Source of the DNA: an uncultured Pelagibacteraceae bacterium | GTDB taxonomy: Bacteria > Pseudomonadota > Alphaproteobacteria > Pelagibacterales > Pelagibacteraceae | DNA: 64,000 nucleotides | Direction of reading: 5' to 3' | NCBI GenBank assembly: GCA_902603305.1 | Contig: CACKUI010000002.1 | Coordinates: forward strand, 1 to 64,000 | Shown here: piece by piece, positions 1 to 64,000 of the stretch | How the letters are laid out: the number at the start of each line of letters is the position of its first letter | How positions within the stretch are numbered: the stretch's first letter is position 1 | Made by a program: the position numbers and the translations under genes | The notes under the pieces: generated by a model | Told to the model about the DNA's origin: nothing | Database searches by the model: none | The model's input: only the letters and a program-made list of their open reading frames with translations

Positions 1-262
1 AAATTTCAGAAGAGTTATTGATCATAAAAAAAATAGTGGTTGGATCCATATTTCACAATTGAGGAATTCACGTTCTATAATCACCAAGTCTGAAAAAATT
101 CTATTTAGAAAGCCTACGAAATATTCAAAACCGTTAGCTAAGTTAGGAGAGGGTCGTCTTTTAAAAGTTATTAAATGTGAACAAAAATGGTGCAATATTA
201 AGACAGGCGATCACTCAGGTTGGGTTGTGAAAGATGATAATATTTGGGGTATCGTTAATTAA
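1..262 (+). CDS. Bacterial SH3-domain protein, 5' truncated by the window edge
   Basis: Reading frame 2 is open from the first base of the window to a TAA stop, so the gene begins outside. About 86 residues are visible. They contain two SH3-like blocks: one ending in GWIHISQL, and a second running from SIITKSEKILFR to SGWVVKDDNIWGIVN. The GW-[IV] ending of each block is typical of small bacterial SH3 domains (SH3_3/SH3_4 type), which are usually periplasmic and bind peptidoglycan or partner proteins. Any signal peptide would lie upstream of the window. A TTG at 59 could be mistaken for a start, but the similarity continues upstream of it. The gene converges on the DUF3501 gene and overlaps its 3' end by 8 bases. 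Confidence 0.75.
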   Translation, partial: NFRRVIDHKKNSGWIHISQLRNSRSIITKSEKILFRKPTKYSKPLAKLGEGRLLKVIKCEQKWCNIKTGDHSGWVVKDDNIWGIVN

Positions 263-848
263 AATCTGCTGAAAGAGCTTTAATATTATCTTCTGAGAAT
301 TTAGTCGTATGTGAATACTCCTTATGATCTATACCTACTTCAATTAGATTGTTTTGGTCTTTAAATTTATCAACCTGATCATCTGAAAATTTAAAATGAA
401 TAAACTGAACTGAAGATGCTTTTCCATCCTCTGAAGTTCTATCCACATCCATTTCTGGAACTGCATAAATTTTTTCTTCTCCAATTTTAATAAATATATT
501 ATTTTCCACTCCACCTAGCTTTCCAAGAAACTCTGCTCTAATTATAGGATTGTCTATTTCAAACATTAAAGTGGCAACTAATTCTTTTCCATTGGGTATT
601 AGAGGATTATATGCTGCAAGTTCATCTGCAACTTGCTCATCTCCACCCTTTTCAATATAAAGCATTTCTTGAACTTGGGCTATCATTGTTTCATAACATT
701 CAAAATAAAATGTTGCGTAAGGCCCTAAAAGAATTCTTCTATTTTTTTTAAACTGAACTAATTCTTTTCTCATTTGTCTTCTAACCTTTGTGTATGCATC
801 TAAAGGGAGAAGATCTTCTTTTGTAATAATTTTTTGTTCTTTTGACAT
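255..848 (-). CDS. DUF3501 family protein
   Basis: A 197-residue protein with the features of the DUF3501 family: an opening that sets out LLPLDAYTKVRRQMRKEL, then GPYATFYFECYETM, and a central IPNGKELVATLMFEID. The function of the family is not established. It is found repeatedly beside rubrerythrin and a GlpC-like Fe-S protein, as here, which implies a peroxide or iron-sulfur role. No signal peptide or membrane segment is visible. The ATG at 848, one base after the stop of the upstream Fe-S gene, is preferred. An in-frame ATG four codons earlier (860) would overlap that gene by 11 bases. It is the last gene of the rubrerythrin unit. Confidence 0.85.
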   Translation of the reverse strand: MSKEQKIITKEDLLPLDAYTKVRRQMRKELVQFKKNRRILLGPYATFYFECYETMIAQVQEMLYIEKGGDEQVADELAAYNPLIPNGKELVATLMFEIDNPIIRAEFLGKLGGVENNIFIKIGEEKIYAVPEMDVDRTSEDGKASSVQFIHFKFSDDQVDKFKDQNNLIEVGIDHKEYSHTTKFSEDNIKALSADFN

Positions 849-849
849 T

Positions 850-2175
850 CTATAATCCATAACTTTTTGAGACTATCTCGATTGGATGCACAGCTTCATC
901 ACTAACAATATTTGTGTCATCAGCTAACTGCTTTATATGTTTACCAGCCAATGGACAGTCAGAGGCCATATATTTATTATTTTTTCTTTTAACAGTGCTT
1001 GCGGTAGTTTTGCCCACTTTGTTTGCTATGTCATGGGTCTGTTTCATTATACCAAAGGTTCCTCCATGACCTGCACATCTTTCAACAACATCTAATTTGA
1101 TATTTGGAATTAACTTAAGCATGTCTCTTGCCTTATTTCCCATATTTTGTGCTCTAGCATGACAAGCATTATGGACAGTTACTCCCCCATCAATTTCTTT
1201 TAAGCCATCTACCAGTCCTTCTTTGTTGGCAATATCCATTACATATTCATCAATATCGAGTGTATTTTGTGAAAGTTTATTAATTATTCCATCATTTGGC
1301 ATTAAGAGTGGCCATTCGAACTTTAACATTAAGCCACAACTTGCTGTTAAGGTTACTACTTTATATCCTTTTTCGACAAATTTGATTAATTCTCTAGAAA
1401 CTAATTGTGCTTGTTTTGTAACTTGATCTAGATCTGCTTGTTCTAGGTAAGGCATACCACAACAACCTGCATAAGAGTGCTCTACTTCTACATTATTATG
1501 ATGAAGTACCTTTAAAGCTGCTTCTCCAGTTTTTTTCTTATTAAAGTTAACAAAACATGTGGAATATATTACAACTTTCCTTTCTTTATGTTTTGGTAAA
1601 ATATTTTTTTTGAATTTTTGAAAATAATTTGAAAATGTTTCTGTATTATATTTTGGTAAAATGACCCTTTTGTCTATTCCAGTAAAAAATTCTAAAACTT
1701 TTCTAGCAAATTTATTTTTTACATTAGTAATCCAATTTATAAAAAAGCTAAAAAATATTCCTATTTTCGAATTTCGATCAATTTGAGTTAATTGGTTAGC
1801 AGTTTTTGATATATCACCATTTTTTCTTTGAGCCGTTCTATATCTCAACATCAAATGTGGAAAATCTAAATCAAATTCGTGTGGTGGCACATATGGACAT
1901 TTAGTCATAAAACACATGTCACATAAAGTGCAAGCATCTACAACAGGCTTAAACTTTTCACTTGAAAGATCTGATACCTCACCACCCTCGGTTTCATCGA
2001 TAAAGTCAAATAATTTCGGAAAACTATCACACAAATTAAAACATCTTCTGCATCCATGACAGACATCAAATACTCTTCTCATTTCTTGATCAATTTTTTC
2101 AGGATTTATAAAATCTGGATCTCTAAACTTTAATGGGTGTCTTGTAGGTGCTTGTGTGCTGCCTTCTTTACTCAT
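850..2175 (-). CDS. GlpC/HdrD-like Fe-S oxidoreductase with two 4Fe-4S motifs and CCG domains
   Basis: A 441-residue soluble electron-transfer protein. The N-terminal part has two ferredoxin-like cysteine clusters, at about residues 39, 42, 45, 49 and 82, 85, 88, 93. The C-terminal half has CCG-type cysteine regions: AGCCGMPYLEQ, an isolated ASCGLML, NACHARAQNMG and ERCAGHGGTFG. These match the heterodisulfide reductase / anaerobic glycerol-3-phosphate dehydrogenase subunit C group. Its neighbours suggest that it passes electrons to rubrerythrin or repairs a redox partner; that is inference. The frame also opens at a TTG (2226), but that codon lies inside a hairpin just after the rubrerythrin stop. 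The ATG at 2175 gives the expected N-terminus and is preferred. Confidence 0.85.
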   Translation of the reverse strand: MSKEGSTQAPTRHPLKFRDPDFINPEKIDQEMRRVFDVCHGCRRCFNLCDSFPKLFDFIDETEGGEVSDLSSEKFKPVVDACTLCDMCFMTKCPYVPPHEFDLDFPHLMLRYRTAQRKNGDISKTANQLTQIDRNSKIGIFFSFFINWITNVKNKFARKVLEFFTGIDKRVILPKYNTETFSNYFQKFKKNILPKHKERKVVIYSTCFVNFNKKKTGEAALKVLHHNNVEVEHSYAGCCGMPYLEQADLDQVTKQAQLVSRELIKFVEKGYKVVTLTASCGLMLKFEWPLLMPNDGIINKLSQNTLDIDEYVMDIANKEGLVDGLKEIDGGVTVHNACHARAQNMGNKARDMLKLIPNIKLDVVERCAGHGGTFGIMKQTHDIANKVGKTTASTVKRKNNKYMASDCPLAGKHIKQLADDTNIVSDEAVHPIEIVSKSYGL

Positions 2176-2200
2176 AGATTTTTTATAAATGTAGTTTTTT

Positions 2201-2224
2201 GTGGACGAGAGGGTTTTCGTCCAC
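2201..2224 (-). other. Perfect intergenic hairpin between rubrerythrin and the Fe-S gene
   Basis: GTGGACGA (2201-2208) and TCGTCCAC (2217-2224) form a perfect 8-bp stem with an 8-base loop, 9 bases after the rubrerythrin stop codon. It is much more GC-rich than its surroundings. On the minus strand it is followed by AAAAAAC, not a T-run, so it is not a standard intrinsic terminator. A role in protecting the 3' end of the upstream rubrerythrin message, or in separating expression of the two genes, is more likely. That role is inferred. Confidence 0.6.
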
Positions 2225-2233
2225 AAATTTTGT

Positions 2234-2650
2234 TTAAGCGATGCTTTCTAAAGTCTTTTGAAATTTACCAGCGTGTGATTTTTCAGCTTTTGCTAAAGTC
2301 TCAAACCAGTCAGCTATTTCGTCAAAACCTTCGTCTCTAGCTGTTTTAGCCATTCCAGGATACATATCTGTGTACTCATGTGTTTCACCTTGAATTGCAG
2401 ACTCGAGATTGGCTTTTGTTTCACCAATTGGTTTACCAGTTGCTGGATCACCTACTTCCTCTAAATATTCTAAGTGACCATGAGCATGTCCAGTTTCACC
2501 TTCTGCAGTTGATCTAAACACTGCCGCAACATCGTTAAATCCTTCAACATCAGCTTTTTGTGCAAAATAAAGATATCTTCTATTTGCTTGGCTTTCTCCA
2601 GCAAATGCCTCTTTTAAATTTTCCTCTGTTTTACTACCTTTTAATGACAT
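2234..2650 (-). CDS. Rubrerythrin-like diiron protein without rubredoxin domain
   Basis: A 138-residue four-helix ferritin-like protein. Diiron ligands can be placed at E19, E52, H55 (ETGH), E89, E123 and H126 (EKSH). Rubrerythrins with this core reduce hydrogen peroxide. This one lacks the C-terminal rubredoxin domain of the classical form, so electrons must come from a partner, plausibly the Fe-S protein encoded next. The start is well supported: AGGAG lies 5 bases before the ATG, one of the clearest ribosome-binding sites in the window. It is the first gene of the unit, behind a strong promoter and an operator-like element shared with irr. Confidence 0.9.
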
Positions 2651-2664
2651 ATTTACTCCTACTA

Positions 2665-2682
2665 TTAATAATGATTCTAAAG
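2665..2682 (-). promoter_or_regulatory. Candidate Irr operator at the rubrerythrin start site
   Basis: On the minus strand this reads CTTTAGAATCATTATTAA. The same core, CTTTAGAAT followed by an A/T-rich half, is found upstream of irr (3197-3216). Irr of alphaproteobacteria recognises iron control elements of the TTTAGAA-N3-TTCTAAA type. The position over the predicted transcription start suits a repressor. The match is partial and regulation is inferred. Confidence 0.5.
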
Positions 2683-2686
2683 TGGT

Positions 2687-2715
2687 TTATATATAGAGGA
2701 ATTACAATATGTCAA
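2687..2715 (-). promoter_or_regulatory. Promoter of the rubrerythrin unit
   Basis: On the minus strand a perfect -35 TTGACA (2710-2715) is followed after 17 bases by ATATAA (2687-2692), or after 18 by TATAAA. This is among the best sigma-70-type promoters visible in the window. Transcription would start near 2680, about 30 bases before the rubrerythrin ATG and inside the operator-like element at 2665-2682. Confidence 0.65.
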
Positions 2716-2764
2716 CAGTTTAGAATAAATATAATCTATTATTTAAACTATTGATATTATGTTA

Positions 2765-3193
2765 TTATTTTTGAGATTGATTATCACTCACAATTTTAGC
2801 GATAACTTCTACTGATCTAATTTTTTTTCCTGGAATAGTTTTTTTTATATTAACTTCGTCAACATCATCTTGATGAATATCAATTAATTTATTTTCTTCT
2901 TCGTCAAAGAAATGGTGATGATGAGTTACATTTGTATCGTAATAACTTTGCGAAGCATTTAATGGAATTTCTTTTATATAACCCTTTCTCATAAATGCGT
3001 GAACAGTATTGTAAACAGTTGCTATAGAAACCTTAATATTTGCTTGATTTTCAATGATTTTAACCAGTTCTTTAATTGTAAAGTGAAAAGTCTTTTCAGC
3101 ATCAAATAACACTTCACAAATTTTAATTCTTTGTTTTGTTGGTCTTAGACCTGATTTTCTTAATTTGTCTATATATTGGACAGCGTAAGCCAT
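2765..3193 (-). CDS. irr: Irr-type iron-response regulator (Fur superfamily)
   Basis: A 142-residue Fur-superfamily repressor. It has the winged-helix part (GLRPTKQR at 15-22, [21 protein letters not shown] at about 56-76) and a metal-binding part with an uninterrupted histidine run at 91-94 followed by [12 protein letters not shown], like the HHH motif of Irr. Irr senses haem and iron status in alphaproteobacteria. Placement next to fabA-fabB-fabI repeats the irr-fab order of the Rhizobiales and supports Irr over Fur or PerR. It precedes the rubrerythrin unit on the same strand with a separate promoter in between. A CTTTAGAAT element in its own leader suggests autoregulation. Confidence 0.85.
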
Positions 3194-3196
3194 TAT

Positions 3197-3233
3197 TAAT
3201 TATAATTATTCTAAAGAATATCTATATTATAAT
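3197..3233 (-). promoter_or_regulatory. irr/fabA divergent control region with ATTCT-AA-AGAAT element
   Basis: The 73-base gap between irr and fabA holds an inverted repeat ATTCTAAAGAAT (3208-3219; arms ATTCT and AGAAT) inside the element shared with the rubrerythrin promoter. Next to it is the self-complementary ATTATAAT (3226-3233), which gives a TATAAT -10 hexamer on both strands. The -35 regions are poor on both sides. A regulator bound here would sit downstream of the irr -10 and upstream of the fabA -10, so it could affect both genes. This is inference from position. Confidence 0.5.
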
Positions 3234-3266
3234 GTTTGTAAATCAAGTAATAAGATTAAAAAAATT

Positions 3267-3767
3267 ATGAAAAAAAGTTCCTTTAATTATGATGAGTTAA
3301 TAAGCTGTGCAAATGGGGAGCTTTTTGGCCCTGGAAATGCAAAATTACCTTCTCCACCAATGCTAATGTTTGATAGAATTACAGAAATTAGCGAGAAAAA
3401 TGGAGCTTTTGACAAAGGGTTGATGAAGGCTGAACTTGATATAAAAGATGATCTGTGGTTTTTTGATTGTCACTTTAAAGAAGATCCAGTGATGCCAGGA
3501 TGCTTAGGTTTAGATGCGATGTGGCAACTAGTTGGCTTTTACTTGGGTTGGCTTGGAAATCCTGGGAGAGGAAGAGCTTTAGGAGTAAGCACGGTAAAGT
3601 TTACAGGGGAAGTTTTAAAAAATGTCAAAATGGCGACATATATTATTGATATGAAAAGGATATTGATTAAAGGTGAAACAACAGTTGGTCTAGCGAACGG
3701 TATTCTTCTTGCTGATGGCAAAAAAATATACTCTGCTGACAGTCTAAAAGTAGGATTATTTAAATAA
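3267..3767 (+). CDS. fabA: 3-hydroxyacyl-ACP dehydratase/isomerase
   Basis: A 166-residue hot-dog-fold enzyme that dehydrates beta-hydroxydecanoyl-ACP and isomerises the product to the cis-3-enoyl form, the branch point of unsaturated fatty-acid synthesis. The catalytic pair is visible as H69 in [11 protein letters not shown] and D83 in GLDAMWQ, at the same spacing as in the E. coli enzyme (172 residues). It is first in a tight fabA-fabB-fabI operon; its TAA stop overlaps the fabB ATG (TAATG). No clear Shine-Dalgarno sequence precedes the ATG. The gene diverges from irr. Confidence 0.97.
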
Positions 3768-4978
3768 TGAGAAGAGTAGTAATAACAGGTTTAGGAATTG
3801 TTTCATGTCTTGGGAATAATCAAGAAGAGGTTCATCAATCTTTGTTAAATACTAAATCAGGAATTTCTTTTTCTGAAGAATATAAAGAACACAATCTTAA
3901 AAGTCATATTCACGGAAAGCCCAATATAAAACTTGAGGATCATATAGATAGAAAAACAATTAGATTTATGGGTTCTGGATCTGCTTACAATTATATTGCA
4001 ATGAAAGAGGCGATTGAAGATTCTGGGTTGGAAGAAAGTGAAGTAAGTAATTTTAAAACTGGAATTGTTATGGGTTCAGGTGGACCTTCAATTGAAAATG
4101 TTATTTTAGCAGCAGACAAAACTAGAGCTAAGACCCCAAAATTAATGGGACCATTTATTGTTCCAAGGACAATGGCAAGTACCGCCTCAGCAACACTTGC
4201 TGTTCCTTTCAAAATAAAAGGGACAAACTATACAATGAGTTCAGCTTGTGCAACTAGCGGACATTGTATAGGAAATTCTATGGAACTTATCCAAATGGGT
4301 AAACAAGATATTGTTTTTGCAGGTGGTAGCGAAGAGATACACTGGGCAATGACGGCCATGTTTGATGCGATGACAGCATTATCGTCAAAATATAATGATA
4401 CACCTGAAAAAGCATCAAGAGCTTATGACAAAACTAGAGATGGCTTTGTAATAGCTGGAGGTGCAGGGGTTTTGGTTCTTGAGGAATATGAACACGCTAA
4501 AGCTAGAGGAGCTAAAATATATGCAGAGTTAACTGGTTATGGAGCAACTTCGGATGGTTATGATATGGTGGCGCCATCAGGTGAAGGTGCAGTAAGATGT
4601 ATGCAAATGGCAATGGCAACTTCTAAAAATAAAATAGATTATATAAATACTCATGGAACTTCTACTCCAGTAGGAGATATTACTGAATTAAATGCTGTTA
4701 AAGATGCTTTTGGAGATGAAATTCCTAAGATTAGCTCAACTAAATCTTTATCAGGTCATCCGCTAGGAGCTGCATCAGTACATGAAGCAATATATTGTTT
4801 AATTATGATGAAAAATAATTTTATAACTGGGTCAGCTAACATAAGTGAAATGGATGATGAGGCTAAAAAATTTCCAATAGTCGCTAAAACAGAAACTGAA
4901 GCAACATTAAATACTGTAATGTCTAATAGTTTTGGTTTTGGTGGAACAAATGCAACTCTAGTATTTGAGAAAGTCTAA
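3767..4978 (+). CDS. fabB: 3-oxoacyl-ACP synthase I
   Basis: A 403-residue thiolase-fold condensing enzyme that elongates the cis-3-decenoyl-ACP made by FabA. The catalytic triad is complete: C161 in [10 protein letters not shown]296 in [12 protein letters not shown] and H331 in [13 protein letters not shown]. Length equals E. coli FabB (406). The C-terminal [11 protein letters not shown] signature is present. It overlaps fabA by one base and is followed 3 bases later by fabI, so the three genes are almost certainly cotranscribed. FabF would be expected elsewhere; the FabA partnership favours FabB. Confidence 0.96.
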
Positions 4979-4981
4979 TTT

Positions 4982-5767
4982 ATGTCTTTAATGAAAGGTA
5001 AAAAAGGACTGATAATGGGTGTTGCTAATGAAAGATCTATTGCATGGGGTATTTCTCAGAAACTTTCAGAGGCAGGTGCCGAATTAGCTTTTACATACTT
5101 AGGTGATGCTCTTAAAAAAAGAGTAGTTCCTCTTGCAGAAAAACTAAATTCTAATGTTACTTTTAGCTGTGATGTTGAAAAAAAAGAAGATGTAATAAAA
5201 TTATTTGAAGATGTTAAATCTCAGTGGGGAGAAATTGATTTTGTTGTTCACGCAATCGCTTTTTCTGACAAATCTGAGCTTTCAGGAGAATATCTAAATA
5301 CAACAAGAGAAAATTTTTTAAGAAGTATGCTGATTTCATGCTTTTCATTTACTGAAGTAGCAAAAGAAGCCTCAAAAGTGATGAAAGAGGGTGGTAGCAT
5401 GATTACACTTAGCTATGAGGCTAATAAAGCTATTCCAAATTATAATGTTATGGGGGTTTGTAAGGCAGCGCTAGAATCTAGTGTGAAGTATTTAGCAAGA
5501 GATTTAGGAGCTAAAGGAATAAGAGTTAATGCAATAAGTGCAGGACCAATAAAAACATTGGCTGCATCAGCTATTGGAGATGCTAAATTCTTATATAAAT
5601 GGAATGCTGATCACTCTTTTTTAAAAAGAAATGTAGATAATATCGATGTTGGAAACTCAGCATTATATCTTCTTAGCGATATGGCAGGTGGTGTTACAGG
5701 TGAAATTCACTATGTTGATGCTGGTTATAATAAAGTAGGTATGCCAGATCCAAAAAATATATCTTAA
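4982..5767 (+). CDS. fabI: Enoyl-ACP reductase (NADH)
   Basis: A 261-residue short-chain dehydrogenase-fold enzyme catalysing the last reduction of each fatty-acid elongation cycle. The nucleotide-binding start (GKKGLIMGVANERSIAWGI) has the FabI form rather than the usual TGxxxGIG. Catalytic Y145, Y154 and K161 fit the FabI Y-x(6-8)-Y-x6-K pattern (LSYEANKAIPNYNVMGVCK). It is third in the fab operon. The region after the second tyrosine contains the mobile substrate-binding stretch AGPIKTLAASAIGD. Confidence 0.96.
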   Translation: MSLMKGKKGLIMGVANERSIAWGISQKLSEAGAELAFTYLGDALKKRVVPLAEKLNSNVTFSCDVEKKEDVIKLFEDVKSQWGEIDFVVHAIAFSDKSELSGEYLNTTRENFLRSMLISCFSFTEVAKEASKVMKEGGSMITLSYEANKAIPNYNVMGVCKAALESSVKYLARDLGAKGIRVNAISAGPIKTLAASAIGDAKFLYKWNADHSFLKRNVDNIDVGNSALYLLSDMAGGVTGEIHYVDAGYNKVGMPDPKNIS

Positions 5768-5776
5768 AAGTTTATT

Positions 5777-5929
5777 ATGTTAATTTTAGTTTGGTTTGTT
5801 GTTTGTATAATATTTATTTTTGTACAATTAATTCTTGAAGGTTCAGGTCATGCATTAGAAGTTTTTGCCCTATTGACTGCAATAGCTTTATTTTTAATAA
5901 ATAGATTAAGTAAAAAAAAATTTAAATAA
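5777..5929 (+). CDS. Small two-helix membrane protein, 50 residues
   Basis: A short frame from ATG 5777 to TAA 5929, in the 171 bases between fabI and msrB. It encodes a hydrophobic helix (about residues 2-20, MLILVWFVVCIIFIFVQLIL), a short GSGHAL turn, a second helix (about 28-42) and a basic tail ending RLSKKKFK. The basic C-terminus suggests it stays in the cytoplasm. I recognise no family. The gene fills almost the whole gap and is co-oriented with its neighbours. The start lies 9 bases after the fabI stop, which supports a real gene in such a compact genome. Confidence 0.6.
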   Translation: MLILVWFVVCIIFIFVQLILEGSGHALEVFALLTAIALFLINRLSKKKFK

Positions 5930-5938
5930 TAAACTATT

Positions 5939-6430
5939 TTGAGAAGAGATTTTTTAAAAATTGCTGGAGTATCTATATTAGGATTAATATTTTATCCTTT
6001 GGCATCATTAGCAAGCAATTTAGTAGGATTTAAGAAAAAATTAAAAAAAGATGAGAGTGAATACAATATAATAAATCCAGATCTTACTAATGAGCAAAAG
6101 ATAATAATGTTTGAAGAGGGTACTGAGCGCGCTGGTACTAGTGAATTAAACTATGAAAAAAGAAAAGGGTCATATCATTGCGCGAATTGTGGTGTGAAAT
6201 TGTTTGAATCTGTTAAAAAATTTGACAGTGGAACTGGATGGCCTTCTTTTACAGAGGCATTACCTGGAGTATTTGTAACAAAAACTGATTATTCATTTGG
6301 CATGAAGAGGACTGAATACAGCTGTGCAAATTGTGGCGCTCATCACGGCCATGTATTCAATGATGGTCCAGATGGTGGAAAAAGATATTGTAGCAATGGT
6401 CTTTGCTTGCTTTTCGTCCCAGAGAGTTAG
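5939..6430 (+). CDS. msrB: Exported methionine-R-sulfoxide reductase (MsrB) with Tat signal
   Basis: A 163-residue protein. Residues 1-26 form a twin-arginine-type signal (MRRDFLKIAGVSILGLIFYPLA), and about 45-160 form the MsrB fold. Zinc cysteines are C81/C84 and C129/C132, the substrate motif SGTGWPSF is at 97-104, and the catalytic cysteine is C151 in RYCSNGLCL. MsrB repairs methionine-R-sulfoxide; the signal places this one in the periplasm. The start codon is TTG (5939). The frame has a stop three codons upstream, so no ATG start with the signal peptide exists. Export through Tat fits a protein that folds around zinc before transport. Confidence 0.9.
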   Translation: MRRDFLKIAGVSILGLIFYPLASLASNLVGFKKKLKKDESEYNIINPDLTNEQKIIMFEEGTERAGTSELNYEKRKGSYHCANCGVKLFESVKKFDSGTGWPSFTEALPGVFVTKTDYSFGMKRTEYSCANCGAHHGHVFNDGPDGGKRYCSNGLCLLFVPES

Positions 6431-6433
6431 TAA

Positions 6434-6814
6434 TTATATTTTTCTGATATAACCAACATTAGTAGTTTTAAAATGCTTGAAAGGGATATTTGTATCTTTT
6501 ATTGCCTTGATAGTCTCTTCCGTAATATTTCCATAGACCTCTATTTCGAATCTATCCGCAATTTTGTTGTGCTTTTCAACATAAGCTTGGACTGGGGCAT
6601 TATTAAGATGATGCAGCATAGCTTCACTATTTCGGTAAACTTCACTCCAAGTAAATTCTAAAGGATCAGTTGGATCTTGATCGAAAGTATGAATAAGCAT
6701 GTCTGGCTCTGATGCGTTAACAGCCTCATCAGCTTCTTTTGCTATCCTGAGATACTCCTCAACCTTACCCTCTTTAACGCGTATTCTTGCAATTAAAATA
6801 AATGGGTTGGACAT
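6434..6814 (-). CDS. Antibiotic-biosynthesis-monooxygenase (ABM) domain protein
   Basis: A 126-residue protein with the small dimeric alpha/beta-barrel fold of the ABM family (YgiN/quinol monooxygenase-like): FILIARIRVKEGKVEEYL near the start, then EPDMLIHTFDQDP, and ETWSEVY-like FTWSEVYRNSEAMLHHLNNAPV. Members include cofactor-free quinol oxidases and haem-degrading enzymes, so the substrate cannot be assigned. The C-terminal 30 residues beyond the core are of unknown role. It lies 4 bases downstream of pnp on the same strand and may be the last gene of the large translation cluster. It converges on msrB with a 3-base gap. Confidence 0.8.
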   Translation of the reverse strand: MSNPFILIARIRVKEGKVEEYLRIAKEADEAVNASEPDMLIHTFDQDPTDPLEFTWSEVYRNSEAMLHHLNNAPVQAYVEKHNKIADRFEIEVYGNITEETIKAIKDTNIPFKHFKTTNVGYIRKI

Positions 6815-6818
6815 TTAT

Positions 6819-8891
6819 CTATATGGCGGCCTGCTTTATAGATAATTTAACTTTTCCTCTATCAAATCCAATAACTTTTACTTTTACTTCGTCACCTTCA
6901 TTGACAACATCTGTTACTTTGGCAACTCTTTTATCTGCAAGCTCAGAAATGTGAACAAGTCCATCTTGTTTTCCTAAGAAGTTAACAAAAGCACCAAATT
7001 CCATAATTTTCATAACTTTTCCATTATAAATTTTATTTAATTCTGCTTTAGCTGTTATGTCTTTAATCATTTGCATAGCAATGTTTCTTGACTCTTCATC
7101 TGGAGCAGCAACTGTAACTACACCTTCATCATTTACATCAACTTTAGCACCAGATTTTTCTACAATTTCTCTAATTGTTGCTCCACCTTTTCCAATGACT
7201 GCTGCAATATCTTTTTTATCAACCGTAATTTTTTCCATTTTAGGAGTATGTTTTCCAACATCATCTCTAGATTTGTCTAATGCTTTATTCATTTCACCCA
7301 AAATATGAATTCTTCCGTCTTTGGCTTGATTTAAAGCTTGCTCCATTATTTCAAATGTTATTCCTGTAATCTTAATATCCATTTGTAATGATGTGATCCC
7401 ATCTTTAGTACCTGCAACTTTAAAATCCATATCTCCAAGATGGTCTTCATCACCAAGAATATCTGACAGTACAGAGAAATCATCACCTTCTTTGATTAAA
7501 CCCATTGCAATTCCAGCAACTGGCTCTTTTATTGGTACACCTGCATCCATAAGGGCAAGTGAAGTTCCACAAACAGTTGCCATCGAAGATGATCCATTAG
7601 ACTCAGTGATTTCTGATACAATCCTAAATGTATAGGGGAAATTTTCCTTTGATGGAAGTGATGAGTTAATTGCTCTCCATGCTAACTTTCCGTGGCCTAT
7701 CTCTCTTCTACCAGTTCCAATTCTACCGGTTTCACCAACTGAGAATGGCGGGAAGTTATAGTGCAACATAAATCTCTCTTTTTGCAAACCATCTAAACTT
7801 TCAATTCTTTGCTCATCATCTGAAGTTCCAAGTGTAGTGGTTACAATGGCTTGTGTTTCGCCTCTTGTAAACAAAGCTGAACCATGAACTCTAGGTAAAA
7901 TTCCAACTTCACACATAATTGGTCTTACATCTGCTAGACCTCTTCCATCAATACGATTTTTATTTTTTAGAATATCAGTTCTTACAATAGATTTTTCTAA
8001 ATTCTTAAGTTGAGAATTTACATCTAAATCACTGTATGCTTCATTTTCCTCATATAGCTTTTTAGCTTTTTCTGTAATTTCAGAAATTTGATTTGATCTA
8101 TCTTGCTTGTCTCTTGTAGAGAAAGCTTTTTTCAAATCTTCAGTAAATTCATCTTCTAATTTCTTTTTTATCTCAGAAAGATCTTTTTTCTCAACAGTCC
8201 ACTCTGGTTTTCTACATTCTTTCGCAAGGTCTTCGATCATTTCTATTATTGGAACGAAACCCTCGTGTCCAAATTTAACAGCATTCAACATTTCTTCCTC
8301 TGTTAAACCGTTTGCTTCAGACTCAACCATTAAAACAGCATCCTTAGTTCCTGCTACTACTAAATCTAGTTTAGATTTCTCTAAGTCAGTCTTTGATGGA
8401 TTTAGGACGTATTTTCCATCAATAAAGCCAACTCTAGAGGCTCCAACAGGACCCATAAATGGCATTCCTGAGATTGCTAAAGCCGCCGAGGATGCAATTA
8501 TAGATAAAATATCTGCCTCATTCTCTTTATCATAAGATATTACCGTGGGTAAGAGCTGCACCTCATTTTTAAACTCATCAGGAAACAGTGGTCTGATAGG
8601 TCTGTCAATTAATCTTGAGATAAGTGTTTCACTTTCAGTAGGTCTAGCTTCTCTTTTAAAATATCCACCTGGAATTTTACCAGCTGCATAATATTTTTCT
8701 TGGTAATTTACAGATAGTGGAAAATAATCCATATCTGGATTTACTTTTTTCGCCCCAACAACTGTTGCTAAAACAACAGTTTCACCACATTGAGCTATAA
8801 TTGCTCCATCTGCTTGTCTTGCTATCTTTCCTGTTTCTAAACTTATTTTTTTTCCACTTAATTCTATTTCTTTTTTTACTACTTTAAACAT
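6819..8891 (-). CDS. pnp: Polyribonucleotide nucleotidyltransferase (PNPase)
   Basis: A 690-residue phosphorolytic 3'-5' exoribonuclease of the RNA degradosome. Two RNase PH domains (about 10-230 and 310-545) are joined by a helical linker. They are followed by a KH domain ([16 protein letters not shown]) and a C-terminal S1 domain ([20 protein letters not shown]). Active-site elements of the second PH domain include [22 protein letters not shown] and the [16 protein letters not shown] acidic motif. Length is near that of E. coli (711). The ATG abuts the rpsO stop directly, the classical rpsO-pnp order. Confidence 0.97.
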
Positions 8892-9140
8892 TTACTTCCT
8901 TAAATTTAATCTTGTTAATACTGCTTTATAAGACTCAATATTATTTTTCTTTAAATAGTCTAATAATTTTTTTCTTCTATTTACCGCTCTCAAAAGGCCT
9001 ACCGAAGAATGTTTATCCTTTTTGAATTGTTTTATATGTTTCGATAGACTCTCAATTTTCCCAGTTAATTGAGCAATCTGAACTTCAGAAGATCCAGTAT
9101 CTTTGTCGTGGATTTGAAGTTCTTTTACTTTTTCTTTCAT
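8892..9140 (-). CDS. rpsO: 30S ribosomal protein S15
   Basis: An 82-residue 16S rRNA-binding protein. It carries the family signature DTGSSEVQIAQLTGKIESL and the HSSVGLLRAVNRRKKLLDYL helix-turn-helix that contacts the rRNA three-way junction. It is about 7 residues shorter at the N-terminus than E. coli S15 (89), where the family is variable. It lies between rbfA (12-base gap) and pnp (no gap). The pseudouridine synthase gene truB that usually sits between rbfA and rpsO is absent. Confidence 0.96.
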   Translation of the reverse strand: MKEKVKELQIHDKDTGSSEVQIAQLTGKIESLSKHIKQFKKDKHSSVGLLRAVNRRKKLLDYLKKNNIESYKAVLTRLNLRK

Positions 9141-9152
9141 TTTTTTTCCTAT

Positions 9153-9518
9153 TTATTTATTTGTTTGTTTAATTAAATTTTCTATTTTTTCTGCATAGTC
9201 AAATGAATCATCTTTTACAAAAAAAAGTTTTGGTAAAAATTTCATAATAATTTTTTTTGATAAAGTTTTTCTGATTATGAATGATGAAATTTTTAATTTT
9301 TCCACAATTTCTTCAGTGTCCTTTCCTCCCAGAGGCATGACAAATATTTTAGCTGTTTTTAGATCTGGTGACATTCTAACTTCCGTCACAGTAATTTCCT
9401 TTGTAGATAAATTTGGTATTTTTGCCTCATCTCTTATAAAAAGCGTACCCAAAGCTTGCTTTATCATCTCGCCTACCCTTAGTTGTCTTTGAGTTACTGG
9501 TTTACCTAAGTGTTTCAT
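9153..9518 (-). CDS. rbfA: Ribosome-binding factor A
   Basis: A 121-residue KH-type cold-shock factor that matures the 5' end of 16S rRNA in the 30S subunit. Family features are the start RQLRVGEMIKQALGTLFIRD, TVTEVRMSPDLKTAKIFVMPLGG, and the KH-like ISSFIIRKTLSKKIIMKFLPKLFFVKDDSFDYAEKI region, where the last part is the usual P-x-L-x-F-x-x-D-x-S signature. Its ATG overlaps the infB stop by four bases (ATGA), indicating translational coupling. Confidence 0.93.
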   Translation of the reverse strand: MKHLGKPVTQRQLRVGEMIKQALGTLFIRDEAKIPNLSTKEITVTEVRMSPDLKTAKIFVMPLGGKDTEEIVEKLKISSFIIRKTLSKKIIMKFLPKLFFVKDDSFDYAEKIENLIKQTNK

Positions 9519-11734
9519 CTAATTGTTCTTTCAGTAATTGTTGCATTATAAACTTCTATGATATCTTTTTTTTGATAATCAGCGAAGTCTTTTAGAGTAA
9601 TTCCGCATTCTAAACCAGCTGAGACTTGTTTAGTTTGATCTTTTTCTCTAAATATAGAACTGATTTTTCCATTAAATATAATAACTCCATCTCTAATAAC
9701 TCTTGCACTAGAGTTCTGGGTTATTTCACCTTCAACTACTTTTGATCCAGCTACTTTACCAACTTTTGAGACTTTAAAAATTTCAAGAATTTCCGCGCTT
9801 CCAATGATTGTTTCTTTTATATCTGGAGATAATAATCCTGCCATCTTCGCTTTTATAAAATCTAACACTTCATAAATTATATTATAAGAGGAAATTGAAA
9901 TTTTTTCTTGCTCAGCTCTTTTCTTTGCCTCTTTACTTGGTTTAACGTTGAACGCAATTATTACTGCATTTGACGCTTTAGCTAATGTCACATCAGTTTC
10001 GGTGACCATTCCAATATCTGAAAGAAGTATTTTTGGTTTTACTTCGTCATGTTTGATTTGATCTACAGCATTTTTGATTGCCTCTGATGAGCCATGAACA
10101 TCAGATTTAATAATTATATTTAATTCCTCTGATACTGTGTTCTGAAAAGCAGAATCTTGTGTAACAAAATTAAGAGGTATTTTATCATCTTTTGATTCTT
10201 CAACTCTTGCTGCACAAAGAGATTTAGCTTCTTTTTCGTTTGATAAAACAATAAAATCATCTCCAGATTTTGCAGCTCCATTAATACCAATAATCTCAAT
10301 TGGGGTAGCTGGCTCAGCAATATCAATATTTTTACCTTGGTCATTTATTATTGCTCTTACCTTTCCCCATTTCAATCCACTAACAAAATAGTCTCCTCTT
10401 TTAAGTGTACCAGTAGTTACAACAATATTTGCTACCGGGCCTCTCCCAACATCTATTTTTGATTCTAGAACTATACCTTTGGCATTAGTTTCAAAATCAG
10501 TTTTTAAATCTAATAATTCGGCTTGTAGCAAAACAGACTCAACTAACTTATCCAAATTATTTTTTGTTTTTGTTGAGATCTCAACCATTAATGTGTCTCC
10601 AGATAAGTCTTCAGCAATTAACTCATATTCCAAGAGTTGGTTTTTTATTTTCTGTGGATCTGCCTCGGGCAGATCACATTTATTTATGGCAACAACTATT
10701 GGTACTTTAGCTGCCTTTGCATGTTTAATTGACTCAATGGTTTGTGGTTTAACACCATCGTCTGCTGCTACGACTAAAATTACAATATCTGTTAGCTTGG
10801 AACCTCTCGCTCTCATCTCTGTAAAAGCCGCATGTCCTGGGGTATCAATAAATGTAATTTTATTATTCTGGTGATTAATTTGATAAGCTCCAATATGTTG
10901 AGTTATACCACCAAATTCTCCTGATACGACATTAGCTTTCCTTAACACATCTAAAACAGATGTTTTGCCGTGATCAACATGTCCCATAACGGTAACTATT
11001 GGAGGCCGATTTTGTAAATTTTCTGATTTTATCTCTTTTATCTTTTCAATTATTTCCTCTGCCTTTGTCTCACGTATGGGATTATGGCCAAATTCTTTGA
11101 CTAGATATTCTGCTGTATCAGCATCAATTGTATTATTTATTGTTACTGTTACTCCCATGCCAAGCAAATGTTTAATAATACTACTGGATTGTTCAGCCAT
11201 TCTATTTGCTAACTCTTTAATTGTTATTACCTCAGGGAGATTTACATCTCTTTTAACTTGAATAAAGCTATCTTTATTTTCATCTTGATTTAAATTTCTA
11301 TTTTCTTTTTGTTTTGCTCTCTTTAAAGACGCTAAACTTCTCGATTTTGTTTCTGCATGATCACCACTCAGAGCTCTAGAAATTGTTAATTTTAATTCTC
11401 TCCTTTTTCCATTTGTCTTATTTGACTTAGTTTCTTTTGATACTGCTTCTCCTTTTAATCTTCTTGTTGCTCTTTGCTCTGCTAGTTTTCTTTTCTCAAA
11501 ATCAGAAGAAGGTGGGGTAGATGGTCTAGTGAAATTGCTTGGCTTTAATGAGGTACTTTTATTTAATCTATAGTTATCATTGTTTTGTTTTGCAAATTGC
11601 GGTTTGCTTTGATATTTTGCACTTTTTTTCTCAATTACAACAGTGTTTTTTGATTTTGATTTAGCCTGTTCTATACTGCTAAACGTTTTCTGAGAAGTTC
11701 CTGTTATTGATAACTTTAGTTTTTTTTTTTCCAT
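9515..11734 (-). CDS. infB: Translation initiation factor IF-2
   Basis: A 739-residue GTPase that places fMet-tRNA on the 30S subunit. The N-terminal 160 residues are basic, low-complexity and lysine-rich, and are shorter than in E. coli (890 in total). Then come the IF2-N segment (VITIKELANRMAEQSSSIIKHLLGMG), the G domain with GHVDHGKT, DTPGHAAFT and NKCD, the IF2 beta-barrel domains and the C-terminal fMet-tRNA-binding domain. The ATG starts in a long A-run, 10 bases after nusA. Part of the nusA-infB-rbfA operon. Confidence 0.97.
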   Translation of the reverse strand: MEKKKLKLSITGTSQKTFSSIEQAKSKSKNTVVIEKKSAKYQSKPQFAKQNNDNYRLNKSTSLKPSNFTRPSTPPSSDFEKRKLAEQRATRRLKGEAVSKETKSNKTNGKRRELKLTISRALSGDHAETKSRSLASLKRAKQKENRNLNQDENKDSFIQVKRDVNLPEVITIKELANRMAEQSSSIIKHLLGMGVTVTINNTIDADTAEYLVKEFGHNPIRETKAEEIIEKIKEIKSENLQNRPPIVTVMGHVDHGKTSVLDVLRKANVVSGEFGGITQHIGAYQINHQNNKITFIDTPGHAAFTEMRARGSKLTDIVILVVAADDGVKPQTIESIKHAKAAKVPIVVAINKCDLPEADPQKIKNQLLEYELIAEDLSGDTLMVEISTKTKNNLDKLVESVLLQAELLDLKTDFETNAKGIVLESKIDVGRGPVANIVVTTGTLKRGDYFVSGLKWGKVRAIINDQGKNIDIAEPATPIEIIGINGAAKSGDDFIVLSNEKEAKSLCAARVEESKDDKIPLNFVTQDSAFQNTVSEELNIIIKSDVHGSSEAIKNAVDQIKHDEVKPKILLSDIGMVTETDVTLAKASNAVIIAFNVKPSKEAKKRAEQEKISISSYNIIYEVLDFIKAKMAGLLSPDIKETIIGSAEILEIFKVSKVGKVAGSKVVEGEITQNSSARVIRDGVIIFNGKISSIFREKDQTKQVSAGLECGITLKDFADYQKKDIIEVYNATITERTIR

Positions 11735-11744
11735 TTTTCATCTT

Positions 11745-13298
11745 TCAATCTTTATAAACTTTATCTCTAGCTGACATAATCAAATTATCTGCCTCTAATT
11801 TTGATAGAGCAAAATCTTCTAAATAACCTTTAATTTTAACTCTTTCACCTTTTACGACATCGTAAGTCCCAGTTAATTCATCTGATGCCAAGTCTGCTAG
11901 ATCTGTTAAAGTCAAAATTTTTTGCTCTCCCAATGTTACAAGCATTCCTGCTGTGAGACCTTCATGAGTTATTAAATCATTTTCTAATCCTAAATCCTTT
12001 ATTCTCTTTGAAATTTCCTCTTGATCTTTTTCATAAAATTCTTTTGCTCTTTCTATAAGCTCTTTTGCTGTCTCATCTTCTATACCCTCTATTTTCATAA
12101 GAGCATCTAGTGTGCTATCTTTTATGTCATCTATCGAGGAAAAACCTTCTGCTACTAAAAGTTGACCTAAAGTCTCATCTAGTTCGAGATTCTTAACAAA
12201 ATTATCCGTCTTCTCTTTAAATTCTAACTGTCTTCTTTCTGAGTCCTCTTGTTCTGTCATTATATTTATTTCATAGTTTAATAATTTAGTTGCAAGTCTT
12301 ACGTTTTGACCTCTTCTTCCTATTGCCTTACTTAAATTTTCCTCGGTTAATATTACATCAAGTTTTTTAGCATCATTATCAACATTTACTCTCTGTACTT
12401 CAGCGGGAGATAGTGCATTAGCAACAACAACTGCTGGATCCTCAGACCAATTTACTATGTCTATTTTTTCTCCTTGAAGCTCGTTAACTACCGCTTGAAC
12501 TCTACTCCCTCTCATCCCAACACATGCACCAACTGGATCCAATGACGTATCTATAGCTTTAACACAAATCTTTGCTCTGCTTCCTGGATCTCTCGAAGAA
12601 GATTTTATTTCAATTAAGCCGTCGTATATTTCAGGTACTTCTTGAATGAATAATTTATCCATAAATTTTGGATGAGCTCTTGACAAAAAAATTTGTTGTC
12701 CCCTTGGTTCTCTTCTTACATCTAAACAATAAGCCTTAACTCTATCTCCTGCCTTAATATTCTCACGAGGTATCATTTCATTTTTTTGAATTATTGCCTC
12801 AGTTCTTCCAAGGTCAACGATTACATTTCCAAATTCTAATCTTTTAACTATTCCACTTAAAATAGTATCTTTTTTGTCTACAAAATCATTATACTGTCTT
12901 TCTCTTTCGGCCTCTCTTACATTAAAACTTATTACTTGCTTCGCCGTTTGCGCTGCTATTCTTCCAAAATCAAAAGATGGCAAGGGTTGAAGAACCTCAT
13001 CTCCTATCTGTTTCCCTTTATTTGTGTCATTAAGCTTTATTGCGTCCTTCAATGTGATTTCTATGCTTGAATTTTGTGGATTTTCAACAATTAACAATTT
13101 TCTGAATATACCAATATCTCCATTATCTCTATTAATTTCTACTTTAATTTCATTATCCGTACCAAATTTAGACTTTGCAGCCTTTGCAATGCCAGTTTCC
13201 ATTGATACAATTATTAGTTCTTTATCAATTGATTTTTCTAACGCTACAGCTTCTGCAATTCTTAATAATTCTAGTTTATCAGCTCTTCTATTTAACAT
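11745..13298 (-). CDS. nusA: Transcription termination/antitermination protein NusA
   Basis: A 517-residue RNA polymerase-associated factor. Domain order is the N-terminal RNAP-binding domain (1-130), S1 (about 135-200), KH1 and KH2 (SRDPGSRAKICVKAID, then GRRGQNVRLATKLL near 325) and two C-terminal helix-hairpin-helix acidic repeats (ETLGQLLVAEGFSSIDDI and IEGIEDETAKELIERA), ending in a LEDFALSKLEADNLIMSAR segment. NusA stimulates pausing and intrinsic termination. An intrinsic-terminator hairpin lies only 12 bases upstream of the ATG, inside the likely nusA leader. The usual upstream partner rimP is absent. Confidence 0.96.
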   Translation of the reverse strand: MLNRRADKLELLRIAEAVALEKSIDKELIIVSMETGIAKAAKSKFGTDNEIKVEINRDNGDIGIFRKLLIVENPQNSSIEITLKDAIKLNDTNKGKQIGDEVLQPLPSFDFGRIAAQTAKQVISFNVREAERERQYNDFVDKKDTILSGIVKRLEFGNVIVDLGRTEAIIQKNEMIPRENIKAGDRVKAYCLDVRREPRGQQIFLSRAHPKFMDKLFIQEVPEIYDGLIEIKSSSRDPGSRAKICVKAIDTSLDPVGACVGMRGSRVQAVVNELQGEKIDIVNWSEDPAVVVANALSPAEVQRVNVDNDAKKLDVILTEENLSKAIGRRGQNVRLATKLLNYEINIMTEQEDSERRQLEFKEKTDNFVKNLELDETLGQLLVAEGFSSIDDIKDSTLDALMKIEGIEDETAKELIERAKEFYEKDQEEISKRIKDLGLENDLITHEGLTAGMLVTLGEQKILTLTDLADLASDELTGTYDVVKGERVKIKGYLEDFALSKLEADNLIMSARDKVYKD

Positions 13299-13310
13299 AA
13301 TTTATTAGCC

Positions 13311-13338
13311 AAAAAAAAATGGGCCTAGGCCCATTTTT
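13311..13338 (-). terminator. Intrinsic terminator between metK and nusA, inside the nusA leader
   Basis: The arms ATGGGCC (13319-13325) and GGCCCAT (13328-13334) form a strong stem around a central TA. Flanking A and T runs extend the palindrome to 13315-13338. On the minus strand the stem is followed by nine T residues, so it ends metK transcripts. The hairpin is self-complementary, so it could also act on the other strand. It ends 12 bases before the nusA ATG, and a promoter-like sequence for nusA lies upstream of it, so it may also attenuate nusA. Confidence 0.85.
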
Positions 13339-13360
13339 GAAATTTCAACAATGTGACTGA

Positions 13361-13388
13361 AATATAGTTATTTTTAATTGATTATCAA
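13361..13388 (-). promoter_or_regulatory. Candidate nusA promoter upstream of the hairpin
   Basis: On the minus strand TTGATA (13383-13388) and TATATT (13361-13366) are separated by 16 bases, starting 7 bases after the metK stop. A transcript from here would begin near 13354 and run through the terminator hairpin at 13311-13338 before reaching nusA. The hexamers are good for this AT-rich DNA, but chance matches are possible. Confidence 0.45.
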
Positions 13389-13394
13389 CAATAT

Positions 13395-14558
13395 TTAGCT
13401 ACCAAAAACTCCAGATTTATCTGTTTTTTCCCACGAAAATGATCCATCACTCTCAGGTGTTCTTCCAAAGTGTCCATAAGCAGCTGTTTTTTCATATATA
13501 GGTTTGTTTAAGCCTAACATTTCTCTAATTCCTCTCGGGCTCAGATCAAAGTTTTCTTTGATAAGTTTTTCAACATGCAAATTCTTTTCTTCATCATTAT
13601 CAAACAAATCTACATAAATTGACAGTGGTTTAGACACTCCAATAGCGTAAGCTAATTGAATTAAACATTTATCTGCAATTTTTGATGCTACAACATTCTT
13701 AGCCAAATACCTTGATGCATAAGCAGCCGATCTATCAACTTTTGTAGGATCTTTTCCAGAAAATGCGCCCCCACCATGTGGTGCAGCTCCACCGTATGTA
13801 TCAACAATAATTTTTCTTCCAGTTAAACCGCTATCTCCATCTGGACCACCGATTACAAAATTTCCAGTAGGGTTGATATAAATCTCTTTTTCATCAAGAC
13901 TACCCAGTAAGTTTTTAGGGATAGATCTCTCTATGTAAGGCATACAAAGTTCCTTAACTTGGGCTAAATTAACATCTTTCGAATGTTGTGTAGAAATGAC
14001 CACTGATGTTACAGCAGCGGGCATACCATCTTTGTACTCAATTGTTATTTGACTTTTTGAGTCTGGCTCTATTCCATTTAACTTTCCTGACTTTCTATCT
14101 TCAGCCATTAATCTTAATATTTTATGTGAATAATGAATTGGGGCTGGCATTAATACATCTGTTTCGTTACAAGCATAACCAAACATAATCCCCTGATCCC
14201 CAGCACCCTCATCTTTATTTCCTGCAGAATCTACTCCTATTGCAATATCAGCTGATTGAGAGTGTAAATGTGTTTCAATTTTAGTTTGCTCTTTCCAAGA
14301 AAAGCCATCTTGGTCATATCCAATATCTTTAATACAATCTCTAACTTTTGAGATTAACTCATCATCTTTAAGTTTTGGTCCTCTTACTTCTCCTGCTAAT
14401 ACAACTTTATTAGTTGTTGTTAATGTTTCACAAGCAACTCTTGCTTGGGGTTCGGAAGCTAAAAAACTGTCCACAACCATGTCGGAAATTCTGTCACAAA
14501 CTTTGTCTGGGTGTCCTTCTGACACTGACTCACTAGTAAATAAAAAATTCTTCTTCAT
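13395..14558 (-). CDS. metK: S-adenosylmethionine synthase
   Basis: A 387-residue enzyme that makes S-adenosylmethionine from methionine and ATP. The three family signatures are present: [10 protein letters not shown] with catalytic H16, [12 protein letters not shown] (about 117-128) and [19 protein letters not shown] (about 258-276). Length matches E. coli (384). The ATG shares one base with the lnt stop (TAATG), so it is expressed from the miaB-lnt cluster. I found no SAM riboswitch in front, and there is no leader space for one. A strong intrinsic terminator follows. Confidence 0.97.
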
Positions 14559-16081
14559 TAATTCTCCCGTGTTTTAAAAAAAAAAATTAAACTAATATAA
14601 ATAGATAGAAAATAAAAGAAGATCTTATTACCATGAGAGCTAAAGATTGTTTTATTTGACTTTTTGAAAGATTGAATCTCAATAAATCCCTTATCGGTTG
14701 TTAAAATTTTGTCAATTACCTGCCCTTTTGGATTTATAAAGGCAGAAATCCCATTGTTTGATGAGCGGATAACTGGTTTACCTTCCTCAATAGATCTAAA
14801 AATTGAGTGAGAGTAATGCTGATATGGACCTATAGAATTTCCAAACCAACCATCCTCAGAGATGTTTAATATAAAATCATAATTTTTTTCACTATTATTT
14901 ATTTGACCAGAATAGATAATTTCATAACAAATAAGTGGGATAAAACTATAATTATGTAATCTAATGAGATCTCTTCGATTATCTGCAGAAAAAGATTGGT
15001 AACCTTGAGTGATTTTTTTAAATCCCAAATTACTTAATAAGTTTTCAAATGGCAAGAACTCTCCAAATGGAACCAATTTATTTTTGTGGTATTTTTGCAA
15101 GACGTTAAGATCATTATTCATCACTAAAAGCGAATTATAAATCTTTTGTTTTTCATATATGTTCATACCTAAAATAATTTTATGTTTTTTTGAAAAACTA
15201 TTTGAAAAAACAGTTTTAAATTTTTTAAGATCCTCGAAATAAATACTTGAAAGAATACCTTCAGGTAAAATGAATAGCGTTTCGATTGATGGATTTGGTT
15301 TAGAAATATTAATCAATTCAAGAATAAATTCATTGGGATTTTCATTTTGAAAATATCTATTAATATTAATCTTGGGAGAAATTATCTTGATGTTAAAACC
15401 TAAATCTTTTTTTTCGGTCCCTTCAAACTGTTTCAAAATTGAGTTGCCTAAAAAATAATTAGTGAAAAGCGTTGAAAGAGAAAAAATAAATATACTTATT
15501 TTTATTTTTTTTTTGTAATTAAAGAATAAAATTGTTGGAGATAAAAATAATAAGATAACTATTGAATTAAAAGCATAAGTACCTGTTATAGAAAGTATTT
15601 GAATAAATTCTAAATAATTTACAAAGCTAAAAGCAATTAAGTTCCAAGGAAAACCACCAAACAAGAAACTTCTGATATATTCAAATATTGACATAGAAGT
15701 AGCCAATATTAAGATTGATAAAAGATTTTTTTGTGGATTTAAAAATGAAAAAACTAAAGTTGAAAAACCATAAAATAAACCTAAAAATAATGGAATTAAA
15801 ATTAGAGCAAATGGTATCAAAGGTTTAAAAACATCTTCAAAAGTTAAGGAATTCGTTATCCAATATAAATTTGAAACAAAATAACCAAATCCGAATATCC
15901 ATCCAATATTAAATGAAATAATTTTATTTTTTGAATAAAATAGTAATGTCCATAGAAGAGCTGGGTATGAAATAAAATTTATGTAAAATAAGTTGTACGG
16001 TGGAAGGCTAAAAGAAGATATCAGACCAAATGAAAATACAAGTATGTATAATAGAAATTTATTTTTGTATAGTAAAGTCAA
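14558..16081 (-). CDS. lnt: Apolipoprotein N-acyltransferase
   Basis: A 507-residue inner-membrane enzyme that adds the third acyl chain to lipoproteins. About eight membrane segments precede a periplasmic nitrilase domain whose catalytic triad is visible: E274 (LPEGILSS), K335 ([11 protein letters not shown]) and C385 (LICYEII). A final hydrophobic helix lies near 485-500. It sits downstream of ybeY with a 5-base gap. The Mg2+/Co2+ transporter-like corC, normally between ybeY and lnt, is missing. Its presence fits the several predicted lipoproteins in this window. Confidence 0.95.
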
Positions 16082-16086
16082 TTTAC

Positions 16087-16524
16087 TTAATGAAAATAAT
16101 TCAATATTAATTTTTCTTTTTTAAACATTTTTTTAAAATCATTTAGTTTCTTATGATCATGACCAATTAAATGAAGATACCCATGTATCCACATTTTATC
16201 AAACTCTAAAAAGAAATTTGTTTTTTTTGATCGTTCTTTAATAATTTCATAACTAATTGCTATGTCACCTACATATAGTCTTTTGTTCTCTTTAATTTTC
16301 ATTGGAAAGGATAAAACGTCAGTAGTTTTATTTTTTTTTCTAAATTTAAGATTTAAATATTTCATTTTCATATCATTGGTCAAGAGTATCGAGAATTCAT
16401 GATTTTTTTTTTTAAATAAAGGGGTTTTGGATAATATTTTAAGTCTTTTCTTTAAATAATCGTCTGGTTTTTTTATAATCTTTTTCCAACTTGAATAGCC
16501 AGATATTACATTGGCTTTTATCAT
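16087..16524 (-). CDS. ybeY: Endoribonuclease YbeY (16S rRNA maturation)
   Basis: A 145-residue zinc protein with the invariant H-x3-H-x5-H motif (HGYLHLIGHDH; H114, H118, H124) and the upstream TTDVLSFPM signature. YbeY processes the 16S rRNA 3' end and takes part in 70S quality control. The N-terminal part is lysine-rich and poorly conserved. It overlaps phoH by four bases (ATGA), the near-universal phoH-ybeY pairing. Confidence 0.94.
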   Translation of the reverse strand: MIKANVISGYSSWKKIIKKPDDYLKKRLKILSKTPLFKKKNHEFSILLTNDMKMKYLNLKFRKKNKTTDVLSFPMKIKENKRLYVGDIAISYEIIKERSKKTNFFLEFDKMWIHGYLHLIGHDHKKLNDFKKMFKKEKLILNYFH

Positions 16525-17528
16525 CCGTCTGAACTTTGATCTGCATATGCCTTAACGATTTTAGATACAAGTGGGTGTCTAACTACATCTTTATGATTAA
16601 AATCGACTACAGAAATTTCTTTTAAATGCCCAAGTAGTTTTTTTGATCTGTATAGACCTGAAAGTAATTTATTTGGCAAATCTATTTGAGAGGGGTCACC
16701 ATTTATTACTATCTTGGAATTCTCACCAATTCTGGTTAAAAACATTTTAATCTGTGTATCTGTAGCATTTTGCGCTTCATCAAGAATTGCGAAAGAATTT
16801 TTTAAAGTTCTACCTCTCATAAAAGCTAGAGGAGCTATTTCTATATCGCCTACTTCAATTTTTTTTTGTATCTTTTCAAAATCTAACAGATCGTACAAAG
16901 AATCGTATAATGGTCTAAGGTACGGATCTACCTTGTCTCGCATATCACCAGGTAAAAAACCGAGTCTTTCTCCAGCCTCAACAGCCGGCCTAGAAAGAAT
17001 TATTCTTTCTATTTTCTTATCCAACAACATAGTTAAGGCAACAGCAACTGCTAAAAAAGTCTTACCTGTTCCAGCTGGCCCGGCAGAAATAATTATATCT
17101 GATTCCCTCAATGCTCTTACATAATCTTTCTGTCTTTCAGACCTTGGGATTACAGATTTTTTTGGAGTTTTAATTATATATTCGACTTTTTTTTCAAGGT
17201 TATTTTTTTCGTCTATCATAAATTCATTTATAGAAGAAATTATATCTTTTTTTTCAATTGTTCCATTATTTAAAAATTGTTCGGTCAAAAATTGTATAGC
17301 ATTTTTGATCAAATCATTCTTTTCAGGATCACTTTTTACTAAGATAGAATTCCCTCTTGAATACAAGCTAGTTTTCGTAATTTTTTCCAATTCCTTTAAA
17401 TTATTATTAAACTCACCTGCTACTCCAAGTAATAAATCATTATTCTGAAATATTATATTTAAAGAGTTATTTTCAGAATAAACGTATTTTAATTCTGAAA
17501 TAACATTTTTTTTGTTTAAATTAATCAA
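16521..17528 (-). CDS. ybeZ: PhoH-like ATPase (YbeZ)
   Basis: A 335-residue P-loop ATPase. The N-terminal part is a KH-like segment (about 10-85). The ATPase domain has Walker A GPAGTGKT (150-157), Walker B with FAILDEAQNA (about 245), the sensor GENSKIVINGDPSQIDLP and a RPAVEAGERLGFLPGD signature. The partner is YbeY, encoded next with a four-base overlap. YbeZ is thought to help YbeY in rRNA processing. It follows miaB with a 1-base gap. Confidence 0.94.
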   Translation of the reverse strand: MINLNKKNVISELKYVYSENNSLNIIFQNNDLLLGVAGEFNNNLKELEKITKTSLYSRGNSILVKSDPEKNDLIKNAIQFLTEQFLNNGTIEKKDIISSINEFMIDEKNNLEKKVEYIIKTPKKSVIPRSERQKDYVRALRESDIIISAGPAGTGKTFLAVAVALTMLLDKKIERIILSRPAVEAGERLGFLPGDMRDKVDPYLRPLYDSLYDLLDFEKIQKKIEVGDIEIAPLAFMRGRTLKNSFAILDEAQNATDTQIKMFLTRIGENSKIVINGDPSQIDLPNKLLSGLYRSKKLLGHLKEISVVDFNHKDVVRHPLVSKIVKAYADQSSDG

Positions 17529-17529
17529 T

Positions 17530-18870
17530 TCAAGCAGCTTTCATTTTTTTATCTAGTAGTCCAAATAATGTGTTTTGATTACTATTTTGAACTTTTACTC
17601 TTACAACTTTACCAATAAGATTTTCATTTCCATCAAAAATTACAGGAGAAATATATTTATTTCTTCCAAATAATTTATTTTGTTTTTCCATTTTATTTTC
17701 TACTAGCACATCAACTATACTATTTTCTAATGATTTATTTTTTTCTTTTTGATTATTAAATAATTTTTCCTGAATGATGGTAAGTCTTTCTTTAGCTAAA
17801 TTTTTATCGATCATCTTTTGTGTAGATGCTTTTGTCCCTGGTCTCGGACTAAAGATAAAGGAAAAAGAATTAATAAATTTTATTCTTTTAATTAGGTCTA
17901 ATGTGTCCTCAAAATCCTTTTGGGTTTCTCCAGGATAACCAATGATAAAATCACTAGAAAATTCTATATCTTTATTAATTTTTTTCAGTCTTTCATAAAT
18001 TTTTAAATAATCATCTACAGTGTGTTTTCTATTCATTAACTCTAGCATCTTATTAGAGCCGCTTTGAATGGGTAAATGAACAAAAGGCATTAATTTATGA
18101 CTTGAGGAATAACATTCAATTAGATCATCAGTCATATCCCTAGGGTGTGAGGTAGTATATCTTATTCTGTCCAACTCTGAAAAATGCTCTAAATGATTTA
18201 TTATATTAGAGATTCTATATTCTTTAGAATTTTCTGTATATGAATAAGCATTAACATTTTGACCAAGCAATGTTATTTCTTTTGCTCCATTTTTTATTAA
18301 TTGTTCTGCTTCTGACATAATTTTATTAAATGGTCTTGAATACTCAGGTCCTCTTGTGTAGGGCACCACACAAAAATGACAAAATTTATCACATCCTTCT
18401 TGAATGGTTAAAAAGGCAGATATTTTATCATTATTATTTTTAATTTTATCAAAATATCCAAACTTACTGATAGTATCAAATTCAGTTTCTTCTTGTTTTA
18501 AATTTGCAATATGATTTTTTAACAAATCATTTACTTTATGATAAGATTGAGGTCCTAATACAATATCGATATATGGTTCTCTCTTTACCATTTCTTCATT
18601 TTCAGCCTGTGCAACACAGCCTGCAATAATCATTATTGGTTTTTTTTTATCTCTATATAATTTTTTAACTCTACCAATTTCATGATAAACTTTTTCTTTA
18701 GCTTTATCGCGTATATGACAAGTATTTAGGATATAACATTCTGCATCAGATTGATTTTCTGTTTTATAAAAACCTATTTTATTTATAGAGTCATACATCC
18801 TATTTGAATCATATTCATTCATTTGGCAACCAAAGGTCTTGATATAAACTTTTCTCATATTTTTAGTCAT
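17530..18870 (-). CDS. miaB: tRNA-2-methylthio-N6-isopentenyladenosine-37 synthase
   Basis: A 446-residue radical-SAM methylthiotransferase acting on A37 of tRNAs. The N-terminal MTTase domain holds cluster cysteines C15, C51 and C85. The radical-SAM loop CDKFCHFC follows near 160, and a C-terminal TRAM domain recognises the tRNA. GCQMNEYDS and HLPIQSGSNKMLELMNRKHT are hallmark stretches. An in-frame ATG four codons later (MRKVYIKTFG) is an equally good start. It lies between the 2OG oxygenase (2-base gap) and phoH. Confidence 0.96.
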   Translation of the reverse strand: MTKNMRKVYIKTFGCQMNEYDSNRMYDSINKIGFYKTENQSDAECYILNTCHIRDKAKEKVYHEIGRVKKLYRDKKKPIMIIAGCVAQAENEEMVKREPYIDIVLGPQSYHKVNDLLKNHIANLKQEETEFDTISKFGYFDKIKNNNDKISAFLTIQEGCDKFCHFCVVPYTRGPEYSRPFNKIMSEAEQLIKNGAKEITLLGQNVNAYSYTENSKEYRISNIINHLEHFSELDRIRYTTSHPRDMTDDLIECYSSSHKLMPFVHLPIQSGSNKMLELMNRKHTVDDYLKIYERLKKINKDIEFSSDFIIGYPGETQKDFEDTLDLIKRIKFINSFSFIFSPRPGTKASTQKMIDKNLAKERLTIIQEKLFNNQKEKNKSLENSIVDVLVENKMEKQNKLFGRNKYISPVIFDGNENLIGKVVRVKVQNSNQNTLFGLLDKKMKAA

Positions 18871-18872
18871 TT

Positions 18873-19499
18873 TTAATTGGAATAGCTTGCTGAGTCTCTA
18901 TCTAAGTTTGCATTGAACGAAATCGATCTTCGCTCCTCATTTGTGTCCGTAAATGGATAAACTGTATGGAGTAAATAGTTTGGAAATAAGTAAAAATCTC
19001 CTACCACAGGCTTAATAACATAAGTTGCTTTCGAAAAAAGGTTTACAGATCCATGAATTAAAGTTAATCGACCTTTATCATTATTTTTTTTTTTTTCTGA
19101 AATATTACCTAATTTCTCAGGTACTTTTAAATACCCTACACCCGAGACATGTCCAGAATGATGATGTATCGGATTATATTCGTTTTGAAATTGTCTTACT
19201 ATCCAGCATTTAATTATTTCAAAAGATTTTAATTCTTTTTTTGAGTCATGCTCTAACCAGGTTTTAACTGCCCTACCCAAAAATTGCCCCCATTTTATTT
19301 CTTCCATAAATTTATTTTCTAAAAGAAATTCTTGTTTGACTTTTCCAGCTAATTGATTTGAATGATCTAATTCAGAAACTTTTTTTTCATCGAGAATAGT
19401 TTTGTCAACGTAATTATTTAAACTTTTTATTAATTCATCTGGCATTGTAATTTTTGCAATTGATGGACCAAATGGTCTAAGTATTTGTAAATCACTCAT
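18873..19499 (-). CDS. Putative 2-oxoglutarate/Fe(II) oxygenase
   Basis: A 208-residue protein with the double-stranded beta-helix features of small 2OG-Fe(II) oxygenases of the PF13759 kind. The proximal metal site is in NPIHHHSGHVSGVGYLKVPE, the distal histidine in LFPNYLLHTVYPF, and the 2-oxoglutarate-binding arginine in ERRSISFNAN. The substrate is unknown. It is embedded between fur (four-base overlap) and miaB (2-base gap), where alphaproteobacteria normally have no such gene. A role in hydroxylating a translation component is an attractive but unproven inference. Related genes are common in marine bacteria and cyanophages. Confidence 0.8.
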   Translation of the reverse strand: MSDLQILRPFGPSIAKITMPDELIKSLNNYVDKTILDEKKVSELDHSNQLAGKVKQEFLLENKFMEEIKWGQFLGRAVKTWLEHDSKKELKSFEIIKCWIVRQFQNEYNPIHHHSGHVSGVGYLKVPEKLGNISEKKKNNDKGRLTLIHGSVNLFSKATYVIKPVVGDFYLFPNYLLHTVYPFTDTNEERRSISFNANLDRDSASYSN

Positions 19500-19924
19500 T
19501 TATTTTTTTTTATTCCATAAAGCTCTAATTTATGATCTACTAAATTATATCCATATTTTTCAGCAACTTTTTTTTGTAGTTTTTCTATATCTTCGTCAAC
19601 AAACTCAATAATTTCTCCTGATTTTATATCGATGAGATGGTCGTGATGACTCTCAACTAATGTTTCATATCTTGCTTTTCCACCTTTAAAATCATGTTTA
19701 GTAAGTATTCCTGATTCTTCAAAAAGCTTGACAGTTCTATAAACTGTAGCAATACTAATTTTAGAATCTAGCTTGGAAACTCTTTGATATAATTCATCAA
19801 CATCTGGATGATCAGACTCTCCGTAAACTTCTTTTGACTCTGACAAAACTTTAGCAATTATTTTTCTCTGATCAGTAAGTTTAACACCTTTTTTTAAGCA
19901 AATTTGTTCAATTGTTTCTGACAT
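19496..19924 (-). CDS. fur: Fur/Mur-type metal-responsive repressor
   Basis: A 142-residue Fur-superfamily protein distinct from the Irr at 2765. It has the winged helix with LTDQRKIIAKVL and SIATVYRTVKLFEESGIL, and the metal-site motif HHDHLIDIKSGEIIEF (H93, H94, H96). There is no C-terminal CxxC zinc site. The position upstream of miaB is that of the fur/mur gene of alphaproteobacteria, where the homologue often senses manganese rather than iron; which metal it senses here cannot be read from sequence. It overlaps the 2OG oxygenase by four bases. Confidence 0.88.
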   Translation of the reverse strand: MSETIEQICLKKGVKLTDQRKIIAKVLSESKEVYGESDHPDVDELYQRVSKLDSKISIATVYRTVKLFEESGILTKHDFKGGKARYETLVESHHDHLIDIKSGEIIEFVDEDIEKLQKKVAEKYGYNLVDHKLELYGIKKNK

Positions 19925-19933
19925 AATATTACT

Positions 19934-20311
19934 TTAACTCGAATAAATAGCTTTTACCAAACTTTTATTTAATAGTTTTTTTTTATTGAATTTTATTAAT
20001 CTACTATAATTTTTGTTTATTAAATCCTCTGATCTAAAACCAATTAAAATCCCTTTATTAGCAAGAGATATTGCTTTTGCTATTGATAAGGAAATTCTTA
20101 AGCTCGTAAATTTTCCAGGTCCCAAATTGACATAAATTCTATCAATATTACTTATTTCAATTTTTTTTTTATTTAAAAAATTTAAGATTAATTCCATAAA
20201 TTTGTCAAAATTTTTTCTACTGTTTATATGACTCGTAGTATATGATTGTCTATCAGCAATGATAACAAAAACAATTTTTTCATTAGCCGCATCTATTATT
20301 AAATTATTCAT
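19934..20311 (-). CDS. tsaB: TsaB-like t6A biosynthesis protein, N-terminal lobe only
   Basis: A 125-residue protein matching only the first ASKHA lobe of TsaB. It has the beta-strand start NNLIIDAANEKIV, and the family hallmark appears as LGPGKFTSLRISLSIAKAISLA (compare GPGSFTGLRIG). TsaB partners TsaD in making threonylcarbamoyladenosine on tRNA and is normally 200-230 residues. Here the second lobe is gone: the stop comes 9 bases before the fur ATG, leaving no room for a frameshifted remainder. The start chosen is ATG 20311; the frame opens 15 codons earlier. Its 5' end overlaps the divergent deacetylase gene by 53 bases. The usual neighbour rimI is absent. Confidence 0.75.
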   Translation of the reverse strand: MNNLIIDAANEKIVFVIIADRQSYTTSHINSRKNFDKFMELILNFLNKKKIEISNIDRIYVNLGPGKFTSLRISLSIAKAISLANKGILIGFRSEDLINKNYSRLIKFNKKKLLNKSLVKAIYSS

Positions 20312-21311
20312 TTTTAATTTATTTTTTTTAAATGCTAATGCAGATACTGTAAACAATAAATATGAGCCTAATGATAAGGGAATATTAGCCTTGATGTATC
20401 ATAGATTTGAGGAAAATAAGTATCCTTCAACGAATATAAAAATTGAAGTATTTAAAAAACATATAGAAATTATCAAGGAAAATAATTTAGTTGTTTTAAA
20501 TCCAAAGAACTTTGATGAAGAATTTAATCAAGTAAGTAAAGAAAAAAAAATTTTATTTACAATTGATGATGCCTTTTCTTCTTTTTATCTAAAAGCATGG
20601 CCAATTCTAAGAGAAAATAAAATTCCTTTTATTTTATTCGTTTCTACTGAGGCTGTTGGAAAAAAAGGTTATATGAGCTGGAATGAAATAATTGAAATAT
20701 CGAAAGAAGATTTTGTTTTTATTGGAAATCACTCACATTCACACGATTATTTAGTGAAATTTAAGTTTGAAGAATTTAAAAAAGATATAATTAAATCAAT
20801 AAAAAAATTTGAGGAAAATCTGGGATATAATTCAAAATTTTTTTCATATCCATTTGGTGAGTATAGTTTAGAACAAAAAAAATATATTACAAAAAATTTT
20901 GATTATGCTTTTGGACAGCATTCGGGAGTTATTGATTTAAATAAAGATAAATTTGAATTACCTAGATTTCCAATAAATGAGAAATATGGAGACTTAGAGA
21001 GATTTAAATTTTTGATCAATCTTTTGCCAATTCAGTATAAAAATATCATTCCAGAGGAAAAGTTTATACTGGACAGTAACAATCCTCCAGCACTCATAAT
21101 AGAATTTTTTAATGGTCAGCCAAATATTGATAAAATAAATTGCTTTTCAAATGAAGGAGGTGAGTGGAAAAATTCTAAATTAAACTATAAAAAAGACAAA
21201 ATTGAAGTAATTTTTACAGAGAAGTTTTTACCAAGAAGAGGTAGGATTAATTGTTCAATGCAAGATGAAGATGGATGGAGATGGCTTGGAACTCAGTTTA
21301 CACTAAATTAG
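20259..21311 (+). CDS. Secreted polysaccharide deacetylase (NodB-like)
   Basis: A 350-residue exported protein. Residues 1-29 form a signal peptide (hydrophobic SLAASIIKLFIFNLFF, then NANADT). The deacetylase domain starts with ILALMYHRF and has the NodB motifs FTIDDAFSSFY (metal-binding aspartates), HSHSHDYL (histidines) and FSYPFGEYS. The C-terminal 100 residues include a separate beta-rich part with GRINCSMQDEDGWRWLGTQF. Such enzymes remove acetyl groups from peptidoglycan or other polysaccharides; the substrate is unknown. ATG 20259 is the only start that keeps the signal peptide. It overlaps the divergent tsaB 5' end by 53 bases. The 3' end overlaps the Bax-like gene by 9 bases. Confidence 0.88.
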   Translation: MITKTIFSLAASIIKLFIFNLFFLNANADTVNNKYEPNDKGILALMYHRFEENKYPSTNIKIEVFKKHIEIIKENNLVVLNPKNFDEEFNQVSKEKKILFTIDDAFSSFYLKAWPILRENKIPFILFVSTEAVGKKGYMSWNEIIEISKEDFVFIGNHSHSHDYLVKFKFEEFKKDIIKSIKKFEENLGYNSKFFSYPFGEYSLEQKKYITKNFDYAFGQHSGVIDLNKDKFELPRFPINEKYGDLERFKFLINLLPIQYKNIIPEEKFILDSNNPPALIIEFFNGQPNIDKINCFSNEGGEWKNSKLNYKKDKIEVIFTEKFLPRRGRINCSMQDEDGWRWLGTQFTLN

Positions 21312-22382
21312 ATTTTTCATTTTTAGACTTGTAGGTAAAATATCTACATCATCAAAATCAGTTAAGGAATTCTGATTAATTATTTTTTTGAGAACTTCGG
21401 TATATTCTTTTCCTGTTTCTGCATATTTATCCAGAAAATTAACAAGTTTTAAACTATCTAATTTTTGATCATTATCTCTTTGGATTGCACGTTCAATTCT
21501 AAATTTTTTATAACTAGAATGAGTATTTAAATTTCTTTGGTAAGCTCTTACCGAAGCTTTCAAAATTTTAAACTTTGCGACTTTATGTTTTTTATCTTTT
21601 TCGACTTCTAGAGGTTTAATGCCATCACCAGACCATGTCCATTGTCCAAATAATGCATTACCTTCTTGTGCAAACCTCGAACTTCCCCAGCCAGTTTCTT
21701 TAGCTGCTTGAGCTATTGCTAGTGAAACTGGAATTTCATCCATTCTTATTTTAAGTTTTGATAAATCATTATTTTTTACACCATACTGTTTAAATTTAAC
21801 TTCAAGCCATGCTTTATCAATTGTTGAAGTATTATTTTTATTTAAAATCTCAAAAAGTTTTTTTCGATCAAATCTAATTTTAAGATTTTCCTCAATAATT
21901 AATGGTAATACAATTTTAATAAATAATTTTTTTTTTTTTTGAGGACTTTCTATATTTTTAAGTTCTTTAGGTAATTTTGTTAACTGATTGCCCACATTAA
22001 CTAATTTAGTTTTTTTTACAGTATCTAAATCATATCCATTTTCTCTGAAAAGTTCCTCAATCGTTGAAGCACTTAATCTTTGAGGATCTTGATCTTCTTC
22101 ATCCTTTCCAAACACATCAATATCGTCAAAAATATTCCATGAAAATCTATTATTTATGTTGTCTTTAACGATTTTATTTTTTTTATTCTGTTTTTCTAAT
22201 ATTTCATCAAAACTCTGTTTTGAGGAATTAAGAATAACTTGATTTGATTTTAAATTATTTTTTATAAAACTAACAGAGCTTGGTAAAATTGAGAAAACTA
22301 AGATTATAAATAGACTTGCAAATAAAGTTTTAAAAAAATTAAGATTACTATTGACTTGTTTTTTTTTTAAAAATTTTTTCAT
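21303..22382 (-). CDS. Bax-like membrane-anchored glucosaminidase
   Basis: A 359-residue protein with one N-terminal membrane anchor (about 18-40), a charged linker (about 45-110) and a C-terminal glucosaminidase-family domain. The catalytic glutamate is probably E229 in AIAQAAKETGWGSSRFAQEG, followed by NALFGQWTW, the conserved core of E. coli Bax and other GH73-like hydrolases. It would cleave N-acetylglucosamine linkages in peptidoglycan. It converges on the polysaccharide deacetylase, so the pair may both act on the cell wall. The gene has its own 36-base upstream gap. Confidence 0.85.
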   Translation of the reverse strand: MKKFLKKKQVNSNLNFFKTLFASLFIILVFSILPSSVSFIKNNLKSNQVILNSSKQSFDEILEKQNKKNKIVKDNINNRFSWNIFDDIDVFGKDEEDQDPQRLSASTIEELFRENGYDLDTVKKTKLVNVGNQLTKLPKELKNIESPQKKKKLFIKIVLPLIIEENLKIRFDRKKLFEILNKNNTSTIDKAWLEVKFKQYGVKNNDLSKLKIRMDEIPVSLAIAQAAKETGWGSSRFAQEGNALFGQWTWSGDGIKPLEVEKDKKHKVAKFKILKASVRAYQRNLNTHSSYKKFRIERAIQRDNDQKLDSLKLVNFLDKYAETGKEYTEVLKKIINQNSLTDFDDVDILPTSLKMKNLI

Positions 22383-22418
22383 ATCTCTCTTGATTTCTTA
22401 TAATTGATAGTAAAGATA

Positions 22419-22961
22419 TTATACAGCTAAAACTTCTTTAACTTCTGGAATATAATGACAAAGAAGATTTTGGACACCTTGTTTTAAAGTCAAAGTTGAA
22501 GATGGACACCCTGAGCAGCTACCTTTTAGTATAACTGTAACTTTTCCATCCTTGAATTCCTTGAATGTTATGTCCCCTCCATCTTTTGCAACAGCAGGCC
22601 TAATTTTAGTTTCTAATATTTTTATAATTTTATTTTCAATTTGACCGTATTTTTGATTATTATCTAAATTTGTTTTTTTATTTATAATAAATTCGTTGCC
22701 TTCATCATAGAATTCATTCAAATATGAAATTATTAGATGCTTTATATTTTCCCATTTTTCATCTTGAGTTTTATTAATTGATAAAAAATTCTCACTCAAA
22801 AATATTCCAGTGACACCATTTATTGATAGAATGTTTTTTAAAAGAGGAATATTTGTTTGGTTCTCATTTAAAAATTCGTATGGTCCATCATTGGATACAC
22901 TTTTACCCGGGAGAAATTTTAGAGAATTTGGGTTTGGTGTTTCTTGTGTTTGAATAAACAT
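22419..22961 (-). CDS. NfuA/NifU-like Fe-S cluster carrier
   Basis: A 180-residue protein with two domains. An N-terminal Nfu_N domain (about 1-88) begins with the typical QTQETPNPNSLKFLPG and includes INGVTGIFLSENFLSINK. A C-terminal NifU-like domain (about 108-178) has the cluster-binding C149-x2-C152 in GSCSGCPSS and the RPAVAKDGGDITF motif. It accepts a 4Fe-4S cluster and passes it to apo-enzymes. The two-domain arrangement is the mitochondrial/alphaproteobacterial NFU1 type. It lies between trpS and the Bax-like gene, all on the minus strand. Confidence 0.93.
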   Translation of the reverse strand: MFIQTQETPNPNSLKFLPGKSVSNDGPYEFLNENQTNIPLLKNILSINGVTGIFLSENFLSINKTQDEKWENIKHLIISYLNEFYDEGNEFIINKKTNLDNNQKYGQIENKIIKILETKIRPAVAKDGGDITFKEFKDGKVTVILKGSCSGCPSSTLTLKQGVQNLLCHYIPEVKEVLAV

Positions 22962-23000
22962 AATATTTATATAACAATAAATTTTAAAATTTAAAGAATT

Positions 23001-24002
23001 TTAAAAACCTATTATTCTCTTCATTTCTATTATCTTTTTTTCTGCAATTTCGTCCGCTTTATTGGCACCATGTGTAAGAACTTTATTTAAATATTCTTTA
23101 TCATTTAGCAATTTTTTTATCTCATCGGAGATTGGGGAAATCTTATTTGATAAAATTTCAGCTAATTGACTTTTTAGATTTGAAAAATTTTTGCCACCAA
23201 ATTCATCTAGAGTTTTATCTAAAGTTTGATTTGAGATACTAGAATAGATTCCAAGAAGATTTTCCGCTTCAGGTCTACTTTTTAATTTTTCATTTTCGCT
23301 AGGTATTGGAAGAGAGTCTGTTTTGGCTTTTTTAATTTTATTTATAATTTCATCTTTGGTATCAGTTAAATTTATTCTACTCAAATCTGATGGATCTGAT
23401 TTGCTCATTTTTTTTAAACCATCTTTTAAACTCATTATTCTTGAAAAATTTTTTTTTATTAAGGGCTCTGGAGCTTTAAGAAAATTATGACAATCAAAAT
23501 CTTTATTAAATTTATTAGCAATATCTCTTGTTAACTCTAAATGTTGTTTCTGATCTTCTCCAACAGGGACATGAGTAGCATCATAAAGCAATATATCACT
23601 AGCCATAAGTACAGGATAAATATAAAGACCAACAGAAGCTTTTTCTTTGTCTTTACCTGCTTTATCTTTAAATTGTGTCATTCTATTCAACCAGCCCATG
23701 GGTGATATACAGCTTAAAATCCAGGATCCCTCTGCATGTGCGTGAACTTTTGACTGATTAAAAATGATACTTTTAGTTGGATTAATACCACTAGCTATAA
23801 ATGTTGCTGTAGTTTCAAGAATATTTTTCTTTAATTGATCTTTATCTTGCTTAACAGTAATTGCATGTAAATCTACAACACAAAAAATACATTCATTTTG
23901 ATTATCATTATTTAATTCAACAAAATTTTTGATAGCACCAAGGTAATTACCTAAGTGAAGATTACCTGTAGGTTGAACACCAGAAAATATTTTTTTGGAC
24001 AT
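23001..24002 (-). CDS. trpS: Tryptophanyl-tRNA synthetase
   Basis: A 333-residue class I aminoacyl-tRNA synthetase that charges tRNA-Trp. The HIGH-equivalent is PTGNLHLGNYLGA (11-23) and the KMSKS loop is complete (LKKMSKSDPSDLSRI, about 197-211). Other conserved stretches include SWILSCISPMGWLNRMTQFKDK and PVGEDQKQHLELTRDIA. Length is that of E. coli TrpS (334). It starts 3 bases after the murJ stop, so murJ-trpS-nfu may be one transcription unit, an order common in alphaproteobacteria. Confidence 0.97.
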   Translation of the reverse strand: MSKKIFSGVQPTGNLHLGNYLGAIKNFVELNNDNQNECIFCVVDLHAITVKQDKDQLKKNILETTATFIASGINPTKSIIFNQSKVHAHAEGSWILSCISPMGWLNRMTQFKDKAGKDKEKASVGLYIYPVLMASDILLYDATHVPVGEDQKQHLELTRDIANKFNKDFDCHNFLKAPEPLIKKNFSRIMSLKDGLKKMSKSDPSDLSRINLTDTKDEIINKIKKAKTDSLPIPSENEKLKSRPEAENLLGIYSSISNQTLDKTLDEFGGKNFSNLKSQLAEILSNKISPISDEIKKLLNDKEYLNKVLTHGANKADEIAEKKIIEMKRIIGF

Positions 24003-24005
24003 CGA

Positions 24006-25535
24006 TCAATACTTTAAATTAATATCTGAAATTTTAAAGGCTTTTATAATAATAGAAAATCCGATGTATGAAACGAAAGTTAATAAAACAATCAAAACAA
24101 TAAAAATAAATTTATAATTATTTACGTAGACTAATGAGCTTTCTAAAAGATTTATCAAAAAATAAAATATAAAAATTGCAATTATATTTGAGAAAATAAT
24201 CTTTAATATTTGAATAATAAAATTTGAACTAAATTTAAAGTAATTTTTATTAATTACGAAAACTAATAAAATAATTCCATTAAACCATGAGGAGATTGTA
24301 GTTGCGATTGGTATTATAATAAAACCAACCTTTGAAAAAAACATCAAACTAATTGTGATATTTAAAATTACAGAAATTAAAGAATACTTAAATGGTGTTT
24401 TAGTATCATTTCTTGCAAACAAAAAAGTTGAAAATATTTTGATCAAAGAAAATGCTGGAAGCCCAAAAGAAAAATAGAATAAAGCTTTTGCAGAATTACT
24501 AACACTTACCTTATCGAAAGACCCATATCCAAATAGGGCAGATGTTATTTGTTCTGAGCCAACTATAAGAGCAAGTGATGCTGGTAAACTTAAAAATAAA
24601 CTCAATTCTAAAGCTTTATTCTGTAATTCTCTAGTTTTTAAAGAGTTATTACTTCTAATATGTCGACTAAGGTTTGGAAGGATTACAGTGCCTATAGCAA
24701 TACCAGCTATTGCTAAATTTATCTGATAAATTCTATCTGCATAATATAAATAGGAAACAGCACTTGCTTGAAATGATGCAATAATTGTTCCAACTAAGAT
24801 ATTTATCTGGGTTACACCTGAAGAAAATATGCTCGGTAAAAGTTTACTAAAAAAGTTTTTAATTTTATCGTTTATTTTAAAATGAAGATTTATATTTAAT
24901 ACAAAATATTTTTTTACAAATATTAATAAAAAAATAAATTGTAGGAGCCCAGCAAGAGTAACAGCATAAGATAAGTAATAAACCAAATAATCATTCAAAT
25001 TTTCGGCATATAGCAAACAAATTATTAATAATATATTTAGAATCATTGGTGCTGCAGCTGCAGCTGCAAATTTATTGTGTGAGTTTAAAATTGCTGAAAA
25101 AAAAGATGCAAGACTAATAAAAAATAAAAAAGGAAATGTAATTCTAGTTAGGTCAATTGCAATATTTAATTTTTCTGTATCATTTGAAAATCCTGGTGCA
25201 ATTATTTTAATAAATGCTGGCATGAATATTTCAATTATTAATATCGTGAAAAATAATCCTAACAATAATAAATTAAAAATTGAATTTGCAAAAGTATTTG
25301 CGTTTTTTTTTCCTCTAATGAGTTCAGAGGAATAAGAGGGAACAAAAGCTGCGTTAAAAGTTCCCTCTGAAAATAATCTTCTAAAAGTATTTGGAATTCT
25401 AAAGGCTACAAAAAAAGCATCCGCTAAAGGTCCCGCACCAAGGTATATTGCTATGAAAAAATCTCTTATGTAACCAAGAACACGACTTAGCAAAACAAAT
25501 ATACTAAATGTGCTTGTTGACTTAATGAGATTCAT
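24006..25535 (-). CDS. murJ: Lipid II flippase MurJ
   Basis: A 509-residue MATE-like integral membrane protein with about 14 hydrophobic segments that moves lipid II across the inner membrane. The amino-terminal signature STFSIFVLLSRVLGYIRDFF is followed by the loop RIPNTFRRLFSEGTFNAAFVP, which carries the essential charged residues. LPNLSRHIRSN is in the central helices. It starts 49 bases from the divergent malic enzyme gene and precedes trpS. Confidence 0.95.
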   Translation of the reverse strand: MNLIKSTSTFSIFVLLSRVLGYIRDFFIAIYLGAGPLADAFFVAFRIPNTFRRLFSEGTFNAAFVPSYSSELIRGKKNANTFANSIFNLLLLGLFFTILIIEIFMPAFIKIIAPGFSNDTEKLNIAIDLTRITFPFLFFISLASFFSAILNSHNKFAAAAAAPMILNILLIICLLYAENLNDYLVYYLSYAVTLAGLLQFIFLLIFVKKYFVLNINLHFKINDKIKNFFSKLLPSIFSSGVTQINILVGTIIASFQASAVSYLYYADRIYQINLAIAGIAIGTVILPNLSRHIRSNNSLKTRELQNKALELSLFLSLPASLALIVGSEQITSALFGYGSFDKVSVSNSAKALFYFSFGLPAFSLIKIFSTFLFARNDTKTPFKYSLISVILNITISLMFFSKVGFIIIPIATTISSWFNGIILLVFVINKNYFKFSSNFIIQILKIIFSNIIAIFIFYFLINLLESSLVYVNNYKFIFIVLIVLLTFVSYIGFSIIIKAFKISDINLKY

Positions 25536-25584
25536 AAATCATATTAGTCTTAAATTTACCTTAATAGTATATTTAATTTGCCTA

Positions 25585-27873
25585 ATGAAAAAAAATAAAA
25601 TTGAACATTATTCAGATAAAGAGGCTCTTGAATTTCATAATTCAAATAAATCTGGTAAGATTGAGATAATTTCCTCAAAACCGATGACATCAAAAAGAGA
25701 CTTGGCTTTAGCTTACTCTCCAGGTGTGGCAGCTCCAGTTAAAGAAATTTTTAAAAATCCAGAGAGAGCGTATGATTATACTACCAAAGGAAATTTAGTT
25801 GCAGTGATAAGTAATGGATCTGCAATTTTAGGATTGGGTAACTTAGGAGCAATTGCATCAAAACCTGTAATGGAAGGTAAAGCGGTATTATTTAAAAGAT
25901 TTGCAGATATAGATGCTATTGATTTAGAAATTGATAGTAAAGTTCCTGAAGAAATAGTTAATAGTATAAAAAATTTTGCTGTAAGTTTTGGAGGTATTAA
26001 TCTTGAGGATATTGCTGCCCCAGAGTGTTTTATAATTGAGGAAAATTTAAAAAAAATACTTGATATACCAATATTTCATGATGACCAACATGGAACAGCA
26101 ATTATAACATCAGCAGCACTCATTAATTCAATACACATTACTAAAAAAATAATTTCTAAAATAAAAGTTGTTGTAAATGGTGCTGGAGCATCTGCTATGG
26201 CTTGCTCAGATCTTTTTATAAAATTAGGAGTAAAAAAACAAAATTTAACAATGATTGATAGCAAAGGTGTAATTAGTTTAGACAGAAAAGGATTAAATAA
26301 GTGGAAATTAAAATATGCAAAAAAAACAAAAGATAGAACTCTAAGTGATGCATTAAAAAATGCAGATGTTTTTTTAGGGCTATCATCAGCAGGTATCCTA
26401 AAAAAAGAAATGATTAAAAAAATGTCAAAAAACCCAATAATATTTGCATGCGCTAACCCAGATCCAGAAATTTTACCAGAGGAAGCTTATAAAATTAGAA
26501 AAGACGCAATTATAGCAACTGGTAGATCAGATTATGCAAACCAGGTAAATAACTTAATAGGTTTTCCTTATATATTCAGAGGAGCGCTTGATGTAAGAGC
26601 AAAAACAATAAATGAAGAAATGAAAATTTCTGCAGCTAATGCGATTGCTAAATTAGCCAGAGAAAGAGTTCCCGATGAAGTAGCTGCAGCAATGGGAGGG
26701 GATAGACCCAAATATGGTAAAGATTACATTATTCCATCTACCTTTGATCCAAGATTAATAAGTGTAATCCCAGTAGCGGTGGCAAAAGCTGCAATAAAAA
26801 GTGGAGTCGCTAGAAAAAAAATCGAAAATTTTAACTTATACTCTGATCAATTAAAACAAAGGTTAGACCCATCAGTAACTATTCTTCAAGGAATAAATTC
26901 TAAAGTTAAAAAAAATCAAAAAACTGTTGTATTTGCTGATGGTGAAGATGAAAATACACTTAAGGCTGCAATTGCATTTAAAAATAGTGGTCTAGGAACT
27001 CCAATAATTGTTGCAAAAGAGAATGTTGTTAAACAAAGGCTAAAAGAAATTGGTTATAGAGAAAACCTAGATATTAAAATCGTAAATTCTACTGATAAAA
27101 AATTGAGAGATAAATATGTAAAGTTTCTCTTTAAAAAAATGCACAGAGATCAAGGTTTACTTGAGAGAGATTGTGACAGAATGATTAGAAATGACAGAGT
27201 TATTTGGGCATCTTGTATGGTCCAATGTGGAGATGCTGACGCAATGGTCACAGGTAACACTAGAAGATATTCCCAATCACTAGAAAAAATTAAAAAGGTT
27301 ATACCCCCTAGGAAAGGAGAAATTATGTTTGGACTAAATATGGTTGTTAGTAAAGGTAAAACTGTATTTATTGGAGATACATCCGTTAACGAATACCCTT
27401 CTTCTAATGAATTAGCTGATATTGCAATTTCCTCGGCAAGAGTAGCTAGATTATTTGGATTCGATCCAAAAGTTGCATTTTTATCACATTCAACTTTTGG
27501 TCAACCTATAACCAGTAGAACAAAACATATTAGAGATGCTGTAGAGATACTGAAAAAGAGAAGAGTAGATTTTAAGTTTGATGGCGATATGCAGCCAGAT
27601 GTTGCTCTTAATAATGAATACTCTGATTTATACCCGTTTTCAGAAATAGTAGGAAATGCAAACATTTTGATAATGCCTGGTCAACATAGTGCAGCAATTT
27701 CTAATAAAATTATGAAATCATTAGGAGGTGCTAAAGTTATTGGTCCATTATTAATAGGTCTTGCTCAACCTATAGAAATCGCTCCATTAAGATCTTCTAC
27801 TTCCGAAATATTAGATTTAGCATCTGTTGCTGCTTATTCAGCTGGGGTAATTAAATATCAAAAAACAAAGTAA
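25585..27873 (+). CDS. maeB: NADP-type malic enzyme fused to a phosphotransacetylase-like domain
   Basis: A 762-residue two-domain enzyme decarboxylating malate to pyruvate. The first 430 residues hold the malic enzyme: ALAYSPGVAAP, the NAD(P) loop VVNGAGASAMACSDLF, metal-site FHDDQHGTA and CANPDPEI. From about 445 a phosphotransacetylase-like domain follows (VVFADGEDENTLKAA, GNTRRYSQSL, VAFLSHSTFG). In MaeB-type proteins this part is regulatory and binds acetyl-CoA rather than catalysing. The frame opens 25 codons earlier with a non-ATG codon and a non-conserved stretch; ATG 25585 gives the expected MKKNKIEHYSDKEALEFH start. Confidence 0.94.
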   Translation: MKKNKIEHYSDKEALEFHNSNKSGKIEIISSKPMTSKRDLALAYSPGVAAPVKEIFKNPERAYDYTTKGNLVAVISNGSAILGLGNLGAIASKPVMEGKAVLFKRFADIDAIDLEIDSKVPEEIVNSIKNFAVSFGGINLEDIAAPECFIIEENLKKILDIPIFHDDQHGTAIITSAALINSIHITKKIISKIKVVVNGAGASAMACSDLFIKLGVKKQNLTMIDSKGVISLDRKGLNKWKLKYAKKTKDRTLSDALKNADVFLGLSSAGILKKEMIKKMSKNPIIFACANPDPEILPEEAYKIRKDAIIATGRSDYANQVNNLIGFPYIFRGALDVRAKTINEEMKISAANAIAKLARERVPDEVAAAMGGDRPKYGKDYIIPSTFDPRLISVIPVAVAKAAIKSGVARKKIENFNLYSDQLKQRLDPSVTILQGINSKVKKNQKTVVFADGEDENTLKAAIAFKNSGLGTPIIVAKENVVKQRLKEIGYRENLDIKIVNSTDKKLRDKYVKFLFKKMHRDQGLLERDCDRMIRNDRVIWASCMVQCGDADAMVTGNTRRYSQSLEKIKKVIPPRKGEIMFGLNMVVSKGKTVFIGDTSVNEYPSSNELADIAISSARVARLFGFDPKVAFLSHSTFGQPITSRTKHIRDAVEILKKRRVDFKFDGDMQPDVALNNEYSDLYPFSEIVGNANILIMPGQHSAAISNKIMKSLGGAKVIGPLLIGLAQPIEIAPLRSSTSEILDLASVAAYSAGVIKYQKTK

Positions 27874-27880
27874 TTTTTTA

Positions 27881-28474
27881 TTATTTTTTAACAACTCTCA
27901 AATCATCAACTAAAAAAATACTTGTAACTACATCTTCAACATCTAAAATTTGTTCAGCTTCTTTAATAACTTCATCTCTTTCAGCTTTGTTTTGTGCTAT
28001 ACCATAAACATAAATTTTCTTTTTGTAAGTATCGATGTTATAATTAACTGCTTTAATTTTTTTGCTACTTATCAAGGCTGCTCTTAATTGTGAAGTAATA
28101 AGTAAATCTTTTGCAGATCTTTTAAAATCAAAAGCCTCTTTAATTTGTAAATCATTTTTAACTGACCTTGCACCCTTAATTTCCCACGCCAATTTAGTAA
28201 TTTTAATTTTATCTTCAACTGAATTGACTTTTCCTGTAAGGAATATTCTTCCATCAAGAATTTTTGTCTTTACTGAAATAATGTAACTTTTATCAGATGA
28301 AAGTAATTTTGCTCTCAGATTTTGTTGCATTATTGAGTCATCTATTTGGGTGCCTAAGCTTCTAGGATCTAAAGCTATTGAAACTCCTGTTCCTAAAACT
28401 CCAGTTGAGGAATAACCAACGCAGCTTGAAATAATAATAAAACTTAAAATAATTATGATTTTTCTAATTTTCAT
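27881..28474 (-). CDS. BON-domain lipoprotein (DolP-like)
   Basis: A 197-residue lipoprotein. The signal is MKIRKIIIILSFIIISSC with lipobox cysteine C18. Two BON domains follow (about 50-115, with DGRIFLTGKVNSVEDKIKIT, and 120-190, with KKIYVYGIAQNKAERDEV). DolP (YraP) of E. coli has the same layout, sits at the outer-membrane inner leaflet and supports membrane integrity and septal cell-wall splitting. Its gene there also lies near rsmI and lpoA, as here. The ATG at 28474 overlaps the rsmI stop by 11 bases. An upstream in-frame extension would lie wholly inside rsmI and lacks a signal peptide. Confidence 0.85.
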   Translation of the reverse strand: MKIRKIIIILSFIIISSCVGYSSTGVLGTGVSIALDPRSLGTQIDDSIMQQNLRAKLLSSDKSYIISVKTKILDGRIFLTGKVNSVEDKIKITKLAWEIKGARSVKNDLQIKEAFDFKRSAKDLLITSQLRAALISSKKIKAVNYNIDTYKKKIYVYGIAQNKAERDEVIKEAEQILDVEDVVTSIFLVDDLRVVKK

Positions 28475-29315
28475 TTTTAATTTCAAGACAGTAATTATAG
28501 ACAAGCTTTTTAGAAATTTCTCTATCTTCTGAAACTTTTTGTACAATATCTTTTATAGACATTTTTTGTATTAATTTGTTAATCTTTTTTTTATCTGATT
28601 CTTCAAGTTCTTTAAAACTTAATTTTTCTTTTTTAGGTTCAGAAATAACTACTGTTATTTCCCCTTTTCTAGAAAAATTCACATTTGATAAGTCTTTTAC
28701 TGAGGTCCTAATATATTCTTCGTGATATTTTGTGATTTCTCTACAAATAACAATATCCCTGTTCGAGAAAAATTCTTTTATATAATTAATTCTTTTGTCA
28801 AGTTTATTTGGTGATATGAAAAATATAATTGAACTCTCAAGTAATGATAAATTTTTAAATAATTTTTTAATTTGATTTTGTTTTTCTGGAAGGAATCCAC
28901 AAAAATAAAAATTATCAGAGAAACCACTTATCGATATTGCAGCACTTACTGCAGATGCACCAGGAATTGGAAAGATTTCTATTTCATTTTTCCTACACTC
29001 TTGTATCAATATTCTTCCAGGATCAGAAACAGTAGGTGTTCCTGCGTCTGAAACTAATGATACTATTTTATTATTTTTCAAAATCTCCATAACTTTTTCC
29101 AGATTTTTATTTTCATTAAATTTGTGATTTGAAATTAGTTTTTTATTTATTTCAAATTTCTGAAGTATTTTTTTTGTAACTCTTGTATCTTCACATAGAA
29201 TTAAATCAGATTCTTGTAGAATTTTGACAGCTCGAAATGAAATATCTCCCATATTTCCAATAGGTGTAGAAACACAATATAGCCCAGGTTTAAATTTATC
29301 ATTGTTCAAATTCAT
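28464..29315 (-). CDS. rsmI: 16S rRNA (cytidine-1402-2'-O)-methyltransferase
   Basis: A 283-residue tetrapyrrole-methylase-fold enzyme modifying C1402 in the ribosomal P site. The signatures are GLYCVSTPIGNMGDISFRA, LCEDTRVTKKIL, LVSDAGTPTVSDPG and IPGASAVSAAISISGF. The C-terminal part (about 235-283), with KKINKLIQKMSIKDIVQ, is the small helical tail of RsmI. It diverges from the LpoA-like gene with 36 bases between the starts, which is the E. coli order. Confidence 0.95.
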   Translation of the reverse strand: MNLNNDKFKPGLYCVSTPIGNMGDISFRAVKILQESDLILCEDTRVTKKILQKFEINKKLISNHKFNENKNLEKVMEILKNNKIVSLVSDAGTPTVSDPGRILIQECRKNEIEIFPIPGASAVSAAISISGFSDNFYFCGFLPEKQNQIKKLFKNLSLLESSIIFFISPNKLDKRINYIKEFFSNRDIVICREITKYHEEYIRTSVKDLSNVNFSRKGEITVVISEPKKEKLSFKELEESDKKKINKLIQKMSIKDIVQKVSEDREISKKLVYNYCLEIKNEN

Positions 29316-29351
29316 AAGAATTGTTTAATTAATTATATTATTAAAACTTAA

Positions 29352-30503
29352 ATGAAAACTTTAATCAAATTGTTAATATTTTTTGTATTAAGTAACTGCC
29401 TTTTTCATCAAAATATATTTGCATCCGAAAAAATTAAGATTGGATTAATTGTTCCATTAAGTGGTGAAAATTCTTTAATCGGTAAAAAAATTATAAAATC
29501 TATAAGATTAGCAATTAATAAAATAAATGATGAGAGAATAGTTATAATTCCAAAGGATACAAAATCAAACCCTATTGATGCTTTGAAGGTATCTAAAGAA
29601 TTGTATAAAGAAAATGTTAGGATAATCATTGGTCCAGTCTTTAATGAGAGCATAAAATATCTTGATGATCTTCAAGAAATAACATTCATATCTTTTACAA
29701 ATAAGTTAATCGACAATCCAAAAAATGTAATAAGTGCAGGAGTAAACGCTGTATCACAATTACAAACAATTAAAAAATTTAATGAAAAAAATAATCTCTC
29801 AAAAAGTATTTTTTTAATTCCAAGATCACAGTTTAAGAATGAAATAGAAAAAGCGATAAAAAAAACAAAGATTAAGCATAAAGAAGTTTTTTATTATGAC
29901 AGAGAACCAACCAAACTCACTAGACAAATTGAAGATTTAACTCAATATCAAATAAGAAAAGATAATCTTAAACACGAGATAAAAAGACTAGAAAGTTTAT
30001 CATTTAAAGACAAAGAAAAAAAAATACAAAATTTAAAAAAAAAAGATACACTTGGTAATATTAATTTTGACTCAGTTATTATAGCTGATTTTGATGAAAA
30101 TTTGAAAAGCGTAGCCACATCACTTCTCTATACAGATGTATCATCAAAAAGAATTTCTTACATAACCTTAAATCAGTGGTTTGATGAAAGTCTTTTAAAA
30201 GAAAATTCTCTTCATCCGATGTATTTTCCATCGATAAATAAAAGGAATTACGAATTATTTATGAATGATTTCAAAAATACTTACAATTTAGACGGAGACC
30301 AACTTTCATTTTTAAGTTATGATTTAGTAGGATTGGTTTATTTTTTAATTTATGAAAATAATTTTAAAATTTCAAAAAAGATATTTTATAAAAAAAACAG
30401 ATTTAAGGGTAAAATAGGAATTTTTGAAATAAGTAAAAATACTATTACTCATCAACTAAATTTCTACAGCATTGAAAATAATAAATTTAAAAAAATTTTT
30501 TAA
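29352..30503 (+). CDS. Periplasmic LpoA-like / Leu-Ile-Val-binding-fold protein
   Basis: A 383-residue exported protein. The signal peptide is at 1-25 (ends NIFASEK), followed by a type I periplasmic-binding fold: IKIGLIVPLSGENSLIGKKI, VRIIIGPVF, and a second lobe with DSVIIADFDENL. The similarity is to the C-terminal half of LpoA/penicillin-binding-protein activators. Being divergent from rsmI and near a DolP-like gene repeats the rsmI-lpoA neighbourhood. The protein lacks the N-terminal TPR half of LpoA and a lipobox (the NCLF cysteine at about 16 is not in a good context). A role in activating a PBP is inferred. It overlaps rdgB convergently by 17 bases. Confidence 0.72.
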   Translation: MKTLIKLLIFFVLSNCLFHQNIFASEKIKIGLIVPLSGENSLIGKKIIKSIRLAINKINDERIVIIPKDTKSNPIDALKVSKELYKENVRIIIGPVFNESIKYLDDLQEITFISFTNKLIDNPKNVISAGVNAVSQLQTIKKFNEKNNLSKSIFLIPRSQFKNEIEKAIKKTKIKHKEVFYYDREPTKLTRQIEDLTQYQIRKDNLKHEIKRLESLSFKDKEKKIQNLKKKDTLGNINFDSVIIADFDENLKSVATSLLYTDVSSKRISYITLNQWFDESLLKENSLHPMYFPSINKRNYELFMNDFKNTYNLDGDQLSFLSYDLVGLVYFLIYENNFKISKKIFYKKNRFKGKIGIFEISKNTITHQLNFYSIENNKFKKIF

Positions 30504-31089
30504 TTTTTTTAAATGCATTTGATCGATGGTCTATTCTGTATTTTTTTTTGCTATCCATCTCACCAAAGGTTAATCTTTTTCCCCTAGGAATAAAGATTGG
30601 ATCGTATCCGAAACCATTTTTTCCTTTCTTCAAATTAGATATTCGACCTTCAATTTTACCAATTTTACTTACAAACTGACCATTTGGCCAAAAAATAGTC
30701 AGTACACAAATAAATCTTGCACTCAATTTTTTTTTTTTCCAATTTTTATCTTTTTTAGAAATTTCTTTGTAAACTTTTTTAATAGCCAAATTAAAATTTC
30801 TTTTTCTTCCTGACCAATCTGCTGAATATACCCCAGGCGCTTTATTTAAGATATCAATCTCAATTCCTGAGTCATCTGACATACAAATTTTGTTAGTTTT
30901 TTTTGAAAAATATTTTGCTTTTAAAAGAGAGTTTTGTTCAAATGAGGTACCCGTCTCTCTTGGGCTTGGTATTTTAAAGTCCAAATTTGAATAAATTTTT
31001 AAACTTTTGGGTAATAGATCTGCTATTTCCTTCAGTTTTCCTTTATTATTTGAGCCAATGAATATCTCTTTAATTTTTTTTTTAGGCAC
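30487..31089 (-). CDS. rdgB: Non-canonical purine NTP pyrophosphatase
   Basis: A 200-residue Ham1-family enzyme hydrolysing dITP and XTP to keep altered purines out of DNA. The signatures are FIGSNNKGKLKEI, MSDDSGIEIDILNKAPGVYSADW and GFGYDPIFIP, with the closing KYRIDHRSNAFKKI. The start codon is GTG (31089); no ATG lies near, and 8 residues before the SNNKGK motif is the usual distance. In many alphaproteobacteria it lies near grpE, as here, where grpE starts 35 bases away on the other strand. Confidence 0.94.
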   Translation of the reverse strand: MPKKKIKEIFIGSNNKGKLKEIADLLPKSLKIYSNLDFKIPSPRETGTSFEQNSLLKAKYFSKKTNKICMSDDSGIEIDILNKAPGVYSADWSGRKRNFNLAIKKVYKEISKKDKNWKKKKLSARFICVLTIFWPNGQFVSKIGKIEGRISNLKKGKNGFGYDPIFIPRGKRLTFGEMDSKKKYRIDHRSNAFKKIKKFF

Positions 31090-31124
31090 CTAGAAATTAT
31101 ACTTTTTCTTACCATATAAACAAT

Positions 31125-31769
31125 ATGGATAAAGAAGAATTAAAAGAAAACGTGGAGAAAAATATTACTGACGAGGAGTTAAATACCCAATCCAAAGTAA
31201 GCGATAATGCAGATCAAGCAAATGAGGAAAAAAATTTAGAGTCTGAAATAAAAGAAGTTGAAAAACTGACACCCGAAGAAGAGTTAGAAACACTCAAAGA
31301 TAAATTAGCAAGAACATTTGCAGAGATGGAAAATCAAAGACGTAGGTTTGAAAAAGAAAGAGATGACGCATACGAATATGGTGGATATTCTTTTGCTAAA
31401 GAGGCATTAAACTTATTAGATAATCTTGAGAGATCGAAAGTAGCATTGGAGAATGATGAAAAATTAAAGGATACAGATGCACTTAAAAAAATCGTAGATC
31501 ATTTGGACATTATAAACGACGATATGCTTTCAATATTTAAAAAAAATAATATTGAGCCTATAAAGTCAATTAATGAAAAACTTGACCCAAATCTTCACCA
31601 AGCAATGATGGAAGTTGAGGATGATACAAAAGATCCAGGGACCATCGTACAAGAAATTCAAAAAGGCTTTATGATGAAAGACAGATTATTGAGACCTTCT
31701 TTAGTAGGTGTTTCAAAGAAAAAAGCTAAAGAGGTAGAAAATGAAGAGCAAAAAGATGAAAAAAACTAA
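31125..31769 (+). CDS. grpE: Nucleotide exchange factor GrpE
   Basis: A 214-residue cochaperone that releases ADP from DnaK. An acidic, disordered N-terminus (about 1-45) is followed by a long coiled coil (LETLKDKLARTFAEMENQRRR, about 50-110) and the beta-domain signature with GIEPI-like NNIEPIKSINEKLDPNLHQAMMEVED and GFMMKDRLLRPSLVGVSK. It is the first gene of grpE-dnaK-dnaJ. The C-terminal tail is rich in Lys and Glu. Confidence 0.95.
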   Translation: MDKEELKENVEKNITDEELNTQSKVSDNADQANEEKNLESEIKEVEKLTPEEELETLKDKLARTFAEMENQRRRFEKERDDAYEYGGYSFAKEALNLLDNLERSKVALENDEKLKDTDALKKIVDHLDIINDDMLSIFKKNNIEPIKSINEKLDPNLHQAMMEVEDDTKDPGTIVQEIQKGFMMKDRLLRPSLVGVSKKKAKEVENEEQKDEKN

Positions 31770-31848
31770 TAAAAACAACAAAAATTTAAATTTTATAGAC
31801 GGTTGTAGTCTTATAATTAGCACTTATATGACGAAGAGGTATTAAATA

Positions 31849-33768
31849 ATGAGCAAAGTAATAGGAATAGATTTAGGAACAACAAACTCATGTGTAGCTG
31901 TAATGGAGGGTACACAAGCTAAAGTTTTAGAAAATGCTGAAGGAGCAAGAACAACTCCTTCTGTAGTTGCGTTTTCAGATAATGATGAAAAATTAATTGG
32001 ACAGCCTGCAAAAAGACAGGCGGTAACCAATCCAGAAAATACAATATTTGCTGTTAAAAGATTGATTGGAAGAAATTTTGATGATCCTTCTGTAAAAAAA
32101 GATGTTGAGACAGCACCTTTTAAGATCGTTAACTCTGATAAAGGAGATGCATGGATAGAAGCTAAAGGTAACAAATACTCGCCATCTCAAATTTCTGCTT
32201 TTACACTTCAGAAAATGAAAGAAACTGCTGAAAAATATTTAGGCCAAGAAGTTTCTCAAGCTGTAATAACTGTTCCAGCATATTTTAATGATGCACAAAG
32301 ACAGGCAACTAAAGATGCTGGTAAAATAGCAGGTTTAGAAGTTTTAAGAATTATTAACGAACCAACAGCAGCTTCACTTGCATATGGATTAGATAAAAAG
32401 ACAAACAATAAAATTGCAGTTTATGATTTAGGTGGAGGTACTTTTGATGTATCAATTCTTGAGTTAGGAGATGGAGTATTTGAGGTTAAATCAACGAATG
32501 GTGATACTTTCCTAGGTGGTGAAGATTTTGATAATACAATTGTCGAATACCTATTAACTGAATTCAAAAAAGAAAATGGTATTGATTTAAAATCAGACAA
32601 ATTAGCATTACAAAGACTTAAGGAAGCTGCAGAAAAAGCAAAAATTGAATTATCATCTGCTGCTCAAACTGAGATAAATTTACCTTTTATTACAGCAGAT
32701 AAAACTGGCCCTAAACACATTAATATGAAAATGACTAGAGCCAAGTTAGAGGCTCTCGTTGAGGATCTTATTTCTAGAACTATTCCGCCATGTGAAACAG
32801 CCCTTAAAGATGCTGGTTTAAGTGCGAGCGAAATTGATGAAATAATACTTGTTGGTGGAATGACTAGAATGCCAAAAGTAATAGAGGAAGTTAAAAATTT
32901 CTTTGGAAAAGAACCGAACAAATCTGTGAATCCTGATGAAGTTGTTGCAATGGGTGCTGCTATTCAGGCGGGAGTATTGCAAGGAGACGTTAAAGACGTA
33001 CTATTGTTAGATGTTACACCACTATCTCTAGGAATAGAAACTTTAGGTGGAGTTTCAACTAAATTGATAGAGAAAAATACAACAATACCAACTAAGAAAA
33101 GTCAGGTTTTCTCAACAGCAGAAGACAACCAACCTGCAGTTTCAATTAGAGTTTTACAAGGTGAAAGAGATATGGCCTCTGACAACAAGGTGTTAGGTAA
33201 TTTTGAACTAGTGGGTATAGCTCCAGCTCCTAGAGGGGTTCCTCAAATTGAAGTTACGTTTGATATCGATGCAAATGGAATTGTAAATGTTTCTGCAAAA
33301 GATAAGGGGACTGGTAAAGAGCAAAAAATTCAAATTCAAGCGTCAGGTGGTTTAAGTGATGAAGAAATAAACCAAATGGTTAAGGATGCTGAGACAAATA
33401 AAGAAGCTGACAAAAAGAAAAGAGAAGCTGTAGATGCAAGAAACCAAGCTGACACTCTACTTCATTCTACTGAAAAGAATTTAAAAGAGCATGGCAGTAA
33501 AGTTTCTGATGCGGACAAGAAAGCTATTGAAGATGCATCAGCGAATTTAAGAAACGCATTAAAAGGAACTGATGTAGAGGAAATTAAAAAGCAAACTCAA
33601 GATTTGGTTCAAGCTTCAATGAAATTAGGAGAAGCTATTTACAAATCACAACAAAGTACAAAACCTGGTGATGCACCTAAAGATGCAAAAGATGAAGGGA
33701 AAAAAGACGATAATGTTGTTGATGCAGACTTTGAAGAAGTAAAAGACGATAAAGAAAAAAGCGCCTAA
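31849..33768 (+). CDS. dnaK: Chaperone DnaK (Hsp70)
   Basis: A 639-residue Hsp70. The nucleotide-binding domain (1-380) opens with [17 protein letters not shown] and contains [15 protein letters not shown] and [12 protein letters not shown]. The linker [19 protein letters not shown] is followed by the substrate-binding domain and helical lid, then a tail ending [15 protein letters not shown] like the E. coli C-terminal DnaK motif. A ribosome-binding site AGAGG precedes the ATG by about 10 bases. A TATAAT at 31812-31817 in the 79-base grpE-dnaK gap may give dnaK its own promoter, but no good -35 matches it. Confidence 0.98.
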
Positions 33769-33796
33769 ACTATCAACCATTTGTCTATAACTAGTT

Positions 33797-34927
33797 ATGG
33801 CAAAAAGAGATTACTACGATGTATTGGGTGTTGAAAAAAGTGCAGGTCCAGACCAAATAAAAGCAGCTTATAGAAAACAAGCTGTAAAATATCATCCCGA
33901 TAAAAATAAAGGAGATAAAGCAGCAGAGGAAAAATTCAAAGAAGCTTCAGAGGCTTACCACGTTCTATCAAATTCAGAGAGAAAACAAAATTATGATAAT
34001 TTTGGTCACGCTGCATTTGAAAATGGTGGAGGAGGTGGAAGAAGTGGTTTTGGAAATTTTGACTTTTCTGGCTCTTTTTCAGATATCTTTGAAGACTTTT
34101 TTGGCGAAGGTTTTGGTGGTGGTGGAAGAAGATCAAGAAGATCTAATAACCGTGGATCTGATTTAAGATATGATCTATCTATAAGCCTAGAAGAAGCTTA
34201 TGCTGGAAAGAAACAAGATATTAAATTCTCAACATCTGATAGATGCGCTACTTGTAATGGTTCAGGATCTAAACCAGGTCAAAGTGCAAGCACATGCTCT
34301 ATGTGTGGAGGCCATGGACAAGTTCGTTCTAGCCAAGGTTTTTTCACTGTTCAACAAACATGCCCTCAATGTGCTGGTTCAGGCGAACAAATAACCAATC
34401 CTTGCACAAGTTGTGGTGGTCAAGGTAAAAAGCAAGCAACTAAGCGCCTTTCTGTAACTATTCCTAAAGGAGTAGACGATGGAACTAGGATCAGATTATC
34501 TGGTAAAGGGGAAGCAGGTTCTAGGGGAGCTAGTAATGGTGATCTATATTTATTTATTAATGTTAATACTCACGAACTTTTCAAAAGATCTGAAGAAAAT
34601 TTATTTTTTGAATGCCCAATATCTATTGCAGATGCAGCACTTGGAACTGAATTAAAAATACCTACTATCGATGGTGGAAAAGCAAAAATAAAAATTCCAG
34701 CTGGAACACAAAGTGGAAAACAGTTTAGATTGAGAGAAAAAGGAATGCCATTAATGAGAGGAAATGATTATGGAGACCTTTATGTACAAGTGAACACTGA
34801 AGTGCCAGTATCTTTAAATAAAGAACAAAAAGATTTACTTGAAAAATTTAGAGAAATTGAAAATGAAAAATCAAATCCAAGTATTAAAAAATTCTTTAAA
34901 AAAGCAAAAAGTTTTTGGAAAAATTAG
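33797..34927 (+). CDS. dnaJ: Chaperone DnaJ (Hsp40)
   Basis: A 376-residue type I Hsp40. The J domain (1-70) holds HPD in KYHPDKNKG. A Gly/Phe-rich stretch (about 76-115) and the zinc domain follow, with four CxxCxGxG repeats (CATCNGSG, CSMCGGHG, CPQCAGSG, CTSCGGQG). The C-terminal peptide-binding domains follow, with SVTIPKGVDDGTRIRLSGKG. All type I elements are intact. It follows dnaK after 28 bases. A 33-residue membrane ORF begins on the base after its stop codon. Confidence 0.98.
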   Translation: MAKRDYYDVLGVEKSAGPDQIKAAYRKQAVKYHPDKNKGDKAAEEKFKEASEAYHVLSNSERKQNYDNFGHAAFENGGGGGRSGFGNFDFSGSFSDIFEDFFGEGFGGGGRRSRRSNNRGSDLRYDLSISLEEAYAGKKQDIKFSTSDRCATCNGSGSKPGQSASTCSMCGGHGQVRSSQGFFTVQQTCPQCAGSGEQITNPCTSCGGQGKKQATKRLSVTIPKGVDDGTRIRLSGKGEAGSRGASNGDLYLFINVNTHELFKRSEENLFFECPISIADAALGTELKIPTIDGGKAKIKIPAGTQSGKQFRLREKGMPLMRGNDYGDLYVQVNTEVPVSLNKEQKDLLEKFREIENEKSNPSIKKFFKKAKSFWKN

Positions 34928-35029
34928 ATGAAAAAAAAAATTAAATATACAATTTTTGGAATTATTTATGTTTTAGCAATTCTAATTCTGGGCGCGTATT
35001 TTTATAAAGAAGGAATTGGAATAATTTAA
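34928..35029 (+). CDS. 33-residue single-helix membrane peptide after dnaJ
   Basis: The ATG follows the dnaJ TAG with no gap, and the TAA is at 35029. The product has a basic start (MKKKIKYT), one hydrophobic helix of about 19 residues (IFGIIYVLAILILGAYFY) and a short tail KEGIGII. The predicted topology is N-terminus inside. I recognise no family. Direct abutment to dnaJ suggests translational coupling and cotranscription with the chaperone operon. It overlaps the convergent Cys-rich protein gene by 4 bases. The length is near the limit of what chance can produce, so confidence is moderate. Confidence 0.5.
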   Translation: MKKKIKYTIFGIIYVLAILILGAYFYKEGIGII

Positions 35030-35727
35030 TTATCTTTTGCTAATCTTATAAATATATCTCCCATACCACCTTGTACTTCCTCAAGAGGAGCATTATTTCT
35101 TAGTTCACAATATTGTCCCGTAACTTCATGACTATCAATAGCAGCAATACTTTGAGAATTACATTTTGTGGCATTATGAAATAAACCAATTACTAGTCTC
35201 TCATCTAATACAAATACTTGATTATTATCAAGTTTATTTCCATCACAAAAATAATCCTTATTTACTTCTCTAGGAAAATCTTTTTTACCGCAGGGATTTT
35301 TTATTGTCAGAACAAAAAATTCTTTTTCACCATCTGTAAAAGTATATTTCATTTTTATTACTTTAGAGTATTTCATCAAATCACACGAGCATGGATAACA
35401 ACACTTATGATAAAATCCACATATTTTCTCTTCATTTTCAGCATTTTTAAGATAAACAAATTCTGGTTTGCTATTTGGATCAATCAATGATCCAGAAACA
35501 GCACAATATAACTTGTTGTATTCTACAAAATCTTGGTATTTGATCTCTTTAGTTAAAATATGTTTAAAAAATTTTGGACCTGCAGCATTTCTATTTTGAT
35601 CGGGGAAAATTTTTGGCCAATCTTTTACTAAATCAGCATAATAATTAAATTGATTTGAATATGTTGGTTTTATTGAACTAAAAGTTACTAGTAGAAAAAA
35701 AATTGTAAAATATTTTAATTTTTGCAT
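35026..35727 (-). CDS. Secreted cysteine-rich protein of unknown function
   Basis: A 233-residue protein with a Sec signal peptide (about 1-24, ending KPTYSN). The mature part has about 11 cysteines, including a dense group YHKCCYPCSCDLMKY, then NPCGKKDF, DYFCDG, ATKCNS and QYCEL. It ends GGMGDIFIRLAKDN. I recognise no family. The cysteines imply disulfides or metal binding in the periplasm, and the CC-x2-C-x-C spacing looks like a metal site, but this is only a reading of the pattern. It stands alone between convergent dnaJ and the upstream ASPIC-domain gene, with 56 bases separating it from the latter. Confidence 0.7.
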   Translation of the reverse strand: MQKLKYFTIFFLLVTFSSIKPTYSNQFNYYADLVKDWPKIFPDQNRNAAGPKFFKHILTKEIKYQDFVEYNKLYCAVSGSLIDPNSKPEFVYLKNAENEEKICGFYHKCCYPCSCDLMKYSKVIKMKYTFTDGEKEFFVLTIKNPCGKKDFPREVNKDYFCDGNKLDNNQVFVLDERLVIGLFHNATKCNSQSIAAIDSHEVTGQYCELRNNAPLEEVQGGMGDIFIRLAKDN

Positions 35728-35783
35728 GATCTAGTATTTAGAATACTTTAATTAATTTACTTATTGAATTGAGTGTTATTGTC

Positions 35784-37223
35784 CTATTTTTTCTGATTTA
35801 CTTCTATTGTTTTATTAAATTCATTTATTTTAAGTAACTGAGAGGAACCATCAGTCCAAACTATTTTTACTGAAATATTTTTTTCACTCTCTCTAATACC
35901 ATAATGAGCCACGGGTTCCATCTGGCATAGATATCCAGAGCCAGCATCTATGGTTTTAGCATGATTTCTGAAGTTTGAATTAAGTATAACTGTTGCTCCT
36001 CTTGCAGGTGCACCATACTTATTTAAAGGTTTAATTCTTATATAATTGAAGTCTTTTTTAATGTCTGCTTTATACATTGTGAGTGGTTGCATGCCAGATT
36101 CTCCATGAGAAACTAATAATTCTAAAATTCCATCTTTATCTATATCCGCCACTGCAGCACCTGTTCCTAAACCATTAGATTCGTATGCATTTTGAATTTT
36201 TATCTCTTCAAAAAATCCATTGTCTTTTATTTTGAATAATTTATTTGGTTCCCCAATATTATTCATGAATATTTCATCATAGCCGTCATTATCAAAGTCT
36301 GCTGATATCACCGTTCTAATTCTAGTAGGAATATTGTAGGTTGGAGTAGCGATATCTTTAAATTTGTTATTTTCTAATACAAAAGCCCTATGATAACCGT
36401 TCCAATTGGATGTGATTATATCTAATCTCCCTCTATAAAGTATGTCTGATAAAGTTGTACCTCTTCCATTTTCATATTGATCATCAATTTTATAATCCTC
36501 AGCTATATCCTGAAAGAAACCATCAGAATTATAATATAAAAAATTTTTTCCTCTTTCATTTGCAGCAAATATGTCAGTTTTTCCTGATAAAATATTTCCT
36601 GCAACTACAGCTCTTCCACCAGTTATTTTATCAATTTTAAGCTGCTCTGCTAAATCTAGTATTTGTCCAGAACTTTGTTCATAAAACCTAGTTGGGCCCC
36701 CGTAATTGGCAACATATATGCCATATTTTCCATCACCATTTCTATCCACACAAACAACAGACCTACCAGCAGTTAAGTTTAAATTTTTTTTGTTAATTCC
36801 TTTTTCAAATAAATCAATAAAACTATCACTAGTGATGTCAATCAATCTATCTGAATATTTTTTTTCACCACTATAGGTATCGGTATTTAAAAAATAAATT
36901 TCTTCAAATCCATCTTTATCAATATCACAAGCAGCAACTCCAATTGTTTTTCTTTTAGCATCATCAAAGATTTCATTTTTATTTATATTTATAAGTTTCC
37001 CATTTTGGTAGGACAAAGCTAAGTTTGAAAAACCAAACCCAGTAACGACAAATTCATATTTATCATCTTGGTTTACATCTGTAACGGACACACCATAACT
37101 CAGTCTAAAATCATTATTTTCAATTAAAGATGTAATGTCTTTAAAAAAGTCAGCTTTAGATTGATTGATAGACACGAAAAAAACCAAAACCAAAAATAAT
37201 TTTAAAAGGTATTTAATAACCAT
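35784..37223 (-). CDS. Exported FG-GAP/ASPIC-UnbV repeat protein (CRTAC1-like)
   Basis: A 479-residue protein with a signal peptide (about 1-25, ending SKADFF). A series of FG-GAP/VCBS beta-propeller blades follows (DVNQDDKYEFVVTG, DIDKDGFEEIYFLN, DRNGDGKYGIYVAN, DFDNDGYDEIFMNN, DIDKDGILELLVSH), with Asp-rich calcium-binding loops. The C-terminal ASPIC/UnbV domain (about 395-475) shows GAPARGATVILN, AGSGYLCQMEPVAHYGI and VKIVWTDGSSQ. Such proteins are extracellular or periplasmic and probably bind ligands; the role is unknown. Single cysteines at CDIDKD, CVDRNG and YLCQME could form a disulfide. Confidence 0.88.
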   Translation of the reverse strand: MVIKYLLKLFLVLVFFVSINQSKADFFKDITSLIENNDFRLSYGVSVTDVNQDDKYEFVVTGFGFSNLALSYQNGKLININKNEIFDDAKRKTIGVAACDIDKDGFEEIYFLNTDTYSGEKKYSDRLIDITSDSFIDLFEKGINKKNLNLTAGRSVVCVDRNGDGKYGIYVANYGGPTRFYEQSSGQILDLAEQLKIDKITGGRAVVAGNILSGKTDIFAANERGKNFLYYNSDGFFQDIAEDYKIDDQYENGRGTTLSDILYRGRLDIITSNWNGYHRAFVLENNKFKDIATPTYNIPTRIRTVISADFDNDGYDEIFMNNIGEPNKLFKIKDNGFFEEIKIQNAYESNGLGTGAAVADIDKDGILELLVSHGESGMQPLTMYKADIKKDFNYIRIKPLNKYGAPARGATVILNSNFRNHAKTIDAGSGYLCQMEPVAHYGIRESEKNISVKIVWTDGSSQLLKINEFNKTIEVNQKK

Positions 37224-37264
37224 AATTATTGTATATTGTTAAAAAAATATATTAAAAAAATTTA

Positions 37265-38041
37265 ATGAGCAAAGTAAATTTAGCGATATCTGGTTGCATG
37301 GGACGAATGGGCCAACAACTGGTAAAATCTTCAAGAGTTGATAAAAATTTTAAACTAACAACACTTACAGAAAGTAGATTAATAAAAAAAAAAATTTCTG
37401 GAATTAAACCTAGTTTTAATAATGAAAATTCCTTCAAAAATGTTGATTTAATTATCGATTTTACAGTCCCTAATTGTACTTTTGAAATTCTTAAAATTGC
37501 ATCAAAGCTTAAAAAAAGAGTTGTTATTGGTACAACTGGATTTACCAAAAAAGAAGAGAGTCTTATTAAAAAATTTTCAAATAAAATTCCAATACTGAAA
37601 GCTGGAAACATGAGCTTAGGCATAAATTTGTTAATGTATTTAACTGAAATAGCATCTAAATCATTAGGAAATAATTTTTTAAGTAAAGTATATGAGGTTC
37701 ACCATAAATATAAGATAGACTATCCATCTGGAACAGCATTAATGTTGGGTAAAGGAATTGCTGTTGGCAAAAATAAAGATTTTTATAATTTATTTGGAAA
37801 AAAATATCTTAATAAAAAAAATTTTCCTTATGGGAAAAAAATAAATTTTAACTCAATACGAAAAGGTAAAACAGTTGGTGAACACGAAGTTAAATTTTCG
37901 AGTGGAAAAGAAATTATTACATTAAATCACGAAGCATTTGATAGAGCTTTATACAGTGAAGGAGCTTTGACAGCTGGAAAATGGTTAATGAAAAAAAAAC
38001 CGGGTTTATATTCGATGCGTGATGTTTTAAATTTTAAATGA
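37265..38041 (+). CDS. dapB: 4-hydroxy-tetrahydrodipicolinate reductase
   Basis: A 258-residue enzyme of the diaminopimelate/lysine pathway. The nucleotide-binding start is NLAISGCMGRMGQQLV; GTTGFTKKE and NMSLGINLL precede the substrate-binding and catalytic motif EVHHKYKIDYPSGTAL (HH with K). The C-terminal GEHEVKFSSGKEIITLNHEAFDRALY is typical. It overlaps nth by four bases (ATGA). DapB links envelope peptidoglycan synthesis and lysine supply. Confidence 0.96.
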   Translation: MSKVNLAISGCMGRMGQQLVKSSRVDKNFKLTTLTESRLIKKKISGIKPSFNNENSFKNVDLIIDFTVPNCTFEILKIASKLKKRVVIGTTGFTKKEESLIKKFSNKIPILKAGNMSLGINLLMYLTEIASKSLGNNFLSKVYEVHHKYKIDYPSGTALMLGKGIAVGKNKDFYNLFGKKYLNKKNFPYGKKINFNSIRKGKTVGEHEVKFSSGKEIITLNHEAFDRALYSEGALTAGKWLMKKKPGLYSMRDVLNFK

Positions 38042-38691
38042 GTGAGGAGCAAAGGGCAAAAATTGTTCTTCGAACTTTAAATAAAATATATCCAAAGACG
38101 CCAATTCCTCTTAAACACAGAAATATTTTTACTTTACTAGTTTCTGTTCTTTTATCTGCACAGTGTACAGACGTAAATGTTAATAATGTTACTAAAAATA
38201 TATATCCAAAATATAACAAGCCTGAACACTTTGTTAAATTGGGAAGAAAAAAAATTGAAAAACTAATACGAAGTATTGGTATTTTCAGAGTTAAAGCCAA
38301 AAGTGTATATAATTTATCAAAAACTTTAGTTGAAAAATACAACGGAAAAGTTCCAAAAACCTTCGAACAACTTGAAGAATTACCGGGTGTTGGGCACAAA
38401 ACAGCAAGTGTGGTCATGTCTCAAGGATTTGGATATGCTGCTTTTCCAGTGGACACTCATATACATAGGCTTGCACAAAGATGGGGTTTGACTAATGGAA
38501 AGAATGTCGTTCAAACAGAAGAAGATCTTAAAAGACTTTTCCCTAAAAAATATTGGAATAAGTTACATCTTCAAATAATTTATTATGGGAGAGAATATTG
38601 CAAAGCAAGAGAGTGCTATGGTTTATCTTGTAAAATCTGTACTACTTGTTATCCTAAGAGAAAAAAACCACTTATAACCAAGAAAGCATAA
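38038..38691 (+). CDS. nth: Endonuclease III (DNA glycosylase/AP lyase), unusual cluster spacing
   Basis: A 217-residue base-excision repair enzyme for oxidised pyrimidines. Helix-hairpin-helix LPGVGHKTASVV carries catalytic lysine K121, and D139 is in FPVDTHIHRLAQRWG, matching K120 and D138 of E. coli. At the C-terminus the 4Fe-4S site is odd: cysteines at 188, 193, 198, 201 and 204 do not follow the canonical C-x6-C-x2-C-x5-C. A cluster could still be bound with different spacing. The ATG overlaps the dapB stop. Confidence 0.93.
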   Translation: MSEEQRAKIVLRTLNKIYPKTPIPLKHRNIFTLLVSVLLSAQCTDVNVNNVTKNIYPKYNKPEHFVKLGRKKIEKLIRSIGIFRVKAKSVYNLSKTLVEKYNGKVPKTFEQLEELPGVGHKTASVVMSQGFGYAAFPVDTHIHRLAQRWGLTNGKNVVQTEEDLKRLFPKKYWNKLHLQIIYYGREYCKARECYGLSCKICTTCYPKRKKPLITKKA

Positions 38692-38694
38692 ATA

Positions 38695-39624
38695 ATGAAA
38701 ATATTAGGAATTGGAAACGCAATAGTAGATGTGATTTGCAAAGTTGAAGATGAATTTATCACTAAAAATAATTTAACAAAAAGTACTATGAAATTAATTT
38801 TTGACGATAAAGAATTTAAAGATTTATTATCTAGTCTCAAAATAGAAAAAACTGTTTCAGGGGGGTCTGTTGCTAATTCAATAGTTGGTTTATCTCAACT
38901 TGGAAATAAAGTAGGTTTTATAGGTAAAGTTAATGACGATGATCTTGGTGAAAAATATGAAGATGGTCTAAAGCAGGAGAATGTTAAATATTTTTATTCA
39001 AAGAAAAAAGAAGAACTGCCTACCGGAACATGTTTGATTTTAGTTACACCAGACTCTGAAAGAACAATGTGTACCTTCTTAGGAACTGCAGGTAAAATAA
39101 ATGAAAACGACGTTAGCTCAGATGCAATTAAACAAAGTGAAACAATACTCTTAGAAGGTTACCTTTGGGATGAAGGTGAGCCTAAGAAAGCTTTTGAAAA
39201 AGCAATTCAAAGTGCTAACAAAGTTGCAATGTCTTTATCTGATCAGTTTTGCGTTGACAGACACAAACCTCATTTTTTAGAACTGGTTAAAAACAAATTA
39301 GATATAACTTTTGCGAATGAACAAGAAATAATGTCATTAATAGATGCAAAGTCTTTTGATGAAGTAATAAGTTTTTCGAAATCTCTTGGCAAAATAATTG
39401 TTTTAACAAGGGGTGAAAAAGGAGCTGTTGCTATTAATGGAGATGATGTTGCTGAATGTGGAATTAAAGAAGGTCTCAAAATAATTGACTTAACTGGAGC
39501 TGGAGACCTTTTCGCAGCAGGTTTTTTGCATGGACATGTAAATAATATGACACTTAAAGAGAGTTTGGACAAAGGAACTGAGATGTCTTCTAAAGTAATT
39601 CAACAAATTGGGGCTAGACTTTAA
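38695..39624 (+). CDS. PfkB-family carbohydrate/nucleoside kinase (adenosine kinase-like)
   Basis: A 309-residue ribokinase-fold kinase. The start MKILGIGNAIVDVICKVEDEF and the GG motif region SGGSVANSIVGLSQLGNKVGFIGKVNDDDLGE match the PfkB family. The C-terminal signature DLTGAGDLFAAGFLHG carries the catalytic aspartate and anion hole. The N-terminus and AMSLSDQFCVDRHK are close to bacterial adenosine kinases, but substrate choice within PfkB cannot be settled by eye. It follows nth after 3 bases and converges on the ArfA-like ORF. Confidence 0.88.
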   Translation: MKILGIGNAIVDVICKVEDEFITKNNLTKSTMKLIFDDKEFKDLLSSLKIEKTVSGGSVANSIVGLSQLGNKVGFIGKVNDDDLGEKYEDGLKQENVKYFYSKKKEELPTGTCLILVTPDSERTMCTFLGTAGKINENDVSSDAIKQSETILLEGYLWDEGEPKKAFEKAIQSANKVAMSLSDQFCVDRHKPHFLELVKNKLDITFANEQEIMSLIDAKSFDEVISFSKSLGKIIVLTRGEKGAVAINGDDVAECGIKEGLKIIDLTGAGDLFAAGFLHGHVNNMTLKESLDKGTEMSSKVIQQIGARL

Positions 39625-39628
39625 ATAA

Positions 39629-39739
39629 TTATTTTTTCTTTCTTTTAAAACTACCCTTGCCCTTTTTTGGCTTTATTACTCGAGTTTTATATTTTGGTGT
39701 TAATAAATCTTTAGCAATAAAATTTTTTTTTGGTTTCAT
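39629..39739 (-). CDS. ArfA-like ribosome-rescue microprotein, 36 residues
   Basis: A minus-strand frame from ATG 39739 to TAA 39629 encodes MKPKKNFIAKDLLTPKYK, then TRVIKPKKGKGSFKRKKK. The core R-V-x-x-x-K-K-G-K-G-S-[YF]-x-R-K matches the conserved part of E. coli ArfA (RVEKNKKGKGSYMRK). That part binds the empty mRNA channel of a stalled ribosome so that RF2 can release the peptide. It is shorter than E. coli ArfA (72 residues, about 55 when processed) and lacks the hydrophobic C-terminal tail. It lies two bases before the TPR-methyltransferase stop on the same strand, so it is the next gene downstream minus its own spacing. Function is inferred from the motif. Confidence 0.65.
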   Translation of the reverse strand: MKPKKNFIAKDLLTPKYKTRVIKPKKGKGSFKRKKK

Positions 39740-39741
39740 GA

Positions 39742-41829
39742 TTATTTTTTTCTTAGCCAGAATTGGTACATTCCTTTAAATATATCTGGATGTTTAATCT
39801 CAAATTCATTCCAATTCATCAAAGATGTAAAATTTTTATCATCTTTATAATAATTTGAGTAATCTTTTTTTAAAGAAGAATTTGCAAAACCTAAAAATTC
39901 TAAATTATATTTTTGGATTAATTTTGAAATTTTTGGCAAAGTAAAGCGATGCTCTTGAACATGAAAAACTAGATCTCTCAGACTTGATGTTGTATGAAAA
40001 TCATAATTGAAATTAAGTTTTTGTAATGGAATATTTTTTTTGTCATTTTTTATAATTTCTCTAAAATTTCTAATATCTTTTAAGTTATTTTTAAATTTTC
40101 TCTCTTTTAATAATTCCCTTGTTTCAACTATATGTTTCCTAGCATATTCACTGTACAAGCCTAGTTTAATAAAACCACCAGGTTCTAAAATATCTAGTAG
40201 TATATTTAATCCTTTTTCAGGGTTCTCTAGGTGATGCAGTACTCCCATACATTCAATAACATTAAACTTTCTTTTTAAACTTAATAATTTCAATAAATCA
40301 GTATGTAAAAATTCAATATTATTAATATTTAATTCCTGCATTCTTCTCTTAGCAAATGCTAGGCTTGATAAACTTAGGTCAATAGCAAGAATATTTGAAT
40401 TTTCGTAATCAATTCTTCTTGCCAGTTGATGCCCTGTTCCACATCCAGCTATTAGTATGTTCCACTTTATTTTTTCATTTTCTGGATTAATTTTATTTGG
40501 CTGTATATCATGATTTAATTCTTCAAAAAAATTTACTTTAGGGAGATAATTTGCATATCTCCAGCGTGGATATGGATTTTCCTCGTATTGATCTCTTACC
40601 TTATTTGATATGCTATCGGATATTTCTGTTGATTTTATGTGTTTTTTAAGATCTTTTTCTTTTAAAAAATCATGAATCTGGATTTTTATAAGGTCATTAA
40701 ATAATTGATTTTTTGAAAGGTGATTTTTAAACTTATTTATTAGTATTTCTGAATTGCTAAGTGGAATATAGCATGCAAGAATTGCAACATCTTGCTCGTT
40801 TATTGTATCAGATTTTTCAATTTTTAATTTCAAGTCTTCGACTAAATTTATTTCATCATCAGATTGGAAAAAAATATACTCATTAAGAAATGACTGTTCG
40901 GCAAATGATAAAATAAAATCAGAATAGTTTTCTGATAAATTTTGTTTATTATTTTTAATTGTAAATAATATTTCTTTTCTAATTGTGTATAAAAACTTTT
41001 CTAAAAACTGATCCCTGATTAGAGATTTTTGTAATATTAAATGAAAAAGTTTTTTTTTTAATACTAACTGAACTAACTGATTGCTTATCATATTGGCACT
41101 AGTTTCAATTAGTTTTTCGAATTTCTTTTTATCTTCATCAAAAATAATTAATTGTTTTGCGTTATTGAATAAATAATTATGATTTATTGAGTTTTTTTCG
41201 TATAGAAATTCAAAAATTTTTACTAAGTCTTTACTGTTATTTTCTGTAATATTATTAAGTCGTAACGTATTGAATAAGTCTACAGCACCTGAAATACCCA
41301 TATAATTTTCTGAATCTAACTCAAATATTTTTTTATAGCAGTTTAAAGCCTCTTTAAAATTTCTCATTTCTTTAAATATCTGTGCTTGAAGTCCATAACA
41401 ATTAAGATTAGACGGCTGAATTTGTGTTACCTTTTTTAAATAATTCAACGCTTGTTGAAATTTGCCTTGGTTTTTATAGAGAATACCTAGATTATAATTA
41501 GGATCTGCAAAATCACTTTTTAAAGATATGGCCTTATTGTAGTGTAAAATTGCTTGATTGAATTCTCCATTTTTAAAAAAAATATTTGCTAAGTTATTAT
41601 TAACGAATGGATTGTTTGGCTCTAAATTTACGACTTTTAAAAAATATTCTTTTGCTTTATTTTCTCTGCCAGTTTCTGCAAATAAGGTGCCTAAATAATT
41701 TATACAATTTATGTTTTTAGAATCTTTTTTCAATATTTCTTCATATAATTTCTCTGCTGCATAAAAATTTTTATTTTGATGATTTTTAATTGCTTTAGAT
41801 AACAAATTTTTAATTGCTGATTGACTCAT
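39742..41829 (-). CDS. TPR-repeat protein with C-terminal SAM-dependent methyltransferase
   Basis: A 695-residue two-part protein. The N-terminal 190 residues form at least five TPR units (for example NFYAAEKLYEEILKKDSKNINC and KFQQALNYLKKVTQIQPSNLNC). A 200-residue helical middle follows, then a class I methyltransferase domain (about 430-600) with motif I ILIAGCGTGHQLA, acidic motif NILAIDLSLSSLAFAKRRM and post-motif FNVIECMGVLHHLENPEKGL. The preceding NPYPRWRYANYLPK is a typical lead-in of this TPR-methyltransferase group. The substrate is unknown. It overlaps the upstream orphan regulator by four bases, so the two are translationally coupled. Confidence 0.87.
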   Translation of the reverse strand: MSQSAIKNLLSKAIKNHQNKNFYAAEKLYEEILKKDSKNINCINYLGTLFAETGRENKAKEYFLKVVNLEPNNPFVNNNLANIFFKNGEFNQAILHYNKAISLKSDFADPNYNLGILYKNQGKFQQALNYLKKVTQIQPSNLNCYGLQAQIFKEMRNFKEALNCYKKIFELDSENYMGISGAVDLFNTLRLNNITENNSKDLVKIFEFLYEKNSINHNYLFNNAKQLIIFDEDKKKFEKLIETSANMISNQLVQLVLKKKLFHLILQKSLIRDQFLEKFLYTIRKEILFTIKNNKQNLSENYSDFILSFAEQSFLNEYIFFQSDDEINLVEDLKLKIEKSDTINEQDVAILACYIPLSNSEILINKFKNHLSKNQLFNDLIKIQIHDFLKEKDLKKHIKSTEISDSISNKVRDQYEENPYPRWRYANYLPKVNFFEELNHDIQPNKINPENEKIKWNILIAGCGTGHQLARRIDYENSNILAIDLSLSSLAFAKRRMQELNINNIEFLHTDLLKLLSLKRKFNVIECMGVLHHLENPEKGLNILLDILEPGGFIKLGLYSEYARKHIVETRELLKERKFKNNLKDIRNFREIIKNDKKNIPLQKLNFNYDFHTTSSLRDLVFHVQEHRFTLPKISKLIQKYNLEFLGFANSSLKKDYSNYYKDDKNFTSLMNWNEFEIKHPDIFKGMYQFWLRKK

Positions 41830-42389
41830 TTTTTTGAGATCATATATCCATTTTTTGTACTCTTAATAAAATTGTTATCGTTGAAATATTTACTAATTTT
41901 TTTTCTCAATCTATAGATATGTGTTTCAACAGTATGAGTTTCGAGTTTTGAATTGTGACCCCATACTTCAATTTGTAACTGTGTTACGTTAACTGGTTTT
42001 TCAACATTGGAGATAAACATAATAATATTTGCCTCTCTCTCAGTTAAATCAAGGCTTTTTTCACTATTAAAAATTTTTCTTGAGTTTAAATTTAATTTAT
42101 AAACTCCCAAATCTATCTCCGATTGCTGGCTATACTTTTCTTTTAAAAATTTAATATTAATATTTTCAATTAATTTTACTATATCGATTGGAAAATTACT
42201 TATTACAATTTGATTTTCAAATTTTTTTATTTTTTTATTTGATATTACCAAATAATTATCCTTTGTTTTTAAATTAAGGTCAGTAATTTTATTTATATAA
42301 GTCAATTTAAAGTTTATATGATCGCTTATTTCACTTAGTATTTCATATAAAATTTTAAAATCATAAATTACTAAATTATCATTATTCAT
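41826..42389 (-). CDS. Orphan OmpR-type winged-helix regulator with degenerate receiver
   Basis: A 187-residue protein. The C-terminal half (about 93-185) is a Trans_reg_C winged helix: VYKLNLNSRKIF, LTEREANIIMFI, EVWGHNSKLETHTVETHIYRLRKKI and the closing wing TKNGYMISKK. The N-terminal half has the size and strand/helix rhythm of a receiver, but no phosphoacceptor aspartate where it is expected (near YLVISNKK). So it is an atypical response regulator not switched by phosphorylation. It is coupled to the TPR-methyltransferase gene and lies 15 bases from the divergent L,D-transpeptidase gene. Confidence 0.82.
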   Translation of the reverse strand: MNNDNLVIYDFKILYEILSEISDHINFKLTYINKITDLNLKTKDNYLVISNKKIKKFENQIVISNFPIDIVKLIENINIKFLKEKYSQQSEIDLGVYKLNLNSRKIFNSEKSLDLTEREANIIMFISNVEKPVNVTQLQIEVWGHNSKLETHTVETHIYRLRKKISKYFNDNNFIKSTKNGYMISKK

Positions 42390-42404
42390 ATATAACTTAA
42401 GAAT

Positions 42405-42899
42405 ATGACAATTGTTCTAAAAAATAAAGCATCACTTCTGTTTGATGATTTTATCTTTCAGTGTTCTATTGGAAAGAAAGGACTAGTTAAAAATAAGATC
42501 GAGGGTGATAAAAAAACTCCTATTGGAACATATTCATTAGGTAATTTATATTACAGAAAAGATAGGAACCCAAAACCATTAACGAGATTAAAATGTATTC
42601 CAATAAAAAAAAATATGGGATGGTGTGATGATATAAAAAGTAAAAAAAATTATAACAAATTAATTAAAGTTGATAATAAAATAAAGCATGAAAAATTATT
42701 TAGAAAAGATTACAAATATGATTTTATGATCCCTATTAATTACAATACAAAAAAAACTAAGTTAGGTAGAGGTAGTGCTATCTTTTTACATTTAACAAAA
42801 AATTATAGCTCAACATTAGGGTGTATTACAATTAAAAAGAAAGATTTTTTGATACTTTTAAAATTAATAAATAAAAATACCAAAATAAGATTAACTTAA
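42405..42899 (+). CDS. L,D-transpeptidase (YkuD) catalytic-domain protein
   Basis: A 164-residue protein consisting of little more than a YkuD/COG3786 domain. FQCSIGKKGLVKNKIEGDKKTPIG starts the domain, and the active site is SAIFLHLTKNYSSTLGCITI with H129 and nucleophile C140. Family members form 3-3 cross-links in peptidoglycan or attach lipoproteins. No signal peptide is visible, which is unusual for an enzyme that should work in the periplasm. It diverges from the orphan regulator and ends 4 bases into the yggS stop. Confidence 0.85.
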   Translation: MTIVLKNKASLLFDDFIFQCSIGKKGLVKNKIEGDKKTPIGTYSLGNLYYRKDRNPKPLTRLKCIPIKKNMGWCDDIKSKKNYNKLIKVDNKIKHEKLFRKDYKYDFMIPINYNTKKTKLGRGSAIFLHLTKNYSSTLGCITIKKKDFLILLKLINKNTKIRLT

Positions 42900-43558
42900 C
42901 CTCTTTGACCAAAAATATTAGATCCAATTCTTAAATAAGTGGAGTTATACTCCAAGGCACTTAAATAGTCTGAGGACATTCCCATACTTAATTCATTAAG
43001 ATTTATAATCTCATTTAACTCACTCATTTGTGAGAAGAATTGCGAAGAGTCTTCTCCAAAAGGAGGAATGCACATCAAACCTATAACATTTAAATTAAGA
43101 TCTTTAGTATATTTATAAAAATCTAAAAGATTTTCTTTCACTATTCCTGATTTTTGAACTTCCTCGCCAAGATTTATTTGTATAAAAATTTTAGGTTTAG
43201 TATTCTGTTTTTCTTGCTCTTCTGAGATTTTTTTAGCTAACTTTTCATTATCTAAGGAGTGAATATAATCAAATATTTTTACTGCAAATTTTACTTTATT
43301 AGTCTGAAGTTTGCCAATTAGATGTAAATTTATCTTATTATTTTTAATTTTGACATCAGTCCATTTTTCAATTGCCTCTTGAACTTTATTTTCTCCATAA
43401 TCTAAATGGCCGTATTCAACTAATGGTAAGATATGATCCAACTTAAATGTTTTTGAAACTGCAATTATTTTAGGTATTCTCTTTTTATTTTTCAAATTCA
43501 ATAACTTTGAATTGATTGAACTTTGAATTGATATTAGGTTTTGAACTGTTGAATGCAT
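42896..43558 (-). CDS. yggS: PLP homeostasis protein YggS
   Basis: A 220-residue single-domain PLP-binding TIM-barrel protein (PROSC/YggS) that keeps pyridoxal phosphate balanced. The PLP lysine is K36 in IIAVSKTF, the same number as in E. coli, which supports the ATG at 43558. Other signatures are HLIGKLQTNKVK, IQINLGEEVQKSGI and LSMGMSSDYLSAL, with the phosphate site YLRIGSNIFGQRG. The start codon is embedded in ATGCAT, whose other strand starts the ThiE-like gene. Confidence 0.94.
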   Translation of the reverse strand: MHSTVQNLISIQSSINSKLLNLKNKKRIPKIIAVSKTFKLDHILPLVEYGHLDYGENKVQEAIEKWTDVKIKNNKINLHLIGKLQTNKVKFAVKIFDYIHSLDNEKLAKKISEEQEKQNTKPKIFIQINLGEEVQKSGIVKENLLDFYKYTKDLNLNVIGLMCIPPFGEDSSQFFSQMSELNEIINLNELSMGMSSDYLSALEYNSTYLRIGSNIFGQRG

Positions 43559-44116
43559 AAAAATTTATTAAAAAAATATTACTTTATAGAAAAATTTGAG
43601 AAAAGTAATATTGATATCCAAACAGAAAATACAACAATTATATATAGAAATTATAAAAAAAAATATAATATTAAAGAGCTGACTGATTTAAAGAATTACT
43701 GTAGGAGAAAGAGTTTAAAATTTTTACTATCTAATAACATAAAATTATCTATCAAATTAGGTTTAGATGGAGCTTATATACCCTCTTTCAATAAGGATTA
43801 TATTCATCTTAGTTATTTCTTTAAAAAAAATTTTATTTTAATAGGTTCTGCACATAATTTGAAAGAATTTAGAATTAAGGAAAGACAAAATGTAGATAAA
43901 ATTGTTCTCTCCTCATTATTTAAAAAAAACAATAATTACCTAGGAATAAACAAATTTAAACTATTATCCAATTATACAGAAAAAAAAATAATAGCTTTAG
44001 GTGGTATTTCAAAAGAAAATTTGAAATTAATTAAATTAACTAAATCAAGTGGATTTGCAGGAATTTCTATTTTCAATAAAAAAAAGGCCCCTAAAAAGGG
44101 GCCCTTTTTTAAGTAA
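43553..44116 (+). CDS. Thiamine-phosphate synthase family (ThiE/TenI-like) protein
   Basis: A 187-residue TIM-barrel protein related to ThiE/TenI. SNNIKLSIKLGLDGAYIPS occupies the place of the ThiE D-G-V-H-L segment. LIGSAHNLKEF matches GxSxH, and IIALGGISKENLKLIKLTKSSGFAGISIF the closing phosphate loop. Several ThiE catalytic residues are weak or replaced, so it may be TenI-like or divergent. The ATG (43553) is the only possible start: an in-frame stop precedes it. The last 11 residues (KKAPKKGPFFK) are coded by a bidirectional terminator. Related SAR11 organisms lack full thiamine synthesis and salvage precursors. Confidence 0.7.
   Translation: MHKNLLKKYYFIEKFEKSNIDIQTENTTIIYRNYKKKYNIKELTDLKNYCRRKSLKFLLSNNIKLSIKLGLDGAYIPSFNKDYIHLSYFFKKNFILIGSAHNLKEFRIKERQNVDKIVLSSLFKKNNNYLGINKFKLLSNYTEKKIIALGGISKENLKLIKLTKSSGFAGISIFNKKKAPKKGPFFK
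44083..44110. terminator. Bidirectional intrinsic terminator between ThiE-like gene and porin
   Basis: GGCCCC (44086-44091) and GGGGCC (44098-44103) form a 6-bp GC stem with loop TAAAAA. On the minus strand the stem is followed by nine T residues and ends the porin message. On the plus strand CTTTTTT follows and ends the ThiE-like message. The hairpin lies inside the ThiE-like coding frame. It is one of the two strongest terminators in the window, as expected behind a highly expressed porin. Confidence 0.85.
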
Positions 44117-44129
44117 TTTGCTTCTTCAA

Positions 44130-45065
44130 TTAGAATGCAAATGAGAAGTTAATCTCGTAACCTTTGTTGTCTGCAGTCGATGTTCCAGCTACGTTATCAG
44201 TTGTCTGATGTGAAGCAGAAATCGCTACACCACCTGCTGTAAACGAAACACTTACCGCGTTCGAATCTTGATCACTTTTAGTAGAATCTTCATAATCTAG
44301 TGAAGAAGTACCATAAGATACAGATATGTCATCACTTACTGCGTAAGATATACCTATTGCAGTGAAGTCTTCGTCAGCATCTGCAGTACCCGAATCAGAT
44401 TCATTCGATTGGTATCCAACTGTTATTGGTCCCATAGCATAGTTAATGTTAAATACATTATTATCTACACCTGCAGCTGTATTATTGTTTTCACCCATTG
44501 CAGCACTTACAGACAAACCTTCAATACCTGTAAATTGAACACCAATTTCTGTTGAGCTTTCAACTTGTGTTGTTCCTCTTGATGGCTCATATGCTGCTTT
44601 GATAGCTATACCATCTGATACTGTGTAGTCATAAATGAAACCATTTGTTCCTACTGCAGCATTAGTTGGGCCGTCAGCTGTTCCTGAAATCGCTGTACTC
44701 CAAGACTCTTCGTTAGCAGTTGGAGTTAAGTCGTCCCAAGCGCCAACTGGTCCAGATGTACCTGATCCAGAGAAAGTTAGTTTACCCATATCTCCTGTGT
44801 CGATTGAAATGCTTCTGTCATCGTAAACACCAGCATTATCTATTTCAAGAGATGTTGAAATTGTGAAACCATTATCCATTTCACCACTACCTGTGAAAGT
44901 TAGTGAGTCAGTCATTGACCAACCATTAGGAGCGTTACTGTTATCTTCACCACCAAAAAATAGTGAAGTAGCAGCTGAAACAGATACAGATGCAGCTTGT
45001 GCTGAACCCGCTGTTACTAATGCAGTACCTAATGCTGTCAATCCTAGTTTTTTTAGATTGTTCAT
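44130..45065 (-). CDS. Outer-membrane porin
   Basis: A 311-residue protein with a Sec signal peptide (MNNLKKLGLTALGTALVTAGSAQAA, cut after AQA). It is then an almost continuous series of amphipathic beta strands with acidic, Gly/Asn/Ser/Thr-rich loops, ending in the outer-membrane C-terminal signature NFSFAF with a terminal phenylalanine. The layout is that of Gram-negative trimeric porins (Porin_4 group). It uses more GC-ending codons and far less Lys than its neighbours, consistent with high expression. A ribosome-binding site AAAGG is placed 7 bases before the ATG. It has a long leader with a perfect palindrome and a dedicated terminator. Confidence 0.9.
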   Translation of the reverse strand: MNNLKKLGLTALGTALVTAGSAQAASVSVSAATSLFFGGEDNSNAPNGWSMTDSLTFTGSGEMDNGFTISTSLEIDNAGVYDDRSISIDTGDMGKLTFSGSGTSGPVGAWDDLTPTANEESWSTAISGTADGPTNAAVGTNGFIYDYTVSDGIAIKAAYEPSRGTTQVESSTEIGVQFTGIEGLSVSAAMGENNNTAAGVDNNVFNINYAMGPITVGYQSNESDSGTADADEDFTAIGISYAVSDDISVSYGTSSLDYEDSTKSDQDSNAVSVSFTAGGVAISASHQTTDNVAGTSTADNKGYEINFSFAF

Positions 45066-45084
45066 ATTATTACCTTTCGTTAAT

Positions 45085-45100
45085 TGTTTAATATTAAACA
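45085..45100. promoter_or_regulatory. 16-bp perfect palindrome in the porin leader
   Basis: TGTTTAATATTAAACA is fully self-complementary and lies 20 bases upstream of the porin ATG, just above its ribosome-binding site. As DNA it could be an operator for a dimeric repressor; as RNA it could form a short stem with a tight loop controlling access to the AAAGG site. I recognise no regulator for it. Confidence 0.5.
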
Positions 45101-45190
45101 GAACACAAATACCAATTTTGCTGGCTTTTTGTGCTATATTATCGAGCTTTCATGTTTTTTTTGTAATTGTGTTGTATTTTTACATCACTA

Positions 45191-45215
45191 AAAATGTTGA
45201 ATTATTTAACATTTT
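45191..45215. promoter_or_regulatory. Inverted repeat AAAATGTT-N9-AACATTTT between porin and lipoprotein genes
   Basis: Two perfect 8-base arms (45191-45198 and 45208-45215) flank nine A/T-rich bases in the 219-base divergent gap between the porin and the DUF3576 lipoprotein. The arm spacing suits a dimeric regulator bound to one DNA face. It lies about 70-95 bases before the lipoprotein start and 125-150 before the porin start. The gap also holds AT-rich promoter-like stretches, for example GATAATATAGC on the minus strand near 45130-45140. I see no coding or structured RNA there. Confidence 0.4.
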
Positions 45216-45284
45216 AACCATTTCTAAAAAAATTCTTTTAATTATTATGTTTTATCATCTATTACTAAGTTTTTAGGAACATTT

Positions 45285-45863
45285 ATGTCAAATTTTTTAA
45301 GTTTTCGAATCACTGCTTTCTTGGCAATAGTTTTGCTCACTCTTAGTTCGTGTAAATCTATTGAGGATTTACCTGGAGGAGATGCTAGAAAAAATCCTCC
45401 TGATCCAAAAAAAAGAGTTAAAAAGAATTTAGAGGAAGGCAGAGGCTTTAGGCTGGATAATGCCCTTAAAGGTGGCTCTGGTAAAGGTGGAGATTTTATG
45501 TTTGCTAGTGCTAATGAACTTTGGAGAGCTTCACTTGATACTCTTGATTTTATGCCTCTATCATCAGTTAATTACAGCGGGGGAATTATAATAACTGACT
45601 GGTACTCAGATAATGATAGTTTAAATGAATCAGTAAAAATATCAATTCGTTTTTTAACAAACGAAGTTAGAGCTGATGCATTAGACATAAAAATTTTTTA
45701 TAAAAAGTGTAATCAAGTTGCTAGCTGTAAAATATCGCAAAAAACTGGATCACTTTTAACAGAACTTAAAAAAGAAATTTTAAGTAAAGCTGCAATTTAC
45801 AAAAAACAAAACAAAGATAAAAACTTCAAACCTTATAAAGGTAGTGCGGTTAAACAAGATTAG
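45285..45863 (+). CDS. DUF3576 lipoprotein
   Basis: A 192-residue lipoprotein. The signal peptide ends LLTLSSC, with lipobox cysteine C23. The mature part has a Pro/Lys-rich linker and then the DUF3576 core: FMFASANELWRASLDTLDFMPLSSVNYSGGIIITDWY, ESVKISIRFLTNEVRADALDIKIF and a C-terminal helix. The function is unknown. In alphaproteobacteria it is regularly followed by leuS, the LptE-like gene and holA, as here, and a role in outer-membrane assembly is plausible. It starts 219 bases from the divergent porin. Confidence 0.9.
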   Translation: MSNFLSFRITAFLAIVLLTLSSCKSIEDLPGGDARKNPPDPKKRVKKNLEEGRGFRLDNALKGGSGKGGDFMFASANELWRASLDTLDFMPLSSVNYSGGIIITDWYSDNDSLNESVKISIRFLTNEVRADALDIKIFYKKCNQVASCKISQKTGSLLTELKKEILSKAAIYKKQNKDKNFKPYKGSAVKQD

Positions 45864-45874
45864 CTTAATTTTTT

Positions 45875-48430
45875 GTGACTTCATTGGAAAGATATAATTT
45901 CAAAACTGTTGAGAAAAAATGGCAAGATGTCTGGCAGGATAACGCTGTTTTTAAATCTAAATTGGATCATTCTAAAGAAAAATTTTACTGTTTAGAAATG
46001 TTTCCATATCCATCGGGTAAAATACACATGGGTCACGTTAGAAACTATACAATTGGGGATGTTTTATCACGTTATAAAACATTAAAAGGTTTTAATGTAA
46101 TGCATCCAATGGGTTGGGATGCATTTGGTATGCCAGCAGAAAATGCTGCAAGAGAAAATAACTTAGATCCAAAAGATTGGACAAACAAAAATATATCAAC
46201 AATGAAAGAACAGTTAAAGCGTCTTGGTCTTTCTATTGATTGGGATAGAGAAATTTCTACTTGTTCAGAGGAATATTATAAACATCAACAATTATTTTTT
46301 TTAGAACTTTATGAAAAAGGGTTAGTTTATAGAAAAGAAAACTATGTAAATTGGGATCCAATCGATGAGACAGTTCTAGCAAATGAGCAAGTAATTGATG
46401 GCAAGGGATGGCGTTCAGGAGCTATCGTTGAACGTAAAAAATTAAATCAATGGTTTTTTAATATTTCAAAATTTTCACAAGAGTTACTTGATGGTTTAGA
46501 AAGTTTAGAGAAATGGCCAAACAAAGTGAAAGTTATGCAAAAAAATTGGATAGGTAAATCATTTGGTTGCGAAATTTCATTTAAAACTGAGGGAGATATA
46601 CCTATAAATGAAATAAAATGTTTTACTACTAGACCTGATACCTTATTCGGATTTTCATTTTTAGCTCTATCAGTAGACCATGAAATTTCTAAATTTTTTG
46701 CAGATAACAAAGAATTTGAGGAGTTTAAAAATGAATGTTCAAAAACTGGAACCACAGAGGAGGCGATTGCTATTGGGGAGAAAGTTGGCTTCAAAACTAA
46801 TTTAATGGCAATAAATCCTTTAAATCCAAAACAAAAAGTGCCAGTTTTCTTTGCAAATTTTGTTCTGATGGATTATGGATTTGGTGCAGTTTTTGGGTGC
46901 CCTGCACATGACCAAAGAGACTTTGATTTTGCAAGAAAATACGGTCTTGATATAAAAACTGTTGTAAAGCCAGATAATGAAAAAGACGATTTTGAGGTAA
47001 AAGATGAGGCATATTCTGGAGCTGGGTCTTTAATAAATTCAGAATTTCTTAATGGTCTCAAAGTTCCTGAGGAGTCAATTCTCAAAACAATTGATATATT
47101 AGAAGAAAAAAAAATAGGAAAAAAAAAAATTAATTTTAGGTTAAAAGATTGGGGTGTTTCAAGACAGAGATATTGGGGTTGCCCTATACCAATTGCATAC
47201 GACGAAAATGGAAATGTTACAACAATTCCCAAAAAAGACTTACCAGTAAAACTTCCAGAGAATGTAGATTTAAATGCAAAAGGTAACCCTTTAGACTTAG
47301 AAAATAAATGGAAAAGTGTCATAATTAGTGGAAAAAAATATACCAGAGAAACCGACACGCTCGATACTTTTGTTTGTTCATCTTGGTATTATCTTAGATT
47401 TTGCTCACCAGATAATTTAGAATATGGTTTTAATCAAGAGGAAATAGATTATTGGATGCCTGTTGACCAATATATAGGTGGGGTAGAGCACGCTATTCTT
47501 CACTTGTTGTATTCAAGATTTTTTATGAAAGCAATAGGATACAAAAATGAAAATTTCAAATTTAAGGAACCCTTTGAAGGTTTGTTTACCCAGGGTATGG
47601 TATGCCACGAAACTTATAAAGATAAAAATAATAATTGGTTGAGCCCAGATGAGATAGAATTGATTGATGGTCAGTTCTATAAAAAAGAAGATTCCAATCA
47701 TAAGGTTCAAGTTGGGTCTTCAGAATCAATGTCAAAATCAAAAAAAAATGTTATTGATCCTGAAAATATAATTAATAATTATGGTGCTGATGCAGTAAGA
47801 CTATTTATACTATCAGATAGTCCACCTGAAAAGGATGTACAATGGTCAGAGCAAGGAATGGTTGCTTCATATAAATTTTTACAAAAACTTTGGGCCTTAC
47901 ACAATAAAATTAAGAAAAAAATTCAAAGTGATAATATGGAGAGTGATCAAAATAATAATTTAGAAAAATTTACTAATCAAATGATAAATAAGATTACGAA
48001 TAACCTTGAGGATTTTAATTACAATGTTGTCATAGCTAATATTTATGAGACGTATAATTTTTTTAATAAAGAAATCGATAAAAATATCGATAGTAAAATT
48101 CTTAAAGAAAATTATATTAAATTACTTATATTGTTCACACCTGCAATTCCACATTTCACATCAGAGTGTTTAGAGGAATTGAAACTTTTGAGTGATATAA
48201 AATGGCCTTCTGTAGAAAGAAATCTCCTAGAAGAGGATAAAATAGATTATGTAATACAGATTAATGGAAAAAAAAGGGCTATTTTAAATGAAAATAGAGA
48301 TATTGATCAAGAAAGTCTTCTGAGTAAATTAAAAGCTAATAAATTATCAGAAAAATATTTAAAAGATAAATCTATAAATAAAATTGTATTTGTGAAAAAC
48401 AGGTTAATAAATATTTTAACAAATGAATAA
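45875..48430 (+). CDS. leuS: Leucyl-tRNA synthetase
   Basis: An 851-residue class I synthetase for tRNA-Leu. HIGH-equivalent [16 protein letters not shown] (about 47-62), the editing domain with TTRPDTLFG, and the KMSKS loop [13 protein letters not shown] are all present, as is the [16 protein letters not shown] signature. Length is close to E. coli (860). The start codon is GTG (45875), 11 bases after the lipoprotein stop, with a TTG three codons on as the alternative. The 3' end overlaps the LptE-like gene by 8 bases. Confidence 0.97.
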
Positions 48431-48898
48431 AATCGTACCAAAATTAACAATATTTTTTTTATTGATTGGATTAACTTCGTGTTCGTACAGCCCAATTTTT
48501 TCAGCAAAAAATTATAATTTTGAAATTGATAATATTATTTTAATTGGAGAGAAAGAAATAAATAATGTAATTGAAAATAAACTTAAATTAATTCGAAACG
48601 ATGGGAGTACAAACAAAAAAAATATAATATTGAAATAATATCAAAAAAAAACATAAATACTATCTCTAAAGATTCAAAAGGAGATCCATTAAAATTTGAA
48701 ATGATTGCTTACGTCGAATACAAATTGACACATAACGAAATTTCTCTATTAAAGAAAAAAGTCAAAAAAAATAGTATATACAATAATGACTCTGATAAAT
48801 TTGAACTTGAACAGAGCGAAAAGATAATCTTAAAAAACCTTTCAGAAAGTATAAGTGATACAATTATTTCATCAATCATAAACTTAGATGATAATTAA
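48423..48898 (+). pseudogene. lptE: LptE-like LPS-assembly lipoprotein, frame broken at an A8 tract
   Basis: The first part (from ATG 48423) gives a lipoprotein signal [20 protein letters not shown] (lipobox C20) and SYSPIFSAKNYNFEIDNI, then stops at 48638. The conserved continuation (YNIEIISKKNINTISKD, then a helix ending at TAA 48898) lies in the next frame. The frames join if the run of eight A residues at 48615-48622 is read as nine, giving a protein of about 158 residues, the LptE size. LptE with LptD exports LPS, and the leuS-lptE-holA order is standard. An essential gene broken only at a homopolymer suggests transcriptional slippage or a sequencing error rather than decay. It overlaps leuS by 8 bases and holA by 11. 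Confidence 0.8.
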
Positions 48899-49865
48899 AA
48901 GCTTTGAATTAGATAAACTACGATCTTCCAGCTCAAATGTTCACCTTATTCATGGAAATAATGAAGGTGTAAAAGAAGATATAATAAATAATATTTATTT
49001 AAAGGAATTTAATGGTGAATTATTAAAATATGATGAGTATGAAGTTTTAAATAATGGTGATGAATTTATATCTAGCCTATTAACTGACTCACTTTTTAGT
49101 ACAAATAAAATTATCATAATTTCAAGAGCTACTGATAAAATTGTTGATGTAATAAATGATATTTTAGAAAGAGGAAAATCTGAAACAAAAATTATAATTA
49201 AATGCCATAGCTTAGAGAAAAAATCTAAACTTAGAAAACTTTTTGAAAAAGAGGGTAATATTATCTGTACTCCTGTTTATGAGGATGACAATAGATCATT
49301 AAACTCGATTATACAGATTTTTTTAAAAGAGAACAAATTTAACTTATCCCAAGAAATTAAAAATATTCTCATCGAAAGATCAAAGGGCGATAGAATAAAT
49401 TTAAGAAATGAATTGATAAAATTAAAAAATTTATCACTAAGTAAAAAAATATTAAGTATTGATGATGTAGATAAACTTTCAAATCTTGCAGAAAATTATA
49501 GTGTTTTCGAATTATCAGATAACTATTTGGCTAAAAACTCGAAGAAAGTTTCTAATATTCTTAATGAAAATAATTATTCATCAGAAGATTGTATATTAAT
49601 AATAAGAACAATATTGAGTAAATCCAAAAGACTTTTAAAAATAAGAAATGAAATTGATAATAATTCAGATATTGATCAGGCTATATCCAGTATAAAACCC
49701 CCTATATTTTGGAAAGAAAAAGACATAGTTAAAAAACAGGCACAATCTTGGACAACTAATGAGGTAAAAGAAATTATATTTAAAATCAGTGATTTAGAGG
49801 CTCTAGTTAAGAAAAATACAGCAAATTCAATACTTTTTGTCTCTAATTTTGTAAGTAATTACTAA
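48888..49865 (+). CDS. holA: DNA polymerase III subunit delta
   Basis: A 325-residue clamp-loader subunit. The N-terminal AAA-like part has VHLIHGNNEGVKEDIINNIY and the poorly conserved Walker region typical of HolA. The middle has SKGDRINLRNELIKLKNLSL, and the C-terminal collar has SSEDCILIIRTILSKSKRLLKIR and PPIFWKEKDIVKKQAQSWT. The delta subunit opens the sliding clamp. It starts inside the last codons of the LptE-like gene (11-base overlap) and converges on parB with a 4-base overlap. Confidence 0.92.
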   Translation: MIIKSFELDKLRSSSSNVHLIHGNNEGVKEDIINNIYLKEFNGELLKYDEYEVLNNGDEFISSLLTDSLFSTNKIIIISRATDKIVDVINDILERGKSETKIIIKCHSLEKKSKLRKLFEKEGNIICTPVYEDDNRSLNSIIQIFLKENKFNLSQEIKNILIERSKGDRINLRNELIKLKNLSLSKKILSIDDVDKLSNLAENYSVFELSDNYLAKNSKKVSNILNENNYSSEDCILIIRTILSKSKRLLKIRNEIDNNSDIDQAISSIKPPIFWKEKDIVKKQAQSWTTNEVKEIIFKISDLEALVKKNTANSILFVSNFVSNY

Positions 49866-50714
49866 TAATTTTTCTTAATAATCTCTACCAATCTATCAAG
49901 CTGATCAGCTGCTTTATATTCTAAACTGATAGTTCCAGAGTTATTTTTTTTATTTTTAACAAAAACTCTCATCCCAATTTTATCGGTTAGCTCCTCCTCA
50001 AGACTTATAATATTTGGATCTTTTTGATTAGTAAAGCTATTAGAACTAGATTTTAACATTCTTACTAAAGTTTCGGCTTGCCTAACTGATAATTTTTTTG
50101 AAATAATTTTCTTTGCTAAAAGAATAGCATTATCTAAGCCCACTAAAATTTTTGCATGACCTTGTGATAATTTTTCTTCAATAATTAATTCAATTATTTC
50201 TTGTGGGAGTGAAAGGAGTCGTAAACAATTTGATATATGCGCTCTACTTTTGCCTATAAATTTTGATACTTTATCTTGATCATAACTAAATTCGTCAATT
50301 AACCTTTTATAACCTTCTGCTTCTTCAATAGGGTTTAAATCTTTTCTTTGCACGTTTTCTACAATAGCAAATTCCAAAGATTTAAGGTTATCAACATTAA
50401 TTATCACCACTGGAACTTCATGAAGTCCTGCATATTGCGCAGCTTGCCATCTTCTTTCTCCTGCTATTATTTCAAATTTATCCTCTTCATCAGCAGATGG
50501 TCTAACAATTATAGGTTGGATTATTCCAAGCTCTCTTATTGAGTTAGTTAGTTCCTCTAAACTTGTTTCATCAAATTTTTTTCTAGGCTGATACTTATTT
50601 CTGACTAATGAACTTATTGAGACATTCTTTTTATCATCAATTTTTTCACTATCACCTATCAGGGAAGACAATCCTCTTCCAAGTCCTTTTTTTTGATTTA
50701 AACGGATTCATCAT
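49862..50714 (-). CDS. parB: Chromosome-partitioning protein ParB, frame change near the start
   Basis: From 50671 down, 269 residues give the ParB core: SLVRNKYQPRKKFDETSLEEL, GIIQPIIVRPSADEED, the CTP-binding motif GERRWQAAQYAG, and NPIEEAEGYKRLIDEF, with the helix-turn-helix SKFIGKSRAHISNCLRLLSLP and a C-terminal dimer domain. The conserved front KKGLGRGLSS continues upstream but reaches a stop (50711-50713) without a good start codon. A convincing start is ATG 50714, with GGAGAG 6 bases before it and overlapping the parA stop, but it is in another frame. Reading the A8 run at 50687-50694 as seven A residues joins them as MMNPFKSKKGLGRGL. The shortest uninterrupted form would use TTG 50671. 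Confidence 0.88.
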
Positions 50715-51511
50715 GCTGCGCTCTCCACTGGTTTGTCTTGATTTAAAAATTCCTCTGTAAAATTAAAATATGCTTTGCTACCTGGGCAAGTCTTGTCATA
50801 AATAAGTACCGGCACACCATGAGAGGGTGCTTCTGACAATCTGACATTTCTCGGTACAGCTGTGTTGTAAACTTTATTCTTAAAGTAGTTTCTTGCCTCA
50901 GCCTCTACCTCACCAGATAATTTATTTCTTTTATCATACATGGTTAGCAGTATACCTCTAATGTCTAGAGAAGGGTTTAGGTTTGATTTTATCCTCTCGA
51001 TTGTTTTAATGAGCTGCGTTAAACCCTCTAAAGCAAAGAATTCTGTCTGAAGTGGTACTACAAGAGCATCTGATGCTACCAAAGCCATAACTGTGAGAAG
51101 GCTTAAGGATGGAGGGCAGTCAATTATAATATAATCATAGGATTGCCCAGAATTGTTTAAAATTAGGGTTAATTCATCTTTCAATTTAAAGGCTCTCCTA
51201 CTATCACCTGCTGTTTCAACCTCTAGTCCAGACAAATCAACATTTGATGATATCAAATCCAAATTTTTAAAGCTTGTAGGTAAGACTACCTCTGAAATTT
51301 TTTTATTTCCATTCAATACATTATAAATATTTTGATCAGATCTTGTTGTGTTAGATAATCCAAGTCCTGTTGTAGCATTACCTTGAGGATCAAGATCGAT
51401 AACAAGAATTTTTTTTCCTTTCATCGTTAAACCAGCAGCAAGATTGATGACAGTAGTAGTCTTACCTACACCACCTTTCTGGTTTATAACTGAAATAATT
51501 TTTCTACTCAT
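50711..51511 (-). CDS. parA: Chromosome-partitioning ATPase ParA
   Basis: A 266-residue deviant-Walker ATPase. Walker A KGGVGKTTT (12-20), VIDLDPQGNATTGLG, Walker B-like YIIIDCPPSLSLLTV and the closing IYDKTCPGSKAYFNFTEEF are typical of the Soj/ParA family. ParA dimers on the nucleoid pull ParB-parS complexes apart. It overlaps rsmG by 8 bases and is followed at once by parB. Two parS sites lie 0.6-0.9 kb upstream, in rsmG and mnmG. Confidence 0.97.
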   Translation of the reverse strand: MSRKIISVINQKGGVGKTTTVINLAAGLTMKGKKILVIDLDPQGNATTGLGLSNTTRSDQNIYNVLNGNKKISEVVLPTSFKNLDLISSNVDLSGLEVETAGDSRRAFKLKDELTLILNNSGQSYDYIIIDCPPSLSLLTVMALVASDALVVPLQTEFFALEGLTQLIKTIERIKSNLNPSLDIRGILLTMYDKRNKLSGEVEAEARNYFKNKVYNTAVPRNVRLSEAPSHGVPVLIYDKTCPGSKAYFNFTEEFLNQDKPVESAA

Positions 51512-52148
51512 ATTTTTTTTTCAAATTTGAAATTTTTACTACTGATGACTCATCACTTGTTAGACTCTTCATGACCTCTAAGTCGAATTTCCATTTTATT
51601 GAAACATCTTTCAAAATTTTTTTTCCACTCTTGCCTAGATACATGACTATGTATTTAAAATTTTTAAAATTCTTCGTTGCAATATCAAAAATCACTGGCA
51701 AAGGTTTAAATGCTCGACAAATTATTACATCCGTAACTAAGTTTTTCTCCTCAAAAATATTTTTTTGATAAATTTTAGCTTCTAATTTGAATTTTTTTGC
51801 CATCTCTTTAAGGAAATTGCTTTTATGATAACTCTTTTCATAAAAAATTAGCTTAAAACCTTGCTTTTTAGGTTTCATCAAAATACCCAAAACTATACTA
51901 GGAAGCCCTGCCCCCGATCCAAGATCAGTGCAAACCTTAATGTCATTTTTATCAATAAAATCAACGGTTTGTGCACTATCGTAAATATGCCTTGATTTTA
52001 TTGATTTTTCTGTACTCGAACTAATCAAATTAATTTTCCTGTTTGTGTTTAAAATTGACTGCGAATATTCCTCAAGCTCCATTAATGTTTCACGTGAAAC
52101 ATTTGGGAGATAAATTTTATCTTTTTTTATAATTTTCGAATCAATCAA
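51504..52148 (-). CDS. rsmG: 16S rRNA (guanine-527-N7)-methyltransferase
   Basis: A 214-residue SAM-dependent methyltransferase (GidB). The motif I region is [18 protein letters not shown], preceded by the guiding [30 protein letters not shown] follows near 140. The N-terminal [18 protein letters not shown] is typical, and its NVSRET codons contain a full parS site. The start overlaps mnmG by four bases (ATGA). Confidence 0.95.
52086..52101. promoter_or_regulatory. parS site (perfect)
   Basis: TGTTTCACGTGAAACA is the exact 16-bp palindromic parS consensus bound by ParB. It lies inside the 5' part of rsmG, where it encodes NVSRET, about 1.4 kb upstream of parB and about 9 kb from the candidate origin. 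parS sites mark the origin-proximal domain. Confidence 0.95.
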
Positions 52149-54016
52149 GCTATATGCTTAATAGACTTTCTTTTGACATGAGACAACAAAATATACACTG
52201 CAGCTGGAGTAATTCCATCTATTCTAAGTGCTTGACCTAGTGTTTTTGGCTTTATCTTCTTAAATTTTGTCTTTACTTCATTTGATAATCCAGAAAATTG
52301 ATCATAATCTAAATTTTCTGGTATTTTAAGATTTTCGTCCCTTTTAAATGCTAAAATATCTGCATCTTGCTTCTTCAAATATCCTTTATAATGAGCTTTA
52401 ATCTCAATTTGCTCATCGATTTCACGTGAAACATATTTAATTTCTGGCCAAATTTCCCTAATTTTAGCCATATTTATTAACTTATGGCTCAGTATTTCTA
52501 ATGCATTTCTTTTAACCCCGTCTTTAGCGATATTAATTCCAAATTTAGAGGCTTTTGATGGGGAAATTAAAGAATTTTCCATTATTTCAAGACTTTTTTC
52601 TAGTTTAGACGCTTTCTCTTTAAATATCATTTTCCTTTCCTCTAATATTAAACCGATATCAATTCCTTTTTGGGTAAGTCTTATATCTGCATTATCAGAT
52701 CTCAAAGATAGCCTGTATTCTGCCCTTGAGGTGAACATTCTATAGGGCTCTGCGACTCCTTTTGTAACTAAATCATCTATCATTACTCCAATATAGGCTT
52801 CAGATCTATCAAGTATAAATGGCTCCATACCCTTTATAGAGAGAGCTGCATTAATTCCAGCTATCAATCCTTGTGCTGCAGCTTCTTCATAGCCTGTTGT
52901 TCCATTTATTTGTCCTGCAAGGTAAAGATTTTTTATTTTTTTGGTCTCTAAGGTTAAGAAAAGCTCTCTTGGGTCAACAAAATCATATTCTATAGCGTAT
53001 CCAGGCCTTAAAATTTTAACATTCTCTAAACCATTGATATTGTTACATATTTCTTGCTGTATTTCAGCAGGAAGAGAAGTTGAAATCCCATTAGGGTAGA
53101 TTGTTTTATCATTTAGACCTTCTGGCTCTAAAAATATTTGATGCTTTTGCTTATCTGCAAACTTTACAATTTTATCTTCTATTGATGGACAGTATCTAGG
53201 ACCAACTCCTTGGATACTTCCTGAGTACATAGCACTACTTTTTATATTTTTAGAAATGATCTTATGCACTGCTTGATTGGTGTAAGTCATCCTGCATGAA
53301 ATTTGTCTGTTGATATTTTTTTTTGTTAGGAAAGAAAAAAAATATGGATCTTCATCTGCGTGCTGCTCTTCAAGTTTTTCGAAATTAATTGTCGTTGCAT
53401 CCAATCTTGGTGGTGTTCCTGTTTTTAATCTTCCAATTTTAAAATCATATTTTTCTAATTGTTCACTTAAACCTGTTGAAGGTTTTTCATTAAATCTGCC
53501 TGCAGGCGTTTTTTCATCACCAATGTGAATTAAACCATTTAAAAAAGTTCCAGTTGTAAGGATTACTTTAGATGATAGTACTTTTTTACCTTCTTGTGTG
53601 ATAAAACCAATTATATTGTTTTTTTCAAAAATAAACTCTATTACAGGATCACAAAAAATGCTTAAATTACAGTAATTTACAAGTTTTTCTTGCATATATT
53701 TCTTATATAATGATCTATCACTTTGAGTTCTTGGCCCACGCACAGCTGGGCCTCTACTTCTATTCAATAAACGAAATTGTATTCCTGATTTGTCTGCAAC
53801 TTCACCCATTACACCATCTAATGCATCTATCTCTCTAACAAGATGACCTTTACCTAATCCCCCTATTGCTGGATTGCATGACATCTCACCAATAGTATCA
53901 AATTTATGTGTAAATAAGGCTGTATTTACTCCTAATCTAGCAGATGCTGCTGCTGCTTCACAGCCAGCATGACCACCACCAATTACAACCACATCAAACG
54001 ATAACTCATTTTTCAT
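52145..54016 (-). CDS. mnmG: tRNA uridine-5-carboxymethylaminomethyl modification enzyme MnmG
   Basis: A 623-residue FAD-dependent partner of MnmE, modifying wobble uridine 34. The dinucleotide fold starts [39 protein letters not shown] and [21 protein letters not shown] are invariant stretches, and the C-terminal helical domain contains [13 protein letters not shown] near-perfect parS site is embedded at about codons for YVSREI. Length matches E. coli (629). It lies 76 bases downstream of mnmE; the gap shows no RNA gene. Confidence 0.97.
52418..52433. promoter_or_regulatory. Second parS-like site (14 of 16 matches)
   Basis: GATTTCACGTGAAACA differs from the parS consensus only in its first two bases and keeps the TTTCACGTGAAACA core. 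It lies in mnmG, 332 bases upstream of the perfect site in the direction of the gene cluster. Such pairs often nucleate ParB spreading together. Confidence 0.8.
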
Positions 54017-54092
54017 AGCTATAATTTATTATTGATCTTAAAATTTACAAGAAAACACTTAATAATGTCTAAAAACCAAGTAAATTCATTAC

Positions 54093-55424
54093 TTATTTGC
54101 CTATACAAAAATCATTAAAAATAGACCCTAATATTTCTTCAACATCTACTTTACCAACAATCATTCCTAAATGTCTGGTTGCTAATCTTAAATCTTCTGC
54201 AGCTTTATCAAAATCTTCTTGAGAGTTTTTTTTCTCAAAGTTGACTAAATTTTGAACACAAGCTTCTAAACTTTGTCTATGTCTTTCTCTCGTAATTAAA
54301 GTTTCGTTTGAACTAACAAATTTATTTTTTAGTTTATCTTTAATTCTATTTATTAACTCATCTAAGTTTGTTTCATTCTTAATTGATAAAAAAATTGGAT
54401 TAAACTTTTCAATTTGTTGATTAACATCTTTATAACCAAGATCTATTTTATTGATTACAATTATTGATTTTTCACTAACCAAATCGTTCAAAAAACCAGT
54501 AAAATTAACACTTTTTGGCTCAATTACTATTATGTTAAGATCTGCATCTTCAGCGCGTTTAAGTGCTAATTTAATTCCTTTTTTTTCAATCTCATCTTGA
54601 GACTCTCTAATCCCAGCAGTATCAGAAATCACAACTGGGTAACCATCCAAATTTAAATGAGCTTCAATAACGTCTCTTGTTGTTCCTGCAATTTCTGAAA
54701 CAATAGCTACATCTCGATTGGAAAGATAATTAAGCAAAGATGATTTTCCTGCATTAGCTGGTCCAATAATTGCAATCTTAAAACCCTCTCTAATTCTTTC
54801 TCCAACTTTTTGATCATCCAAAATTTTTTCTATTTCTTTTCTAATTTTTTCTGACTTAATTTTGATATTTTTAATTACATCAGCTGGAAGATCCTCTTCG
54901 GGAAAATCAATTTTAGCCTCCACATTTGATAATATTTTTAAAAGACTTTCTCGAAGTGAGTTAAACTTTTCTGAACTTCTTCCACTCATAATTTGAATTG
55001 CTTGCTGTCTTTGGATTTCTGTTTCAGCAGAGATTAAGTCTGAAATACTTTCAGCTTTTAAAAGATTTATTTTTTCATTTTGAAAAGCAATTTTTGTGAA
55101 CTCTCCTGGCTCTGCTAATCGACAATTTTCAATTTTTGACAGTTGATCCAAGATTGTTCTTACAACAGCTATGCTGCCATGAAGATGGATTTCGGCCATG
55201 TCCTCGCCTGTGTAGCTCTCAGGGCTTGGAAACCATATTAATATACCCTCATCTATAAGCTCAGAATTATCGATTTTATTGAATTTTTTTACAGTTGCCT
55301 GCCTTGGTTTTGGAAGTCGACCATTTGTTAATAATTTAACGATCTTTTCCACTTTAGAGCCAGATAATCTAATAACTGCAATTCCTGATACACCAGGACC
55401 TGAAGAGAGAGCGTAGATTGTCAT
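54093..55424 (-). CDS. mnmE: tRNA modification GTPase MnmE
   Basis: A 443-residue GTPase partnering MnmG. The N-terminal tetrahydrofolate-binding domain opens TIYALSSGPGVSGIAVIRLSG. The central helices carry a G domain with GPANAGKSSLLN, AGTTRDVIEAH, DTAGIRES and NKID, and the protein ends with the invariant C-x-G-K (FCIGK, C440). Shorter than E. coli (454). It diverges from the sulfotransferase gene with 48 bases between starts. Confidence 0.97.
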   Translation of the reverse strand: MTIYALSSGPGVSGIAVIRLSGSKVEKIVKLLTNGRLPKPRQATVKKFNKIDNSELIDEGILIWFPSPESYTGEDMAEIHLHGSIAVVRTILDQLSKIENCRLAEPGEFTKIAFQNEKINLLKAESISDLISAETEIQRQQAIQIMSGRSSEKFNSLRESLLKILSNVEAKIDFPEEDLPADVIKNIKIKSEKIRKEIEKILDDQKVGERIREGFKIAIIGPANAGKSSLLNYLSNRDVAIVSEIAGTTRDVIEAHLNLDGYPVVISDTAGIRESQDEIEKKGIKLALKRAEDADLNIIVIEPKSVNFTGFLNDLVSEKSIIVINKIDLGYKDVNQQIEKFNPIFLSIKNETNLDELINRIKDKLKNKFVSSNETLITRERHRQSLEACVQNLVNFEKKNSQEDFDKAAEDLRLATRHLGMIVGKVDVEEILGSIFNDFCIGK

Positions 55425-55472
55425 AATTAATTATTATAGTTTTATATTTGCCTAAATTATATATTTATCTTT

Positions 55473-56336
55473 ATGATTATTTGGTTAGCTTCATATCCTA
55501 AAAGTGGAAATACTTGGCTGAGATTTTTCATTATTTCATTGCTAATGGGAACAAAGACAAAACTAAATTTAAATCATTTAAGAGCAATATTAACATTTCC
55601 GAATAACTCTCAATTTGAAGGTTTAATATCTAACGATTTAGATTTAGAGGAAGTAGCTAAAAATTGGATCAGATCTCAAGAAAAAATAAATTCGAATAGA
55701 AATTTAAAATTTTTTAAAACTCATAATGCGCTTGGTAAATATAAAGGGTATCCATTTACAAATTCAGAAAATACCCTTGGAACGATTCATGTTGTTAGAG
55801 ATCCAAGAAATATAATTACTTCACTAAAAAATCATTACTCCTTTGCTGAATATGAAGAGGCTAAAAATTTTTTATTTAATGATAATCAAGCGATTACTTA
55901 TTCAAAAAAACAAATAAATAAATACAAAAAAGAAAACATTAAATATTCGTTACCACAATTTTTGGGATCATGGAAAACTCACTACTTATCTTGGAAAAAC
56001 ATGAAAAAAAATTATATTTTGGTTAAATACGAAGATCTAAAGGATAATCCCTTAGTCGAGTTTAACAAGATTGCTAATTTTATCAGTAATTTAACAGGTA
56101 TAAAATTTACTGATGAACAAATTAAATTAGCAATAAATTTGAGTTCATTTGAAAAATTAAAAGAATTAGAAAAAAAATATGGCTTTGTAGAAAGTACCAC
56201 TAATAAACAAGGTAAAAAAAATAAATTTTTTTTTCTCGGTCCAAGAAATGATTGGAAAAAAATTTTGGATAATCAAACTTCAAATGATATTGAAAGAAAA
56301 TTTGAAAATGAAATGAAAGAACTAAAATACCTTTAA
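55473..56336 (+). CDS. Sulfotransferase-domain protein
   Basis: A 287-residue P-loop sulfotransferase-like protein. The 5'-phosphosulfate loop is YPKSGNTWLR (about 8-17) and the 3'-phosphate motif VVRDPRNIITSLKNHYS; these bind PAPS. FLGSWKTHYLSWKNM and LVKYEDLKDNPLVEFNKIANF are also family hallmarks. The acceptor substrate is unknown; candidates are surface polysaccharides or small metabolites. It is the only plus-strand gene within the 49.9-61.3 kb minus-strand block and may be a later insertion. It ends one base from the convergent TPR-protein gene. Confidence 0.88.
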   Translation: MIIWLASYPKSGNTWLRFFIISLLMGTKTKLNLNHLRAILTFPNNSQFEGLISNDLDLEEVAKNWIRSQEKINSNRNLKFFKTHNALGKYKGYPFTNSENTLGTIHVVRDPRNIITSLKNHYSFAEYEEAKNFLFNDNQAITYSKKQINKYKKENIKYSLPQFLGSWKTHYLSWKNMKKNYILVKYEDLKDNPLVEFNKIANFISNLTGIKFTDEQIKLAINLSSFEKLKELEKKYGFVESTTNKQGKKNKFFFLGPRNDWKKILDNQTSNDIERKFENEMKELKYL

Positions 56337-56337
56337 A

Positions 56338-57465
56338 CTATAACTCAGCTGAATAATCTTTATTTTTTTTTGCAAATTTCAACCAATTTTTTATAACTAA
56401 GATATCATTTAACTTTGAACCACTTAAAAACTTATTAATATATGATTCTTCGGATGTTTCATTGTAGATTTTACCATCAATAATTTTTTCTTTTTCTTTC
56501 CAATCGTTATTAAAAAGCATCATTTTATTTTTATCTCTTTTAATTTCTTTATAGTCAGGAAATTTTTGACTAAATTCTGTACAGCCCCTTTTTGTTGAAA
56601 TTGAAAAATTATCTCCGATATTATTTTTGACAATCTTTTGAAGATTTTTTTCAATCTCATTTAATTCTTTCAAATTTTTTGTATAGATTAAGCCCTTATA
56701 CTTACCAGATACACCCGGTCTTTGTTCAACCATGACTTTTCTGTTATTTTTTAGTCCGACATAAAAATTATCAAATATAAAATATAACTTAACTAAATCT
56801 AACATTTTCTCCACCTCGACAACTATTTTAAAGCAATCAAAGCAAAATTCTGGAATAATGGAGTAAGTATTAAAAATTTTAAAATGTCTATCGCAATTTA
56901 AATTTAATGAATTATGTCGGTATATTTGCATGTAAGGATAATCAATTTTATTTAAATTTTTATCAACTATATCAATAGTTTTTTTTAAAAAATTTTTTAC
57001 TTCTGATATTTCAATAAATTTGTTTTCATTATATTTAAATTTTATTTTTTCTATATTTAAGTTTGTATAAACATAAGGATGTTTCAAGTTTCTTTTTGGA
57101 TCAAAAGAAGATAAAATTTGTATAATATTGTAATGTGCATCTTTTAAATTTGGATTTATTGAGATAGCTTTAATAAAATTTTCAAGAGCATCTTCCATTT
57201 CGTTATGTTGTCTATTAACTAGACCTAATAAATAATATGAGGTTGCAAAATTTTTGTTCAATTTAATTGAATTAATTAAATATTTTTTACTTAATTTGAA
57301 ATTGTTTAATTTATATAAAATATAACCATTCAAATTTTGTAGAAAAAAATTGTTTTTATTTTTTTCTGCAATTTCTTGGCTTATTTCAAGAGCTTTTCTA
57401 TAATCACCACGTAATTCTAACGATCTAATTTTTTCGATATTTACAATGCTTTCTTGACTAACCAT
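56338..57465 (-). CDS. TPR protein with a conserved C-terminal region of unknown function
   Basis: A 375-residue protein. Residues 1-115 form three TPR units (DYRKALEISQEIAEKNKNNF, NFKLSKKYLINSIKLNKNFA and MEDALENFIKAISINPNLKD). The remaining part has NCDRHFKIFNTYSIIPEFCFDCFKIVVEV (split by a CxxC-like FCFDCF), then VMVEQRPGVSGKYKGLIYTKNL and TKRGCTEFSQKFPDY. I do not recognise this domain. TPR plus sulfotransferase partners are often neighbours or fused, and here the sulfotransferase gene converges at a 1-base distance. No signal peptide or membrane segment. Confidence 0.7.
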   Translation of the reverse strand: MVSQESIVNIEKIRSLELRGDYRKALEISQEIAEKNKNNFFLQNLNGYILYKLNNFKLSKKYLINSIKLNKNFATSYYLLGLVNRQHNEMEDALENFIKAISINPNLKDAHYNIIQILSSFDPKRNLKHPYVYTNLNIEKIKFKYNENKFIEISEVKNFLKKTIDIVDKNLNKIDYPYMQIYRHNSLNLNCDRHFKIFNTYSIIPEFCFDCFKIVVEVEKMLDLVKLYFIFDNFYVGLKNNRKVMVEQRPGVSGKYKGLIYTKNLKELNEIEKNLQKIVKNNIGDNFSISTKRGCTEFSQKFPDYKEIKRDKNKMMLFNNDWKEKEKIIDGKIYNETSEESYINKFLSGSKLNDILVIKNWLKFAKKNKDYSAEL

Positions 57466-57510
57466 GATTTGTTAATCTACTAAAAAAAAGAAATATATTC
57501 TATTAACGTT

Positions 57511-58782
57511 TTATGCTGGTTTATTCATAGAATTAAAGAACTCAGCATTATTTTTTGTTGTCTTTAATTTTGAATTTATAAAATCTATGGCATCCATAGA
57601 TCCCATCGGAGCAATTATTCTTCTTAGAACATTCATTTTTTGAAGATCATTTTTATCAAAAATCAACTCCTCTCTTCTTGTGCCTGACTTAGTAATATCA
57701 ATTGCTGGATAAATTCTCTTCTCAGATATTTTTCTATCTAAAATAGTCTCGCTATTTCCAGTTCCTTTAAATTCTTCAAAGATTACTTCATCCATTCTAC
57801 TTCCTGTATCAATAAGAGCAGTTGCTATGATTGTTAATGATCCACCTTCTTCTATATTTCTAGCTGCTCCAAAAAACCTCTTTGGCCTTTGAAGGGCATT
57901 AGCATCCACACCACCTGTTAAAACTTTTCCTGAGCTTGGTACTACAGCATTATAAGCTCTTCCTAATCTTGTTATAGAATCTAAAAGTATCACAACATCT
58001 TTTTTATGCTCCGTCAGTCTTTTAGCTTTTTCTATAACCATTTCAGCAACAGCTACATGACGTTGGGCTGGTTCATCAAAAGTTGAACTTATAACTTCAC
58101 CTTTAACAGTCCTCTGCATATCTGTTACTTCTTCTGGTCTTTCGTCTATTAATAAAACCATAAGATAACATTCAGGATGATTGGCGGTAATCGAATTAGC
58201 TATACTTTGTAAAATCATTGTTTTTCCTGCTTTTGGAGGTGATATAATCAATGATCTTTGTCCCTTTCCAATTGGACTAACTAGATCAATTAGCCTTGGA
58301 GTTAGGTCAGGTTTTTTTTCAACTTTATTAGTTTCAACCTCCATTCCTAATTGTTTGTTAGGATAAAGTGGTGTTAAGTTATCAAATGCAATTTTGTGTT
58401 TAAATTTATCTGGCTCTTCAAAATTTATTTTACTCACTTGAAGAAGTGCAAAATATCTCTCACCATCTTTTGGTGATCTAATAGGTCCTTCAATTGTATC
58501 TCCTGTTCTTAAACCAAATCTTCTTATTTGGCTTGGACTTACATATATATCATCGGCTCCAGGTAAATAATTTGATTCCATTGCTCGGAGAAAACCAAAA
58601 CCATCTTGAAGCAGTTGCAAAACTCCTCCACCTGTAATCTCTTCACCTTTTTCTGCAAGTTTTTTTAAAATTGCAAAGTAGATTTCTTGTCTACGGAGTG
58701 TACTTGCGTTTTCAATTCCAAGCTTTTCAGCTTCAGTGATTAACTTTTCTGAGCTTTTTTCTTTTAATTCTTGAATATTCAT
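57511..58782 (-). CDS. rho: Transcription termination factor Rho
   Basis: A 423-residue hexameric RNA-dependent ATPase. The N-terminal Rho_N domain ([20 protein letters not shown]) leads to the RNA-binding OSB domain ([16 protein letters not shown]). The ATPase domain has Walker A SPPKAGKT, Walker [17 protein letters not shown] and the R-loop [12 protein letters not shown]. Length equals E. coli (419). It is the first gene of the rho-TPR part of the minus-strand block and is preceded by a 59-base gap from hemJ. Confidence 0.97.
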
Positions 58783-58841
58783 GAGTGGAAGTTTTTGTTA
58801 AAGATATTTTAAATATATATACTGATGTAAAAATTTCAACC

Positions 58842-59276
58842 CTAGATAGGCTTAAAAACCACAATAAAAACAATGAAAATAAGCAATACTGTTGGTATTT
58901 CGTTTATTATTCTAAAAAATCTGGATGATTTTGAGTTTTCTTTAGATTTTAACGAGCGCATACATTTGCCCAGATACTCATGGTAAATTGTTAAAATCAC
59001 TACTGACAGAATTTTAAGCTGTAGCCATAAATAGGCGAAACTTTCAATTCCATTTATCCAAATTAATATAATTCCAAAAAGCCAAGACAAAATCATGGCT
59101 GGTCGCATTATATAATTATAAAGCTTTCTTTCCATCGTTTCAAAAATTTCAGTAGCTTGATCCTTTTCAAAATTTTCGACGTGATAAACAAATATTCTTG
59201 GTAAATATAATAACCCTGCCATCCAAGAAATTACTGCTATTAGATGAAGTGATTTAAATAAAAGATACCCACTCAT
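58842..59276 (-). CDS. hemJ: Protoporphyrinogen IX oxidase HemJ
   Basis: A 144-residue inner-membrane protein with four hydrophobic helices. It has the HemJ signatures FKSLHLIAVISWMAGLLYLPRIFVYH (split around H11) and LWLQLKILSVVILTIYHEYLGKCM (K88). HemJ oxidises protoporphyrinogen IX in bacteria that lack HemG or HemY. It is encoded after hemH with a 3-base gap, so the last three steps of haem synthesis, hemE excepted for order, lie in one hemE-hemH-hemJ unit. Confidence 0.94.
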   Translation of the reverse strand: MSGYLLFKSLHLIAVISWMAGLLYLPRIFVYHVENFEKDQATEIFETMERKLYNYIMRPAMILSWLFGIILIWINGIESFAYLWLQLKILSVVILTIYHEYLGKCMRSLKSKENSKSSRFFRIINEIPTVLLIFIVFIVVFKPI

Positions 59277-59279
59277 TGA

Positions 59280-60272
59280 TTATAAATTCTTTGAAATAAG
59301 ATGTTTGAATAAAGAAATATGATCTTCATTATCATTTAAGCAAGGTATCATTTCAAAGTTTTCACCGCCTGATTTGATAAAACTTTCTTTCCCTTGGATG
59401 GATATTTCTTCTAAAGTCTCTACACAATCAGATGAAAAACCAGGACATATAACTAAAATATTTTTTTTTCCCTCTTTTGGCAAGGCTTCAAAAGTTTTAT
59501 CTGTATAAGGTTGTAGCCATTCTTGAGGGCCAAATCTTGATTGAAATGTTGTCAAAATTTTAATATCTGAATATTTTTCAGAAATAAGTCTTGTGGTTTT
59601 ATGACAATAGCAATGATAAGGATCGCCCTTGTCAAAATATTTTTTTGGTATTCCATGATACGAAGCTACTATTAAGTCTGGTTTCCAATTAATTTCGTTA
59701 ATTTTTTTTACAATACTATTTTTAATAGCATCTATATAAAGAGGTTCAGACTCATAATGAGGAATTATTTTTAAATTTGGTTGCCACCTCATTTTCATCA
59801 GGGTTCTATAAACCTCATCACATACAGTTGCAGTCGTTGCTGCAGCATATTGAGGATAAAGAGGTAGCACAATTAAATTTTCACAACCCTTTTCATGAAG
59901 ATCATTTATTTTGTTTTTAATACTTGGATTGCCATATCTCATAGCAAAATCAACAATCAAGTTTTCATTGCCAATTTTCTCAGATAATTTATGGGCTTGG
60001 CTTTCTGTAAAAAACCTAAGTGGTGACATGTTCTTGTCTTTCATCCATATTTCTTTGTAGGCTTTAGCTGTTTTTGATGGTCTGAAAGTAAGTATAAATA
60101 AGTTAAGAATTACTTGCCAAATAAAAGGATTTACTTCGATAACTCTTCTATCTGATAAAAATTCCTTTAAATATTTCCTTATATCCAGCCAACTAGTGGA
60201 ATCGGGTGTGCCAAGATTTACAATTAAAACCCCTGTTTTTCCATAGTTAACTTTTGGGTGGTCTATTGTCAT
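59280..60272 (-). CDS. hemH: Ferrochelatase
   Basis: A 330-residue enzyme inserting Fe2+ into protoporphyrin IX. GVLIVNLGTPDS starts the protein, and the catalytic histidine is in VASYHGIPKKYFDKGD. The partner acidic residue region is QSRFGPQEWLQPYTDKT and the closing part is CPGFSSDCVETLEEI. FAMRYGNPSI and PLYPQYAAATTATV are conserved. It overlaps hemE by four bases (ATGA). Confidence 0.97.
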   Translation of the reverse strand: MTIDHPKVNYGKTGVLIVNLGTPDSTSWLDIRKYLKEFLSDRRVIEVNPFIWQVILNLFILTFRPSKTAKAYKEIWMKDKNMSPLRFFTESQAHKLSEKIGNENLIVDFAMRYGNPSIKNKINDLHEKGCENLIVLPLYPQYAAATTATVCDEVYRTLMKMRWQPNLKIIPHYESEPLYIDAIKNSIVKKINEINWKPDLIVASYHGIPKKYFDKGDPYHCYCHKTTRLISEKYSDIKILTTFQSRFGPQEWLQPYTDKTFEALPKEGKKNILVICPGFSSDCVETLEEISIQGKESFIKSGGENFEMIPCLNDNEDHISLFKHLISKNL

Positions 60273-61270
60273 TTAAAGTCTCTTACAATTTTAATCAAGT
60301 CTTCAACCATTTCAATTTTAGTTTCTGGTAGAATTCCATGTCCTAAATTAAATATGTATGGATGATCCTTAAAAATATGAAGATATTTTTCCACTTCTTT
60401 TTTAAGAATTTCTTTATCAGTTAATAATATTTTAGGGTCGAGTCCCCCCTGAATGGGAATTTTTATTTCTTTTACTATTTTTTCTGGATCAACATCATAG
60501 TCTATATTTACTGCATCTGGTTTAACTATTTCACAGAAATTTTTGTAATTTTTAATACCTCTTGGAAAACAAATTACAGGTATGCCTAATTGTTTAACAT
60601 ATTCTACAATATTTAATGTGGGTATATAAATATATTCAGGAATTTTATCATCTAATAATCCTGCCCAACTGTCAAAAATTTGAATTACTTTAGCCCCAGC
60701 CTCAACTTGATTTTTTATATGAACTTTTAGGAATTTTTCAATGATTTGTAATAGTCTATTTATTAAAAAATCATCTTTAAAGAATTCACTTGTAAGACCT
60801 TTTTTTGGTGATGATCTATTAATCATATATACAAGAATAGTCCATGGAGCTCCAACAAAACCTATCATGTCTTTATTACCCATTAAAGGGTCCTGGGAAG
60901 TTTTGGAAATTGCTTTGTAAACTTTATAAACTTTTTCTGTAAAGTTAATTTCGTCAACATTTTTAATATTATCTAATTCTATTTCTCCAAGTTTTGGTCC
61001 AAAATTTTTTTCGAATTCTACCTTTTGACCAAGACCATATGGTAACATCAAAATGTCAGAAAATATTACTGCACCATCAAACCCAAATCTCTTTATAGGT
61101 TGAAGAGTTATTTCAGATGCTAAATCGCTATTTAAACAAAGTTTTATAAAATCTGTATTTTTTCTTCTTATCTCTCGAAATTCGGGTAAATACCTTCCTG
61201 CTTGTCTCATTAACCATATAGGATTAGTTTTAGTATCTTTATTTTTTATACAGTTAGTTAAGGGACTCAT
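60269..61270 (-). CDS. hemE: Uroporphyrinogen decarboxylase
   Basis: A 333-residue TIM-barrel enzyme removing the four acetate carboxyls of uroporphyrinogen III. The signatures are WLMRQAGRYLPEFREIR (19-35), with the arginines that bind substrate, and IFSDILMLPYGLGQ, with the catalytic aspartate. It also has GFVGAPWTILVYM and IFNLGHGILPET. It is the first gene on the left of the intergenic candidate origin. In Caulobacter and Rickettsia the origin lies next to hemE as well. Confidence 0.97.
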   Translation of the reverse strand: MSPLTNCIKNKDTKTNPIWLMRQAGRYLPEFREIRRKNTDFIKLCLNSDLASEITLQPIKRFGFDGAVIFSDILMLPYGLGQKVEFEKNFGPKLGEIELDNIKNVDEINFTEKVYKVYKAISKTSQDPLMGNKDMIGFVGAPWTILVYMINRSSPKKGLTSEFFKDDFLINRLLQIIEKFLKVHIKNQVEAGAKVIQIFDSWAGLLDDKIPEYIYIPTLNIVEYVKQLGIPVICFPRGIKNYKNFCEIVKPDAVNIDYDVDPEKIVKEIKIPIQGGLDPKILLTDKEILKKEVEKYLHIFKDHPYIFNLGHGILPETKIEMVEDLIKIVRDFK

Positions 61271-61554
61271 ATAAATAGATATATATTATTTACTTTATTA
61301 GTATTATGTATTGTGAATAACGTAAATTAGTCAATTATCACAGTTTGTTAACTCTTTATTAATAATTAAGATCTTAAATTAGCTCTATTTTATAAGGATT
61401 AATCAAGATTTCTCATATTTTATGTATATTATGTATAACTTTGTTAACATTTTATAATTTAGTTAATTTGATGGAAAAAAAACTAACTATTATTATTCAA
61501 AGGAGTAAATCTGAATTTTTCTTATTTTACTTATAGACTATAAACGCTTTATAC
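61271..61554. other. Candidate chromosomal replication origin (hemE-ppsR intergenic)
   Basis: The largest gap in the window (284 bases), strongly AT-rich. It lies between hemE and ppsR with transcription leaving in both directions, and in Caulobacter and Rickettsia the origin is next to hemE. It contains one DnaA box (61312-61320), the 9-mer TTTGTTAAC twice (61344-61352, 61440-61448), TATGTAT three times (61305, 61421, 61430; the last two 9 bases apart), a 12-bp palindrome TTAAGATCTTAA (61366-61377), and TTAA-N7-TTAA (61348-61362), the CtrA-site form. A 21-codon ATG frame (61471-61536) and an orphan AAAGGAG (61499-61505) also lie here. No tRNA or other RNA gene is visible. Origin function is inferred. 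Confidence 0.7.
61312..61320 (-). promoter_or_regulatory. DnaA box (TTATTCACA)
   Basis: The minus strand reads TTATTCACA, matching the DnaA consensus TTATNCACA. It is the only full match in the hemE-ppsR gap; TTATCACAG at 61335-61343 is a weak relative. A lone strong box is fewer than in a classical oriC. Confidence 0.6.
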
Positions 61555-62382
61555 ATGAGAAATTTATATCAAATATACTTAATATCAGACTCTACAGGCG
61601 AAACACTTGATAGAATTTTTTTAGCTTTGAAAGCACAATTTCCTAATTTCGAATACGAGACAAATCATTTTTCCTTTACTCGTACTGAAAGTCAAACTCT
61701 TAGTATACTAAAACAGGCAAAAGAAGATAAAAACTCAATTATTTTATATACTATTGTTAATAGTAAATTAGCAAAATATCTTACAGAAAAAGCCTACGAA
61801 AGAAAAATACCTTGTTTTGGAGTTCTTGGGGATTTAATTTTAAATTTTTCAAAAGTCTTAAATCAAAAGGCTTCTCACCAACCAAGTGGGCAACATATTC
61901 TAAATGAAGAGTACTATGACAGAATTGAAGCTATTCAATTCACCATGAACCATGATGATGGTAATCAAACTGATGATATAGAGAAATCAGATATTATTTT
62001 ATTAGGTGTAAGTAGAACAAGCAAAACACCAACTTCCATCTATCTAGCTAATAGAGGGTACAAAACTTCAAATATTCCGTTAGTAAATAAAAATTCTATA
62101 CCATACAAAGTTACAGAAAAAAATTTCAGACCATGCGTTGTTGGTTTAATTACAGAAGCAGAAAGATTATATGATTTAAGAAAAAATAGATTGAATTCAT
62201 TGAAAGAAGATCAAAATAGTGAATATGTTAATATTGATAAGATTAAAGATGAACTTGATAATGCTAGAAAATTATTCAAAGAGAACAATTGGCCAACTAT
62301 AGATGTAACAAGAAAATCAGTTGAGGAAACAGCAGCGTCAGTAATAAAAATTTTTGAGATAAAGAACAAAAAAAATGCCTAA
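61555..62382 (+). CDS. ppsR: Pyruvate,phosphate dikinase / PEP synthase regulatory protein
   Basis: A 275-residue bifunctional kinase/pyrophosphorylase (DUF299 family) that turns PPDK or PEP synthase off with ADP and on again with phosphate. The signatures are LYQIYLISDSTGETLDR, ASHQPSGQHILNEEYYDRIEAIQFTMNHDDG and the nucleotide loop ILLGVSRTSKTPTSIYLA. It is first on the right of the candidate origin, the position of the RP001-type gene in Caulobacter and Rickettsia. The ATG is confirmed by an in-frame stop six codons upstream. No ribosome-binding site precedes it. Confidence 0.94.
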   Translation: MRNLYQIYLISDSTGETLDRIFLALKAQFPNFEYETNHFSFTRTESQTLSILKQAKEDKNSIILYTIVNSKLAKYLTEKAYERKIPCFGVLGDLILNFSKVLNQKASHQPSGQHILNEEYYDRIEAIQFTMNHDDGNQTDDIEKSDIILLGVSRTSKTPTSIYLANRGYKTSNIPLVNKNSIPYKVTEKNFRPCVVGLITEAERLYDLRKNRLNSLKEDQNSEYVNIDKIKDELDNARKLFKENNWPTIDVTRKSVEETAASVIKIFEIKNKKNA

Positions 62383-62959
62383 TATAATTTTAGCTTCAAA
62401 AAGTAAAGTTAGAAAAGAAATACTAGATAATCATAAAATTAATAGTAAAGTTGAAGCTTCAAGTGTTGATGAGGGCCCTATAAAAGAGAGTTTATTAAAA
62501 GAGGGGGCTTCACCAGAAATTATTTCTAAGAATCTAGCAGAATTAAAAGCAAACAAGGTAAGTCAAAAAATTAATAATGCTCTAGTATTAGGAGCAGATA
62601 GTGTCATCGATTTAGCTGGAGAATTAATTTCAAAACCAGAAAGTAGAGAAGAGGCTTTGAATATTTTAAAAAAACTCAATGGAAAAAAACATTCTTTGAT
62701 CAGTTCAGTTTGTATATCTAAAAATGGATCTATGGTTTGGAACTATACCGACAAAGCTTACCTGACCATGAAGAATTTTTCTGAAAATGAATTAATTACT
62801 TATCTAAATAAATTAAGTGATGAAGCTTTATATGCTTATAATGTTTATCAAATTGAAGGAGAAGGGAGAGCCTTATTCTCAAATATTGATGGAAATGAAG
62901 ATACGATAATGGGCTTACCTATCAAAAAAATTAAGGAATATTTGGAACTTCAAAAATGA
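62375..62959 (+). CDS. maf: Maf-family nucleotide pyrophosphatase
   Basis: A 194-residue Maf/HAM1-superfold protein that hydrolyses modified or canonical nucleoside triphosphates. The opening IILASKSKVRKEIL matches the S-x-S-x-R-x-x-L-L motif. VLGADSVIDLAGELISKPESREEALNIL holds the catalytic aspartate, and YQIEGEGRALFSNIDGNEDTIMGLP is the closing signature. It overlaps ppsR by 8 bases and aroE by 4. Confidence 0.94.
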   Translation: MPNIILASKSKVRKEILDNHKINSKVEASSVDEGPIKESLLKEGASPEIISKNLAELKANKVSQKINNALVLGADSVIDLAGELISKPESREEALNILKKLNGKKHSLISSVCISKNGSMVWNYTDKAYLTMKNFSENELITYLNKLSDEALYAYNVYQIEGEGRALFSNIDGNEDTIMGLPIKKIKEYLELQK

Positions 62960-63750
62960 AAAAATTTTTAGTAATAGGGAATCCAATTGAACATTCTTTG
63001 TCGCCAAAGTTACATAATTATTGGATAAAGAAAAATAATTTAGATGCAATTTATGGAAAATTGCAAACTTATGACAATGATTTATCTGAATTATGTAAAT
63101 CTATCAAAAATGGAGATTTGGATGGTTTAAATGTTACTGTCCCTTTTAAAAAATCAATAATACCTTACCTAGATATTTTAAGTAGTAATGCATTAAAGAC
63201 ACAATCTGTAAATACTATCTCGTTGAATAAAGGTCATTTAATTGGAGATAACACTGATATTAATGGGTTTGAATTAAGTATTAGAAAATTGAATTATGAT
63301 GTTAGTGACAAGACAGTTCTGATATTAGGTGCTGGTGGTGTTGTTCCATCAATAATTTTTTCTTTGTTAAGAATGAAGGTATCAAAAATATTTCTGAGCA
63401 ACAGAACTAAAAAAAAAGCTGAAAATTTAAAAGAATTATTTAAAGAGATTAATATTATAGACTGGGGTGAATTACCTGTGTTTGATATGATTATTAATGC
63501 CACTACTTTAGGTTTAAACAAAAAAGATAAGTTCGGTATAGACTTTTCCAAGGTTGGTCAAAATAAACTTTTTTATGATGTTATATACGCCCCATTTCAA
63601 ACAGAATTCTCAGAGGCAGGAAATGCACAAGGTAACTCTATTGAAAATGGTTTAAGCATGTTTTTACTTCAGGGACAAGAAGCTTTTAATATTTGGCACA
63701 ATGTTAAACCAAAAATTAATCAAGAATTGATTGAATTTTTAAAATATTAA
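62956..63750 (+). CDS. aroE: Shikimate dehydrogenase
   Basis: A 264-residue NADP-dependent enzyme of aromatic amino-acid synthesis. The start FLVIGNPIEHSLSPKLHNYW is the substrate-binding motif. Catalytic Lys is in LNVTVPFKKSI and the partner Asp in GDNTDINGFE. The nucleotide loop is VLILGAGGVVPSII, and MIINATTLGL and NGLSMFLLQGQEAFNIW close the fold. Its ATG overlaps the maf stop (ATGA). The maf-aroE-coaE order is typical of alphaproteobacteria. Confidence 0.96.
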   Translation: MKKFLVIGNPIEHSLSPKLHNYWIKKNNLDAIYGKLQTYDNDLSELCKSIKNGDLDGLNVTVPFKKSIIPYLDILSSNALKTQSVNTISLNKGHLIGDNTDINGFELSIRKLNYDVSDKTVLILGAGGVVPSIIFSLLRMKVSKIFLSNRTKKKAENLKELFKEINIIDWGELPVFDMIINATTLGLNKKDKFGIDFSKVGQNKLFYDVIYAPFQTEFSEAGNAQGNSIENGLSMFLLQGQEAFNIWHNVKPKINQELIEFLKY

Positions 63751-63773
63751 AATTATGAGATTTAAAAGTAAAT

Positions 63774-64000
63774 ATGATTAGAGTTGGAATTATAGGAGGT
63801 ATTGGTGCAGGTAAAACTTTTATTTCAAAACTTTTTGGATATCCAGTATTTAATGCAGATAATACAGTAAAATCAATTTATAAAAAAAATAAAGAATGTT
63901 TTAAAATACTTAAAAAAAAATTACCAAAATTTATTAAAACTTTTCCTATAAGAAAAAAAGAGCTTATATCGGCTATAGGCTCAAATAAAAAAAATATTAA
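63774..64000 (+). CDS. coaE: Dephospho-CoA kinase, 3' truncated by the window edge
   Basis: The frame from ATG 63774 is open to the last base. The visible 75 residues start MIRVGIIGGIGAGKTFI, where GGIGAGKT is the P-loop, then FGYPVFNADNTVKSIY with the conserved aspartate of CoaE. This kinase phosphorylates dephospho-CoA in the last step of CoA synthesis. It lies 23 bases after aroE; dnaQ is expected next, outside the window. Confidence 0.92.
   Translation, partial: MIRVGIIGGIGAGKTFISKLFGYPVFNADNTVKSIYKKNKECFKILKKKLPKFIKTFPIRKKELISAIGSNKKNI

Follow-up and report, generated by a model that had tools for sequence, protein, structure and literature searches.

The window, that is the whole 64,000-nucleotide stretch of DNA analysed here, carries hemE and ppsR (COG1806) as divergent genes on both sides of a short gap (Table 1). 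The two flanking genes were confirmed by profile, in agreement with the sequence-only reading, which had placed a chromosomal origin between them. ParB was likewise profile-confirmed and the remaining gene names were read from translations. The gene order around the gap, parB-parA-rsmG-mnmG-mnmE ... rho ... hemH-hemE on one side and ppsR-maf-aroE on the other, looks like that of an alphaproteobacterial origin region. As had been claimed, the gap is the longest and the most AT-rich among the true gaps of the window, whose mean AT content is 70.7%; 0.7% of 284-bp segments reach the AT content of the gap and some coding stretches exceed it. ORF-less stretches longer than the gap correspond to genes with non-ATG starts or to a split lptE-like gene at 48431-48887. 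In the leuS-holA interval (48420-48898), this lipoprotein-like gene is distributed over two overlapping frames (48420-48638 and 48587-48898), which appears to reflect a frameshift or a sequencing error, and the locus mimics a 457-bp gap when ATG ORFs only are drawn. No Rfam match was found in the region of the gap. The contig of the window belongs to a 51%-complete assembly.

Table 1. Coordinates of the features in and around the hemE-ppsR gap (positions in the window; box counts are species with at most one mismatch at the alignment column).
Feature	Position	Strand	Remarks
parB and parA	49862..51511	-	ParB: parB_part domain TIGR00180 above cut-off; ParA-family matches below cut-off
parS, perfect TGTTTCACGTGAAACA	52086..52101	+	9.2 kb from gap
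hemE, flanking gene	60269..61270	-	start codon at 61270; TIGR01464 above cut-off
Whole hemE-ppsR gap, very probable oriC	61271..61554	.	284 bp, 81.7% AT
AT-rich tract adjoining hemE, probable opening site	61271..61295	.	in 96.8%-conserved block; beyond the trios as in BUS layout
Four trinucleotides TAT-TAG-TAT-TAT, DnaA-trio-like (3'-NAT-5')	61296..61307	+	
4-nt spacer GTAT, triplets to box 1	61308..61311	+	
DnaA box 1, TTATTCACA, exact consensus	61312..61320	-	24/30, exact in 15
DnaA-box position 2, degenerate in window	61334..61342	+	column 69: 11/30
DnaA-box position 3, degenerate in window, holds first TTTGTTAAC copy	61345..61353	+	column 80: 7/30
DnaA-box position 4, TTATTAATA in window	61356..61364	+	column 91: 14/30
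DnaA-box position 5, TTATACATA, 1 mismatch, third TATGTAT	61430..61438	-	column 175: 11/30
DnaA-box position 6, TTGTTAACA, holds second TTTGTTAAC copy	61441..61449	+	column 187: 14/30, 4 exact
DnaA-box position 7, lost or degenerate in window	61461..61469	-	column 207: 14/30, 2 exact
Second conserved block beside ppsR	61505..61554	+	94.2% conserved in close relatives
DnaA-box position 8 beside ppsR, degenerate in window	61538..61546	+	column 286: 16/30, 2 exact
ppsR (COG1806), flanking gene	61555..62382	+	NF003742 above cut-off

The closest named relatives of the window are single-cell genomes and MAGs of uncultured Pelagibacteraceae, which places it in SAR11, and hemE was present in 51 of the 61 relatives searched. 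Thirty same-genus loci were read, counting that of the window, and all have hemE and ppsR pointing away from each other across a gap of 261-285 bp. Among the named loci, the gap measures 281-288 bp in 78 of 80, the other two beginning at or inside ppsR at a contig end; at the genus level, every locus with both genes (108/108) has a gap of 261-288 bp. In the 20 loci of a sister family, for which the proteins were read in four loci and the neighbours in the rest were judged on ORF size, hemE is followed by a gap of 271-281 bp and then by maf-aroE-coaE, and ppsR was not found next to hemE. In a class-wide sample of other families, 17 of 20 genomes showed hemE divergent beside ppsR, as far as the match used extended, and 16 of these 17 gaps contain a DnaA box with at most one mismatch.

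Alignment of the hemE-ppsR gaps of relatives had been proposed as a check of the origin; the gaps align and are conserved. In a set of 58 sequences (the window and 57 close relatives), the 71-bp block adjoining hemE (61271-61341) is 96.8% conserved, compared with 64.9% at the four-fold sites of ppsR, and the middle of the gap is 79.5% conserved. The second conserved block, on the ppsR side, includes DnaA-box position 8 and could double as the promoter or leader of ppsR; the conserved blocks could partly be in the service of the hemE and ppsR promoters. The species compared are related, so that the counts given here are those of non-independent events and the shuffles are uncorrected for shared ancestry, a concern that is partly offset by how strongly the gap has diverged in its middle.

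In the 30 gaps, 130 DnaA boxes with at most one mismatch were counted versus 25.4 (sd 4.4) in dinucleotide shuffles, and 24 exact boxes versus 1.0. The sister-family gaps (n = 20) contain 56 boxes versus 10.5 in mononucleotide shuffles. Boxes with at most one mismatch occupy eight alignment columns, in 7 to 24 of the 30 species and with the strand fixed for each column, and columns 69, 80 and 91 (positions 2 to 4) are spaced by 11 bp. Several boxes are present in the gap at the genus level, and the window species has one exact box (position 1), two boxes with one mismatch (position 5 and an additional site outside the conserved columns) and weaker sites at the other positions, with two to four mismatches. 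The CACA end of position 2 is invariant among close relatives. The sequence-only reading had reported only one strong DnaA box, which would make the origin unusually minimal. The single exact box and the shortness of the gap are borne out, but this is not a one-box origin: the genus conserves eight box positions, although most are degenerate in the window species.

The other motifs reported at the locus were also examined. The duplicated TTTGTTAAC (61344 and 61440) and the palindrome TTAAGATCTTAA (61366) are present, and TATGTAT is found three times (61305, 61421 and 61430), but only the last two copies show the 9-bp spacing ascribed to all three. When the gap was shuffled by mononucleotides, 85% of the shuffles contained a duplicated 9-mer, 84% a 7-mer in three copies, 38% a palindrome of 12 bp and 18% TTAA-N7-TTAA. 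Taken individually, these elements, the CtrA-like site included, are at chance level for the base composition of the gap. The repeats gain meaning only via the alignment, in which conserved DnaA-box columns are overlapped by both TTTGTTAAC copies and by the last TATGTAT. The palindrome, in contrast, shows no conservation there.

The TTAA-N7-TTAA motif, previously proposed as a CtrA-type site, does lie at 61348, but it falls on two phased DnaA boxes and no ctrA was found in the complete relative G012. If the origin were controlled by CtrA as in Caulobacter, this motif would be the repressor site, and the 30 gaps do contain more such motifs (21) than mononucleotide shuffles (7.3). However, TTAA-N7-TTAA arises of necessity wherever two TTATTAAC-type boxes lie 11 bp apart, which accounts for the CtrA-like site, and the motif stands at the columns of boxes 3 and 4 in only 7 of the 30 species. 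Furthermore, no G012 regulator reaches the cut-off of 350 bits of the NCBIfam CtrA profile (133, 120, 29 bits or unlisted), a model built on Rhodobacterales. Control of this origin by CtrA is, in our opinion, extremely improbable. G012 encodes three full-length regulators of OmpR type, plus a short protein that lacks the receiver. In the window, positions 41829-42389 code for a 187-aa protein with an OmpR-type DNA-binding domain and no recognisable receiver domain, and its G012 counterpart is a similar 184-aa protein at ~1244 kb.

The skew analysis covered sampled stretches from four complete genomes; three of these have hemE-ppsR, and the fourth was centred on ppsR alone. When the four genomes were pooled, the GC skew was -0.055 on the left and +0.042 on the right of the gap (p 9e-6), and the coding strand also switched sign at the gap (p 4e-5). 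The GC skew check suggested by the sequence-only reading thus gave the sign change at the locus, but with a broad minimum: in G012 it extends over ~80 kb and is deeper at 1230 and 1290 kb than at the gap (1262 kb). Judged by gene strand, the best origin is 18-31 kb away from the gap in three genomes and 185 kb away in G205. For Pelagibacter ubique, a survey reports the absence of a dif/Xer system (PMC2731167).

All 14 relatives tested have DnaA, and dnaA was not found in the window's own, half-complete genome. The G012 protein aligns with that of Bacillus over the AAA+ and DNA-binding domains, RDHTT motif included, and its domains are normal. The dnaA locus was rejected as origin due to its lack of boxes, two one-mismatch boxes being detected in 3.5 kb of G012. 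A DnaA-box cluster at 1324394-1324627 of the same genome was also discarded because of its location at the 3' end of a regulator gene. The claim that parABS is nearby was confirmed by the parB and parA genes of the window and by a perfect parS site, which had not been listed before. In four relatives, parS lies 7-10 kb from hemE. In Caulobacter, too, parABS lies in the neighbourhood of the origin.

These data bear on the possibility that the gap is only the divergent promoter region of hemE and ppsR, perhaps regulated by DnaA, with the origin at another point of the broad skew valley, such as the vicinity of dnaA (~63 kb away in G012). The breadth of the G012 valley and the position of the most conserved blocks, which adjoin both start codons, are compatible with such an arrangement. 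However, promoter-like sites are about as frequent as chance predicts (6 against 4.1 expected), and the gap length and the DnaA-box columns persist where ppsR is gone. Moreover, parS is near the gap in every relative examined for parS, the G012 dnaA region is poor in boxes and the sole denser cluster in the sampled G012 sequence is the one at the regulator gene 3' end. A promoter function alone is very unlikely. The position of the gap, its conservation, the motif enrichment and the strand asymmetry were computed directly, and they argue strongly for the hemE-ppsR gap as the replication origin (oriC) of the SAR11 (Pelagibacterales) chromosome. The earlier proposal of a chromosomal origin is thus supported by a context identical to that of Caulobacter and Rickettsia, by conserved aligned gaps and by the pooled skew sign change.

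From hemE, the gap presents successively the AT-rich tract, four TAN triplets, the 4-nt spacer and box 1. Across 30 species of wider divergence, 3.0 of the 4 triplets are TAN in this phase, compared with 0.1-0.5 in the other phases and at most 1.20 in shuffles; T is first in 89-99% and A second in 66-86%. The published search rule for the basal unwinding system (BUS) asks for a DnaA box followed, after no more than 16 bp of spacer, by three or more NAN triplets (PMC8287927). Applied here with up to two mismatches allowed in the box, and with the triplets in the right orientation inside 16 bp of it, the rule retrieved the arrangement TAT-TAG-TAT-TAT, 4 nt, then TTATTCACA on the opposite strand. 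As in the BUS of Bacillus subtilis oriC (PMC8287927), a box, a short spacer and in-phase central-A trinucleotides occur in the same strand and orientation beside AT-rich DNA. In contrast, the SAR11 triplets are TA(T/G) whereas those of Bacillus are mainly TAG, the genus is without a clear, well-matching second tandem box, the SAR11 gap is far from dnaA, and SAR11 unwinding is a prediction.

From this organization we infer DnaA binding, an opening on the hemE side, an order of events and the start of replication. DnaA would bind the strong box 1 and cooperatively occupy both the weak positions 2-4, which are phased, and the central cluster of positions 5-7. A DnaA filament starting at box 1 would extend over the spacer onto the four TAN triplets, as in the Bacillus subtilis BUS, and would open the AT-rich tract beside hemE, leading to helicase loading. 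ParB bound at parS, ~9 kb off, would then aid the segregation of the duplicated origin region.

The gap could also be the origin and be opened without triplets, DnaA and a bending protein of IHF/HU type melting the AT-rich DNA by loop-back as in E. coli, and the TAN triplets belonging to the hemE promoter. Three HU/IHF-type genes are found in each of the four relatives tested, and no trio run was found beside a reverse box in most of the sampled class gaps. In the sister family, TAGTAGTAGTAG stands at the triplet site of two loci, and most loci of genus g2 have weaker triplets, e.g. TTG-TAG-TTG-TTT. On the other hand, the triplet phase is sharp over 30 species, with the orientation and the spacer to the box as published, and the IHF consensus used (WATCARN4TTR) is absent from the gap of the window and occurs in only 3 of the 30 gaps. 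An opening of this type is possible but rather doubtful. A more complete picture is advanced tentatively and with slightly less than even confidence: a streamlined, CtrA-free SAR11 origin of ~280 bp, in which one strong DnaA box would direct DnaA to a TAN-type DnaA-trio opener beside hemE, helped by low-affinity TTATTAACA-type boxes at 11-bp phase to which DnaA would be adapted.

The hemE-COG1806 context is that of the Caulobacter and Rickettsia origins, the oriC of Caulobacter crescentus measuring 404 bp and the Rickettsia origins 383-396 bp; the origins predicted in Wolbachia, Ehrlichia and Anaplasma are located between hemE and COG1253 (385-620 bp) (PMC1914354). The SAR11 gap shares with Caulobacter crescentus and Rickettsia both flanking genes, an AT content richer than that of the genome and DnaA boxes. 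Unlike them, it is shorter in the genus (261-288 bp), shows no recognisable CtrA or conserved IHF sites, and its boxes are mostly TTATTAACA-like and degenerate. CtrA sites together with a CtrA protein are a Caulobacter trait that is already variable in the intracellular species. As in Wolbachia, Ehrlichia and Anaplasma, the gap of the SAR11 sister family stays with hemE after the other neighbour has changed, but the new neighbour is maf instead of COG1253 and the gaps of those bacteria are longer. Since it shares the origin location of its cousins, a conserved DNA-opening element and eight initiator-binding positions, the gap would be a short representative of a known kind of origin; its assignment to the alphaproteobacterial hemE type, with a BUS-like core, appears well supported.

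SAR11 is among the most abundant bacterial groups of the ocean, where estimates of its replication rate rely on read coverage between origin and terminus. A sequence-defined oriC would offer a fixed anchor for such coverage-based estimates, including in draft and single-cell genomes. No published analysis of a SAR11 origin was found in the literature searched, subscription journals being mostly outside it. The interest of the locus resides in how little a streamlined origin retains: according to the multi-species footprint, it keeps a single strong box, an opener resembling DnaA-trios and a set of weak boxes in phase. Finally, in one same-family genus (G132, two loci), hemE was detected only as a distant homologue (30% identity) far from ppsR, and rho adjoins ppsR across a gap that contains three one-mismatch DnaA boxes and lies near a GC skew change.
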